Assembly (NCBI GenBank): GCA_009773355.1
Contig: WRPG01000038.1
Location: 1-51,385 of the forward strand
Origin: Limisphaerales bacterium
Lineage (GTDB): Bacteria; Verrucomicrobiota; Verrucomicrobiia; Limisphaerales; SXTU01
Direction: 5' to 3'
Length of the DNA: 51,385 nucleotides
The notes beneath the pieces are model-generated. The model worked only from the letters and a program-made list of their open reading frames with translations, did not search any database and was not told the DNA's origin. The number at the start of each line of letters is the position of its first letter. Position 1 is the first letter of the stretch. A program made the position numbers and the translations under genes. Of this stretch, positions 1 through 51,385 are shown in pieces.

Positions 1-48
1 GCCCTCGGCTACCAGTCACCTGTGGACTTCGAGCAGCAACTCAACTAA
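1..48 (+). CDS. IS3-family transposase OrfB, C-terminal fragment (5' partial)
   Basis: Fifteen codons plus TAA read ALGYQSPVDFEQQLN. The motif LGYxSPxxFE is the conserved extreme C-terminus of the DDE integrase domain (OrfB) of IS3/IS150-like transposases, just after the last catalytic helix. Only the tail is in the window, so the catalytic residues cannot be seen. The match is short but highly characteristic. The gene continues to the left of the window. Confidence 0.75.
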   Translation, partial: ALGYQSPVDFEQQLN

Positions 49-99
49 ACCAGCCGTGCCAGCTTACCCAAGCGTGTCCGCCAAACCGATACAGGCTCA
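1..99 (+). mobile_element. Right end of an IS3-family insertion sequence
   Basis: The first bases encode the C-terminus of an IS3-type transposase. They are followed by a short non-coding tail that ends in ACAGGCTCA at about 99. IS3-family elements typically begin with TG and end with CA, and the transposase stop usually lies within about 50-100 bp of the right inverted repeat, which fits here. The terminal repeat is probably about 75-99 (TGTCCGCCAAACCGATACAG followed by GCTCA). The left end is outside the window, so the inverted repeat cannot be verified. Confidence 0.7.
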
Positions 100-101
100 C
101 T

Positions 102-677
102 GTGCGCGTGAACGCCGCGCTGCCCGTCGCCGCCCCGCTGGTCATCGGGCCGCTCACCGCCGCGCTGCTGCTGGCCCGGCATGTCACGCTCACCGCGAAG
201 ATGAAGGAAGTGAGCGACGCGGAGTTGGAACTCTCCCTCAAGCGCGCCGACCGCGAGCAACTCTTCGGCGACGAGGCGGCCGAGGTGCGCGAGCCGAACT
301 CCATCATCGCGCGCCTGCTCCAGTATCACGCGACGATTCTGGCGACGTTTCCCAACCAGCCCATCGCGGACACGCTGCCGCGCATCTTCCCGCAGGACGC
401 GGCGAGCCTGCCGCGCTTCGACTTCAACTGGCGCGACCTCGGCGGCGGCCAGCTCAAGACCTGGCTGCGCGATCCCGGCCTGAACGACGCGGTGCAACTG
501 CACCTGGAAGAAGGTGCGGTGACGCTGAACCAAGCCTACGCGCAAGGCGCACCCGTGCAGTCGCAGACGTGGGCCGGCATCACGATGGTGGGTGAGCTGG
601 ACGTGCTCGAACTGCGCGATGCGGCGGGCCACACCATCGCGCGCGGCCGCCGGGACACGACATTGGCGGAGGTGTGA
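102..677 (+). CDS. Hypothetical protein, possibly 5'-truncated by the IS
   Basis: A 191-residue ORF starts with GTG only three bases after the inferred IS3 right end. It opens with a hydrophobic stretch (ALPVAAPLVIGPLTAALLLA, residues 5-24) followed by a charged helix rich in K, E and D, then a mixed alpha/beta region with a conserved-looking middle (LLQYHATILATFPNQPIADT). I do not recognise the family. Because the frame stays open back into the IS end, the natural N-terminus may have been removed and GTG used as a substitute. It could also be an intact small cytoplasmic or membrane-associated protein. Downstream is a 112-base gap before the zinc-ribbon gene. Confidence 0.5.
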   Translation: MRVNAALPVAAPLVIGPLTAALLLARHVTLTAKMKEVSDAELELSLKRADREQLFGDEAAEVREPNSIIARLLQYHATILATFPNQPIADTLPRIFPQDAASLPRFDFNWRDLGGGQLKTWLRDPGLNDAVQLHLEEGAVTLNQAYAQGAPVQSQTWAGITMVGELDVLELRDAAGHTIARGRRDTTLAEV

Positions 678-789
678 ACACTTCCCGCTCCGCGTCGTCC
701 GTTCTTGCTACAGCCGACGACCAAGCCTGACCGGGCCAATGCCCGCTGGTGCCCAGTTCGCCGGTTGTTTGCGTTCGTCGCGCCGAGCC

Positions 790-1947
790 ATGAAAATCTC
801 CTGCCCGCATTGCGACCAGCACATCACGGCGGATGACTCATGGGTCGGGGCCGAGGTGTCGTGCCCCACCTGTGGGCAGCGCTTCACCCTCGCCGCCCGG
901 CCACCTGAGTCTGCCGCCGCCTCTGCGCCCGCGATTGCGCCGCCTCCGCTGCCACCCCCGATGCCTTCCGCTCCCCCGGCAAGCAAACTGGCGATTGCGC
1001 AGTTCTCGCCAGCAGCATCCGCCGGCGGGGCGGCTCCAGGCACCGCGCGAGGCTCCGCCGCGTTCCCGCCCGGTTGCGGCAAGATAAGGCTGCTGGGGCC
1101 ACGTCCAGGGTCGCTCGGGCCTGAATGGACGACCAAACGCCGGGTGATGCTCTGGTGTGTCATCTTCGGCCCGTTGCTGCTGCTGGCACCCGGCGTATTT
1201 GTCCTGATGATGATGCGCCTGCCGCCGTTTCTGGTGGTGCTGCCCCTGATCCTGCTCGCCATTGCCATGCCGATGCTGATGAAGATGATGAGTCCGTCGG
1301 GCCAGGCGGGGCCGGCCCGGACTGTCTCCGTGCCGCCAGAGACGATGCCTGCTGCGGGGCAGTGCTGTGATGTCTGCGAGCAGCCATTGGCCCAAGGCTC
1401 GGGGCACCTGCTGGTGACCACAGAGGTCGTGTCCTCCCAGCGATTTTGGGCGCGCTTCTGGAAGCTCCACCACCAAGTGCTGCGCTCGGGAGTGGAGCAG
1501 TGGCGCGCCGGTCTGGGGGGCGTCGTCAACTTTGCCACCTTTGCCATGCAGTTTCGGCAGTTCACCCAATGTCATCCGGCCATCCACAAGGTCGCCGACA
1601 ACGAGACACCCTGGCTGGTCTGTCCGAAATGTCTGGGCAAATTCCGCGCACAACCCGGTGCGACGCGCGCCGATGCGGAAAGCTGGTGGAGCAGCGGCGG
1701 GGTGCTCCAGCCCAAGGGCACCGGGGCGGCGGCCCACGACGACGTGGATCTCGGCGGCTTCAAGCCGGTGCTGGCACTGTTTCTGTTGATTTTCTGCGTC
1801 TTGTTTTCCCTGCTGGCGGCCATGTTGTTCCTCCTGAGTCTGATTTCAGGTGCCAATGACAAGGGCGGGGAGGCCATCGCGGGGATCGTGCTTGCGATCA
1901 TGGCGGGCGGAGGCTGGGCGCTGTGGCGGTTCTTGCGGCGGCCCTGA
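790..1947 (+). CDS. Zinc-ribbon, multi-pass membrane protein of unknown function
   Basis: The 385-residue protein begins MKISCPHCDQHITADDSW, with two CxxC pairs (C5/C8 and C25/C28) forming an N-terminal zinc ribbon of the kind common at the start of verrucomicrobial and planctomycetal membrane proteins. A Pro/Ala-rich linker (about 38-85) follows, then two hydrophobic helices at about 119-142 and 146-166. A cytoplasmic middle has two more Cys pairs (CCDVC near 192-196 and CPKC further on), and two C-terminal membrane segments end at the C-terminus. The ATG at 790 is preferred over an in-frame start at 592, because the upstream extension would overlap the preceding ORF and lacks the zinc-ribbon opening. 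Function is unknown; metal-binding membrane sensing or scaffolding would be a guess. Confidence 0.75.
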   Translation: MKISCPHCDQHITADDSWVGAEVSCPTCGQRFTLAARPPESAAASAPAIAPPPLPPPMPSAPPASKLAIAQFSPAASAGGAAPGTARGSAAFPPGCGKIRLLGPRPGSLGPEWTTKRRVMLWCVIFGPLLLLAPGVFVLMMMRLPPFLVVLPLILLAIAMPMLMKMMSPSGQAGPARTVSVPPETMPAAGQCCDVCEQPLAQGSGHLLVTTEVVSSQRFWARFWKLHHQVLRSGVEQWRAGLGGVVNFATFAMQFRQFTQCHPAIHKVADNETPWLVCPKCLGKFRAQPGATRADAESWWSSGGVLQPKGTGAAAHDDVDLGGFKPVLALFLLIFCVLFSLLAAMLFLLSLISGANDKGGEAIAGIVLAIMAGGGWALWRFLRRP

Positions 1948-2338
1948 CAGCTTCAAACTCGCCAGCCACGACACCTTGGCTCGACGGAGGGCGGTGAGCC
2001 AGACTCTCTGGCGTCGCGGAGACCGCGCTGGGTGGCGGCACGCCCCCGACGAACTACACCATCGCGAACCTCAACGCGCTGTTGACGGACCTTGACGAGG
2101 TCTTAGACCACAGCCCCGGTGACACCCACCGGAGCCGTGGTGTTATCGGCCTCCTGCCGCCTGCGGAGTCGCACCCGCAGGCCGCATCAGTTCTCGCCGT
2201 CAGCACTGCTACGAACGGGCCGTGAACTCCGGACCCTGAAGCGGCTTGAGGCCGCACGGCGCGCCAATGTGCGCCCAGCGCGCGGCGCGAATCCAACTTG
2301 CGCTCCTTACTCCGCACCGCTTCCTCGCGCCCTCCGGT
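1948..2338. other. Gene-poor spacer with a possible decayed ORF and a palindrome
   Basis: No convincing gene is visible. A plus-strand frame stays open from 1998 to the stop at 2223-2225, without an ATG, and contains a protein-like stretch (ALGGGTPPTNYTIANLNALL) that could be the remnant of a degraded gene. GCGGC-TTGAG-GCCGC at 2241-2255 is a short inverted repeat like those found in other spacers of this window. Confidence 0.35.
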
Positions 2339-2683
2339 CTAGTCACCGGCGGGCGGAATGCCGTCCGGTGCAGTCTGGCCGGCTGGAGACTTTGCGTCGG
2401 CCGCCGGCGCAGCGGCACTTGGCAACGGCCGGGTGGCTCGCTTCTCCGGCAGCAGCAAGGCAAGCAGGATGGCTCCCGCCACCAGGCTGAACCCCCCAAA
2501 CTGGCAGGCGGCCATCTCGGCGGCCGGGAGCGGCTCGGCCCCGCCGCGCAGCCGCAGCACAAAGACGTAAGTCAACGGGAGCGCGATCAGCACGGCTCCG
2601 GCGGCGATCAGAGTGATGGAAATGCTTTTTTTCACCGGCCAGTTCTGCTCAAACGCGGGAATACTGGGCGCATGAGCTGGCAT
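2339..2683 (-). CDS. Small two-helix membrane protein
   Basis: About 114 residues from the ATG at 2683 (MPAHAPSIPAFEQNW...); an upstream ATG at 2722 and a GTG at 2635 (VKKSISITLIAAGAV) are alternative starts. Two hydrophobic helices are clear: one after KKS (SITLIAAGAVLIALPLTYVF), the second around FGGFSLVAGAILLALLLP. They are followed by a Pro/Ala-rich hydrophilic tail. This looks like a small inner-membrane protein of the DUF3185-like size class, but I cannot assign a family. It is separated from the pilin operon by a strong hairpin at 2726-2760 and is therefore probably transcribed independently. Confidence 0.5.
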   Translation of the reverse strand: MPAHAPSIPAFEQNWPVKKSISITLIAAGAVLIALPLTYVFVLRLRGGAEPLPAAEMAACQFGGFSLVAGAILLALLLPEKRATRPLPSAAAPAADAKSPAGQTAPDGIPPAGD

Positions 2684-2725
2684 TGATAAGAGCCGGATGG
2701 TGGGGAAAATGCCCCTACACAAACT

Positions 2726-2760
2726 GCCAACGGCCCCGGCGAATCGCCGGGGCCGTTGGC
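2726..2760 (-). terminator. Strong hairpin, probable terminator of the pilin operon
   Basis: Two perfect 16-base arms (GCCAACGGCCCCGGCG and its complement) flank an AAT loop. It lies 33 bases past the stop of the GspG-like gene on the minus strand. The following minus-strand bases are only moderately T-rich, so it may act as an RNA 3'-end stabiliser rather than a classical intrinsic terminator. Confidence 0.65.
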
Positions 2761-2792
2761 GTTGGGACTGACTGTCCGGGTGCCAGGCCGGA

Positions 2793-3191
2793 TCACAGCG
2801 TGTGACCGCTGCCCGAGAGGCTGCACGTCGGCGAGCCGGAGACCGTGCTGGCGGCGCTGTAGGTGCCGCCGCCGGGGCAGGCCGGCAGGAGCGAGCCTTT
2901 CAGGTAGGCGAGCAGCGTGGTGTCCGTCAGGGCATACGTGTCCGTGGCGGCCTTCTTGTTTTCGAGCGCCCAGCTTTGCACCGCGCCGTCCACCTGCTTG
3001 AGGTTGGCGATGCAGGCGTTCTTCTGGGCCGTGGCGCGCGCCTTCACGAAGTTCGGGATGGCGATGGCGGCCAGCAGGCCGATGATGGCGACAGCGCGCC
3101 GCACTTGGTTATGAGTGATGATTGCAAGTGCCGCCGGCGACAGGCCGGCGACAGTGAGAATCGTAGCGTGGGCTGTGCCGGGTGATGACAA
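2793..3191 (-). pseudogene. GspG/PulG-like pseudopilin with its prepilin signal replaced
   Basis: From codon 33 onward (forward position about 3092 and below) the product is a textbook type II secretion-like major pseudopilin: VAIIGLLAAIAIPNFVKARA, then NLKQVDGAVQSWALENKKAA and a CPGGGTY motif near the C-terminus, typical of verrucomicrobial pseudopilins. The segment that should precede it (RRGFTLIELMVV, with the Gly/Phe prepilin peptidase site and Glu+5) is absent. The frame instead reads LSPAALAIITHNQVRRA from an unrelated GC-rich sequence containing GCCGGCGACA direct repeats. Without the signal the protein could not be processed by PilD or inserted correctly, so I treat it as a 5'-disrupted pseudogene. 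No replacement FTLIE motif is visible in the other frames upstream. An assembly error at the repeat is a possible alternative. It is the last gene of the pilin operon. Confidence 0.75.
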
Positions 3192-3391
3192 TAGTCACAA
3201 CTATTTAGGCCCTGACCGCGAAAGCGCCCGGCAGCGACCAGGAGTGGCGGGTTGTTCCGGTTCACGGTGGTGTTTCCTGGCGGAGGCGAGCGGGGCGGGG
3301 CGGGGGGGAGCCGGGCGGGGAAGGCCGTTTGTGAACAGCCTGGGGATCGAAGGCAGGGGGAGGGCCGGGCAGATTCCGGCCTGGCAAACGG

Positions 3392-4957
3392 TCAGATTTC
3401 CGCCCACGAATCAATGATGAAGGCGGCGGAAGGTCCGTTGCGGCCCAGATTCTCGTCGTAGTGGAACTCGAAGTGGCCGTTCAACTGCGCGGAGCCGACG
3501 ATGGCCGCGCCCATGAAGTCGGCGCGGTCCATGCCGCCGCCATTGTAGGTCATGTGTGCCTGGGGCGCATACAGGGTGCCGGTGAACTCGGAGTTGCCGC
3601 TGAAGCTGATGCTGGTGCAACTGGGCAGGCCGTTGATGCGCATGCGCGTGGCGTCGCCGGTGGTGTTGACCGCCGCGTTGCCGGTGAAGCTCACCGAGCC
3701 GCCGACCCAGACTTGGAGGGTGCCGGAGTTGCCGATGGTGATGGCGCTGCCACCGGACTGGGAAACGCTGCCCTGGACGTAGAGGCGGGCGTTGCCGCGG
3801 ACGAGGATGTTGGCGCTGCTGATGCCGGAGAGGTAGTAGTCACCGTTGTCGAGGACATAGTCGTAGGTGGCCACGGTGGAGTTGGTGGTGTAGCTGTTCG
3901 TGTTGTAGGCGAACTGGGTGTAGGTGTAGTTCGTGGCGTAGGTGGTGGTGGTCGTCTTGCCTTTCTTCTCCGTGGTGGCGGTGACGTTGGTGGTCACGGG
4001 GTAAGTGGTCCCGCTGGGATAGGTGGTGGTGGTGGGGCGGTTGGAGGAGACCGTGCCAACGTAAGCCGACGGGAAGGCCAGGGAGGTGGCGGCGGCGAGG
4101 TTGGTGATGATGTCAATGTTGGTCACGCTGCCGCCGGAGGGGATGATGCCGGACGTGAAGGGCGCCACCGCATCCGGGAAGGCGACGTTCAGGTCGTCCT
4201 GCGAGTGGCCGGTCTGGATGCCGGTGCCGCCGCCGGCGATGAAGGCCGCGTCCCCCACCGCCCCGTGCGATCCGGTGGTGATGACTCCCATGGGCCCCGT
4301 GCCGGCGCTGCCGTAGATGGTGCCGTTCGCGCCGACATCCACGTTGCCCTCCACGGAGCCGATGGAGCCGTTGTCTTTCCGAAGCGCCGGGTTGTAGCGC
4401 CCGCCGGTGCTGTAGGCGGGATCCAGCGAGTCAAAGCTGTCGGAGAGGATGCTGCCGTTCCAGTTGATGGTGCCGCGCGCCACCAGCCCGCGCGCAAAGA
4501 GCGCGCCGCCCACGGTCTGCACTTGGATGGTGCGCGAGATCATGTCCGTGGTGGACAGCGGCTTGGGCATGTTGCCCTGCACGGTGAGGGTGGGCGTGGT
4601 GCCGCTCTGGATGGCGGCGATGAAGTTGCCGCCGTTCAGGTCGCGGGACTTGTAATAGACCGAGCCGGTGAGCGAGATGCCGTTGCTCATGGTCAGGCCC
4701 GAGGTGCTGAGGGTCCAGCCCTGGCTCGCGAGATTCGTGCTGTTGAGATAGACGTGGGTGAGCGCCTCCTCGAGGCCGCTCTCCGCGACCGGAATGCAGG
4801 AGTTCCACACGCCGGAACGGATCACGGACCGGTGCGCCGCGCTGCTGAGGTCCATGAAGGCCGCGAGGGTGATGCCGATGATCATGGAGATCAGCAGGGT
4901 GACCACGAGCACGCTGCCAGCGCGGCGGGAGGGATGGGGGAGGGCGAGGAGTCTCAT
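3392..4957 (-). CDS. PilX-like minor pilin with a large C-terminal surface domain
   Basis: The 521-residue protein starts with a short basic leader, then a hydrophobic helix (SVLVVTLLISMIIGITLAAF, about 15-34) and the conserved motif AESGLEEAL (58-66) found in PilX and GspK-like minor pilins. The rest is a beta-rich extracellular region: Asn/Gly-rich repeats, then a Thr/Tyr-rich tract at about 308-368, then a right-handed-helix-like part (NILVRGNARLYVQGSVSQSG) resembling the DUF7305 or 'collagen-binding' type domain of PilX-related proteins. The leader has Gly14 at the likely cleavage point but no Glu+5, as expected for PilX/GspK. It starts 7 bases after the PilW-like stop, so the two are cotranscribed. 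The 200-base gap to the damaged GspG-like gene contains repeats. Confidence 0.75.
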   Translation of the reverse strand: MRLLALPHPSRRAGSVLVVTLLISMIIGITLAAFMDLSSAAHRSVIRSGVWNSCIPVAESGLEEALTHVYLNSTNLASQGWTLSTSGLTMSNGISLTGSVYYKSRDLNGGNFIAAIQSGTTPTLTVQGNMPKPLSTTDMISRTIQVQTVGGALFARGLVARGTINWNGSILSDSFDSLDPAYSTGGRYNPALRKDNGSIGSVEGNVDVGANGTIYGSAGTGPMGVITTGSHGAVGDAAFIAGGGTGIQTGHSQDDLNVAFPDAVAPFTSGIIPSGGSVTNIDIITNLAAATSLAFPSAYVGTVSSNRPTTTTYPSGTTYPVTTNVTATTEKKGKTTTTTYATNYTYTQFAYNTNSYTTNSTVATYDYVLDNGDYYLSGISSANILVRGNARLYVQGSVSQSGGSAITIGNSGTLQVWVGGSVSFTGNAAVNTTGDATRMRINGLPSCTSISFSGNSEFTGTLYAPQAHMTYNGGGMDRADFMGAAIVGSAQLNGHFEFHYDENLGRNGPSAAFIIDSWAEI

Positions 4958-4964
4958 AGTCGGA

Positions 4965-5513
4965 TCAGTCCTGTTTGCGCATGACGATCTTCGCGGTCTG
5001 CACGCTCTCGGTGTTGACCGCCTGGCCCAGGATGGTGCGGGAGCACGTCCAGTTGAGCTTGATGAGCTTGGCCCCGGTGGCGTTCGTCACCACGAACTGG
5101 TCCCAGGTGTTCGACACATTGTTGCGGCCATAAACCGTGAAGGTGAGGGAGTCGCACTCCTGCAACAGGGTCTCGCGGTTGTAGCCCTGGAGGCGCACGA
5201 GGGTCCGGCGGTCGGGGTAATAGGTGTAGGTGATGTTGCTCCGGCCCCGCGAGGAGTTGAACTGCAGCTCGGTCGAGGTGAAGCCGACCAGTTCGGTGGC
5301 CTGCCGGATGTCCTGCGAAAGCTTGTCCACCGCGCCGCGGCTGTAGCGGTCCAGGTCGGCGTAATTGGAGAGCGCCGCCAGGCTGCGCGCGTTATAGACC
5401 ATCAGCGACCCGGCGGCCGCGAGGATCATGGTTCCGATGCCGGTGGCCACCATCACCTCCACCAGCGTCATCGCCCGCTGCGCCAGCCTAGTAGATGTAG
5501 TTTTGAATTCCAT
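4965..5513 (-). CDS. PilW/GspJ-like minor pseudopilin
   Basis: The product is 182 residues with a type III (prepilin) signal, TRLAQRA-MTLVEVMVATGIG. Cleavage would fall between Ala14 and Met15, with Glu19 at +5. The -1 residue is Ala rather than the usual Gly. A single N-terminal hydrophobic helix (15-38) is followed by LDRYSRGAVDKLSQDIRQAT, the conserved segment of PilW/GspJ proteins, and a beta-sheet domain. The start codon lies inside the end of the upstream PilV-like gene (26-base overlap), indicating translational coupling. It is expected to sit at the tip of a type IV pilus or type II secretion pseudopilus in the periplasm or on the surface. Confidence 0.8.
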   Translation of the reverse strand: MEFKTTSTRLAQRAMTLVEVMVATGIGTMILAAAGSLMVYNARSLAALSNYADLDRYSRGAVDKLSQDIRQATELVGFTSTELQFNSSRGRSNITYTYYPDRRTLVRLQGYNRETLLQECDSLTFTVYGRNNVSNTWDQFVVTNATGAKLIKLNWTCSRTILGQAVNTESVQTAKIVMRKQD

Positions 5514-5997
5514 ACTGGGCGGTGTAGGTGGACATGCTCTGCGAGCGGGAAACGCCGTTGGTCCAGCGCAGCGTGATGGTGACGAGCTTCACGCTGTTGG
5601 AGTAGTTCTGCGTGAACCCCGAGTTGGTGATCTCCACGGTGCCGTAGTAGGTGAAGCCGCCGCTCGTCGCTCCGGTGGACACCAGGCTCTCGCTGTAGTT
5701 GGTCGTGGTGGGGTAAAACGTCTCGGTGAAGGTCGAGGGGATGTAGGAGGTCGAGGTTCCGAACGTGGAAACCTGGGTCCAACTGTAGAGCCGCAGCGTC
5801 TCCATCTTGTCAATCAGCACCTGGGTCGCCCGCAGGTTCTCCCGCGCGGAGTTCAACGCCCCAAAGCCCGCCGTGATTCCGGCGTAGAGGGAGATGAAGA
5901 GCACGCCCACCACGCAGGCCGACACCAGCGCCTCGACGATGCTAAACGCAAGGGTGCTCTGCGTGGAAAAGGGCCGGATGACGGGTTCTAACTTCAT
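5488..5997 (-). CDS. PilV/GspI-like minor pseudopilin
   Basis: About 169 residues from the ATG at 5997 (MKLEPVIRPFSTQSTLA-FSIVEALV). An upstream in-frame start at 6051 would add a basic extension that is unnecessary. The signal ends LA-FSIVEA: cleavage after Ala17, with Glu22 at +5. The hydrophobic helix covers 18-40. LNSARENLRATQVLIDKMET is typical of PilV/GspI proteins, and the C-terminal half is Thr/Ser/Tyr-rich beta structure. It is the first gene of the operon; the stop overlaps the PilW-like start. A candidate sigma-54-type element lies about 65 bases upstream. Confidence 0.8.
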   Translation of the reverse strand: MKLEPVIRPFSTQSTLAFSIVEALVSACVVGVLFISLYAGITAGFGALNSARENLRATQVLIDKMETLRLYSWTQVSTFGTSTSYIPSTFTETFYPTTTNYSESLVSTGATSGGFTYYGTVEITNSGFTQNYSNSVKLVTITLRWTNGVSRSQSMSTYTAQYGIQNYIY

Positions 5998-6060
5998 GCC
6001 TGGGCGGCGGCTCGCCCGTCTGCGGAGTGCGGCGGGGCGAGGCGCTTGCAAGGGACAGTC

Positions 6061-6076
6061 AGCACGCGCACTGCCA
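6061..6076 (-). promoter_or_regulatory. Possible sigma-54 promoter of the pilin operon
   Basis: On the minus strand the sequence reads CTGGCAGTGCGCGTGCT. This keeps the GG-N10-GC core of sigma-54 promoters (consensus TGGCACGNNNNTTGC) with deviations at two positions. It lies about 65 bases before the PilV-like start. Pilin genes are often sigma-54 dependent. The match is imperfect and could be chance. Confidence 0.25.
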
Positions 6077-6157
6077 GGCTCAAGCTGGCAGATGGCACGG
6101 GAAGAACGGCCCTACCCTCGCGTGACGGCGCGACGCAAGCCGCAGGGCCAAATGAGA

Positions 6158-6187
6158 AAGGCCGGCCCGCTTGCGCAGGCCGGCCTT
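6158..6187 (-). terminator. Rho-independent terminator after groEL
   Basis: AAGGCCGGCC and GGCCGGCCTT pair around a 10-base loop. On the minus strand the stem is followed by TTTCTCATTTGG. It lies 35 bases after the groEL stop. Confidence 0.7.
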
Positions 6188-6221
6188 CGTGATTCAGTTC
6201 CTCACCGAGGAACGGGCGGGA

Positions 6222-7895
<1,674 letters not shown>

Positions 7896-8189
7896 TTACT
7901 TGATGACAGCGAGAATGTCGTCGCTGCTGAGGATCTTGTATTCCTTGCCGTCAATTTTGATCTCGGTGCCGCCGTATTTGCTGGCGAGCACGCGGTCACC
8001 GACTTCGACCTCGAAGGGAACCTTCTTGCCGTTGTCGTCGGTCTTGCCGGTGCCGAGGGCGCGAACCACGCTCTCCTGCGGCTTCTCTTTGGCGGTGTCG
8101 GGGATGATGATGCCGCCCTTCTTTGCTTCTTTTTCCTCTGCCGCTTCGACTAGGACGCGGTCACCGAGGGGTTTCACGTTTAATGCCAT
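7896..8189 (-). CDS. groES: Co-chaperonin GroES (10 kDa)
   Basis: A 97-residue protein of normal family length. It opens [20 protein letters not shown], has the mobile-loop region [20 protein letters not shown] that contacts GroEL, and ends in the typical [14 protein letters not shown]. It caps the GroEL ring as a heptamer. It is the first gene of the groESL pair. No CIRCE element (TTAGCACTC-N9-GAGTGCTAA) is present upstream, so HrcA-type control at this site is not supported. Confidence 0.97.
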
Positions 8190-8239
8190 GGTGTGTTTCT
8201 GTGTTTGTTGTTTTGTTTGATTTACTGCGAATCAAATCC

Positions 8240-8255
8240 CGCGGCACCCGCCGCG
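8240..8255 (-). terminator. Short hairpin between dnaK and groES
   Basis: CGCGGC-ACCC-GCCGCG. It is about 75 bases past the dnaK stop and upstream of groES, with modestly T-rich sequence after it on the minus strand (GGATTTGATTC). It could be a weak terminator for dnaK or a leader structure for groESL. Confidence 0.3.
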
Positions 8256-8257
8256 AG

Positions 8258-8292
8258 AAAAGTGTTTAGTGATTAGTCATCAGTCTTCAGTG
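8258..8292. repeat. TTAGT/TCAGT-type dispersed intergenic repeat
   Basis: The run GTGTTTAGTGATTAGTCATC followed by AGTCTTCAGT consists of near-copies of TTCAGT/TTAGT. It resembles the spacer before maf at 40448-40520, so both look like members of one dispersed non-coding repeat type. Confidence 0.4.
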
Positions 8293-8330
8293 GGGCGCGC
8301 GGCGAACCGGCCGAGCACAGGATGCGCTGG

Positions 8331-10259
8331 TCATTTCTTCTTCTCGTCCACGACCTCGGCGTCAATGACCGGGCCTTCGTCCTTGTCCGCCTTCTTCTCC
8401 TCCGCACCGGGCGCGCCGGTGGCGGTCTTCGTGGCCTGGGCCTTCTCGGCGGCGGCCTTCGAGAGTTGTTCGGATGCACCATGACAAGCGTCGGTGAGCT
8501 TCTCGCGGGCCTCGCGGATCTTGTCGGCGTCGGTCCCGGCCAGCGCCTCGCGGGCGGCCTTGACAGCGTCCTCAATCTTGGACTTGGCCGCACCGTCGAG
8601 TTTATCCCCGTAATCTTTGAGCAGCTTTTCGGAGCGATAGACCATGCTGTCGGTCTCGTTGCGGGCCTCGATTTCCTCGCGCTTGGCCTTGTCTTCCTCG
8701 GCGTGGGCCTCGGCGTCCTTGCGCATCTTCTCGACCTCGTCCTTCGAGAGGCCGCTGCTGGCGGTGATGGTGATCTTCTGCTCCTTGCCGGTGCCCAGAT
8801 CCTTGGCGCTGACGTGGAGGATGCCGTTGGCGTCAATGTCGAAGGTCACTTCGATCTGTGGCATGCCGCGCGGCGCAGGCGGGATGTCCGTGAGGTGGAA
8901 CTTGCCGATGGTCTTGTTGTCGCGGCTGAACTGGCGCTCGCCCTGCAGCACATGAATCTCGACGCCCGGCTGGTTGTCGCTGGCGGTGGAGAAGATTTCC
9001 GACTTGCGGGTCGGGATGGTCGTGTTGCGCTCGATCAGCCGCGTGAACACGCCGCCGAGCGTCTCGATCCCGAGCGAAAGCGGGGTCACGTCGAGCAGGA
9101 GCACGTCCTTGACCTCGCCCTTGAGCACGCCGCCCTGGATGCCCGCGCCGATGGCGACGACTTCATCCGGGTTCACGCCTTGGTGCGGGGGCTTGCTGAC
9201 GAGCGTCTTGGCCGTCTCGACGACGCGGGGCATGCGGGTCATGCCGCCGACGAGCACCAGCTCGTCAATCTTGTCCGCGCTCAGGCCGGCATCGTGCATG
9301 CAGTCCTTCACCGGCTTGATGGTGCGCTCGAACAACTCGTCGCAGAGCTGCTCCATCTTGGCGCGCGTGAGCTTGGTGGAAATGTGCTTCGGCCCGCTGG
9401 CGTCAGCGGTCACGAACGGCAGGTTGATGTCATAGACCTGCGAGCTGGACAGCGCGATCTTCGCCTTCTCGGCTTCTTCCTTGATGCGCTGGAGCGCGTC
9501 CGGCTGCTTGCGGAGATCAATGCCCGCGTCCTTTTTGAACTCGTCGAGAATCCAGTCCATGATGCGGTTGTCCCAGTCGTCACCGCCGAGGTGCGTGTCG
9601 CCGTTCGTCGCCTTCACCTCAAAGACGCCGTCGCCGATCTCCAGCACGCTGATGTCGAACGTGCCGCCGCCGAGGTCATACACCGCGATCTTCTCATCCT
9701 TCTTCTTGTCGAGGCCGTAGGCGAGCGACGCGGCGGTCGGCTCGTTGATGATGCGGAGCACTTCGAGGCCGGCGATCTTGCCCGCGTCCTTCGTGGCCTG
9801 CCGCTGCGAGTCGTTGAAGTAGGCCGGCACCGTGATGACCGCCTGCGTGATCGTCTCGCCCAAGCGCGTCTCGGCATCGGCCTTGAGCTTGGCGAGGATC
9901 ATCGCGGAAATTTCCGGCGGGCTGAACTGCTGCGGCTTGCCATCAATTTCGACCTCCACCGCGACGTCGCCATTGTCGGCCTTCACCACCTTGTAAGGCA
10001 CGCGCTTGATCTCCTCCTGCACCTCGGAAAACTTCCGGCCCATGAACCGCTTGATGGAATAAACCGTGTTGCGCGGGTTCGTCACCGCCTGGCGCTTGGC
10101 CGCCTCGCCCACGACGCGCTCGCCGGCCTTGGTGAACGCCACGACCGACGGCGTGGTGCGTTTGCCCTCGGAGTTTTCGAGGACCAGCGGCTCGCCGCCC
10201 TCCATGACCGCCATGCAGGAGTTCGTCGTGCCCAAATCAATGCCCAGAACTTTTGCCAT
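8331..10259 (-). CDS. dnaK: Molecular chaperone DnaK (Hsp70)
   Basis: The 642-residue Hsp70 begins [20 protein letters not shown] (phosphate-1 loop). It contains [13 protein letters not shown], the phosphate-2 motif [13 protein letters not shown], and [11 protein letters not shown], then the substrate-binding beta-domain ([17 protein letters not shown]) and the helical lid. It ends in an acidic [20 protein letters not shown] tail that closes with KKK, with the EVVDE motif used by many bacterial DnaKs. Length is standard. It acts in the cytosol with DnaJ and GrpE, neither of which is in this window. It lies immediately upstream of groES in the same orientation with a 141-base gap, forming a chaperone block. 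Confidence 0.98.
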
Positions 10260-10652
10260 AATATGAAACTGTTAAAAGCCGGCTCCCTCTAAGCAGTGCC
10301 AGTGCCACCAGCCCGTTTCGGCTGACAACTCCCTGAAACCCCAAGCAATTCACAGAAACCCGCCCGCCGACGATGGCCGGCTGAACGGGCAACCGCCCGC
10401 CGACTGTGCCACCAAAGGCACAAGGACCAGCACCCTGGCACAATTCTGAGGCGCAACTCGCTGATCATGAGTTTGAAGGGGCTTGCCCGCGCGGCTCCGA
10501 ACCAGCTCTGCCGGCGGGCGTCGCTGGCGGCGGCAGTTGTCGTGGCCGCCGCCGCCCGGTGCCCATGCTCAACGGTCTCGCCGCCGCGCTGATGGCGCCG
10601 GCCGAGCGGATGTTTCTGACCGGCAGGGCATCATATCTCATCGAACGCAGAC
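10260..10652. other. dnaK upstream region, no convincing gene
   Basis: The spacer between the convergently ordered minus-strand gene at 10653 and dnaK holds the dnaK promoter region. It has a 6-bp stem TGTGCC-ACCAAA-GGCACA at 10405-10422 and repeated GCCCGCCGAC units (around 10360-10405). No clear heat-shock sigma promoter or CIRCE element could be identified. A 41-codon ORF at 10467-10592 looks like chance coding. Confidence 0.4.
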
Positions 10653-11549
10653 TCAGAACGTGTAGTTCAACTCCTTCCCCGTCTCCGGGTCTTTCGGCGC
10701 GGCCTTGAGATACTTCGGCACGAGGTCTGCGAAGCTGGCGGGGCGCTTGCCGACTTCCAACTCGTGAAGGCGAGCGGCGGCGTCCACGAGGATTTTCCTT
10801 CGCTGTCCGGCACTTCCGTTCATTGTCCTGAAGAAGCCCTCCTTGACCGGTTTCAAGTCCGTCCGCACCGAGTGGTAGATGGCGTCCGGAGTCACCAGTT
10901 GCCAGACATTGGTGCGCGAGGCGAACATCGCCTGCCGTCCCCACACGGTCGCCGGCGTTTCCACCTTCTCGTCGAGGGCGGCGAGGGTTTTGCAGATCTC
11001 CCGCGCGGAAGTGGCATCCGCTTTGACGAGCATGTCGTTGGCGTGCCGGAGAAATCTGCTCTCGATATTGGCGGCGTTGGCCATGTGCGCAGCCATGCCA
11101 CCGCGATAACGATAAGGTTCATGGGCCAGTCGCAAGGCGTCCAGCAACAGGGCACGCGCTTCATTGGTGTGCCCCAGAGACCTGAACTCATGCTGGATCA
11201 CCTGTTCAATCCCGAAGCTGAGATAGAGCAACCCGCGAAAGTAATCGCTCGCCAGCCGGGGGTCTTCTTCCAGTCGAGCAAGTGGCAGCCGGGTGGTTTT
11301 GGCCAGGCCACGTTGCGCCAGCTTCCATGCCTCGGCATTCTCAGCGCGCGAGAGGAAGGAGCCGCCGGCGGCGAATGGAGCCAGCGAAGTGCGGGCATCC
11401 GCCACCAGTCGCGCAGCCGCCAGAAAGTCCTCGAACCCATTGTCCGCCGGGAGCGCCTCCTTCTCCTTCGGCCACCACGCCCAGAGCAGGCCCAGCGGGA
11501 CGAGCACAAAGAAGAAGCCGATGCCGAGGTTCTTCTTGAGCTGGTCCAT
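10653..11549 (-). CDS. Membrane-anchored hypothetical protein
   Basis: About 298 residues from the ATG at 11549 (MDQLKKNLGIGFFFVLVPLG); an ATG 12 codons earlier is less likely because the later start places the basic residues directly before the helix. A single N-terminal transmembrane helix (about 8-26) anchors a helical periplasmic domain (AEAWKLAQRGLAKTTRLPLA; LLYLSFGIEQVIQHEFRSLG). The C-terminus ends LVPKYLKAAPKDPETGKELN, an 'LxPKYL...PxDPxTGxxL' motif that recurs at the C-terminus of many verrucomicrobial and planctomycetal extracytoplasmic proteins. The function is unknown. It is divergent from the NHL-repeat gene; the two share a control region at 11550-11632. Confidence 0.7.
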   Translation of the reverse strand: MDQLKKNLGIGFFFVLVPLGLLWAWWPKEKEALPADNGFEDFLAAARLVADARTSLAPFAAGGSFLSRAENAEAWKLAQRGLAKTTRLPLARLEEDPRLASDYFRGLLYLSFGIEQVIQHEFRSLGHTNEARALLLDALRLAHEPYRYRGGMAAHMANAANIESRFLRHANDMLVKADATSAREICKTLAALDEKVETPATVWGRQAMFASRTNVWQLVTPDAIYHSVRTDLKPVKEGFFRTMNGSAGQRRKILVDAAARLHELEVGKRPASFADLVPKYLKAAPKDPETGKELNYTF

Positions 11550-11707
11550 GCGACGAATCCAACACACGGAGAACGCGCTGGGCAACCCCTTTCCACTGGC
11601 CTCACCTTCCCGTCGGACTTACGCTCGCCGCCATCCGATACCCGGTTCTCATTCTCAGTTGCCTCCTGCTGGGTGGCCTTGGCCGTTGTCCCGCCGCATC
11701 GCATGAG

Positions 11708-12613
11708 GTGGTGCGGGACTGGCCGGCGCTGCCGGCGGGGCATGTGCTCGGGCAGTGCGTCGGGGTGGGCGTGGATTCGCGCGGGAACGTGCTGGTGTTC
11801 CATCGGAGCGGGCGCACCTGGAGCACGCCCTTTCCCACCGAACCCATCGCGTCGCCGACGGTGAGCGTGCTGGACGGGCGCACGGGCCGGTTGCTCGCCG
11901 CGTGGGGCACGAATGAGTTCATCATGCCGCATGGCCTCTCGCTCGACCACGCGGACAACGTCTGGCTCACGGATGTGGGCCGGCAGCAGGTCTTCAAGTT
12001 CTCGCCCGACGGCCGGCGGCTCCTGCTCACGCTCGGCGAGCGCGGCGTGCCGGGCGCGGACCGGACGCACTTCAACCTGCCCACGGATGTTGCGGTGCTG
12101 CCGGACGGCTCGTTCTACGTGAGCGACGGCTACCGCAACACGCGCGTGGTGAAGTTCACCGCCGAGGGCAAATACGATCTCGAGTGGGGCGGCAAGGGCG
12201 CGGGGCCGGGACAGTTCAACCTCCCGCATGGCGTGGCGGTGGACGCGTCGGGCCGCGTGATCGTGTGTGACCGGAGCAACTCGCGGCTGCAGGTCTTCGA
12301 CCCGCGCGGGAAATTCCTCGCGGAGTGGAAGGGGCCGCTCCTCGGGCGTCCGTATGGCGTGGCCACCGGCGCGGACGGCCATGTCTTCCTGATTGATGGC
12401 GGCGACGGCCCGGCGCGGACGGTGGACCGGCATCGCGCGGTGGAGCTGGACGCGGAAGGCCGCGTGGTGGACCGCTTCGGCGGCTTCGGCACGGGGCCGG
12501 GGGAGTTCCAGCTCGGGCACGACCTCGCGGTGGCGAAGGACGGCGCGGTGTATGTGGCGGACGCGGCGGGGAAACGCGTGCAGAAGTTTGTGCGGAAGAC
12601 CGCGAAGCCTTGA
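11708..12613 (+). CDS. Secreted NHL-repeat beta-propeller protein (peptidyl-glycine lyase-like)
   Basis: The 301 residues from the GTG at 11708 consist of about six NHL/beta-propeller blades: FIMPHGLSLDHADNVWLTDV, FNLPTDVAVLPDGSFYVSDG, FNLPHGVAVDASGRVIVCDR and others. This pattern is shared with the lyase domain of peptidylglycine alpha-amidating enzymes and with many exported verrucomicrobial propellers. The reading frame is open upstream without ATG, GTG or TTG, and encodes a good secretion signal (RYPVLILSCLLLGGLGRCPA) directly after an ATC codon at 11633. The true start may therefore be that ATC, or an ATG mutated or mis-sequenced there (326 residues). It is probably extracytoplasmic; lyase activity is not established. 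Confidence 0.8.
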   Translation: MVRDWPALPAGHVLGQCVGVGVDSRGNVLVFHRSGRTWSTPFPTEPIASPTVSVLDGRTGRLLAAWGTNEFIMPHGLSLDHADNVWLTDVGRQQVFKFSPDGRRLLLTLGERGVPGADRTHFNLPTDVAVLPDGSFYVSDGYRNTRVVKFTAEGKYDLEWGGKGAGPGQFNLPHGVAVDASGRVIVCDRSNSRLQVFDPRGKFLAEWKGPLLGRPYGVATGADGHVFLIDGGDGPARTVDRHRAVELDAEGRVVDRFGGFGTGPGEFQLGHDLAVAKDGAVYVADAAGKRVQKFVRKTAKP

Positions 12614-12736
12614 CCCTTGCGGCGGGCTTCACCCGAAGGAAGCGAGGAAGGGCCAGGCCGCGTCCACCTGACCCCTCGGCAAGTCTCCTGACTTGTCAAC
12701 CGGGGAAAAATCGGCATTCTCCCGGCAACCTCCAAC

Positions 12737-15700
12737 ATGCAACCGAACCGTCGCACAGTCCGCTGGCTGCTGCTCGCCGCCGCGCTCGTCACCGTCTGGA
12801 GCTTCCGCTTGCGGAACGCTTCGCAGATCCCGCCGGCCAGTCCCCCGCCGGCCCCCCCGCCGTTGGTCTCCTTGGCCGCCCGCGCGACCAGCCCGCCGGC
12901 CAGCGCCGAGGCGGCTTGGAACGGGTGGCGCGCGCAGTTGCCGGTGACAAAGCCCGCCCTCGAAGACGTGACGGAATGGCCGGCGAACCGCGCCGAGCCG
13001 TTCGAGAAGTTCCGGGAGTGGCAGGGGCAATATCGCGCGGCGGCGGACAAGGCCGCCAGGGAGGCCGAGGGCGTCGCGCTGGCGAAAAGCCGGCGGGCGG
13101 CGATGGCCCGGTGGATCGAGCGCGACCCGGAGTTTGCCCTGGCGCAGGCCGTGGGGCCGGACGCGCGGCGGGACCTGCCGCCGGCGGTGCTGGCCGAGCT
13201 GGAGCGCTGGGTCGAGGGCAAGGGCGGGCTGGAGGTGATGATCCGCTGCGGGCCGGAGGTGAAGGCCGCCGAGCAGATGACGCGCACGGTGCGGGTCAAC
13301 GGCGAGGAGTTCAAGGCGTTCGTCTATGGCCGGCGGCTGGGGCAGACGACGCGTTACGACCTGCCGGTCCACGCCGTGGCGCTGGACGGCAGGCTGGCCC
13401 TGCACAGCAGCCCGGTGCGGCAGTTGGAGCCGGGCGAGGCGCGGGAGCGCGGGTTGAATCCGCAGGGAATTCATTTGGAGACGGGGGGCGAAGTGGCTTC
13501 AGCGGCGAGCGCGGTGGACGCGTTTGCCATCGAGGCCCGGCTGCTGCAACGCGAGGCCGGGCGCGGGCCGTATCCGGCAGGCCAGACGGCGTCCGGCCAG
13601 GCACCGGCGGGGTTGCCGCCGGGCACCGCGCCGTTTCCGCCTAGTCCGGGCTGGGCGTTCGGCGTGAAACGCTTCCTCATCGTCCGCGTGGACTTCTCGG
13701 ATGACCCCGGCGGACCGTTTGACCGGAACACCGGCCAAACCATCACAACAAACATGATGAACACGGTGATGGCCACCGTGAACCAGTTCTACCTGGACAA
13801 CTCACAGGGCCAGACTTCGATCCAGACCTTCCATTTGCCAGCCGTTTTGCGGATGCCGCAGACCAAAGCTACCTACGATGCTGGCACGCCAGCCGACCTC
13901 CAAACGGACATGCAGACGGCGGCACTCCAATACGACCAGGCCAACGGCAACACGGGGCAATTCAACCCGGCGAACTACGACTTGGACACCGTGGTTTTCT
14001 CGGTGATGACCGGCGGCAACTGGCAGTTTGGAGGCCTGGCAGGAGTCGGAGCCAAACGGATGTGGATCAACGGGGAATTCACCCTGCGCCTGCTCGCCCA
14101 CGAGTTGGGGCACAATTACGGACTGTGGCATGCGAACCGCTGGGATGTCACGGGCACGGACCCGCTAGATCCCGCCGGGACGCATCTCGAATATGGGGAC
14201 GACTACGACATGATGGGCGGCAACAACGGGTCCGGCGGCAACCGGCCCATTCACTTCAACGAGTGGTTCAAGTCGTATCTCGGCTGGCTCAACACCAACC
14301 AGTGGCGCACAGCACCCACCGGCGGGGTGTATCGCCTCATGCGGCACGACCACACGAATGCCTCCGGTCTCCGCGGCATCACGGTGGGCCAGACGAACGA
14401 CCGCTCCTACTGGCTGGGCTTCCGGCACGACCTGACCAACTATGCCAAGAACAGCTTCGGGGCGACGAATTTCCTGGCCAACGGCGTGGAGATCCGCTGG
14501 GGCATGCAGGCACCAGGTCTCGCCAGCGACATGGCAGGCGAAGGCAGCCGCCTGCTCAACTTCACGCCGGCCACGGCCGATTTCACCCGGCACCCGCTGC
14601 CCGTCGGCCAGACGTTCACGGACACGAACTTCAGCCTCTCCATCACGCCGCTCGGCGTGGGCGGCACCGCGCCCAACGAGTTCATTGATGTCAACGTCAG
14701 CTACTCCATCGCGCCGGTGACGATCACCCAGAATCCGACGAACGTGACCGTGCCGGAGGGCGGCTCCGCCAGCTTCGCCGTGACTGTCACCGGAGCCGGG
14801 CCGATCACCTACCAGTGGGCGTTCAACAGCGTGAACATCCCGGGCGCGACCAGCTCCAACCTCAGCCTCACCGGCGTGACGACGAACCAGACCGGCACCT
14901 ACCTCGTGCGCGTCACCAACCCCGGCGGCACCGTCAACAGCCAGCCCGCCACGCTCACGGTGGTGCCCGTGCCGATCAACCTGTTGAGCAACGGTGGTTT
15001 TGAATTCCCGGTGTTGAGTTCCGCCACGGTGGTCAATGCAGGGGGCACGAACATCCTCGGCTGGAGCGTCGCCGGCAGCAGCCCGATGTTCTTCCTCAAC
15101 GGCCCCAGCCAGGGGGTCACGGCCCATGACGGCGCGCAGATGGTGAGCTTCAACATCAGCGACTCGCCGCCCGGCAACACGCTCGCGCAGACCTTCGTCA
15201 CCACCCAGGGCCAGGCCTACTCTGTCACCTACTACGTCTCCCGGGGCGGCGGCGGCCTCGGCACGGTGAGGCTGCGCGCCGCCGTCACCTCCGGCACCGG
15301 AGCAACGCTGGCGATGACGGACTCGACCGCCCCGGCCACCGTTGGCTGGAGTCCGGTCCAGACCTTGTTCTTTGTCGCCACCACGACGACCTCCACGCTG
15401 ACCTTCCTGGACAACTCGCTCGTGACGACGTCGGTGGACGCCTTTCTGGATGATGTCACGGTGGCCCCCGCGCCGCCCGGAGTGCCCATCATCACGGTTC
15501 CGCCGCAGGATCTGACAGTTCAGGCGGGGACCAGCGCGACCCTCACGGTGAGCGCCACCGGCACGCCGCCGCCGGCCTACCAGTGGCTTTTCAACGGCAC
15601 CAACCTGCCGGGGGCGACCAGTTCCGACCTGACGCTGGCGAACGTGCAGCCGGCCAACGCGGGCACCTACTCCGTCCGCGTCAGCAACGCCAACGGCTCC

Positions 15701-18700
15701 ACGGTCAGCCCGTCAGCGACCCTGAGCGTCATCACCTTCGCCCCGGTCGCCCACTGGAAGTTCGACGAGGTGCCGGGCAGCACCGTGGCAGTGGACAGCC
15801 AGGGCAACTTCAACGGCACCAACTCCCCCACCGGCGCGGCGTTCGTCGGCGGGGGCCGCTCCGGCAACGCGCTCAGTCTCGATCTCGCCGCCAACGGCCT
15901 GGTCAACATGGGCGACAACCTGATGCTGGGCGCGACGGACTTCACCGTTTCCGCGTGGATCAAAACGCCCCCCGGGGACACCACCGGCTTCGCCAACTTC
16001 CTGTCCAAACACGTTTCGGGCACGGGCAATGGCTATATCCTGGGCTACAACCATACGGCGATCCCCAACGGTGCCAACCACGCCTTCTTCTATGCTGGCA
16101 CCCGGACGATCTTCGCTGGCGGCTTTACGATCGTGGACGTGCCCGTCTCCACCTCAAGCGTGAACGACGGCACCTGGCACCAGATCGTCGGTGTCTATCA
16201 GGCATCCGGAAACACCACTGTTTATGTGGATGGCGCGCCGCTGGAGGGCAGCATCCTCAGTTCCCCCATTGCCGCCAACACGGCCTCGTTCCTGATTGGC
16301 GGGGTGACCGTGGGCACCACGCCGACCGGCAATTACTCCGGCTTGGTGGACGATGTCCAAATCTACAACCGCGCGCTGGCGGATGCCGAGATTGACTTCC
16401 TCTTCCAGAACCCCGGCCAGCCGGTCGTCGGCGCGCCGATTGTCACTGTGCTGGCGCAGAACACCAACGCCGTCGTGGTCGGCCAGACCGCCACGTTCGG
16501 CGTCACGAACCTCGGCATCGCGCCGTTCACCTACCAGTGGCGGTTCAATGGCACGAACCTTCCCGGCGCGACCAGCCCGACGCTCACGCTGAACAACGTG
16601 CAGACCAATCAGGGCGGCAGCTACAGCGTGCGCATTGACAACGCGCTGGGCTTCACCACCAGCACCAACGTCAGCCTCACGGTGCTCGTGCCGGCCTTTG
16701 TCATCGCGCAGCCCACGAACGTGACCGTGCTGGCGGGCGGGAGCGCCACTTTCGCCGTCACCCCGGGCGGCACGCCGCCGTTCAGCTACCAGTGGCGCTT
16801 CAACGGGACGAACCTCCCGGCGGCGAACTCGTCCACGCTGACGGTGCCCAACGCGCAGTTTGCCAGCGCGGGCGACTACTCCGTGCTCGTCGTCAATCCC
16901 TACGGCTCCACTGTCAGCTCGAACGCCGTGCTGACCGTGAATTCCCCGCCCATCATCACCGCCCAGCCGGCGGGCCGGGTCGCCTCGGTGGCCGCGCCCG
17001 CCGCGTTCACGGTCGGCGTGGCGGGCACGCCGCCCTTCACCTACCAGTGGCGGTTCAACGGCTCCAACCTTGCGGGGGCGAACGCCGCCAGCCACGTCAT
17101 CAGCGGCGTGGTGCCCGGCCACGCCGGCCTTTACTCGGTGGCGGTCACCAACGCCTACGGCTTCGCCATCAGCGCCAGCGCCCCGCTCACCGTGCTCCCG
17201 GTGCGCGTGTTCTCGCCGTGGGGCGCGGTGGCCGGCGGGGCCGGCTCGGACGGGGCGAACGCCGTGGCGGTGGACACGAACGGCAACGCGTTTGTCGCCG
17301 GGCACTTCACGGGCACGGCGCTGTTTGGCACGAACCAGCTCGTGAGCGCGGGCGTGCGGGACGGCTTCCTGGCCAAATACAGCGCCGCCGGGCAGTTGCT
17401 GTGGGTGCGCGGGTTCGGCGGTCCGGGCTTCGACGTGGTGAACGCCGTGGCGGTGGACACGAATGGCAACGCCTATGTCGTCGGCAACTTCGAGGGCACG
17501 GCCTCGTTCGGCTCGGCGGTGCTCAACAACACCAGCGCGTCGTCGTTCTCCGATGTCTTCATCGCCAAGTTCGACGCGGGCGGCACGAATGTCTGGGCGC
17601 GCGGCCTCGGCATCGCCGCCTCCAGCGACCTCGGCAACGCCGTGGCCCTGGACGGCGCGGGCAACGTCCTCGTGGCCGGCCAGTCCACCTTCCCCAGCTT
17701 CAGCGGCGTGGCGTTGACCAACCACGGGCGCATCTTCGTGGCGAAGTATGACAACGCGGGCAATCCGCTGTGGGCGCGCAAGGCCGGCGGCGGCAGCGCC
17801 GGCCAGTTTGACTCGGCCACCGCCGTCGCGGCGGACGCGGCGGGGAATGTCTATCTAGCCGGCGTGTTTGCCACGGCGACGGCGAATTTCGACGGCGGGC
17901 TGGCGCTGGGCAACGAGGGCGGCTTCGACGCCTTCCTCGCGCGGTTCGACAGCACGGGCGGCTTGCAATGGGTGCGGCAACTGGGCGGCGCGCAGGACGC
18001 CCGCGCCAACGGCGTCGCCGTGGACGCGGCGGGCAACGCCTACGTCGCCGGCGAGTTCACCGGCGCGCTGCAACTGCCCGGCACAAATCTCAGCACCACG
18101 GTTTCCGACCAGAATCTGTTCGTCGCGCGTTTCAGCCCGGCGGGGGGCGTGGACTGGGCGCGGCAGGCGGGCGGCGCGTTGCAGGATTCCGCCCGCGCCG
18201 TGACCGTGCGCGGCACGAACGTCTTCCTCGCCGGCTATTTCAGCGGGGTGGCGACGATCGGCCCGGACACCTTGTCGAGCGTGGGCAACACCTTCGACGC
18301 CTTCCTCGCGCGGCTGGACACCAACGGCAACTTCGCCTTCGCGCAGCAGGCCGGCGGCGGCGATCTCGGCGGTGATTTCGGGCTGGGCGTGGCCGTGGAC
18401 GCGAACGGCAGCGCGCTGCTGGTGGGCTACTTCAGCGGGGCCGGCGCACTGGGCGGCACCACCGCCGGCAGCGCGGGAGGCGAGGACATCTTTGTGGCGC
18501 GCTTCAACGCCTTCGCCGGCGACGCCGCGCCCACGCTCGGCTTCCTGCCCCTGTCCGGCCAGCTCCGCCTCTCGTGGCCGCTCGGCTCGTCCAGCTACAT
18601 CCTGCAAGGGGCGCCCGACCTGCGCCCGCAGTCGTGGGTGGACTTGGTGGGCGTGCTGGGCGTGGAGAACAGCGAGCTGGCGATGACCAACCAGGTGCCG

Positions 18701-18736
18701 GTCACGAACCGCTTCTTCCGCCTGCGCAAGCCCTGA
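12737..18736 (+). CDS. Giant secreted metzincin-type metalloprotease with Ig, LamG and SBBP modules
   Basis: The product is 1999 residues. An N-terminal signal anchor (RWLLLAAALVTVW, about 9-21) precedes a Pro-rich linker and a prodomain-like helical region. The catalytic region has the zinc motif HELGHNYGLWH at 455-465 (HExxHxxGxxH, metzincin class) and a Met-turn candidate YDMMGG at 490-495, similar to the gametolysin/M11-like group. Downstream modules, with approximate boundaries: Ig-like (660-745), a DUF642/choice-of-anchor-like domain starting NLLSNGGFEFP (750-915), Ig-like (917-1000), LamG-like lectin domain (1002-1228), three Ig-like domains with the repeated TYQWRFNGTNL signature (1232-1488), SBBP-type beta-propeller repeats with AVDTNGNAYVVGNF (1490-1925), and a C-terminal domain ending NRFFRLRKP. 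It probably degrades extracellular protein or glycoprotein while bound to a polymer. The Ig units are near-identical, suggesting internal duplication. Confidence 0.9.
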   Translation: MQPNRRTVRWLLLAAALVTVWSFRLRNASQIPPASPPPAPPPLVSLAARATSPPASAEAAWNGWRAQLPVTKPALEDVTEWPANRAEPFEKFREWQGQYRAAADKAAREAEGVALAKSRRAAMARWIERDPEFALAQAVGPDARRDLPPAVLAELERWVEGKGGLEVMIRCGPEVKAAEQMTRTVRVNGEEFKAFVYGRRLGQTTRYDLPVHAVALDGRLALHSSPVRQLEPGEARERGLNPQGIHLETGGEVASAASAVDAFAIEARLLQREAGRGPYPAGQTASGQAPAGLPPGTAPFPPSPGWAFGVKRFLIVRVDFSDDPGGPFDRNTGQTITTNMMNTVMATVNQFYLDNSQGQTSIQTFHLPAVLRMPQTKATYDAGTPADLQTDMQTAALQYDQANGNTGQFNPANYDLDTVVFSVMTGGNWQFGGLAGVGAKRMWINGEFTLRLLAHELGHNYGLWHANRWDVTGTDPLDPAGTHLEYGDDYDMMGGNNGSGGNRPIHFNEWFKSYLGWLNTNQWRTAPTGGVYRLMRHDHTNASGLRGITVGQTNDRSYWLGFRHDLTNYAKNSFGATNFLANGVEIRWGMQAPGLASDMAGEGSRLLNFTPATADFTRHPLPVGQTFTDTNFSLSITPLGVGGTAPNEFIDVNVSYSIAPVTITQNPTNVTVPEGGSASFAVTVTGAGPITYQWAFNSVNIPGATSSNLSLTGVTTNQTGTYLVRVTNPGGTVNSQPATLTVVPVPINLLSNGGFEFPVLSSATVVNAGGTNILGWSVAGSSPMFFLNGPSQGVTAHDGAQMVSFNISDSPPGNTLAQTFVTTQGQAYSVTYYVSRGGGGLGTVRLRAAVTSGTGATLAMTDSTAPATVGWSPVQTLFFVATTTTSTLTFLDNSLVTTSVDAFLDDVTVAPAPPGVPIITVPPQDLTVQAGTSATLTVSATGTPPPAYQWLFNGTNLPGATSSDLTLANVQPANAGTYSVRVSNANGSTVSPSATLSVITFAPVAHWKFDEVPGSTVAVDSQGNFNGTNSPTGAAFVGGGRSGNALSLDLAANGLVNMGDNLMLGATDFTVSAWIKTPPGDTTGFANFLSKHVSGTGNGYILGYNHTAIPNGANHAFFYAGTRTIFAGGFTIVDVPVSTSSVNDGTWHQIVGVYQASGNTTVYVDGAPLEGSILSSPIAANTASFLIGGVTVGTTPTGNYSGLVDDVQIYNRALADAEIDFLFQNPGQPVVGAPIVTVLAQNTNAVVVGQTATFGVTNLGIAPFTYQWRFNGTNLPGATSPTLTLNNVQTNQGGSYSVRIDNALGFTTSTNVSLTVLVPAFVIAQPTNVTVLAGGSATFAVTPGGTPPFSYQWRFNGTNLPAANSSTLTVPNAQFASAGDYSVLVVNPYGSTVSSNAVLTVNSPPIITAQPAGRVASVAAPAAFTVGVAGTPPFTYQWRFNGSNLAGANAASHVISGVVPGHAGLYSVAVTNAYGFAISASAPLTVLPVRVFSPWGAVAGGAGSDGANAVAVDTNGNAFVAGHFTGTALFGTNQLVSAGVRDGFLAKYSAAGQLLWVRGFGGPGFDVVNAVAVDTNGNAYVVGNFEGTASFGSAVLNNTSASSFSDVFIAKFDAGGTNVWARGLGIAASSDLGNAVALDGAGNVLVAGQSTFPSFSGVALTNHGRIFVAKYDNAGNPLWARKAGGGSAGQFDSATAVAADAAGNVYLAGVFATATANFDGGLALGNEGGFDAFLARFDSTGGLQWVRQLGGAQDARANGVAVDAAGNAYVAGEFTGALQLPGTNLSTTVSDQNLFVARFSPAGGVDWARQAGGALQDSARAVTVRGTNVFLAGYFSGVATIGPDTLSSVGNTFDAFLARLDTNGNFAFAQQAGGGDLGGDFGLGVAVDANGSALLVGYFSGAGALGGTTAGSAGGEDIFVARFNAFAGDAAPTLGFLPLSGQLRLSWPLGSSSYILQGAPDLRPQSWVDLVGVLGVENSELAMTNQVPVTNRFFRLRKP

Positions 18737-18808
18737 GCGCGTCGGTGGCGCGGGCGGAAATTCCCCTTTCCCGCGCGCGGCTTCCCGGCCAGAGTCGCGC
18801 CACTTGCC

Positions 18809-20083
18809 ATGCACACCCTGCGTTCACTCTGGCTGGCGCTGACCCTGTTCGGCGTCTCAACCGTCCTCGTCACCGCCGCCGATTCCGCCCGCTGGTGGAA
18901 GGGCAACCTCCACACGCACTCGCTGTGGAGCGACGGCGACGACTTCCCCGAGATGATCGCCGAGCTGTATCAGACCAACGGCTATCACTTCCTCGCCTTC
19001 ACCGAGCACAACACCCTGCACACGACCAACAAGTGGGTGAACGTCGAGACCGGGCGGGGCGCGAAGGCCGCCTTCCCGAAATACGCCGCCCGCTGGCCCA
19101 AGGACTGGATCGAGACGCGCGCGGACAAGGACGGCCACACCGAGGTCCGCCTCAAGTTCATGTCCGAGTATCGCGGCAGGTTTGAGCAGCCGGACCGCTT
19201 CCTCATCCTCCAGAGCGAGGAGATCACCGACCGGTGGAAGACCGCGCCCATCCACATGAACGCCCACAATCTCCGCGAGGCCATCAAGCCGCGCGGGGGC
19301 GGGAGCGTGGTCGAGGTGCTCCAGAACAACCTCGCCTCCGTGCTGGAGCAGCGCCAGCGCACCGGCCAGCCGATGTTCCCGCACGTCAACCACCCGAACT
19401 TCGGCCTGGCCATCACGCCGGAGGAGCTGTTACAGGTGCGGGACATCCGCTTCTTCGAGTTGTTCAACGGCCACCCGACCGTCTGGAACAACGGCACCAA
19501 CCGCACGCCCAGCATGGACCGCCTGTGGGACATCGTGCTCACGCGCCGGCTCGCCGAGCTGAAGTATCCCGTCGTGTATGGCCTCGGCACCGACGACGGC
19601 CATCATTACCACACCAACGCCATCGGCCGGAGCAACCCGCTGCGCGGCTGGGTCTGGGTGCGCGCGGCGCAGCTCACGCCCGGGAGCCTCATCGCCGCGC
19701 TCGAAGCCGGTGATTTCTACTCCAGCTCCGGCGTGCAGCTCCGCGAGCTGCGGCAGAGCGCGAGGGAGATCAGCCTGGAAATCCAGACCCGGCCCGGCGT
19801 GACCTACACCACGCAGTTCATCGGCACGCGGCGCGGCTACGACCCGCGGAACGAGCCGCAGCGCAACGCCGCCGGCGAGGCCCTGCGCGTGGCGCACACC
19901 TACAGCAAGGACATCGGCGCGGTGCTCGCGGAAGTGAAGGGCGCGAAGGCCAGCTACACGCTCAAGGGCGACGAGCTCTACGTCCGCGCGAAGATCATTT
20001 CCTCCAGGCCGCACCCCAACCCGTCCCAGCGCGGCGACGTGGAGACGGCCTGGACGCAGCCCGTGGTGCCGGCGACACGGTGA
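18809..20083 (+). CDS. Secreted PHP-domain phosphoesterase-like protein
   Basis: The protein has 424 residues with a Sec signal peptide (LWLALTLFGVSTVLVTAA, cleavage near 24). The PHP metal-site motifs are in order: NLHTHSLWSDGD (H35, H37, D42), H60, TEHN (E66, H67), FPHVNHPNF and GLGTDDGHHYH. PHP domains bind two or three metals and hydrolyse phosphoesters, but exported versions of this type are uncharacterised. The last 30 or so residues (SSRPHPNPSQRGDVETAW) match the translation of a widespread intergenic repeat rather than PHP structure, suggesting the natural stop was replaced by insertion of the repeat. It lies 72 bases after the protease gene. Confidence 0.85.
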   Translation: MHTLRSLWLALTLFGVSTVLVTAADSARWWKGNLHTHSLWSDGDDFPEMIAELYQTNGYHFLAFTEHNTLHTTNKWVNVETGRGAKAAFPKYAARWPKDWIETRADKDGHTEVRLKFMSEYRGRFEQPDRFLILQSEEITDRWKTAPIHMNAHNLREAIKPRGGGSVVEVLQNNLASVLEQRQRTGQPMFPHVNHPNFGLAITPEELLQVRDIRFFELFNGHPTVWNNGTNRTPSMDRLWDIVLTRRLAELKYPVVYGLGTDDGHHYHTNAIGRSNPLRGWVWVRAAQLTPGSLIAALEAGDFYSSSGVQLRELRQSAREISLEIQTRPGVTYTTQFIGTRRGYDPRNEPQRNAAGEALRVAHTYSKDIGAVLAEVKGAKASYTLKGDELYVRAKIISSRPHPNPSQRGDVETAWTQPVVPATR

Positions 20084-20100
20084 GGCGCGCGGACTGGAGC

Positions 20101-20187
20101 GCGGCATTCATGCCGCAGCCGGCCCCGAGAGAAAAGTGCGCCCGATCCACCACTGGCTTCCACACGCTTCTGCGGCCTGAAGGCCGC
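20101..20187. repeat. Paired REP-like palindromes
   Basis: GCGGCAT-TC-ATGCCGC (20101-20116) and GCGGCCT-GA-AGGCCGC (20172-20187) lie 55 bases apart between two convergent genes. Both share the GCGGCnT...nAnGCCGC pattern, typical of dispersed palindromic elements in this lineage. They may also serve as bidirectional transcript ends. Confidence 0.5.
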
Positions 20188-20227
20188 GCTCCTCGCCACC
20201 GCCTGCCGCCCATTTCAGCGGTCGGGT

Positions 20228-20767
20228 TCAATCCACCGGCCTTGCCTCCGCTTCCGTTTCCTCGGGCCGCTTCCGCCGCAGGAGGGCCGCGATGGCCGTG
20301 GCGAGGATCATCCCCACCATCACCTTGCCGATGGGGTCCAGCAGCATTTGAAACTCGATCCGCTGCGAGGCGTTCGCGATGGCCTCGGGCCGGCCCAGTT
20401 CCGACTCCTTCGCGCCGGCGGCGATCAAGCCGGCCTTTTGCCACTCCCACGCGCGTTGAAGCCAGCCGGGGTTCAGCACGCGGCTGTAGAGGGCCAGGAA
20501 CGCCCCGTTCAGGAACGCCGCGATCGCGCACACGATCACGCCGGTCTGAAAGCCCTCGCCGAAGTTGACCCAGCCGTCCTGCCGCGCGCGACGCTCCCGC
20601 ACCGCGAGCCACAGGCCCAGGGCGAAGACCCCGCCGGCGATCTTCTTGCCGTGCTGCGCGTTGGTGAAATCGAGGTCATGCCAGCCGAGCTTCCACGCCA
20701 GCAACGTCCACGCCGCCAGCCCCGCCGCCGTCAGCACGCCAAACTTGATTTCCGTCCGCCATCGCAT
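20228..20767 (-). CDS. DUF4199-family membrane protein
   Basis: The 179-residue protein has four likely membrane helices: KFGVLTAAGLAAWTLLAW, IAGGVFALGLWLAV, TGVIVCAIAAFLNGAFLALY and IGKVMVGMILATAIAALL. The arrangement KxGxxxG at the N-terminus, a 'FGEGFQTGVIVC' loop and a long soluble segment before the last helix matches DUF4199 proteins, which are of unknown function. It ends in a charged tail, RRKRPEETEAEARPVD. It is transcribed convergently with the PHP gene and divergently from the RmlD-like gene (89 bases between starts). Confidence 0.75.
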   Translation of the reverse strand: MRWRTEIKFGVLTAAGLAAWTLLAWKLGWHDLDFTNAQHGKKIAGGVFALGLWLAVRERRARQDGWVNFGEGFQTGVIVCAIAAFLNGAFLALYSRVLNPGWLQRAWEWQKAGLIAAGAKESELGRPEAIANASQRIEFQMLLDPIGKVMVGMILATAIAALLRRKRPEETEAEARPVD

Positions 20768-20856
20768 CGCGGCGCGGACAGTAGCGCGGGCGGGCGGAAC
20801 GGGGAAGCGGGCTTTGCGCTGGTTTTCAAACCGCCTGTTTCGCAGAGTCGCGCGCG

Positions 20857-21750
20857 ATGCGAATCCTCGTCACCGGCGCCGGCGGCCTGCTCGCGGGCGC
20901 GCTGCGCCAGCAGGCTCCCGACGGCGTGGAACTCGTCGGTCTCGGCCGCGCGGAGTTCGACCTGACCAACCCGGCGCTCATGGAGCAACGGCTCGCCGGG
21001 CTGCGGCCCGAGGTCGTCATCAACACCGCCGCCTACAACGCCGTGGACCAATGCGAGGTGGAGCGCGACTTGTCGTGGGCCGTGAACGCCGCCGGGCCGC
21101 AGCACCTCGCGGAGCTGTGCGCGACGCGCGGCATCCGGCTCGTCCACTTCGGCACCGACTACATCTTCGACGGTTCGCAGAAGACGCCCTACACCGAGGA
21201 CGACGCGCCGAATCCGATCAACCACTACGCCGCCGGGAAACTTGCCGGTGAACGCGCCGTGCTCGCGGCCAGTGCGCACCATCTCGTCCTGCGGCCCAGT
21301 TGGATTTTCGGCCAGCACCCGACGAAGCCGCGCACTTACGTCCATGCCATTCTCAAACAAGCCATCGCGGGCAGCGTGATCCGGGCGACGACCGATCAGG
21401 CTTCGGTTCCCACTTATGCGCCGGACCTCGCGCGCTGGGTCTTCGCGCTCATCCAGCGCGGCGCAAGCGGCCTGTTCCACGCGGTCAACGACGAGGGGCT
21501 GTCGCGCTTCGAGTGGACCAAGGTGATCGTCGCCGAGGCGCTCGACGCGGGCATCATCAAGGAGCCAGTCGCAGTCGAGCCTGTGACGACGGCGTTCTTC
21601 AACCCGGACATCCGCCGCTCGCCCTACAACATCCTGAGCAACCAGAAGCTCGCCGCCTTCCTCGGCGAACCGCCCGGCTCCTGGCGGCGCGGGCTGCGCG
21701 AGATGTTGCGCCAGCCTCCGTGGCACCCGCATACTCCGGGCCCGAGATGA
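20857..21750 (+). CDS. rfbD: dTDP-4-dehydrorhamnose reductase-like (RmlD) sugar nucleotide reductase
   Basis: The product is 297 residues, normal for RmlD. It has a Rossmann N-terminus ILVTGAGGLLAG (the third Gly of GxxGxxG is Ala13), the family motif VVINTAAYNAVDQCE, and FGTDYIFDG. The catalytic YxxxK is Y124/K128 in HYAAGKLAGE, and WIFG follows. It reduces dTDP-4-keto-6-deoxy sugars to the 4-hydroxy form using NAD(P)H. No rmlA, rmlB or rmlC is adjacent. The two following genes are sugar-modifying methyltransferase types, suggesting a deoxysugar of a surface glycan. Confidence 0.85.
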   Translation: MRILVTGAGGLLAGALRQQAPDGVELVGLGRAEFDLTNPALMEQRLAGLRPEVVINTAAYNAVDQCEVERDLSWAVNAAGPQHLAELCATRGIRLVHFGTDYIFDGSQKTPYTEDDAPNPINHYAAGKLAGERAVLAASAHHLVLRPSWIFGQHPTKPRTYVHAILKQAIAGSVIRATTDQASVPTYAPDLARWVFALIQRGASGLFHAVNDEGLSRFEWTKVIVAEALDAGIIKEPVAVEPVTTAFFNPDIRRSPYNILSNQKLAAFLGEPPGSWRRGLREMLRQPPWHPHTPGPR

Positions 21751-21865
21751 CGATTGAGTGGCGCGAGATTTCCCCGGATGCGGGCGGCAAGCACCAGAGC
21801 GGGCGGGTTTCGCCGCCTTTCGCCCGCCTGCCTTCCTGCCCGCCTGACAAGTCCACTCCCGCCGC

Positions 21866-23113
21866 ATGATTCACGAACGCCACACCTGCCGCGCCTGCGG
21901 CTCGCGGAACCTCGCGCTCATCGTTGACCTCGGGCGCACCGCGCTGGCCAACGACTTTCTGGAGCCGTCCGAGGTGAAAGCCTACGGCACCTTCCTGCCG
22001 CTGCGGCTGCGGCTCTGCCAGGACTGCTCGCTGGTGCAACTCGCCGAGGTCGTGGACCCCGGCGTGCTCTACTCGCGCTACGCCTACGTCACCTCCACCT
22101 CGCGCACGATGCAGGCGCACTTGGAGGCGCAGAGCAAACATCTCGTCGAGACGGGCGGCTTCGCCACGCCGCCGCGCGTGCTGGAGATCGCCAGCAACAC
22201 CGGGCCATATCTCCAGAAGTTTCAGGCACTCGGCTGCACCGTGCTGGGCGTGGAGCCGGCGCGGAACATCGCCGAGCTGGCCGAGCGCGACGGCGTGCCG
22301 ACGTGGACGGACTTCTTCAACGCGCACAACGCGCGTGAAATCCGCGCCGAATGGGGCGCGGCGGACCTCGTGTGCGGGCGGCACGTCTTCGCACACATTG
22401 ACGACTGGCAGGATGTGGTCGCCGCGCTGGACGCCATCACACACGAGCGTTCACTCGTGGCGCTGGAGGTGCCCTACCTCGTGGACTTCTTTGAGAAGGG
22501 CGAGTTCGACACGGTCTATCACGAGCACCTGTCCTACGTCTCGGTGCGCTCGGTCGAGGCGCTGCTGGCGAAGTCGCCGTTCCGCCTGCACCGCGTGGAC
22601 CACTACCCGATCCACGGCGGCTCGGTGCTGCTGCAAATCCGCCGGCGCACTGACCCGACACCCGCGCACGAGAGCGTGGCGCGCTTCATCGGGCGCGAGC
22701 GGCATCTGGACTTGCACGAGGCGGCGGCGTGGCAGCCATTCGTCAAGCGGGTGCGCCACATCCAAACGCAGTTGCCCGCGCTCCTGCGGCAGATTCGCGC
22801 GCGCGGCCAGCGGGTGATCGGCTACGGCGCATCCGCGAAGGGCAACACGCTGCTCAACACCTGCGGCCTCACCGCCTCCGACCTCGACTACATCATAGAC
22901 AACACACCGTTCAAGCAGGGCAAGGTCGCGCCCGGCTCGTGGATTCCGGTCAAGCCGCCGGAGACGCTGCTCAAGGACCGGCCCGACTACGCGCTGCTGC
23001 TGGCGTGGAACTTCGCGGACGAGATCGTCGCGCGCGAAACCGAGTATCAGCGCGGCGGCGGGCGCTTCATCATTCCCATCCCCGAGCCGCGGGTGGTAGA
23101 GTTCCCGCGCTGA
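21866..23113 (+). CDS. Zinc-binding SAM-dependent sugar C-methyltransferase
   Basis: The 415-residue protein has the three-part layout of the TylC3/NovU family. An N-terminal zinc domain (C8, C11, C51, C54: CRACGS and LCQDCS) is followed by a SAM-binding Rossmann domain with VLEIASNTGPYLQKF at about 106-120 and then VLGVEP. A C-terminal 'Methyltransf_14' nucleotide-binding-like domain carries VIGYGASAKGNTLLNTCGL and IIDNTPFKQGK. Members C-methylate dTDP- or CDP-4-keto-deoxysugars at C3 to make branched sugars. Its stop overlaps the next start by one base (TGATG), so the two are translationally coupled. Together with the RmlD-like reductase this suggests a branched deoxysugar. Confidence 0.9.
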   Translation: MIHERHTCRACGSRNLALIVDLGRTALANDFLEPSEVKAYGTFLPLRLRLCQDCSLVQLAEVVDPGVLYSRYAYVTSTSRTMQAHLEAQSKHLVETGGFATPPRVLEIASNTGPYLQKFQALGCTVLGVEPARNIAELAERDGVPTWTDFFNAHNAREIRAEWGAADLVCGRHVFAHIDDWQDVVAALDAITHERSLVALEVPYLVDFFEKGEFDTVYHEHLSYVSVRSVEALLAKSPFRLHRVDHYPIHGGSVLLQIRRRTDPTPAHESVARFIGRERHLDLHEAAAWQPFVKRVRHIQTQLPALLRQIRARGQRVIGYGASAKGNTLLNTCGLTASDLDYIIDNTPFKQGKVAPGSWIPVKPPETLLKDRPDYALLLAWNFADEIVARETEYQRGGGRFIIPIPEPRVVEFPR

Positions 23114-23742
23114 TGAACTACGATTTCTCCGTCGGCTTCTGGCGCAAGCGCGCCGTGAAGGCCGCCCTTGATCGCCGCGACGACAGCCAGACCTGGAACG
23201 GCGTCTCCTTGCGCAAGTTCCCGTCCGACTGCCTCGCCATCCAGAAGCTGCTCTGCCGCTGCCGCCCGCAGGTGGTCGTCGAGCTGGGCACGCAATACGG
23301 CGGCAGCGCGCTGTTCGTGTCGTCGTTCGCCCCGCTCGCGGGCATCGAGGCCATCGTGTCGGTGGACTTGGATGACTTGGAGAAGCCCAAGATTCCCATC
23401 GCCACTTTCATCACTGGCGATTCGGGCGCGCTGGAGACCGTGGCGAAAGTGAAGGCCGCCGTCGGCGACCGCACTTGTTCCGTCATCGTGGATGCGAACC
23501 ACCACGCGGAGTTCGTGGACAAGGAGCTCACGCACTACGCACCGCTGGTTTCGCCCGGGCAGGCGCTCATCATGGAGGACACCCATGTGGACGTGCTGAA
23601 TTTCCGCAAGTTCCGCGAAACCGGCGGCCCGCTCCGCTCCATCCAGAAATTCATGCCGCAGCACCCGGAACTGGAGCTGACGACCGACATCGAGCCTTAC
23701 CTGACGACGAACTTCTTCGGCTACTGGGTGAGGCGGAAATAG
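23113..23742 (+). CDS. CmcI-family methyltransferase (cephalosporin hydroxylase/rhamnosyl O-methyltransferase-like)
   Basis: About 209 residues from the ATG at 23113. The much longer upstream frame is a shadow of the preceding gene. The SAM site VVELGTQYGGSALFVSSFAP, then VSVDLDD and the metal-binding IVDANHHAEF and IMEDTHVDV motifs, are those of the CmcI/rhamnosyl O-methyltransferase family, which O-methylates sugars on glycolipids and polysaccharides. The motif order and length fit. It would methylate a hydroxyl on the sugar made by the upstream genes. No glycosyltransferase is in the window, so the acceptor glycan is unknown. Confidence 0.85.
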   Translation: MNYDFSVGFWRKRAVKAALDRRDDSQTWNGVSLRKFPSDCLAIQKLLCRCRPQVVVELGTQYGGSALFVSSFAPLAGIEAIVSVDLDDLEKPKIPIATFITGDSGALETVAKVKAAVGDRTCSVIVDANHHAEFVDKELTHYAPLVSPGQALIMEDTHVDVLNFRKFRETGGPLRSIQKFMPQHPELELTTDIEPYLTTNFFGYWVRRK

Positions 23743-23810
23743 GCCCGCGCGGGGGCTTGCGCTTTGACCGGCCCTCCCTACACTCCGCCCTCTGTTTTGA
23801 ACGGACACGT

Positions 23811-24305
23811 ATGCTGACCTCCCACGAACTGTTCGGGTTCATGCCGCCCACGCTGGCGGCCGACATCCTCGAACACGCCCACACCCACGACCGCGACCTC
23901 TACCGCGCCACACTCACCGCCGTCGCCAACGCCCGCAAGGTGCGTCCCGTCTTCCTCGACAAGCAGCCCCGCCCGGCGCGCCACGCCGGCATGATCGCCT
24001 ACCTGAGCCGGCCCGGCCTCGAACTCGCCGCCGGCACCCTCCTGCGCGGCTGGCTGCTCAAGGCGCACAAGTCCGTGCTCGCCGGCTTCCTCGACGGCAT
24101 CGGCATCGCCCACAAGGACGGCGTGGTGGACGACCTGCCCGAGTCCGTGGACGACGCGAAGCTCAAGTCCGCCGTGGACGCGCTCCTTGCCCAACACCCT
24201 GCCGATGTGGTGAAAGTCTATCTCCACTCGTTCAACACCATGAACGAGTCGCAGTGGAAGAACCTTGAGGCGCTTCTCAAGGACGACGCGCGGCTGCAGT
24301 TCTGA
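23811..24305 (+). CDS. Hypothetical protein
   Basis: About 164 residues from the ATG at 23811 (MLTSHELFGFMPPTLAADIL). The longer in-frame extension to 23475 overlaps the CmcI-like gene and is not used. The protein is soluble, mostly helical, with His/Asp-rich surface segments (EHAHTHDRDLY) and a C-terminal helix pair ending LEALLKDDARLQF. It contains no membrane segment or recognisable catalytic motif. Proteins of this layout occur as uncharacterised genes in Verrucomicrobia; I cannot name the family. It lies 68 bases downstream of the sugar operon, possibly as a separate transcript. Confidence 0.65.
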   Translation: MLTSHELFGFMPPTLAADILEHAHTHDRDLYRATLTAVANARKVRPVFLDKQPRPARHAGMIAYLSRPGLELAAGTLLRGWLLKAHKSVLAGFLDGIGIAHKDGVVDDLPESVDDAKLKSAVDALLAQHPADVVKVYLHSFNTMNESQWKNLEALLKDDARLQF

Positions 24306-24594
24306 AATGCGGGCGGCCTGGGGGACACTCTTGCCCCCATGATCCGCATTCGGATGGTGGACGAAGGGAGCAGGAATGTTCCTGCCAGGGGAGGTTTGCG
24401 GCGCGAGACCGCGAGCCTGCCAAGCGCAGGGAAACGGCCCTTGGACCGGAGCGCAGGGGTCCATCCTGCGCGTTCAGGTGAAGCTGCCCCATCGCGCAGG
24501 TCGGCCACCCACGCTCCATCACCCGCAGGCGCGTTTCAAAATTGTCACGGCTTGGGCATTGCGAGGCCGCCAATTTTGTGTCACATACTGGCCC

Positions 24595-24957
24595 ATGAGC
24601 GTTCGTCCAAAGCTCAAGTTGAAAACTGGGAAAGGGAAACCATCAACCAAGCCAAGTGCCATGTCTGCCAAAGCCAAGCCCACCGCCCCGGCACCGGCCA
24701 AGCGCCGCGTATCCTTCACCCTCTCCGCGCCCGACGCGCGCAACGTCAAGCTGGCCGGTGACTTCACCGGCTGGGAGGACGCCGCCCGCGAGATGACCCG
24801 CCAGCACAACGGCTCCTGGAAAGCCACCGTGACCGTCCCGCCCGGCCAGCACGAATACCGCTTCATCGTGGACGGCCAGTGGGTGGACGACCCCCGTTGC
24901 GACGCGCGCAAGCCCAACCCCTTCGGCGGCGAGAACTGCACGCGTGTGGTGGAGTGA
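24595..24957 (+). CDS. Stand-alone AMPK1-CBM/CBM48-like glycan-binding domain
   Basis: About 120 residues from the ATG at 24595. A basic Lys/Pro/Ala-rich leader (KLKLKTGKGKPSTKPS; about 45 residues) precedes a single domain: VSFTLSAPDARNVKLAGDFT, GWEDAA, then VTVPPGQHEYRFIVDGQW and PFGGENCTRVVE. This is the classical AMPK beta/isoamylase-N beta-sandwich (GDFTGW, EYRFIVDG). Such domains bind alpha-glucans and are usually fused to a kinase or branching enzyme; here no catalytic domain is present. The start could instead be an internal ATG at 24661. The 289 bases upstream contain only a palindrome (GCAGGAA-TG-TTCCTGC at 24370-24385) and no gene. Confidence 0.8.
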   Translation: MSVRPKLKLKTGKGKPSTKPSAMSAKAKPTAPAPAKRRVSFTLSAPDARNVKLAGDFTGWEDAAREMTRQHNGSWKATVTVPPGQHEYRFIVDGQWVDDPRCDARKPNPFGGENCTRVVE

Positions 24958-25117
24958 TTGTCTTCTCCCTCTCCCTTTGCGGGAGCAAGGGCCGGGGTGA
25001 GGGGTTACGTCCGTCGGTGATGGTGGCCGCACCTCTCATCCGGCCTGCGGCCATCCCACTGGAATTCGCTCCCCGGCTTGAAACAATCCTTCGTCCTCGC
25101 GGGTTTCTCTCCCCAGC

Positions 25118-25192
25118 GTAGCTCGACATTCCAATGTCGAGTGTTGAAAGCCCAGCAGCGCGTTGGATCTCGACATCGGAATGTCGAGCTAC
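25118..25192. repeat. REPIN-like element (two inverted palindromic units)
   Basis: A 24-base unit at 25118-25141, containing the palindrome CTCGACATT-CC-AATGTCGAG, faces an inverted copy at 25169-25192 with a single mismatch. The 27-base spacer is TGTTGAAAGCCCAGCAGCGC plus 7 bases. Paired palindromes in opposite orientation are the definition of a REPIN. The cognate RAYT transposase is not in the window. Confidence 0.7.
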
Positions 25193-25259
25193 GGCACGGC
25201 GCGTTTCACTCTTTAGCACGAACGTCGGAACTTTTCCGCGCAACGGAAGCACCTGACCT

Positions 25260-25835
25260 ATGGAAACTTTTCTGGCCCTCCTCGTGGGCATCGGCCTGAG
25301 CGCCGCATGCGGCTTCCGCGTCTTTGTGCCGATGCTCGTCGTGAGCGCGGCAGCGTGGGGCGGTTGGATGCCGCTCGCGCCCGGTTTCGAGTGGCTCGGC
25401 ACGCTCCCGGCCCTCATCGCCTTCGCGGTGGCGACGGCGGTGGAGGTCGCGGCCTACTACGTCCCGTGGGTGGACAACGCGCTCGACACTGTCGCCGGTC
25501 CCGTTGCGATGGTCGCCGGCACCGTGCTCATGGCCTCCGTCATCACGGATGTGAACCCGTTCCTCAAGTGGACGCTCGCCATCATCGCCGGCGGCGGCAC
25601 GGCGGCGACCGTGCAAGGCATGACCACGCTCGCCCGCGCCGGTTCCTCCGCGCTCTCACTGGGCTTCCTGAATCCCGTGCTCTCGACCGTGGAACTCGTC
25701 GGCTCCACCGGGCTGGCCATCCTTGCCATCGCGGTGCCGGTGGTCGCCCTGCTCGTGGTCATCGGTCTCGGCGTGCTGGTCGTGAAGCTCGTGGGCCGCG
25801 CCCGCACGGGCAAGACCGCGCAAGCTGCCAACTGA
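25260..25835 (+). CDS. DUF4126-family membrane protein
   Basis: The 191-residue protein is almost entirely hydrophobic with about five membrane helices. The opening METFLALLVGIGLSAACGFR and the segments VPMLVVSAAAWGGWMPLAP and YYVPWVDNALDTVAGPVAMV match the DUF4126 family of unknown function. The PW-DN-LD motif is characteristic. The gene starts about 70 bases past a REPIN-like element and is convergent with the sigma-fusion gene (37-base gap). Confidence 0.8.
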   Translation: METFLALLVGIGLSAACGFRVFVPMLVVSAAAWGGWMPLAPGFEWLGTLPALIAFAVATAVEVAAYYVPWVDNALDTVAGPVAMVAGTVLMASVITDVNPFLKWTLAIIAGGGTAATVQGMTTLARAGSSALSLGFLNPVLSTVELVGSTGLAILAIAVPVVALLVVIGLGVLVVKLVGRARTGKTAQAAN

Positions 25836-25872
25836 ACGAATCGCGTATTGCCGGGTTCGCCGTTTCGGACCG

Positions 25873-28800
25873 TCACTTCTTCACTTGAGGCGTTGGCTTC
25901 AATTCCAAGACGCCCAAGTCCACCGGGATTGAAGCCGTCACGCTGTCGGCCTCCGGCACGACAACCGTCTTGGCAACCGAGCCGAGGGTCGGGCCGTGTG
26001 GGAGGAACTGATTGGTTGCGGTGGCGCGCGGTCCAATGAACAAGTTGTAGGCGCCGGGCAGCACGTCATCCACGCGGAAGCCGCCGTCGGGGTTGAAGAG
26101 GAGCACATACTCGCGGCGGTTGAGTTGTGCGGCGCGTCCGGCGGGCGAGCGCTCAAATTCCTGCCGCCGTTGGTTGATCTGGTTCACTGCGGCGGCGAAG
26201 GCTTCACGGGTTGCGAAATCGCGGGAGCTTGGATAGGTGTTGATCTCCTTCGGATACTCCCGGACTGAGGTCAGCCGATGCACATCCTGCCGCCATTTCA
26301 CCTTGCGCTCCAAACCCTCGGCCGTGACGCGCCCGACGACCGCCCTTCCCGCGCCGCCCAACCGCACCTGTGCCGTCGCACCGGGCCGCACGGTGACGCG
26401 AACTGTGTGGCTTTCGGGACTCAGGCCGATGCTGACGGGGATGTCAGGCTCGAACGAGACTGAGTGCTCGCCGGGCGGGACGAACTCGAAAGCGAAGCGT
26501 CCCTCGGACTGGGCTTTGGCTCGACCGAAAGGCGACACCGCGTGATCGGGGTTGATGACCCATTGCGGAGAGTGGAGCTTTACGGCCAGCCCCTCGGTGG
26601 AGTTCGTGCCGAGCCTGAGTTCACCTTCGATGCGTCCCCAAGGCTGTAGTTCCAGCGCATAGTCGGCGCGTGCCGCACCCATTCTCAGTTCGGCGATGCC
26701 ACTGGGATGAACGGCGACCAGCCACTGCGGGTTCAGTTGCGGATTTAGACTGAACGTGCCGTCGTCAGCGGTGGTGGTGAACGCGCCGTTCTGCGGTTTG
26801 AAGGTGCTCAGGGCAAGCCGCCCGCCGCCTTCAAGCGGGAGAAGCGTCCGCTCCGTGGCCAAGACCACTGTGACACGCGCGACCGGCTCGCCGGTTGGCG
26901 AGCGCACCACTCCCCGGACAGGCGCGGCCTTGCGGAGTGTGAAGTTCAAAGTCTCAGACGCGTCCTGACCCCAGGTGTTGGTCGTTCGCGCGGGCAAATA
27001 TCCTTCCGCACGCACTTCGGTGAGGAACTGCGGCACTCCGTCCATCAGGAAGTTGTAATGCCCCGCGCTGCCGCTGGCGGCCAAGGCCAAATCTCCAAAC
27101 TCGCGCAACCGGCTTGCTTGGGACCCCGGCCCGACATAAACGCGCGGTCGCGCCGTGAACACCTCAAATCGCTTCAAGGGCTGGCCGGTCTCGGCGTCCG
27201 TCACCCGCCCGGCAAACCTCGCCGACTTCGGGCTGCCGGCTCCTTGCCGCCTCAGCGTGATGAATTGCTCCGTGCCATCCGCAATCAGCGGCAGGTTGGT
27301 CTGAGTCGAAAAGCCGTTTGCCGTGACGATGTAGGCTTCCTGATACGCCGGAGCCGCCAGCCACTCGAACCGTCCCTTCGCATCGCTGCGGCCGGTCCAT
27401 TCGATGGTCTGCGTGTTGTGCCGGCTGGGGCCGGTGGTGATTCGCGCGTCGGCCACCGGCTCGCCGGTCTCGTCGAGCACGCGTCCGCGCAACTCCCGGC
27501 CCGGCGGCAAAACGTAGCGGAACTCGTTGTTGGCCGGCTGGACTTGGAAGAGGTGATTCGTCGGGGCGTAACCGGCGGCGGCGATGGTCAGGTTCAGCCT
27601 CCCAAGGACGGCATTGCGGAAGCTGAAGCGGCCCTGGCCATCGGTGAGCACGCTGGAACCACGTTTCACGAAGAAGTGGTCCTGGGTGACCTTCGCGTTG
27701 GCCAATGGCTGCCCGGCCTCGTTCACCACCTGCCCGGCGACGACGATGCCCGGCTGCAGCATCATCACGGCGCGCTGCTCGGCCAGAGCGGACTTTGCCA
27801 CGCTCGGCTTGCGGCTCGTCGGATTCTCTGGAGCCTCCGTGTAGTAAGTGGCTTCCCGATAGTCCGGGTGGACCAGCCGGAAGTTGACCACGCCGAAGTT
27901 CGTGGGCACATGGTTGCAGCGCCACCGGCCTTGCACATCGGTGACCTCGGTGTGGTAGCTGCCCATCCACGTCAGGCGCTCTCGTTCTTTCCCATCCAAG
28001 GGCGAGGTGCTGTAAACATTGAAGACGACCAGCGCCCCGGCGACCGACTCGTTCAATTCCCCGGTGACGACCCCACCAATTTCCGTGCCGCGCTCCAGCC
28101 GGGTCGTGTGCTCACGGGGAAATTCCGCGAACAAGTCACCTTGGGCGAATGACCAACTGACATACTTGGGCACGTAGCCATCTCGGGAAACCTCCAAGCG
28201 GTAGTTCCAGTTCGTCACCTCCACGCTGGGGCGCGGCAGCCGGGCGATGCCTGTCCGGTCGGTCGTGAAATGATTCGTGCGCCGTCTGGGGTAGTCCGTG
28301 ATTTCCACCAGCATCAGGGCGACGTTGGCGAGTGGTGAATTGGAACTGGCATCCAGCACCCGGAAGACGAACTGGTTCGCCGCAGGCACCGCCGTGGCCG
28401 AGGCTGTGGCGCTGCTGGATTTCGCAGGAGGGGCCGAGGGCCGCTGTTTGCCAGTTGTGCCGCCGGGTGCAAGAGCAGTTTCGGGCATGGAGTTGGCAGG
28501 CGGACTCGCGAGCCAGACAACCGCAGTCACCGTGACCAAGGCGGCGGCCCCGCGCCAGAGCAGGGTTTTGAAGCGGAGCCATGCGATAGCTTCGATGGCG
28601 GTTTGCGCGAGGGAGGAAAGCGTCGCCCCAGTCAACACGCTGGCGGCGGCGGTGGTCACAGTCGCTGCCAAACCGACGGGCGCGGCCTGCACGCAGTTGC
28701 CCGCAAGGGCCGTCGCGAGGATGGCGGCGGGGACTTTGGCCCCGTGTTGCTCGAAGTAGGCGCGGAGCTTGTCCAGCGCGCGGGTGACGCGCTTTTGCGC

Positions 28801-29268
28801 GGTGTCGTCGGTGATGCCGAGGGTTTGGCCAATCTCGCGAAAACTCCGCTGGTCGAAATAGCGCAGGGCCAACGCGTCGCGGTCGCGGTCGCAGAGTTGG
28901 ACTAGGGCTTCATCGAGCAGCGGGGCGATGCGTTCCCAGGCGGCGTCGGACTCGGAGCGGTGGAGGAGCGTGTTCATGGCGGCCTCTTCGCGGTGACGGC
29001 GGCGGGTTTCGTGGCGGAGGGCATTGGCAGCAACGAAGCGAGTAGTGCGCAGCAACCAGCCGGAGAGAATAGTGCCGGCGGGCAGCGCACCGGCTTTGTG
29101 GGCGAGGATTTGGAATACGGCGGAGGCGATGTCCTCAGCAAGGGCGTGGTCGCGCACCTGCCGGCGAGCGGCGGACCAGACGAGGTTCACGTAACGCTCG
29201 ACGAGCGCGGCGAAGGCGGCTTCCGAGCGTCCGGCGGCGAATTCTCGAAGCAAGGTTTGGTCATCCAT
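25873..29268 (-). CDS. ECF sigma factor fused to a membrane anchor and carboxypeptidase-regulatory-like repeats
   Basis: The protein has 1131 residues. Residues 5-95 are sigma-70 region 2 ([38 protein letters not shown]). Residues 111-172 are region 4 ([40 protein letters not shown]). A hydrophobic stretch (181-214), common in this lineage's ECF extensions, and a transmembrane helix near 239-254 ([15 protein letters not shown]) follow. A Ser/Ala/Pro-rich linker leads to about 830 residues of repeated beta-sandwiches with 'GxVxDxxGxPxxxAxV' and 'TDxxGRFxF' motifs ([53 protein letters not shown]), similar to carboxypeptidase regulatory-like (CarboxypepD_reg) domains. The inferred topology places sigma in the cytoplasm and the repeats outside the membrane. 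The protein may be both sensor and transcription factor; no anti-sigma gene is adjacent. Start: ATG at 29268, with [10 protein letters not shown] as region 2 begins. Confidence 0.85.
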
Positions 29269-29445
29269 AATCGCGTTTCACCCGGAGAATGTCTGATGGA
29301 GGCGATAATCCGACAAACCAGGTGAAAGTCTGGCGAAAATTGAGCCGGGCTTGGCTCGCGAATTACTCGATTCCGCGCAAATGACCCGGAGAAGAGGGCG
29401 AAGCGCCTGACGAACCGGCTCGCGGGGACGCTCGCCCCACCAACC

Positions 29446-30669
29446 TCACGGCTCCAGCCGCGCGAAGAGGCACTTGAGATACTGCGCCTCGGGGAAGGTG
29501 GCCGGGTGATCCGGCGCGTGCGTGGTTCGCGCAAGTTCCACAAACGGGCGGCGTGAGGAATGCAGCGCGTCCAGCACGGCGGTGAAGAATTCCCCCGTCG
29601 AGACGTGCGCGGAGCAGGAGGCGGCCACGAGGATGCCTCCCCGGCGCAGGCGCGGGAGGCCCAGTTCGGTGAGCTTGCGATACGCCTGAATCGCGCCCGC
29701 CCGCTCGGTCTCGCGCTTGGCGAGCGACGGCGGGTCGAGGATGGCCAGATCGAAGTCCGCGCGGGAGCTTGCGGCCAGCCAGTCGAAGGTGTCGGCCTGC
29801 GCGCACTCGTGGTGGCAGGCGGCGATGTGCGGGTCGGCGGCGTTCAGCGCGAAGTTGCGGCGGGCGGAGTCGAGCGCGTGCGGGCTGATGTCGAGGTCGG
29901 TCGTGCTGCGCGCGCCGCCGCGCGCGGCGTAGAGGGAGAAGCCGCCGGAGAAGCTGAAGGCGTTCAACACGTCGCGTCCGGCGGCGAGCGTCTCGACGCG
30001 GCGGCGGTTCTCGCGCTGGTCGAGGAAGAACCCGGTCTTCTGCCCGCGAATGACTTCGGCCTCGAAGCGGATGCCGGTTTCGAGGAAGATGACGGGGCCG
30101 GCGGGTGCGGGGCCGGCGAGCACCTGGCCGTCGCGCAGGTTGAACTCCTTCTCGGCGAGCGTCTGGATGTTGCGGCTGAGGCGGAGGACGAGGCGTTCGG
30201 GCCGGAGCGCAGTTCCCAGCCAGCCGACGACTTCACCCACGCGCGGCAGCCACGCGGCGGTGTAGAGCTTGAGCACGAAGGTCGTGTCGTAACGATCGAG
30301 CACGAGGCCGGGCCAGCCGTCGCTCTCGCCGCTGAGGCAGCGGTAGCCGATGGTTTGCGCGTCGAAGAGTCCGTCGCGGCGGGCCAAGGAACTTCTCAGC
30401 CGCGCGCGCCACCAGGCGTCATCGGCGGTCGCGGGCTTGCCGTGGTGCAGCACGCGCACGCGGATGGGCGAGAGCGGGTCGTAGAGGCCGAGCGCGAGGA
30501 ACTTGTCGCGGCGGTCGAAGATGACCGCGAGTTCGCCCGGCGTGCCGGGGCGGTTTTGCTCGCGGATGCTGGCATCGAAGAGCCACGGGTGCCCGCCGCG
30601 AATCATGGACTCGGCGGTGGCGGTCACGCGCAGGCGCAGGCGCGGCGGGTTGGATGGGGCATCAGCCAC
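29446..30669 (-). CDS. RlmI/RlmK-like 23S rRNA (cytosine) methyltransferase
   Basis: The 407-residue class I SAM methyltransferase has an N-terminal PUA-like region ([15 protein letters not shown]), an EEHAD-like middle and the catalytic Rossmann domain: [28 protein letters not shown] and the motif [15 protein letters not shown] late CSAHVS is consistent with the m5C family. It probably methylates a cytosine in 23S rRNA in the ribosome assembly pathway. The start codon is GTG at 30669 (GTGGCTGATGCC). The gene stands alone in the minus direction, upstream of the sigma-fusion gene with a 177-base gap. Confidence 0.9.
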
Positions 30670-30820
30670 GCAGCGGAGGCTACGAGCGGCAGCGGGGGAA
30701 GTCCATGCAGCGCGAAGCGCTCCTGCTCCGAATCAATCTCATCTGCTCGCGCCTGTCACACACGCCATCCCTGATTCGGCCGGGCGACGATGCCCGGTCC
30801 GGTGATTCGCGGTTGTGCTG

Positions 30821-31330
30821 CTAGGCGCCTTTCCGAGCCGGCCTCCGCTCCGTGACCGCGACGTGCAAATCAGGCGCGAACACGACCGGAGTGCGGGACG
30901 CAAACTGCGTTCCATCCGATGGGGACGCCGTTCCGGCCGGGACGTCCCGCCGCTTCAGGGTCACGCGGACCAGGTCACTCAGGTTCCCCCGGTTGCAGTA
31001 TCCCTGCCGCGCCACCGCCAGGGCCAGGATCTCCCGCACTGCGCGAAACCGCTGGTCGGTGCGCAGTCCGCTCTGGTCAATCATGGTCATCACCGTTGCC
31101 GCCCCGGTCCGCAGCAGGTCCGCGTCGCCCGCCATGGTGTCGAACGAGGCGAACGCCATCTGTTCCTTCGCGGCATGGGTCGGGATGAGGCTGCGCAGCG
31201 CCTCGAACTGGTGGAGTAAGATCCTTGCCCGGATGAGGGCGTCCGCGTGGTCCTGGTTTTGGAGGTCGAACTGCCGGAGAAAGCGTGCTTTGTCCGTGGC
31301 CGGCGTGGTGAAGCTCGCCATCAATGGCAA
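30821..31330 (-). CDS. Hypothetical protein, possibly chimeric
   Basis: A 169-residue ORF with an alpha-helical pattern ([40 protein letters not shown]) and a basic C-terminus. No recognisable domain is present. Its 5' end overlaps, on the opposite strand, the remnant of a DUF1080 gene starting at 31302, so the first dozen codons are complementary to a piece of another gene and the ORF crosses a rearrangement point. A shorter real gene starting downstream is possible. The minus-strand frame is more protein-like than its plus-strand shadow, but support is limited. Confidence 0.4.
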
Positions 31331-31493
31331 GTTCGTGAACGGCGTGAGCCAGTCGTCCGTGAAGAAGGGCTACCTGTGCCTCGAATCCGAAGGCGCGGAA
31401 ATCCACTTCCGCAACCTCCGCATCCTCGAACTCCCGCCGGGAACCACCACGCCGGAGCAGACCGCGCCGGAGGTGAAGAAGTCGGCCCCTTAA
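31302..31493 (+). pseudogene. C-terminal remnant of a DUF1080 (3-keto-disaccharide hydrolase) gene
   Basis: The frame encodes [20 protein letters not shown] followed by [20 protein letters not shown], which is the conserved final beta-strands of DUF1080 proteins (VKLxVNG...GYICLESEG...HFRNIRI). It ends with a Pro/Thr-rich tail and TAA/TGA at 31491-31493. The approximately 180-200 residues that should come before it are missing; upstream sequence belongs to an unrelated minus-strand ORF. It is therefore a 5'-deleted fragment at a rearrangement breakpoint. It overlaps the DUF1501 stop by four bases in convergent orientation. An intact DUF1080 gene occurs at 46866. Confidence 0.75.
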
Positions 31494-32899
31494 ACGACTT
31501 CGCTGATGACCTGTCCCACACTCACGAGGTGCTGCGGCCTGCCGGTGATGTCGGTGAGCGTGGCCTGGTGTGGGTCGAGGTCGAGGTGGTGATACAGCGT
31601 GGCGATGACGTCCTGATAGTGGACCGGGCGGGCGGTGGCCTCGGACGCCCACTTGTCCGTCGCGCCGATGACCTGGCCGGTCTTCAAGCCGCCGCCGGCC
31701 ATCAGGCCCATGCTGACGCGCGGCCAGTGGTCGCGCCCGGCGCTGCGGTTCACCTTCGGCGTCCGGCCGAACTCGCCCCACGCGAGGATGAGCACGTCGT
31801 CGAGCCGGCCGCGCTCGCGCAAGTCCTCCACCAGCGTGTGCAGCCCGTGGTCCAGCAGCGGCCCGAGGTAACGCATCCGGTCGAAATTGTCCGAGTGCGT
31901 GTCGAAGTCGCTCAGCGACACGCTCACGCAGCGCACGCCCGCCTCGATGAGCCGGCGCGCGAGCAGCAGCTTCTGCAAGGCCTTCGGCCCCTCGGTGGTG
32001 TAGTTGCGCGCGGCCGGCCCGGCCACGCGCGGCGTGTAGCGTTCGAGCACGCGCGGGTCTTCCTTCGCGAGATCCAGCGCGGCGGCGAACGTGCCGGAGG
32101 TGAGGATGCCCACGGCTTGCTGGTTGAACTGGTCCAGCGCGCTCATCGCCCCGCTGCTGTCGAGGTCGCGACGCAGGCGGTCGAATTGGGCGAGCAGCTC
32201 GACGCGGTTCTCCAAGCGGCCGGCGGAGAGGCCCTCGGTCAGCTCCAGTTGCAGCGTGTGGCCGGCGCGTTGCCGGGCCAGCTCGGTCTGCATGCCCGGC
32301 TCCAACTGGCGCTCGAAGAGATGCGAGAGGTCCGGGCGGAACGGCGCGCAGGCTGGTCCGAGAAAGCCGGGCCGCGCGCTGTTGCGCACGAGCGGCCGGC
32401 CCTGCATGAGGTCCACGAAGCTCGGCGCGGCATCCTGCGGGCGGCCGAGCAGCTTCGTGACGGCGCTGCCCAGCGCCGGATGCCCGCCGATGGGCGCGAG
32501 TTCCTTCCCCGTGAAGCCGGACTGGCATTGAAAGGCGTCATGCTGGCCGTCCGCACCGACGAGCGAGCGCAGGAAGACGAAGCGGTCCGCGTGCGCGGCG
32601 ACTTGCGGCATCAGCTCGGTGAGGTGCAGGCCGGGAATCTTCGTGGGCAGGGACTTGAACTCGCCGCGAATCTCGCTGGGCGCGTCGGGCTTCGGGTCAA
32701 TCAAGTCCATCTGCGGCGGGCCGCCATCGAGATGCAGGAGGATGACCGCCTTGCGCGAGGAGCGGACGCCCGCGCGCGCCTCGCCGCGCAACACATCCGC
32801 CAGCGTCAACCCGCCGAGGCCCAGCGCGCCCGCCGTGAGGAAGCCACGCCGCGACACTCCGTCGCAGTGGCGGACGGGCTGGCCGTGGAACGTGAGCAT
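31490..32899 (-). CDS. Tat-exported DUF1501 protein
   Basis: The 469-residue protein has a twin-arginine signal [20 protein letters not shown] (R17/R18). It carries the alkaline phosphatase/sulfatase-like fold of DUF1501 proteins: [44 protein letters not shown], and [11 protein letters not shown] near the C-terminus. Such proteins are abundant in Planctomycetota and Verrucomicrobiota. They are usually paired with a DUF1549/DUF1553 cytochrome-like gene, which is not adjacent here. The function is unknown; a role in heteropolysaccharide degradation is often proposed. It is on the minus strand with no operon partner. Confidence 0.9.
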
Positions 32900-33091
32900 G
32901 GCGGCGCGGTTGGCTGAGTGACGTGGTTATAGAGACGCCATCGGGGGTGATTTGGCAAGGGGCCTTTCGCGGCTCCGAAATCCGGGCTTGCTGCCCGGCG
33001 GTGGCGCGCGGAAATTCAGCGCCCATGCACCCGACGCAACCGCAGCCCGCCCCGGCCCACGGGACGTCACGAAAGGACTTCGCCCGCTGAT

Positions 33092-34684
33092 ATGCTCGTC
33101 GGTTACGTCAGTGACGAACGCTACGTCGCCCAGGCGGACGTGCTGCTGGAGTTCGTGGATGCGCGAGGGAACTCGTTTGAGGCGCGCTCGCGGGCGAGCG
33201 GAGCGGTTCACGCGGAACTGCCGGCCGGGGACTACAAGGTGATTTTGCAGAAGCCGGGCTTCGGCGCGAAGTTTTCGCGCGTGACGGTTCCCGCGCCCAC
33301 GCCGCACCAGTTCCGACTGCTGGCGGATGGCTTGCTCGGCTACGTCTGGCCCAAGTGGGTGCGCGGCGGGGAGGAGGGCGAGTTCCGCGTCCACGCCGTC
33401 GAGCAGTATGAGTTGACGCTGTGGCGCTACGGCGCGCGGCCGGAGCTGGTCCGGCAGCTCGGCTGGCACGACGAGCATGGGCCGCGCGCGACGATGCAGG
33501 TCACGCCCGACGGCGATTACACGCGCACCGGGACCGAGTGGAACAAGGTGGGCTACGTCAGCCCGACGCATCGGCAGTTCGTGACGGCCCCGGAGCGGAG
33601 CGGCCTGTATTACTTCCGCGCCCGCACACCGTCGGGCCGGCAGTTTTCGTTTCCATGGATCGTCGCGCCGGCCAGGCCGGCCGCGCGGCTCGCCGTGCTG
33701 GCGTCGAACATCACTTGGAACGCCTACAACTCCTTCGGTGGCCGCAGCAATTACATCCACGCCGACCAACTGCCGGCCACGCCCACGGTCAACTCGCGCT
33801 TCGAGCTGCCGCGCTACACCGACGCGGAACACGGGACCTGGGGCTACCAGGGTTATGCGCCGCTGTCGTTCGAACGGCCGGAACCGTTCCTGCACATTGA
33901 CTTCGCCGAGCAGCTCACCGACCCGATCGAGGGCCGGCAGGCGTGTCATCTCGCGCCTGCCGAGTGGCGGCTGCTGGGCTGGCTCGAACAGCAGCAGATT
34001 CCCTGCGACTACTACGCCGAGACGCAGTTGGACGACGGCACGCTGGATCTGTCCGCCTACCGCGTGCTGGCGCTGGCCGTTCACCCCGAATACTGGACCC
34101 GGCGGATGTATGACCGCGTGAAGCAGTGGGTTTTCGAGCAGGGCGGCCGGCTGGTCTATCTCGGCGGCAACGGGCTGAACTGCGAAGTGGAGCTTCACGC
34201 GAACGGCTCGATGACGGTTCACAACGGCAGCATCACGTCGCTGTGGAACACCGGCATGGGCGGGCGCGAAAGCCGCTTCGCCGTCCGGCACGAATCCGAG
34301 GCCAGCGTGCTCGGGGTCGTGTTCACGCCGGCGGGCGCGATGACCGGCGCGCCGTATCGCGTCGAGGATGGTTCGCATTGGGTTTTCGAGGGCACAGGGC
34401 TGAAGACGGGCGATGTCTTCGGCGAAGCGAGCTTGCACCGGCGCTGTCCGGGCGGCGCTTCCGGGCACGAGACGGACAAGCGTTCTCCGAGTTCTCCGCC
34501 CAACACCCGGTTGCTCGCGCGCGGCCTGAATCCCGACGACGGCGGCGCGGAGATGGTCATCTTCGACACGGCCAACGGCGGCGCGGTGTTTTCCGTCGGC
34601 TCCATCAACTACGTCGCCTCGCTCCCCGTGGACGCGGCGGTGTCCCGCATCACGGCGAACGTGCTGAAACGGTTTCTCTCCTGA
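33092..34684 (+). CDS. N,N-dimethylformamidase large-subunit-like protein
   Basis: The 530-residue protein belongs to the DMFase beta-subunit-like family. An N-terminal carboxypeptidase-like beta-sandwich (AHAELPAGDYKVILQKPGFG-type; about 1-75) is followed by the conserved core VLASNITWNAYNSFGGRSNY (about 205-225), the ERPEPFL segment, and a class I glutamine amidotransferase-like domain (VLALAVHPEYWT, GGRLVYLGGNGLNCE). In DMFase this subunit contains a mononuclear iron site and cleaves dimethylformamide, but most homologues outside methylotrophs have unknown substrates. The gene is 8 bases upstream of the enolase-superfamily gene. The small subunit of true DMFase is not in the window, so a different amide or substrate is likely. 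Confidence 0.8.
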   Translation: MLVGYVSDERYVAQADVLLEFVDARGNSFEARSRASGAVHAELPAGDYKVILQKPGFGAKFSRVTVPAPTPHQFRLLADGLLGYVWPKWVRGGEEGEFRVHAVEQYELTLWRYGARPELVRQLGWHDEHGPRATMQVTPDGDYTRTGTEWNKVGYVSPTHRQFVTAPERSGLYYFRARTPSGRQFSFPWIVAPARPAARLAVLASNITWNAYNSFGGRSNYIHADQLPATPTVNSRFELPRYTDAEHGTWGYQGYAPLSFERPEPFLHIDFAEQLTDPIEGRQACHLAPAEWRLLGWLEQQQIPCDYYAETQLDDGTLDLSAYRVLALAVHPEYWTRRMYDRVKQWVFEQGGRLVYLGGNGLNCEVELHANGSMTVHNGSITSLWNTGMGGRESRFAVRHESEASVLGVVFTPAGAMTGAPYRVEDGSHWVFEGTGLKTGDVFGEASLHRRCPGGASGHETDKRSPSSPPNTRLLARGLNPDDGGAEMVIFDTANGGAVFSVGSINYVASLPVDAAVSRITANVLKRFLS

Positions 34685-34691
34685 ACTCAAA

Positions 34692-35807
34692 ATGAAAATC
34701 ACCCGCGTCGAAGCCATCCCCGTTTGTGTCCCGCTCAAGAAAGGCATGACCGCGAAAACCGCCCACGGCGAGCACGCCGTCTCGCCCTACGTCATCGTGC
34801 GGATGCACACGGATGCCGGGCTGGTCGGTCTTGGCGAGGCGACGATCTCCGGGCTTTGGTCCGGCGAGACGCAGGCGGGCACGGTCGCGGCGATTCGCGA
34901 ATACATTGAGCCGGTGATCCTGGGCAAGGACCCGCGCGACATCACCGCCATCCGCCGCGCGATGGACTTCATCATCAAGCTGAACCCCTTCACCAAGTCC
35001 GCCGTGGAGATGGCCGCGTGGGACATCGCCGGCATGTCAGCCGGCCTGCCCGTCTATCAACTGCTCGGCGGCAAGGTGCGCGACCGCATCCGCATCAAGC
35101 TGGTGGTCTGGGCGCGTGATGTCGCCGGCTCGCGCGCGATGGCCGAGCAGCACCTCGCGCTGGGCGTCTCCTGCGTGAAGGTGAAAGTCGGCCTCGACCC
35201 CGTGACCGACGTGGCCCGCGTGCGCGCGGTGCGCGAAGTCTGCGGGCCGGACATTCCCGTGACCATTGACGCGAACTGCGGCTGGACGATCCAGCAGGCT
35301 CGGCATTGCCTGCGGCAACTGGCCGACGTGAACCTGCTGCTGGCGGAACAACCGATTCCGCCGGGGGATCACGTCGCGATGGCGGAACTGCGCCGCGACA
35401 CGCCCGCTCCCATCATGGCGGATGAGAGCGTCTTCACGTTGCAGGACGCGTGGCAGATCACGATGCACCGCGCCGCCGACATCCTGAGCATCTATCCCGG
35501 CAAGCACGGCGGCATCCAGGCCACTGCGGACATCGTCGCGATTGCGCGGGCGGCCGGATTGCGTTGCACGATTGGCAGCAACCTGGAACTCGGCATCGGC
35601 ACCGCCGCGATGCTGCACATCGCCGCCGCGTTCCCCGAGGTGGACACGGACACGTTCCCGGCGGACACCATCGGGCCGTTCTATCACGAGGCCGACTTGA
35701 TCACCGAGCCGCTGAAGCTCGGCCCGCCCGCCGCCAAAGTGCCCGAGGGCCCCGGCCTGGGCGTCGAACTGGACGAGGCGCAACTCGAACGCTGGCGCGT
35801 GCGGTAA
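34692..35807 (+). CDS. Mandelate racemase/muconate lactonizing-family enzyme
   Basis: The 371-residue enolase-superfamily enzyme has the capping domain (ITRVEAIPVCVPLKKGMTAK) followed by the TIM barrel. Catalytic residues fit the MLE subgroup: the KxK motif K163-V-K165 in VKVKVG, metal ligands D193 (TIDANCGW), E219 (LLAEQPI) and D244 (ADESV), and the distal acid/base K271 in YPGKHGG. This chemistry covers cycloisomerases, dipeptide epimerases and acid dehydratases; the exact reaction cannot be read from sequence. It sits between the DMFase-like gene and the MFS transporter with short gaps (7 and 13 bases), so cotranscription is likely. Confidence 0.9.
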   Translation: MKITRVEAIPVCVPLKKGMTAKTAHGEHAVSPYVIVRMHTDAGLVGLGEATISGLWSGETQAGTVAAIREYIEPVILGKDPRDITAIRRAMDFIIKLNPFTKSAVEMAAWDIAGMSAGLPVYQLLGGKVRDRIRIKLVVWARDVAGSRAMAEQHLALGVSCVKVKVGLDPVTDVARVRAVREVCGPDIPVTIDANCGWTIQQARHCLRQLADVNLLLAEQPIPPGDHVAMAELRRDTPAPIMADESVFTLQDAWQITMHRAADILSIYPGKHGGIQATADIVAIARAAGLRCTIGSNLELGIGTAAMLHIAAAFPEVDTDTFPADTIGPFYHEADLITEPLKLGPPAAKVPEGPGLGVELDEAQLERWRVR

Positions 35808-35820
35808 GCCACACGCCGCC

Positions 35821-37137
35821 ATGAACCCCGAGCCACCGACCCGCACGCGCTTCGTCGTGCTCGGTGTGCTGTGCCTCCTGTCGGGCATCCTGTATCTGGA
35901 CCGCATCTGCATTTCGGCGGCCCTAGGCTCGATCCAGGCAGACCTGAACCTCTCGAACACGGAAGCCAGCTACGTGCTGATGGCGTTCACGCTGGCCTAC
36001 GGGCTGTTTGAAGTGCCGACTGGCCGCTGGGGAGACCGCTTCGGCGCGCGGCGGGTGCTGACGCGGATTTCGCTGTGGTGGTCCGTGTTCACCGCGCTCA
36101 CCGGAGCATGCATGGGATTGTGGTCGCTGGTCGCGGTGCGGTTTCTGTTTGGCGCGGGCGAGGCCGGGGCGTTTCCGAACGTGGCCCGGGTGCTGTCACG
36201 CTGGTTTCCCGATTCCGAGCGCGGCCGGGTGCAGGGCGTGCTGCTGGCGGCCTCGCAGGTCGGCGGGGCGCTGGCTCCGTTCCTCGCGGCGGTGCTCATT
36301 CAAGGCATCGGCTGGCGCTGGACCTTCGCGGCGTTCGGCTGTGTCGGGGTCGTGTGGGCGGCGGGATTCTGGTCGTGGTTCCGCGATGACCCGGCCACGC
36401 ACCCCGCCGTCAACGCCGCGGAGGTGGAGCAGATCGGACAGCGGGCGACGGCCAGCGCCACTCACACCGCCATCCCGTGGGCCGCCGCGCTCAGGAACCC
36501 GAGCCTCCGGATGTTGAGCCTGCTCATGGCGTGCATGTCGTTCAACAGCTACATCTACTTCTCGTGGTATCCGAAATACCTGGGCGCCGCGCGCGGCGTC
36601 GCGCCAACGGAGGCCGGGCTGATGGCCTCCGTGGTCCTCGCCTTCGCCGCCGCCGGCACGTTCACGGGCGGATTCGTTTTGGACCGCGTGGTCGTGGGCG
36701 GCAGCGTGGCCCGAAGGCGCTGGCACGGCGGAACCGCGTTGTTCTCCGCGGCGGCCATGCTCGCCTGCGCGTTGTTCACCCAGCATCCCTGGCTGGCCGC
36801 GCTCTTCACCGCGCTCTCCTGTTTCGCCGCGCAACTGGCCCAGACGCTGTGGTGGTCGTGCGCCATCGCCATCAGCGGGCGGCATGTCGGCGCGCTGTTC
36901 GGGCTGATGAACTCGGTCGGCGTCTTCGGCGCCATGAGTTCGCAGTTCCTCGTCGGGGCGCTCGCGGACTGGCTCGGAGCCAGAGGCCACTCGGGCCGGA
37001 TGCAATGGGATCCGATGTTCTACGTGGATGTCGGCGTGCTGATCGTTGCCGGCTGTCTGTGGTCTTCGTTCCGCTTGGTTACAGTCGAACCGCCCGAGGC
37101 TGAACCGGGCGACGTGCGGCCAGGCCCGACGAAGTAG
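35821..37137 (+). CDS. MFS transporter, ACS-like (organic anion) type
   Basis: The 438-residue protein has twelve predicted membrane helices. It includes LSGILYLDRICISAALGSIQ in TM1, the MFS signature GRWGDRFGARRVL in loop 2-3, and the RFLFGAGEAGAFPNVARVLS segment (TM4-5) characteristic of the anion:cation symporter (phthalate/hexuronate) subfamily. It is an inner-membrane proton-coupled importer of sugar acids or other organic anions. It is likely the uptake component of the same cassette as the flanking enzymes. A C-terminal cytosolic tail follows TM12. Confidence 0.9.
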   Translation: MNPEPPTRTRFVVLGVLCLLSGILYLDRICISAALGSIQADLNLSNTEASYVLMAFTLAYGLFEVPTGRWGDRFGARRVLTRISLWWSVFTALTGACMGLWSLVAVRFLFGAGEAGAFPNVARVLSRWFPDSERGRVQGVLLAASQVGGALAPFLAAVLIQGIGWRWTFAAFGCVGVVWAAGFWSWFRDDPATHPAVNAAEVEQIGQRATASATHTAIPWAAALRNPSLRMLSLLMACMSFNSYIYFSWYPKYLGAARGVAPTEAGLMASVVLAFAAAGTFTGGFVLDRVVVGGSVARRRWHGGTALFSAAAMLACALFTQHPWLAALFTALSCFAAQLAQTLWWSCAIAISGRHVGALFGLMNSVGVFGAMSSQFLVGALADWLGARGHSGRMQWDPMFYVDVGVLIVAGCLWSSFRLVTVEPPEAEPGDVRPGPTK

Positions 37138-37226
37138 CCGGCTCCGGGGCAAGGCTTGCCCAAGACATCGCGGCGTGTAGGCTGAACTCATCGCACCGAC
37201 CGTCGGCGCAAACGCCTGAACCCACC

Positions 37227-38336
37227 ATGAGCCGCAAATATCGCGTTGGCATCATCGGCGCCACCAAGCGCGGCGATTACGGTCACGGCATGGACACGGC
37301 CTTCAACGAGCTGTCGCAGTTCGAGGTCGTGGCGCTCGCGGACGAGGACGCAGCCGGTCGAGCCGCCGCCGGCAAGCGCTCCGGCGCGGCCCGGCTCTAC
37401 GCGGACTATCGCGAGATGCTCGCCAAGGAGAAGCTGGACCTCGTGGGCATCGGCCCGCGCTGGGTCACGGACCACCGGGCGATGGTCGTCGCGGCGGCGG
37501 AAGCGGGCTGCCACATCTTCCTCGAGAAGCCGCTGGCCGCGACGCTCGCGGACGCGGACGCCATGCTGGCCGCCTGCCAGCGCGCGAAGGTGAAGTGTGC
37601 GCTCATGCACCAACTCCGCACGATGCCGCCGTTGCGACACGCGCTGGCGGAATTGAAGACCGGCAAGTTTGGCAAGGTGCTCCGCCTGTTCGGCCGCCCG
37701 ACGGACGACGCGCGCGGCGGCGGCGAGGAACTCATTGTGCATGGCACGCACTTCTTCGACCTGATGGTTGCCGTCGCCGGCCCGCCGCGCTGGGTGAGCG
37801 GACACCTGGCCGTGGGCAATCGCGACGCCACGCTCGCCGACCGTCGTGAAGGCCGCGAGCCGGTCGGCCCCATCGCGGGAGACTCGGCGGAGGTGATGAT
37901 TGGCTTTGACGGCGGCGTGCGCGGGTTCTGGCACTCGACGGCGAACCTGAACCTCGGCGGCACGGTCTATGGGCTGCAAATCGAGTGCGAGAAGGCGCTC
38001 ATTCAACTGCGCACTCGCAGCGACGTGTTCATCTATCCCGCTCCGGTCCTGGAGCCGGAGAACGACAAGCGCGCGTGGGAGAAGGTGTGGGTGGCGGACT
38101 GGCACTTCACGCCGGAACACCAGCCGCGCCGCCTGAACGACTACATCCATCGCGGCAACCAGACCCTGCTGCGCGAACTCGTGGAGGCCATCGAGCGCGA
38201 CACCGAACCCACCGCCAGCCTGCGCGACGCCGTGTTCGTCACGGAGATCATCCAGGGCGCCTACGCCTCCCACTTCGCCGGCGGCGCCCGCCTGCCCATC
38301 CCGCTCGCGAACCGCCGGCATCCGCTGGGCGCGTGA
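37227..38336 (+). CDS. Gfo/Idh/MocA-family oxidoreductase
   Basis: The 369-residue NAD(P)-dependent oxidoreductase has a Rossmann N-terminus (KYRVGIIGATKRGDYGHGMD), the family motif IFLEKPLA and a C-terminal GFO_IDH_MocA_C-type domain with HGTHFFDLMVAVAG. The conserved catalytic Lys is in EKP, and the His/Asp pair lies in the HGTHFFDL segment. Members oxidise or reduce hydroxyls of cyclitols and sugars. It lies 89 bases after the MFS gene in the same direction. Together they suggest oxidation of an imported sugar or cyclitol derivative. The start ATG follows GAACCCACC. Confidence 0.9.
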   Translation: MSRKYRVGIIGATKRGDYGHGMDTAFNELSQFEVVALADEDAAGRAAAGKRSGAARLYADYREMLAKEKLDLVGIGPRWVTDHRAMVVAAAEAGCHIFLEKPLAATLADADAMLAACQRAKVKCALMHQLRTMPPLRHALAELKTGKFGKVLRLFGRPTDDARGGGEELIVHGTHFFDLMVAVAGPPRWVSGHLAVGNRDATLADRREGREPVGPIAGDSAEVMIGFDGGVRGFWHSTANLNLGGTVYGLQIECEKALIQLRTRSDVFIYPAPVLEPENDKRAWEKVWVADWHFTPEHQPRRLNDYIHRGNQTLLRELVEAIERDTEPTASLRDAVFVTEIIQGAYASHFAGGARLPIPLANRRHPLGA

Positions 38337-38385
38337 GCTGGGGGTCTGGAAGGCGAAGCGAGCACAGCCGCCTCGCGAACTCGAC

Positions 38386-38574
38386 ATGCCGACGGTGCCC
38401 CGGCAAAGTTTCCGCATGAAGACCAATGGCGATGTGACTTTCATCGCGAACAGGTTCGGACGTGCGCCACGCACGCTGGGCGCTCGCGTCACCTTCTCCC
38501 ATGAAGCCGAGGCCGAGGACAAGACCAGCGAGACGGTGATCCAGAGGGTTTTTGATGAGCTGCCGGTGCTGTGA
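38386..38574 (+). CDS. Small hypothetical protein (doubtful)
   Basis: A 62-residue ORF begins MPTVPRQSFRMKTNGDVTFI; an internal ATG at 38416 is an alternative. It has no recognised motif. It fills the gap between the Gfo/Idh gene and the low-GC gene and could be a decayed gene at the edge of the inserted region. I rate it low. Confidence 0.3.
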   Translation: MPTVPRQSFRMKTNGDVTFIANRFGRAPRTLGARVTFSHEAEAEDKTSETVIQRVFDELPVL

Positions 38575-38596
38575 ACAAGCCTAGGAAGGGCGCAGT

Positions 38597-39487
38597 ATGA
38601 TCAACGTATTCGGTAAGGACATTCCTATCGCTGTCTTCACGGCTCTTGTCGGAGCGATTGGCACATTGGTCGGCGGCATCGTCGCCGGAGGGATCGCGCT
38701 ACTACTTAACCGAATTTCGAATCGGCAGCAGAACGAACGCTTGAAGCAGCAATTGTCACACGATGCGGAGCAGAAGGGGATAGAGCGACGCCATAAGGCA
38801 AAAGCTGAAATCTTTCTCCTAGCGGCTGAAGAACTTGCAAAGGGCGCGCGCTACTTAATTCGTTATCACGAAGCCAGCCTCTCCCCAGCCGACCACGCAT
38901 CAATAATCAGCGGCTACGATGCAGCGCTGGCAAAAGTTCATCTCGTCGGCGATTTCGAGACAATCCGAACGCTTACTGAAGCCAATGAGTGCTTTCAGAT
39001 TGAGGCGCTTCGACTAAACAAGCTGCGGACTCCTCTTCAAAGGAAAGCGGCGCAGTTGAAGATGATCGAAGCACAACTGAAAGAAGACCTCCAATCTCGC
39101 AAGAGTGTCGAAGGCCGGTTTGAGCAGATTTACCGAGTTAACCCCACCGATCCAGAGGTTCCTCAGTTGACCCAGCAGTTCAAATGCCTCCACGAGAGGA
39201 TTTCCAAGTCGCAGGAGCAGCGGGCGATTATGGAACGAGAATTGTATGAAGGGTCGTTGCAGCTCTTTAGAGAATGCCGCACGGCTGTGCGCGCCTACTC
39301 CGACAAGTTGCGTCAGTTGAACCTTGTCGCCCGTGATGAGTTAGCTCTGCCACTCGGTCCAGCCGCGCCGCGATACTTGGATATGATGCAGCGGACGAAC
39401 GACAGGATGGACTCAGAGATGAAGGCGTTGGTCGAAGATTTGTTGGCCTCAAACCGACCACTCCCGCAGGCGAAGCAAAAGACATGA
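38597..39487 (+). CDS. Membrane-anchored coiled-coil protein of unknown function, probably acquired
   Basis: The 296-residue protein starts MINVFGKDIPIAVFTALVGA with one N-terminal helix (AIGTLVGGIVAGGIALLLNR, about 20-40), then a long helical, charged cytoplasmic region (residues about 45-215) with heptad-like blocks (QLSHDAEQKGIERRHKAKAE; RKAAQLKMIEAQLKEDLQSR). Hand-counted GC of three 60-base samples is 52-57%, against 67% in one DUF58 sample, and it uses TTA and ATA codons that are rare around it. This points to horizontal acquisition. It overlaps the DUF58 start by four bases (ATGA), so translation of DUF58 may be coupled to it. I know of no function; it has no catalytic motif. Confidence 0.75.
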   Translation: MINVFGKDIPIAVFTALVGAIGTLVGGIVAGGIALLLNRISNRQQNERLKQQLSHDAEQKGIERRHKAKAEIFLLAAEELAKGARYLIRYHEASLSPADHASIISGYDAALAKVHLVGDFETIRTLTEANECFQIEALRLNKLRTPLQRKAAQLKMIEAQLKEDLQSRKSVEGRFEQIYRVNPTDPEVPQLTQQFKCLHERISKSQEQRAIMERELYEGSLQLFRECRTAVRAYSDKLRQLNLVARDELALPLGPAAPRYLDMMQRTNDRMDSEMKALVEDLLASNRPLPQAKQKT

Positions 39488-40440
39488 TCCCCCGCGAGCT
39501 GCTCAAGAAGATCCGCCAGATCGAGATCCGCACGAACCGGCTCGTGTCCGAGTCCGTGTCGGGCGCGTATCACAGCGTCTTCAAGGGGCAGGGCATGAAC
39601 TTCGACGAGGTGCGCGAGTATCAGCCCGGCGACGACGTGCGCGCGATTGACTGGAACGTCACGGCGCGGATGAACCACCCGTTCATCAAGAAGTTCGTCG
39701 AGGAGCGCGAGCTGACGGTAATGCTCGTCGTGGACCTCAGCGGCTCCGGCCTCTTCGGCTCTGGGGAGCAGTCCAAGCGCGAGCTGGCCGCCGAGATCGC
39801 CTCCGTGCTCGCGTTCTCCGCCATCCGCAACAACGACAAGGTGGGCCTCGTGCTCTTCAGCGACGAGGTCGAGAAGTTCATCCCGCCGCGCAAGGGCCGC
39901 CGCCATGTGCTGCGCGTCATCCGCGAAATCCTCTTCTTCGAGCCGAAGCGCCACGGCACCGATCTGCCGGGTGCGCTGCATTTCGTCAGCCGGATGCTGC
40001 CGCACAAGTCCGTGGTCGTCGTGCTCTCGGACTTCCTCGAAGCCCGCGCACCGGTGCGCTTCGGCAGCCGCAGCGCAAGCATCGCGCCGCTGCCCGCCGC
40101 CGAGCCGCTCGCGCCTGCCACGCAGGTCGCGCTCCGGCAGGCGCACCGCCGCCACGACCTCGTGGCCGTGCAAATCACCGACCGCTACGAGTTGGAGCTG
40201 CCTGCGCTGGGCCGGCTGGTGTTGAAGGACGCGGAGACGGGCGAGGTCGTGGAAATCCAGACTGGCAAAGCCCGCCAGCGCGCCGCCTTCGCCGAGCAGC
40301 AGACGCTCTTTCAAGGCGCGCTCCGCAAGGCGTTCCGCACGATGGGCATTGACTCGATTCAACTGCGGACCGACCAGCCTTACTCGGCTGCGCTGGGGAA
40401 GTTTTTCGACACGCGGGAGAAGCGGCGGAGGCGGGGATGA
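39484..40440 (+). CDS. DUF58/VWA-like protein
   Basis: The 318-residue protein has the DUF58 signature NFDEVREYQPGDDVRAIDWN (about residues 39-58). A von Willebrand A-like MIDAS site reads VVDLSGSGLFGSG. It has a C-terminal region with LVAVQITDRYELELP. DUF58 proteins usually work with a MoxR-type AAA+ ATPase encoded just upstream; here that place is taken by the lower-GC gene, with which it overlaps by four bases. No MoxR gene is in the window. The role may be chaperone-like assembly of a redox or membrane complex, as inferred for the family. Confidence 0.9.
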   Translation: MIPRELLKKIRQIEIRTNRLVSESVSGAYHSVFKGQGMNFDEVREYQPGDDVRAIDWNVTARMNHPFIKKFVEERELTVMLVVDLSGSGLFGSGEQSKRELAAEIASVLAFSAIRNNDKVGLVLFSDEVEKFIPPRKGRRHVLRVIREILFFEPKRHGTDLPGALHFVSRMLPHKSVVVVLSDFLEARAPVRFGSRSASIAPLPAAEPLAPATQVALRQAHRRHDLVAVQITDRYELELPALGRLVLKDAETGEVVEIQTGKARQRAAFAEQQTLFQGALRKAFRTMGIDSIQLRTDQPYSAALGKFFDTREKRRRRG

Positions 40441-40447
40441 AGACAAG

Positions 40448-40520
40448 TATTCAGTAACCAGTGTTCAGTCCTCGGACCATGCCGCCTGTCATCATTCCCC
40501 ACTGACTACTGAAAACTGAA
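40448..40520. repeat. TTCAGT-rich inverted repeat spacer
   Basis: TATTCAGT and GTGTTCAGT on the left are matched by ACTGACT/ACTGAA/ACTGAA on the right, giving an imperfect inverted arrangement directly before maf. The TTCAGT units resemble the dnaK-groES spacer (8258-8292) and look like a dispersed intergenic repeat. Confidence 0.45.
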
Positions 40521-41186
40521 ATGACCCTTCCCCCGCTCATCCTCGCCTCCGCCTCGCCGCGCCGGGCGGAGCTGCTGCGCGGGCTGGGGCTGGATTTCAC
40601 GGTAGTCACCAGCGCCGCCGAGGAGGCGCACCACGAGGATTTCACCGCGCGCGAGCTGTGCCTCGCCAACGCCTATCGCAAGGCCCGCGCGGTGGCGAAG
40701 CAGCACCCGCAGGCGCTCGTGCTGGGCGCGGACACGCTCGTTTATCTCGGCACGACGCTCTACGCCAAGCCGTCGGACATGGCGGACGCGCGGCGGATGA
40801 TCAGCGAGCTGGCCGGCCACACGCACCAGGTCGTCACCGGCGTCTGCCTGCTGCAACTCGGCACGCATCGTTGCCGCCTCTTCGCCGAGACGACTGACGT
40901 GACCTTCAAGCCGCTGACCGACGCGCAAATCACCGCCTACCTCGCCGCGATTCAGCCGCTCGACAAGGCCGGAGCCTACGCGATTCAAGACCGGGGCGAC
41001 GAAATCGTGGAGCGCATCAACGGGTCGTTCAGCAACGTCGTCGGCCTGCCGGTGGAGCGGGTGAAGCATGAACTGGCAAGGTGGGGCCGAGCGTCCTCGC
41101 CTGTCGTGGAAACGACGCCCTCCACCCGCTGGAAGATTCTCACCACCTCCGATTCGTCTCGGATTCGCCCGCCGCGCGATAAGTAG
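40521..41186 (+). CDS. maf: Maf family nucleoside triphosphate pyrophosphatase
   Basis: The 221-residue protein has the Maf/HAM1-like fold: LILASASPRRAELLRGLGLD (the nucleotide-binding SASPRR motif), VLGADTLV with the catalytic Asp, YAKPSD, and the C-terminal LDKAGAYAIQDRGDEIVERI with GSFSNVVGLPVE. These enzymes hydrolyse non-canonical (d)NTPs or methylated nucleotides. A C-terminal extension of about 30 residues (GRASSPVVETTPSTRWK) goes beyond the typical 190-200. The start ATG is directly after the TTCAGT repeat. Confidence 0.9.
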   Translation: MTLPPLILASASPRRAELLRGLGLDFTVVTSAAEEAHHEDFTARELCLANAYRKARAVAKQHPQALVLGADTLVYLGTTLYAKPSDMADARRMISELAGHTHQVVTGVCLLQLGTHRCRLFAETTDVTFKPLTDAQITAYLAAIQPLDKAGAYAIQDRGDEIVERINGSFSNVVGLPVERVKHELARWGRASSPVVETTPSTRWKILTTSDSSRIRPPRDK

Positions 41187-41257
41187 CGCGGCTCTCCTCA
41201 TCAAATTTCCCGCCCGCGCTTGCCTTCACTCTGCCCGCTCCTACACTCCGCGCGCCG

Positions 41258-43306
41258 ATGCTGAACCTGAACACGCTCAACCCCGAGCAACGCGATGCCG
41301 TCGAGACGATTCGCGGCCCCGTGCTCATCCTCGCGGGGGCGGGCACGGGCAAGACGCGCGTCATCACGTTCCGCATCGCGCACATGGTCGAGCGCGGCAT
41401 CGCGCCGGACAACATCCTCGCCGTCACCTTCACCAACAAGGCCGCAAGGGAGATGCTCGAACGCGTCAACGCGCTGCTCCCCCGAGACCCCAGACGCCAA
41501 ACCCAAGACCCTGACAAGAAGCCCGCCCGCCCCACCGTCTCCACCTTCCATTCCCTCTGCGTCCGCATTCTGCGCCAACACATCGAACTGCTCGGCTACA
41601 AAAAGAACTTCGTCATCTACGACGAGTCCGAGCAACTCGGTGCGATCAAGAAAATCCTCGCCAACGTCTCCGCGAAGGGCGAGCAGACCGACCCGCGCGC
41701 GGTGCTCACGCTGTTGAGCAAGTTCAAGAACGGCGGCGCGGCAGCCGAGGCGGCCTTCAAGGATCCGAACGTCTCCGCCCTCGCCGAGCACGTCCGCAAG
41801 AAATACGAGTCCGCGCTCAAGGCCTGCAACGCGGTGGACTTCGACGACCTGATCCTGCTCACGCTCCGCCTCTTCACCGAGCATCCCGACGCGCTCGACG
41901 CCTGCCGCGCGCGCTTCCGCTACGTGATGGTGGACGAGTATCAGGACACGAACGCCGCGCAGTTCCAGCTCGTCCACGCGCTCACGCTCAAGCACCGCAA
42001 CCTCTGCGTAGTCGGCGACGACGACCAGTCCATCTACGGCTGGCGCGGTGCGGAAGTCGCGAACTTGCTCGATCTGGAAAAGCATTTCCCCGAGGTGAAG
42101 GTCGTGAAGCTGGAGCAGAACTACCGCTCGACGAACACGATTCTCCAGGCCGCCAATGCCGTCATCAAGAACAACGCCCGCCGGCGCGGCAAGAACCTCT
42201 GGTCGCAAAACGGGCAGGGCACGAAGATCCAACTCCACGCCTTCGACACCGACGACACCGAGGCGCGCACAGTGGCCGAGACCATCGAGTTCAAGCGCAT
42301 GACCCAGCGCGTGCCGTGGGGCGACCAGGCGATTCTCTTCCGCACGAACCTCCAGTCGCGGCCCATTGAGATGGAGCTGCGGAAGGCCGGCATCCGCTAC
42401 CACCTCATCGGTGGGCAGAGCTTCTTCGACCGCCGTGAGGTGCGCGACTTCCTCGCCTACGTGAAGACGTTCTTGAACCCGCACGACGACGTGAGCCTGC
42501 TGCGCATCGCGAACGTCCCCGCGCGCGGCCTGAGCGACGTGACGATGGAGCGCTTGCTCGGCGCGAGCCAGGAGCGGCACTGCTCGGTCTTCACGGCCAT
42601 GCGGCACACGGATGTGCAAGCCAGCTTCCAAGCGCGGAGCCGCGAGGCGATTCAGGAGTTCATCGGCTTCGTGGAAGAGACTCGCGCAAGGCTTGCCGAT
42701 GAAGCGCTCGCCGCGAAACCCGACGCGCTTCAGCAATGGTCGGAGAAGTTTCTCAACGAGACCGGTTACTTCAACGAACTCCGGCGCAGCGAGAAGAACC
42801 AGGAGAACGCCGAGAACCGTATTCGCAGCCTGCGCGACTTGCTCGCGACGATGGACCGCGAGGGCGTGGGAAAGCTGATGTCTGACCGCCTCGACGCGTT
42901 TCTGGAGAACATCACCCTCGACTCCGAACGCGAGGAGGAGAAGGAGGCCGGCGACGCCGTGACGCTCATCACGATGCACTCCTGCAAGGGGCTGGAGTAT
43001 CCGCATGTGTATGTCGTGGGCCTGGAGGACGGCCTGCTGCCGCACTCGCGGTCGAAGGTCGAGGGCACGATGGACGAGGAGCGGCGGCTCTTCTACGTGG
43101 CGATCACGCGCGCGAAGCGTGAGCTGATGATTTCGCACTGCGGCGGGCGGAAGAAGTATGGGCAGGTGATGCCCTGCCATCCGTCGCCATTCCTCAAGGA
43201 ACTCCCGGCAAACCTCATCGAAGACGCGGACGAGAAGGGCAAACAGCCCGTCACCCAAGCCAGCGCGAAGGATATGTTCGCTGCCATGCGCGCGGCGCTT
43301 CAGTAG
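41258..43306 (+). CDS. UvrD/PcrA/Rep-family ATP-dependent DNA helicase
   Basis: The 682-residue superfamily 1A helicase contains all motifs: Q-motif NPEQRDAV (8-15), Walker A AGAGTGKT (26-33), motif II VDEYQDTN, motif III VVGDDDQSIYGWRGAE, motif IV LEQNYRST, motif V TMHSCKGLEYPHVYVVGLED, and motif VI ERRLFYVAITRAKREL. It translocates 3'-5' along single strands in repair and replication restart. It is similar in size to PcrA/Rep but cannot be assigned to a single orthologue. An unusual Arg/Gln/Asp/Pro-rich linker (RDPRRQTQDPDKKPARP) interrupts domain 1A near residue 75. The start follows maf by 71 bases; the stop is three bases before the REPIN-like element. Confidence 0.92.
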   Translation: MLNLNTLNPEQRDAVETIRGPVLILAGAGTGKTRVITFRIAHMVERGIAPDNILAVTFTNKAAREMLERVNALLPRDPRRQTQDPDKKPARPTVSTFHSLCVRILRQHIELLGYKKNFVIYDESEQLGAIKKILANVSAKGEQTDPRAVLTLLSKFKNGGAAAEAAFKDPNVSALAEHVRKKYESALKACNAVDFDDLILLTLRLFTEHPDALDACRARFRYVMVDEYQDTNAAQFQLVHALTLKHRNLCVVGDDDQSIYGWRGAEVANLLDLEKHFPEVKVVKLEQNYRSTNTILQAANAVIKNNARRRGKNLWSQNGQGTKIQLHAFDTDDTEARTVAETIEFKRMTQRVPWGDQAILFRTNLQSRPIEMELRKAGIRYHLIGGQSFFDRREVRDFLAYVKTFLNPHDDVSLLRIANVPARGLSDVTMERLLGASQERHCSVFTAMRHTDVQASFQARSREAIQEFIGFVEETRARLADEALAAKPDALQQWSEKFLNETGYFNELRRSEKNQENAENRIRSLRDLLATMDREGVGKLMSDRLDAFLENITLDSEREEEKEAGDAVTLITMHSCKGLEYPHVYVVGLEDGLLPHSRSKVEGTMDEERRLFYVAITRAKRELMISHCGGRKKYGQVMPCHPSPFLKELPANLIEDADEKGKQPVTQASAKDMFAAMRAALQ

Positions 43307-43308
43307 CT

Positions 43309-43380
43309 CGTGCCGGCGACTTGCAGTCGCCGTCTGTGGGCAAAGGACGGTTCAGACGGCGACTGCAAGTCGCCGGCACG
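43309..43380. repeat. REPIN-like element with perfect 27-base inverted arms
   Basis: Arms at 43309-43335 (CGTGCCGGCGACTTGCAGTC plus GCCGTCT) and 43354-43380 are perfect inverted copies around an 18-base spacer. Each arm also contains its own palindrome GGCGACT-TGC-AGTCGCC, so the element folds in two ways. This is the REPIN layout. It lies between the helicase stop and the sulfatase. Confidence 0.75.
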
Positions 43381-43452
43381 GGCCAAAGCGGTGTCGCGAG
43401 CCAGCCTGACTTTCTGCTGGCGCGACGCGGCCCGACGGTTCATTCGTTTCCC

Positions 43453-44883
43453 ATGCACGCCTTCGTTTATTGTCTGCAACGCGCCCTGCTGCCCGCGTTG
43501 TTCGGAATGCTGTTCGCTACCAGTTCTCTCGCCGCCCCGCGCCCACCGAACGTCATCCTCATCATCAGCGATGATCAGGGTTGGCGCGACCTGCGCTGCC
43601 TCGGCCGCGAGGAAATCATCACGCCGAACCTCGACCGGCTCGCGCGCGAGGGCGTGCGCGCGACGAGCTTTTACGTGACGTGGCCGGCCTGCACGCCGTC
43701 GCGTGGCAGCGTGCTCACGGGGCGCTACCCGCAGCGCAACGGCCTCTACGACATGGTCCGCAACGACATGGTCAACTTCGGCCATCGCTACTCGCCGGCG
43801 GAATACGCCGTGTCGCCGGAGATGACGCTGGGCCTCGACCCGCGCGAGGTCACGCTCGGCGACGCGCTCAAGCGCGCGGGCTACGCGACCGGCTGCGTGG
43901 GCAAGTGGGACATGGGCCAGGCACGCCGTTACCTGCCCCTCCAGCGCGGCTTCGACTTCTTCTACGGCCACGGGAACAACGGCATTGATTACTACACGCA
44001 CGAGCGCTACGGCGTGCCATCGCTGTTCCGGGGCAACCAGCGCACGGAGGAGGACAAGGGCACCTACGTCACGGACGTGTTCCGCCGCGAGGCGCTGCGC
44101 TTCGTGCGCGAGCAGAAGGCGAAACCGTTCTTCCTCTACCTCGCCTTCAACGCGCCGCACGGGGCGTCGTCCTTCGCCCCGGACTCGGAGAAGAAGCCGG
44201 GCGAGAAGAAGGAAGGCGTCGGTGTGCAGGTGCCGGAGAAGTATCTGAAGCTCTACCCGAACCGCGACCCGAAGAACGGTGTGACGCGCTACCTCGCCGC
44301 CGTGACGTGCATGGACGAGGCCATCGGCGAGCTGCTCGACACGCTGCGCGCCCTCGGGCTGGAGCGCGACACGCTGGTGCTGTTCATGTCGGACAATGGC
44401 GGCAGCGGCAACGGTGGCAACGCACCGCTCAAGGGCGGCAAAAGCTCGATGTGGGAAGGCGGCCTGCGCGTGCCGTTCCTCGCGCGCTGGCCGGGCCGGC
44501 TCCCGGCGAACGCGGTGACGGACGAGTTCCTCACGTCGCTCGAATTGTTCCCGACGCTCCTCGCCGCGACCGGTGCGAAGCCGCCTGCCGGCGTGAAGCT
44601 CGACGGCTTCGACATGACGGCGGTGCTGCAAGGCAAGGCGAAGTCGCCACGCGCCGAGATGTTCTGGGAGCGGCGCGGCGACCGCGCGGCGCGTGTGGGC
44701 AACTGGAAATGGGTCGAATCCGCGCGGGGCGGCGGACTCTTCGACCTCGCGACGGACCTCGGCGAGAAGAACGACCTCTCGAAGCAGAAGCCCGACGTGG
44801 CCGCGCAGATGAAGGCGAAGTTCACCGCGTGGAAACGGGAGATGGATGCCAGCGAGCCGCGCGGGCCGTTCCGGGATTACTGA
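43453..44883 (+). CDS. Secreted sulfatase (formylglycine type)
   Basis: About 476 residues from the ATG at 43453 (MHAFVYCLQRALLPALFGML with a Sec signal ending SSLA-AP). The type I sulfatase signature is clear: CTPSRGSVLTGRYPQRNGLY, with the Cys80-x-Pro-Ser-Arg (C80-R84) whose Cys is oxidised to formylglycine. Metal-ligand motifs (SDDQGWRDL, SDNGGSGNGG) and VGKWDMGQ follow. It cleaves sulfate esters of polysaccharides outside the cytoplasm. No maturase (anSME or FGE) is in the window. The longer in-frame extension to 43321 would run into the REPIN-like element and is not used. Confidence 0.9.
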   Translation: MHAFVYCLQRALLPALFGMLFATSSLAAPRPPNVILIISDDQGWRDLRCLGREEIITPNLDRLAREGVRATSFYVTWPACTPSRGSVLTGRYPQRNGLYDMVRNDMVNFGHRYSPAEYAVSPEMTLGLDPREVTLGDALKRAGYATGCVGKWDMGQARRYLPLQRGFDFFYGHGNNGIDYYTHERYGVPSLFRGNQRTEEDKGTYVTDVFRREALRFVREQKAKPFFLYLAFNAPHGASSFAPDSEKKPGEKKEGVGVQVPEKYLKLYPNRDPKNGVTRYLAAVTCMDEAIGELLDTLRALGLERDTLVLFMSDNGGSGNGGNAPLKGGKSSMWEGGLRVPFLARWPGRLPANAVTDEFLTSLELFPTLLAATGAKPPAGVKLDGFDMTAVLQGKAKSPRAEMFWERRGDRAARVGNWKWVESARGGGLFDLATDLGEKNDLSKQKPDVAAQMKAKFTAWKREMDASEPRGPFRDY

Positions 44884-45072
44884 AGTAGCGCGGCAATTAC
44901 AGCCCGTGTGGAACCTTACTGAGTGCGGCGGGCTGCATTCGCCGTTGGCCTGAGCTGCGCGGAGCGTTTGGACTGCGAGCGTCTTCCCTCCCCTCGTGAC
45001 GGAGACAGGCAACCGCCATCTGTGAGTTTCCGCCGGCTCTGTTCAGGCCGCGCGCCCATCGCTTCGTTTCGT

Positions 45073-46728
45073 TCACTGCTTGAGCAGCCGCTGCTTCACC
45101 TCGTCGGGCAGCGGGGCCTTGGCGAGCCATGCGCGGGCGGCGGCGGGGTCCAGTTGCAGCCATTGCCCGGCGATTTGTTCACCGAGCGGATTGCGCCACT
45201 CAGGATCCGTCACTTTGTGGAGCAAGGCCGCCGCCGCCGCCGGCTCTTGACTTCCCATTTGGGCGAGAACCGGAGGATAGGCCCGGGCGCGTTCATCGGC
45301 AGGCAATTGTTCAACCCATTTCAACGCGCTGTCCGAGTCGTGCCCAGCCCAGTTTGAAGCGAACGTGCCGATTAGCGACTGGCGCACTATGCTAGCCGGG
45401 GGGAGTTTGGCGATGTAGGAGGCAGCCTGCTCGGGCGCGTCGCTGGCCCAGACGGCAAGGACCGAGTTTGCGGCTGACAAACGGGCGTCCTCTTGCGGCA
45501 AGGCCTGCGCCCACTTCAAGGCGGCGGTCGGATCGGCCGTGGCCCATTGATTGGCGACGGCGGAGTAGAGCGAGTTTTGCGTTTCGCCAACTGGCAGCGT
45601 GGCGGCGAACTCGGCGGCGGCGCGCGGGCTGGACTGCGCCCATTCGTGACTGAGATTCACCAGGGCGTTCTCCTTCGCGCGGCCGGGCGGGAGCTGCTTC
45701 ACCCAGGCGAGCGCGCCGTCGAGGTCCACGGCGGCCCAGCGGGAGGCGATGTTGCCGAGCGCTTGGTTCTGCGCGTTGCCGGCAGGGAGCGTGAGGGCAA
45801 GTTCAACGGCGGCTTTCGGATCGGTGGCGGCGAGTTCGCTGGCGACGTTTTGCACCATCTCGCGCTTGCCCTTGCTGTCGGGTTGGTCCTTGAGCCACGC
45901 GGCGGCAGCGGGGGCGTCGCTGTTGGCCCAAGTGCTGGCGACGAGTTGCAGGACGCTGTCGCGCTGACGTCCGGGCGGAAGCTGGGCGAGGGCCTGCGCG
46001 GCGGCGGTGGCGGGATCGGTGCTGGCCCAGCGCTGGAAGATCGCCTCGGGAAGGCCGGAGTTCGGGTTCGTCAGGCCGGATTTGGTGAGCGCAGCAAGCG
46101 CGGCGGCGGGGTTCTGGTCGGCCAGCTTGGCGAGCACGGTTTGCAAGGCCTCGTTGCGCGCGGTGCCGGGCGGGAGTGCCTGCGCCCACGCGAGCGCAAC
46201 GGAGTTGTCGGCCTCGGCCCAGACTTCGAGCACCGCGCTGGTCGCGGCCTTGCGCTCAGCGGGCCGGGTGAGCTGCTGCGCGAAGCGGAGTGCGGCGGCG
46301 GAGTCGGAGTCAGCCCAGCGGGTGAGGAGCATGTGCAGGAGCGCCTCACGCTCGTCCCGTCGTCCGAGCCGCTGGAAGAGTTGGATGACCTTCGGCACAT
46401 CCGCCGGCGCGAGGCGCTCGGCGAGTTCGAGCAGCTTCTCGATGCGCTGCTCGTGGTAGCCGCCGCGCAGGACGGCGGCGAAGGCGGCGGCGAAGTCATC
46501 GGCGGACAGCGGCGGGGCGGGAGGCTCGACTTCAAAGGGTGCCGTGTTCGTGCGGCTGGCGGGCGGGCGCGCGAGGGCGGGCAAGGGTTTGGATGAGGCG
46601 CCTTTGCTCCTGACGGTTGCCCGCTCCGTGCTGGAACGGGGCAGGAGCGTCCGGTCCGCGAGCACCCCGAGCACCGCGCCGGCGAGCAGCAGCAGGGCGA
46701 CGATGGCGAAGTCCTTGGTGGGTTTCAT
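45073..46728 (-). CDS. Membrane-anchored 13-repeat alpha-solenoid protein
   Basis: About 551 residues from the ATG at 46728 (MKPTKDFAIVALLLLAGAVL). One N-terminal transmembrane helix is followed by a Pro-rich linker and then a region of repeats about 30-36 residues long with the motif [RVKTEQN]WAxxDPxAALxWAxxLPPGxxR. I count thirteen (RWADSDSAAAL, VWAEADNSVAL, KLADQNPAAAL, RWASTDPATAA, TWANSDAPAAA and so on to QWLQLDPAAAR). It resembles HEAT/TPR-like helix-turn-helix solenoids used for protein binding in the periplasm. The function is unknown. It is divergent from the DUF1080 gene (137 bases between starts). Confidence 0.8.
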   Translation of the reverse strand: MKPTKDFAIVALLLLAGAVLGVLADRTLLPRSSTERATVRSKGASSKPLPALARPPASRTNTAPFEVEPPAPPLSADDFAAAFAAVLRGGYHEQRIEKLLELAERLAPADVPKVIQLFQRLGRRDEREALLHMLLTRWADSDSAAALRFAQQLTRPAERKAATSAVLEVWAEADNSVALAWAQALPPGTARNEALQTVLAKLADQNPAAALAALTKSGLTNPNSGLPEAIFQRWASTDPATAAAQALAQLPPGRQRDSVLQLVASTWANSDAPAAAAWLKDQPDSKGKREMVQNVASELAATDPKAAVELALTLPAGNAQNQALGNIASRWAAVDLDGALAWVKQLPPGRAKENALVNLSHEWAQSSPRAAAEFAATLPVGETQNSLYSAVANQWATADPTAALKWAQALPQEDARLSAANSVLAVWASDAPEQAASYIAKLPPASIVRQSLIGTFASNWAGHDSDSALKWVEQLPADERARAYPPVLAQMGSQEPAAAAALLHKVTDPEWRNPLGEQIAGQWLQLDPAAARAWLAKAPLPDEVKQRLLKQ

Positions 46729-46865
46729 GTGCGGGCCGGTTCCGGGCGGCGACGAGGAACTTATCCGCCGGGGCCGCGCCGGGCGCAAACAGAAAGCACG
46801 CCAGCGATCATTTGCCTTGCAACGCCGTCTCGTGCATAACCGGGGAAAGCAAACGCACGCCCATC

Positions 46866-47639
46866 ATGCACCGCGCCCTTCCTTCCCTCCTCGCCGTCAT
46901 TGTCGCCACCATCGCCGCTCAGGCCGCCGATCAGAACATCGGCGTCGGGGCCAAGCCGGTTTCCGGCGCGGAGGTCATCATTGACGGCTCGCGCGCGATG
47001 CTCGACGCGAAGTGGACTTACTGGCAGGGGCCGCGCTTCGCGTCGTCGCTGCCGATCAAGTGGAAGATCGTGGACGACCCCGTGGACAAGGGCAAAACCG
47101 TGGTGATGACCGACGACCCCGTCGCCGCCGGCGGCAAATACGGCACGGCGGACATCGTGACCAAGAAGCCCTACCGCGACTTCCGGCTGCACATCGAGTT
47201 CCTCGTGATGAACCCGCGCGGCAACAGCGGCGTGTATCTCCAGAACCGCTACGAGATTCAGATCATGGAGGGCGACAAGACCAAGCACGGCATGGGCGCG
47301 GTCATCAACGAGACCGAGTCGCCGTATCACGCATTCGCCGGCCTCGGGAAATGGAACAGCTACGACCTCGTCTTCCGCGCCGCGCGGTTCAAGGACGGCC
47401 AGCGCGTGGAGAAGGCGATGGTCTCGATGTATTTCAACGGCCAGAAGGTCCACCAGAACGTCCAGATTAACCAGGTCTGGGGCGGGGCGAACTCCGGTGT
47501 GGACGGCGGCAACAACAAGGGCCAGGGCATCACCGACACGCCGCAGGGCTTGAAGCTCCAATGCGAAGGCCACGACGTGCGCTACCGCAACGCGTGGATC
47601 AAGGAACTGGAGATCAAGGACGCAAACACGGATTTCTGA
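46866..47639 (+). CDS. Secreted DUF1080 (3-keto-disaccharide hydrolase) protein
   Basis: About 257 residues from the ATG at 46866 (MHRALPSLLAVIVATIAAQAA is a Sec signal). The longer frame to 46617 crosses the promoter region. The domain is complete: PYRDFRLHIEFLVMNPRGNSGVYLQNRYE, then WNSYDLVFRAARF and GLKLQCEGHDVRYRNAWIKE. DUF1080 proteins have a concanavalin-like fold and include 3-keto-glycoside hydrolases; substrates vary. The motif NSGVYLQ is the family signature. It is divergent from the solenoid gene and precedes clpB by 149 bases of palindrome-rich spacer. Confidence 0.9.
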   Translation: MHRALPSLLAVIVATIAAQAADQNIGVGAKPVSGAEVIIDGSRAMLDAKWTYWQGPRFASSLPIKWKIVDDPVDKGKTVVMTDDPVAAGGKYGTADIVTKKPYRDFRLHIEFLVMNPRGNSGVYLQNRYEIQIMEGDKTKHGMGAVINETESPYHAFAGLGKWNSYDLVFRAARFKDGQRVEKAMVSMYFNGQKVHQNVQINQVWGGANSGVDGGNNKGQGITDTPQGLKLQCEGHDVRYRNAWIKELEIKDANTDF

Positions 47640-47672
47640 GCCGCCGGCTGGCTCAAGCCGTAGTGACAGCGC

Positions 47673-47715
47673 GGCGCAATTGCGCCGTCGGCGGCGCGGC
47701 GGGAGCGCATCCCGC
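47673..47715. repeat. Adjacent palindromes upstream of clpB
   Basis: GGCGCAATTGCGCC (perfect 14-base palindrome at 47673-47686) and GCGGGA-GCGCA-TCCCGC (47699-47715) lie 73-115 bases before the clpB start. They may be REP-like elements or the transcript end of the DUF1080 gene. Confidence 0.45.
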
Positions 47716-47788
47716 TGGTCAAGCCGCGCTGAATTCCGGCCAAATCCCGCCCTTCCACCGCTGGCATTGACGTTGCAGGGTGAGACGC

Positions 47789-50392
<2,604 letters not shown>

Positions 50393-50470
50393 CAAGGCGG
50401 GCCACCCCTGTGCTCGCGAGTTGCGTTGCCGGTTGACGCGGCTCCTTCACGGCATAACCTCCGCCGCACC

Positions 50471-51253
50471 ATGAGCATCCTCGACCGGTTCCGCCTTGAT
50501 GGGAAACGCCTGTTCATCACCGGCGGCAGCCGCGGGCTGGGGCGCGAGATGGCGCTGGCCATCGCCGATGCCGGGGCGGATGTCGTGCTGGTGGGCCGCG
50601 AGCTTGAGAGTCTCGAAGCGACGGCGGCGGACATTCGGAAGCTCGGGCGCGAGGCGACTCCATTGGTCGGCGATGTTGGCCGTGTGGAGGAGTGCGAGGC
50701 GATCTGCCGGCGCGTGCTGGACGAGCACGGGCCGGTTGACATTCTCATCAACAACGTCGGCGGACGGCGCATCAACGTGCCGTTGGAGGAGCAGTCGTTG
50801 GAGCAATGGCGGCAAATCCTTGACCTAAACCTGACCAGCGCGTTCCTCTGCATGAAGGTCATCGGCGGCGCGATGGTCGCGCGCAGGAAGGGTGGGCGCG
50901 TCATCAACGTCGCCTCCATCTCGGGGATGATTGCCAACCGCAGCATCGGCGGGCGCAGCTACGAAACCGCGAAGGCTGCGGTGATCCAGCTCACCCGCGC
51001 GGCGGCGGCGGACTGGGCACCGCACGGCGTCACGGTGAACGCGATCTGTCCCGGCGGCTTCATGACCGCACCGAACGTCCGCTGGGCCAGCGAGCATCCC
51101 GAGGTCATCGCGAACTTCCGCGAGCAGATCCCGGCGGGAGATTTCGGCCAGCCGGAGGATCTCGGCCCGCTGGCGGTTTATCTGGCGAGTGATGCGTCGC
51201 GCTACATGACCGGCGCGGCGCTGGTCATTGATGGTGGCTACACGCTCTGGTGA
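50471..51253 (+). CDS. SDR-family NAD(P)-dependent oxidoreductase
   Basis: About 260 residues from the ATG at 50471 (MSILDRFRLDGKRLFITGGS; RGLGREM). Classical short-chain dehydrogenase motifs are present: TGGSRGLG (cofactor binding), LINNVGG, catalytic Y164-x-x-x-K168 (SYETAKAAV) and the ending VIDGGYTLW. It is similar to gluconate 5-dehydrogenase/3-oxoacyl-reductase-type enzymes; the substrate is not evident. The gene is intact and stops 33 bases before the CTAA that precedes the IS5-family element. Confidence 0.9.
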   Translation: MSILDRFRLDGKRLFITGGSRGLGREMALAIADAGADVVLVGRELESLEATAADIRKLGREATPLVGDVGRVEECEAICRRVLDEHGPVDILINNVGGRRINVPLEEQSLEQWRQILDLNLTSAFLCMKVIGGAMVARRKGGRVINVASISGMIANRSIGGRSYETAKAAVIQLTRAAAADWAPHGVTVNAICPGGFMTAPNVRWASEHPEVIANFREQIPAGDFGQPEDLGPLAVYLASDASRYMTGAALVIDGGYTLW

Positions 51254-51286
51254 GCGGGTGCGGCCAGCGGCGGAGGGAGAAGCAAG

Positions 51287-51385
51287 CTAAGGAAACGCTG
51301 ATTTAAGCCATCGGGTTTCGATTTGTTGCAGACGGCGCGGCGGGCGTTTTCTAAACTGCCTGACATGACCCACCAGACCAGTTTC
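51287..51385 (+). mobile_element. Left end of an IS5-family insertion sequence with CTAA target
   Basis: CTAA at 51287-51290 is directly followed by GGAAACGCTGATTTAA, which starts with the GGAA typical of IS5-group inverted repeats. IS5 elements target YTAR and duplicate it. The transposase ORF then starts at 51365. The right end is outside the window. Confidence 0.65.
51365..51385 (+). CDS. IS5-family transposase, N-terminal fragment (3' partial)
   Basis: The seven codons MTHQTSF at the window edge match the typical N-terminus of IS5-type transposases (MTxQTSFxxxE). Too short for anything further; assignment rests on the preceding terminal repeat and target site. Confidence 0.55.

Follow-up and report, generated by a model that had tools for sequence, protein, structure and literature searches.

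Several sigma factors are already known to carry a membrane-bound C-terminal extension, among them ECF48, ECF52, ECF53 and ECF243 and the WD40-bearing ones of Planctomycetes. ECF52 (SCO4117 of Streptomyces coelicolor), ECF48 and ECF53 combine a sigma factor with a membrane helix and an outside domain, and proteolytic release has been proposed for them (PMC8999054). The ECF243 member IutY of Pseudomonas putida carries a fused anti-sigma factor, is freed by Prc and RseP and acts in siderophore cell-surface signalling; IutY provides a precedent for proteolytic release and SCO4117 one for a periplasmic domain (PMC8999054). Large C-terminal extensions also occur in ECF57 and further planctomycete ECF factors with WD40 domains (PMC8999054, PMC8567305). 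Nothing specific was found in the literature on tethered sigma factors of Verrucomicrobia.

P0001 is a 1131 amino acid protein encoded by an uncultured Limisphaerales bacterium (Verrucomicrobia), at 25873..29268 on the (-) strand of the 51,385-nucleotide stretch of DNA that was analysed (the window); all features of P0001 given below are on this strand. The gene starts with ATG, contains no internal stop and shares its architecture with 28 homologues, and its neighbours are an RlmI-like gene (29446-30669) and a DUF4126 gene (Pfam). The original prediction had described a single frame without stop or frameshift that joins ECF regions 2 and 4 to a membrane segment and to extracytoplasmic repeats in place of a separate anti-sigma factor, and this outline has held: the Pfam search that it proposed matched Sigma70_r2, Sigma70_r4 and CarboxypepD_reg, no anti-sigma gene was recognised beside P0001, and no anti-sigma family is among those listed for the neighbours of its homologues. 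P0001 accordingly has no recognisable co-transcribed cognate anti-sigma gene of the kind that the original definition of ECF factors called for, a requirement since dropped (PMC8103513).

Like ECF52, ECF48 and ECF53, P0001 unites an ECF sigma factor, a membrane helix and an outside domain in a single chain, with one to two membrane helices predicted after the sigma domains as in those groups. However, the latter are actinobacterial and contain a zinc-finger anti-sigma domain between sigma4 and the membrane helix, whereas residues 171-298 of P0001 have no match in Pfam, and the ectodomain of P0001 consists of about 830 residues of CarboxypepD_reg-type repeats. In IutY the sigma factor is likewise joined to a membrane-bound regulatory part, but P0001 has no FecR-type anti-sigma match (Pfam) and no siderophore signalling system was found for it. 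The large C-terminal extension is reminiscent of ECF57, and a paralogue in the same genome (L022) ends in a WD40 propeller; WD40-like repeats are nevertheless what prevails in ECF57, as against CarboxypepD_reg in P0001, and the phylum differs. Membership of ECF57 was rejected because the sigma2-sigma4 cysteine pair is missing: the sigma domains of P0001 hold one cysteine (126), and across the sigma domains of 109 family members at most 13 share a cysteine at any one position.

Region 2 (residues 22-90, 28999..29205) is matched by Pfam PF04542 with 31.6 bits and region 4 (residues 121-170, 28759..28908) by PF04545 with 40.6 bits, and the NCBIfam sigma70-ECF model matches the N-terminus with E=1.6e-19. 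The promoter-binding parts are regions 2 and 4 only, region 3 being absent (Pfam, NCBIfam), which is the domain composition of ECF (group IV) factors. A fold search with the N-terminal AlphaFold2 model (mean pLDDT 81, pTM 0.40) retrieves ECF structures, SigW and sigmaE among them.

The membrane segment expected behind the sigma domains coincides with the hydropathy maximum of the protein (residues 236-254, mean KD 1.73), and AlphaFold2 predicts a single long helix that starts at 217/219 and ends at 254 (219-254, 28507..28614, with the membrane core at about 236-254). A second, weaker candidate membrane segment, absent from the original prediction, lies at about 180-212, where the predicted helices are short (181-191 and 200-212, 11-13 residues). 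This stretch following sigma4 (residues 181-212, 28633..28728; alignment, AlphaFold2 and hydropathy) is hydrophobic and strongly conserved in the family, with VQAAPxGLA in most relatives, and no domain was recognised in it. The predicted topology is tentative: residues 180-212 are hydrophobic too, and charge counts flanking the membrane helix do not decide it across the family. The helix is followed by a low-confidence linker (residues 255-298, 28375..28506; AlphaFold2 pLDDT mostly <50).

The ectodomain (residues 299-1131, 25876..28374) is predicted by AlphaFold2 to be all-beta from residue 299 on, forming a string of transthyretin-like beta-sandwiches of about 830 residues with a helical insertion within the last beta domain (residues 1007-1049, 26122..26250). 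CarboxypepD_reg (PF13620) matches it above the cut-off in six stretches (135.7 bits, E=7e-40), of which residues 510-580 (27529..27741) are the best repeat (Pfam). The full-length model (mean pLDDT 78, pTM 0.49) retrieves only generic Ig/transthyretin-like strings such as pilins and alpha-2-macroglobulin with TM-scores near 0.1, and is therefore uninformative about a ligand. The number and size of the repeats had seemed unusual, an impression that did not last, as about 30 homologues of 880-1143 amino acids were seen in the order. Colinear relatives of the ectodomain occur behind M56/BlaR1 domains (L046, L047; Pfam), on M56-type proteins with a HELAH motif (L191, L200, L205) and on sigma-less proteins with signal-peptide-like N-termini (for example L192, L193 and L198). 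Since the same ectodomain is found on BlaR1/M56 receptors and on secreted proteins, its distribution argues that it is an extracytoplasmic, portable module, in agreement with the original prediction. The receptors L046 and L047 share about 800 colinear residues with P0001; in contrast to P0001, they use a membrane metallopeptidase as transducer and carry a thioredoxin-like domain behind the ectodomain. Two further matches were seen in the same genome: a weak CarboxypepD_reg match (25 bits, below the cut-off) at 33101-33304 (+) of the window within a 577-aa open frame, and a partial M56 domain that opens a 2911-aa frame at a contig start (L208, G000:C157:1-9500).

A contig scan with P0001 as a single-protein query returned no match, and the family loci were gathered with an alignment query, which yielded 80 loci and 111 frames matching the sigma part. 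The metagenome-assembled genomes (MAGs) that contain P0001-type loci are labelled mostly Verrucomicrobia, Limisphaerales or Pedosphaera; some match occurs in 94 of the 97 genomes, almost all of which belong to this order; more than 12 genomes have long matches over sigma and ectodomain, and the full-length P0001 form was seen in only one of 11 genomes of its genus. Regions 2 and 4 are present in all 71 shorter family members scanned, and the C-termini vary (WD40, TPR, RCC1, DUF3738, DUF3466, DUF4878, SecDF_P1_head, LRR and others). SecDF_P1_head is typically an exported type of domain, which would fit a C-terminus on the outside. Family genes often stand in tandem arrays of up to five members per locus (L092, L114), and no conserved neighbour genes were found. 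Judged by its sequence, P0001 represents one branch of an extensive family of putatively tethered sigma factors with swapped C-termini. In several arrays (L092, L114, L108, L131, L132, L123 and L133) decayed copies between intact ones retain the promoter. In the nearest relative of P0001 (L057:985-4371, from MAG palsa_1400), the position of a family tryptophan codon is taken by an in-frame TGA (about 2089), beyond which the match continues; a sequencing error, a pseudogene or read-through may explain it. One member (L105:8001-10910) is in a MAG labelled Abditibacteriaceae, outside Verrucomicrobia, and may reflect horizontal transfer or misbinning.

A search for promoters conserved upstream of homologues, suggested as a check by the original prediction, proved productive. 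The 8-mer TGTCGGAT occurs at a fixed position in 39 of 110 family upstream regions, compared with an expectation of 0.28 from shuffles preserving neighbour frequencies; in the 77 genes with a clear call TGTC lies at a median of -39 from the start codon (range -61 to -35), and a -10-like block (for example GCGATA, GGTTRTT, CGGBTAC or GACATT) stands downstream of it. The shorter of these distances would put the transcript start near the start codon, so that some members may produce a nearly leaderless mRNA. For P0001 the upstream motif search predicts an ECF-type promoter, TTGTCGGATT-N13-GACATT, with the -35 element at 29307..29316 and the -10 element at 29288..29293; the promoter stretch TTTGTCGGATTATCGCCTCCATCAGACATT falls in the intergenic space separating P0001 from the RlmI-like gene, its 3' end 19 bp from the ATG. 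The promoter has TGTCGGATT / GACATT rather than the AAC in -35 and CGT in -10 of the original ECF definition, a criterion since dropped (PMC8103513).

The -35 letters covary with a single residue of region 4. Residue-promoter codes have been reported for ECF factors, of which about 55% are autoregulated, and the approach of finding such a code is for this reason an established one; this sigma family and its code were not found in that literature (PMC8103513). Under strict calling, 77 genes were classed by the two letters after TGTC as GG, CG or CC. Residue 158 is Q in all 40 GG promoters and in 15 of 18 CG promoters, R in the remaining three CG promoters, which read TGTCCGGTT, and K in all 19 CC promoters, so that Q, K or R at this position agrees with the -35 letters in 77 of 77 genes, and in 89 of 89 under relaxed calling. 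Column 158 is the sole aligned column that splits off the CC class without exception, and Fisher's test of Q/K at 158 against class gives 5e-18, a value uncorrected for descent. On a tree built without column 158 the class labels need seven changes; independent pairs on well-supported branches go in the expected direction in three of three cases, with six pairs over all branches, numbers that are too few for a firm test alone. Genes fetched via the promoter pattern (L140-L188) were left out of the validation, and of 12 genes fetched otherwise, outside the covariation set, about 10 agree with the code, L034 deviates and L054 is ambiguous. In P0001 the residue is Q158 (codon 28795..28797); K in its place is predicted to match TGTCCCCTT. 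Residue 158 aligns with K170 of SigW and R171 of sigmaE; the crystal structures of both show this residue in contact with G'-31 of the -35 element (PMC6713349). Self-activation of the family genes is a well supported prediction because residue 158 tracks the gene's own -35 element and the equivalent residue contacts -35 DNA in SigW and sigmaE; as its promoter fits its own sigma factor, each member seems to switch on its own gene. P0001 would in this respect display positive autoregulation, a typical ECF trait, to judge from its own promoter and the covariation with sigma4.

With moderate confidence, P0001 can be regarded as a membrane-tethered, self-recognising ECF sigma factor whose tether restrains the sigma domains until a signal at the ectodomain frees them. 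This proposal builds on the fusion, the architecture, the promoter with its match to sigma4 and the exported nature of the ectodomain, as read from sequence, and would add to them a single membrane crossing, inhibition by tethering, a signal and a release step. The sigma domains would reside in the cytoplasm, one helix would cross the membrane and the string of beta-sandwiches would lie outside. The sigma part would recognise its own promoter, TTGTCGGATT / GACATT, and thereby set up a feedback loop in its own production, while the tether most likely holds it inactive or out of reach. A signal perceived by the ectodomain would then either change the shape of the protein or cause an RseP-type site-2 protease to cut it within or close to the membrane helix, and so free the sigma factor. 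A look for such a protease, another proposed check, revealed an RseP homologue of 466 aa with M50 and PDZ domains in the same genome, a protease of the type on which release by an IutY-like route would depend (PMC8999054). RseP-type proteases are near universal in bacteria, all 14 control genomes match this protease family, and the homologue is for that reason weak evidence for release. No ligand, anti-sigma domain, cleavage site or signal was identified for P0001.

It is also possible, if less probable, that the sigma part mainly expresses its own gene and same-promoter paralogues and that the outside domain is not a sensor but the working product, with a role in adhesion, binding or structure; positive feedback would then yield on/off expression of surface proteins. 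Three bipartite patterns searched over 966 kb around the family gave 38 sites, 36 before intact and two before decayed family genes, and none elsewhere. One pattern searched in 97 genomes gave 28 sites, 16 of them upstream of intact family genes; the other 12 comprise one contig-end-cut family gene, one family remnant, one unassigned site and nine chance-like sites, mostly inside other frames, against six in the reversed control. The P0001-type pattern has three matches in its own genome, of which two fall within other frames, and the L022 pattern matches once, at its own promoter; for either pattern, the family promoter is the one convincing match in this genome. So few promoters beyond the family's own would be odd for a sensor, the tandem arrays share the same promoter, and the P0001-type ectodomain also exists without any transducer. 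On the other hand, the search patterns, being derived from family promoters, would overlook looser targets, and the ectodomain is also carried by BlaR1-type receptors, where sensing is expected. At one locus (L093:2810-3860) family-type promoter-like sites precede decayed sequence and a small secreted-protein-like frame (2857-3399), the latter perhaps a target beyond the family. The occurrence of the ectodomain on M56 proteins speaks for a sensor, and a promoter set almost restricted to the family for a self-driving product; the tethered sensor is ranked first.

A less likely explanation is decay or alteration, in which a Q49S change would weaken core binding and leave the sigma part poorly active, P0001 being a mere membrane ectodomain or a disappearing copy. 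S49 in region 2.2 (codon 29122..29124) replaces a glutamine found in 108 of 108 relatives (family alignment) and also at the equivalent position of SigW and of Mycobacterium tuberculosis SigE, and it is the only departure of P0001 among sigma positions conserved at >=85%. In sigma70 the glutamine at this position contacts core RNA polymerase; since the invariant Q is replaced at the core-binding site, the core binding of P0001 may be weak or altered, which also counts against the sensor, and none of 10 further genomes of the genus showed another full-length homologue. Apart from S49, P0001 retains every conserved sigma position, an intact reading frame and the promoter, which speaks against decay. 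The idea that a frameshift or misassembly merged two genes, for which only the draft state of the genome (162 contigs) speaks, can be set aside, being ruled out by the 28 fused homologues from other genomes, which align with P0001 over sigma, membrane helix and ectodomain at 27-36% identity (29 proteins in all), and by a third-position G+C of 73-88% across all 12 100-codon blocks, unbroken at the fusion point.

Compared with the known tethered sigma factors, several features are new: an ectodomain of this size and type, which is exchanged with BlaR1-type receptors, the expansion of the family in tandem, and a promoter code together with a promoter set almost confined to the family itself. By virtue of the code, the promoter class would be predictable from one residue. 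The detectable regulon of the family may, on a tentative view, be the family itself, each chain supplying its own sigma factor and a membrane product, self-sustaining and perhaps on/off, with interchangeable surface domains spread in tandem and the one-residue code (158 against -35) keeping the classes apart. This raises the question of whether the main purpose of a sigma factor can be the expression of the surface protein fused to it. If the tethered-sensor reading is correct, P0001 would extend one-chain sigma signalling to a large family of an order known mainly from metagenome-assembled genomes.
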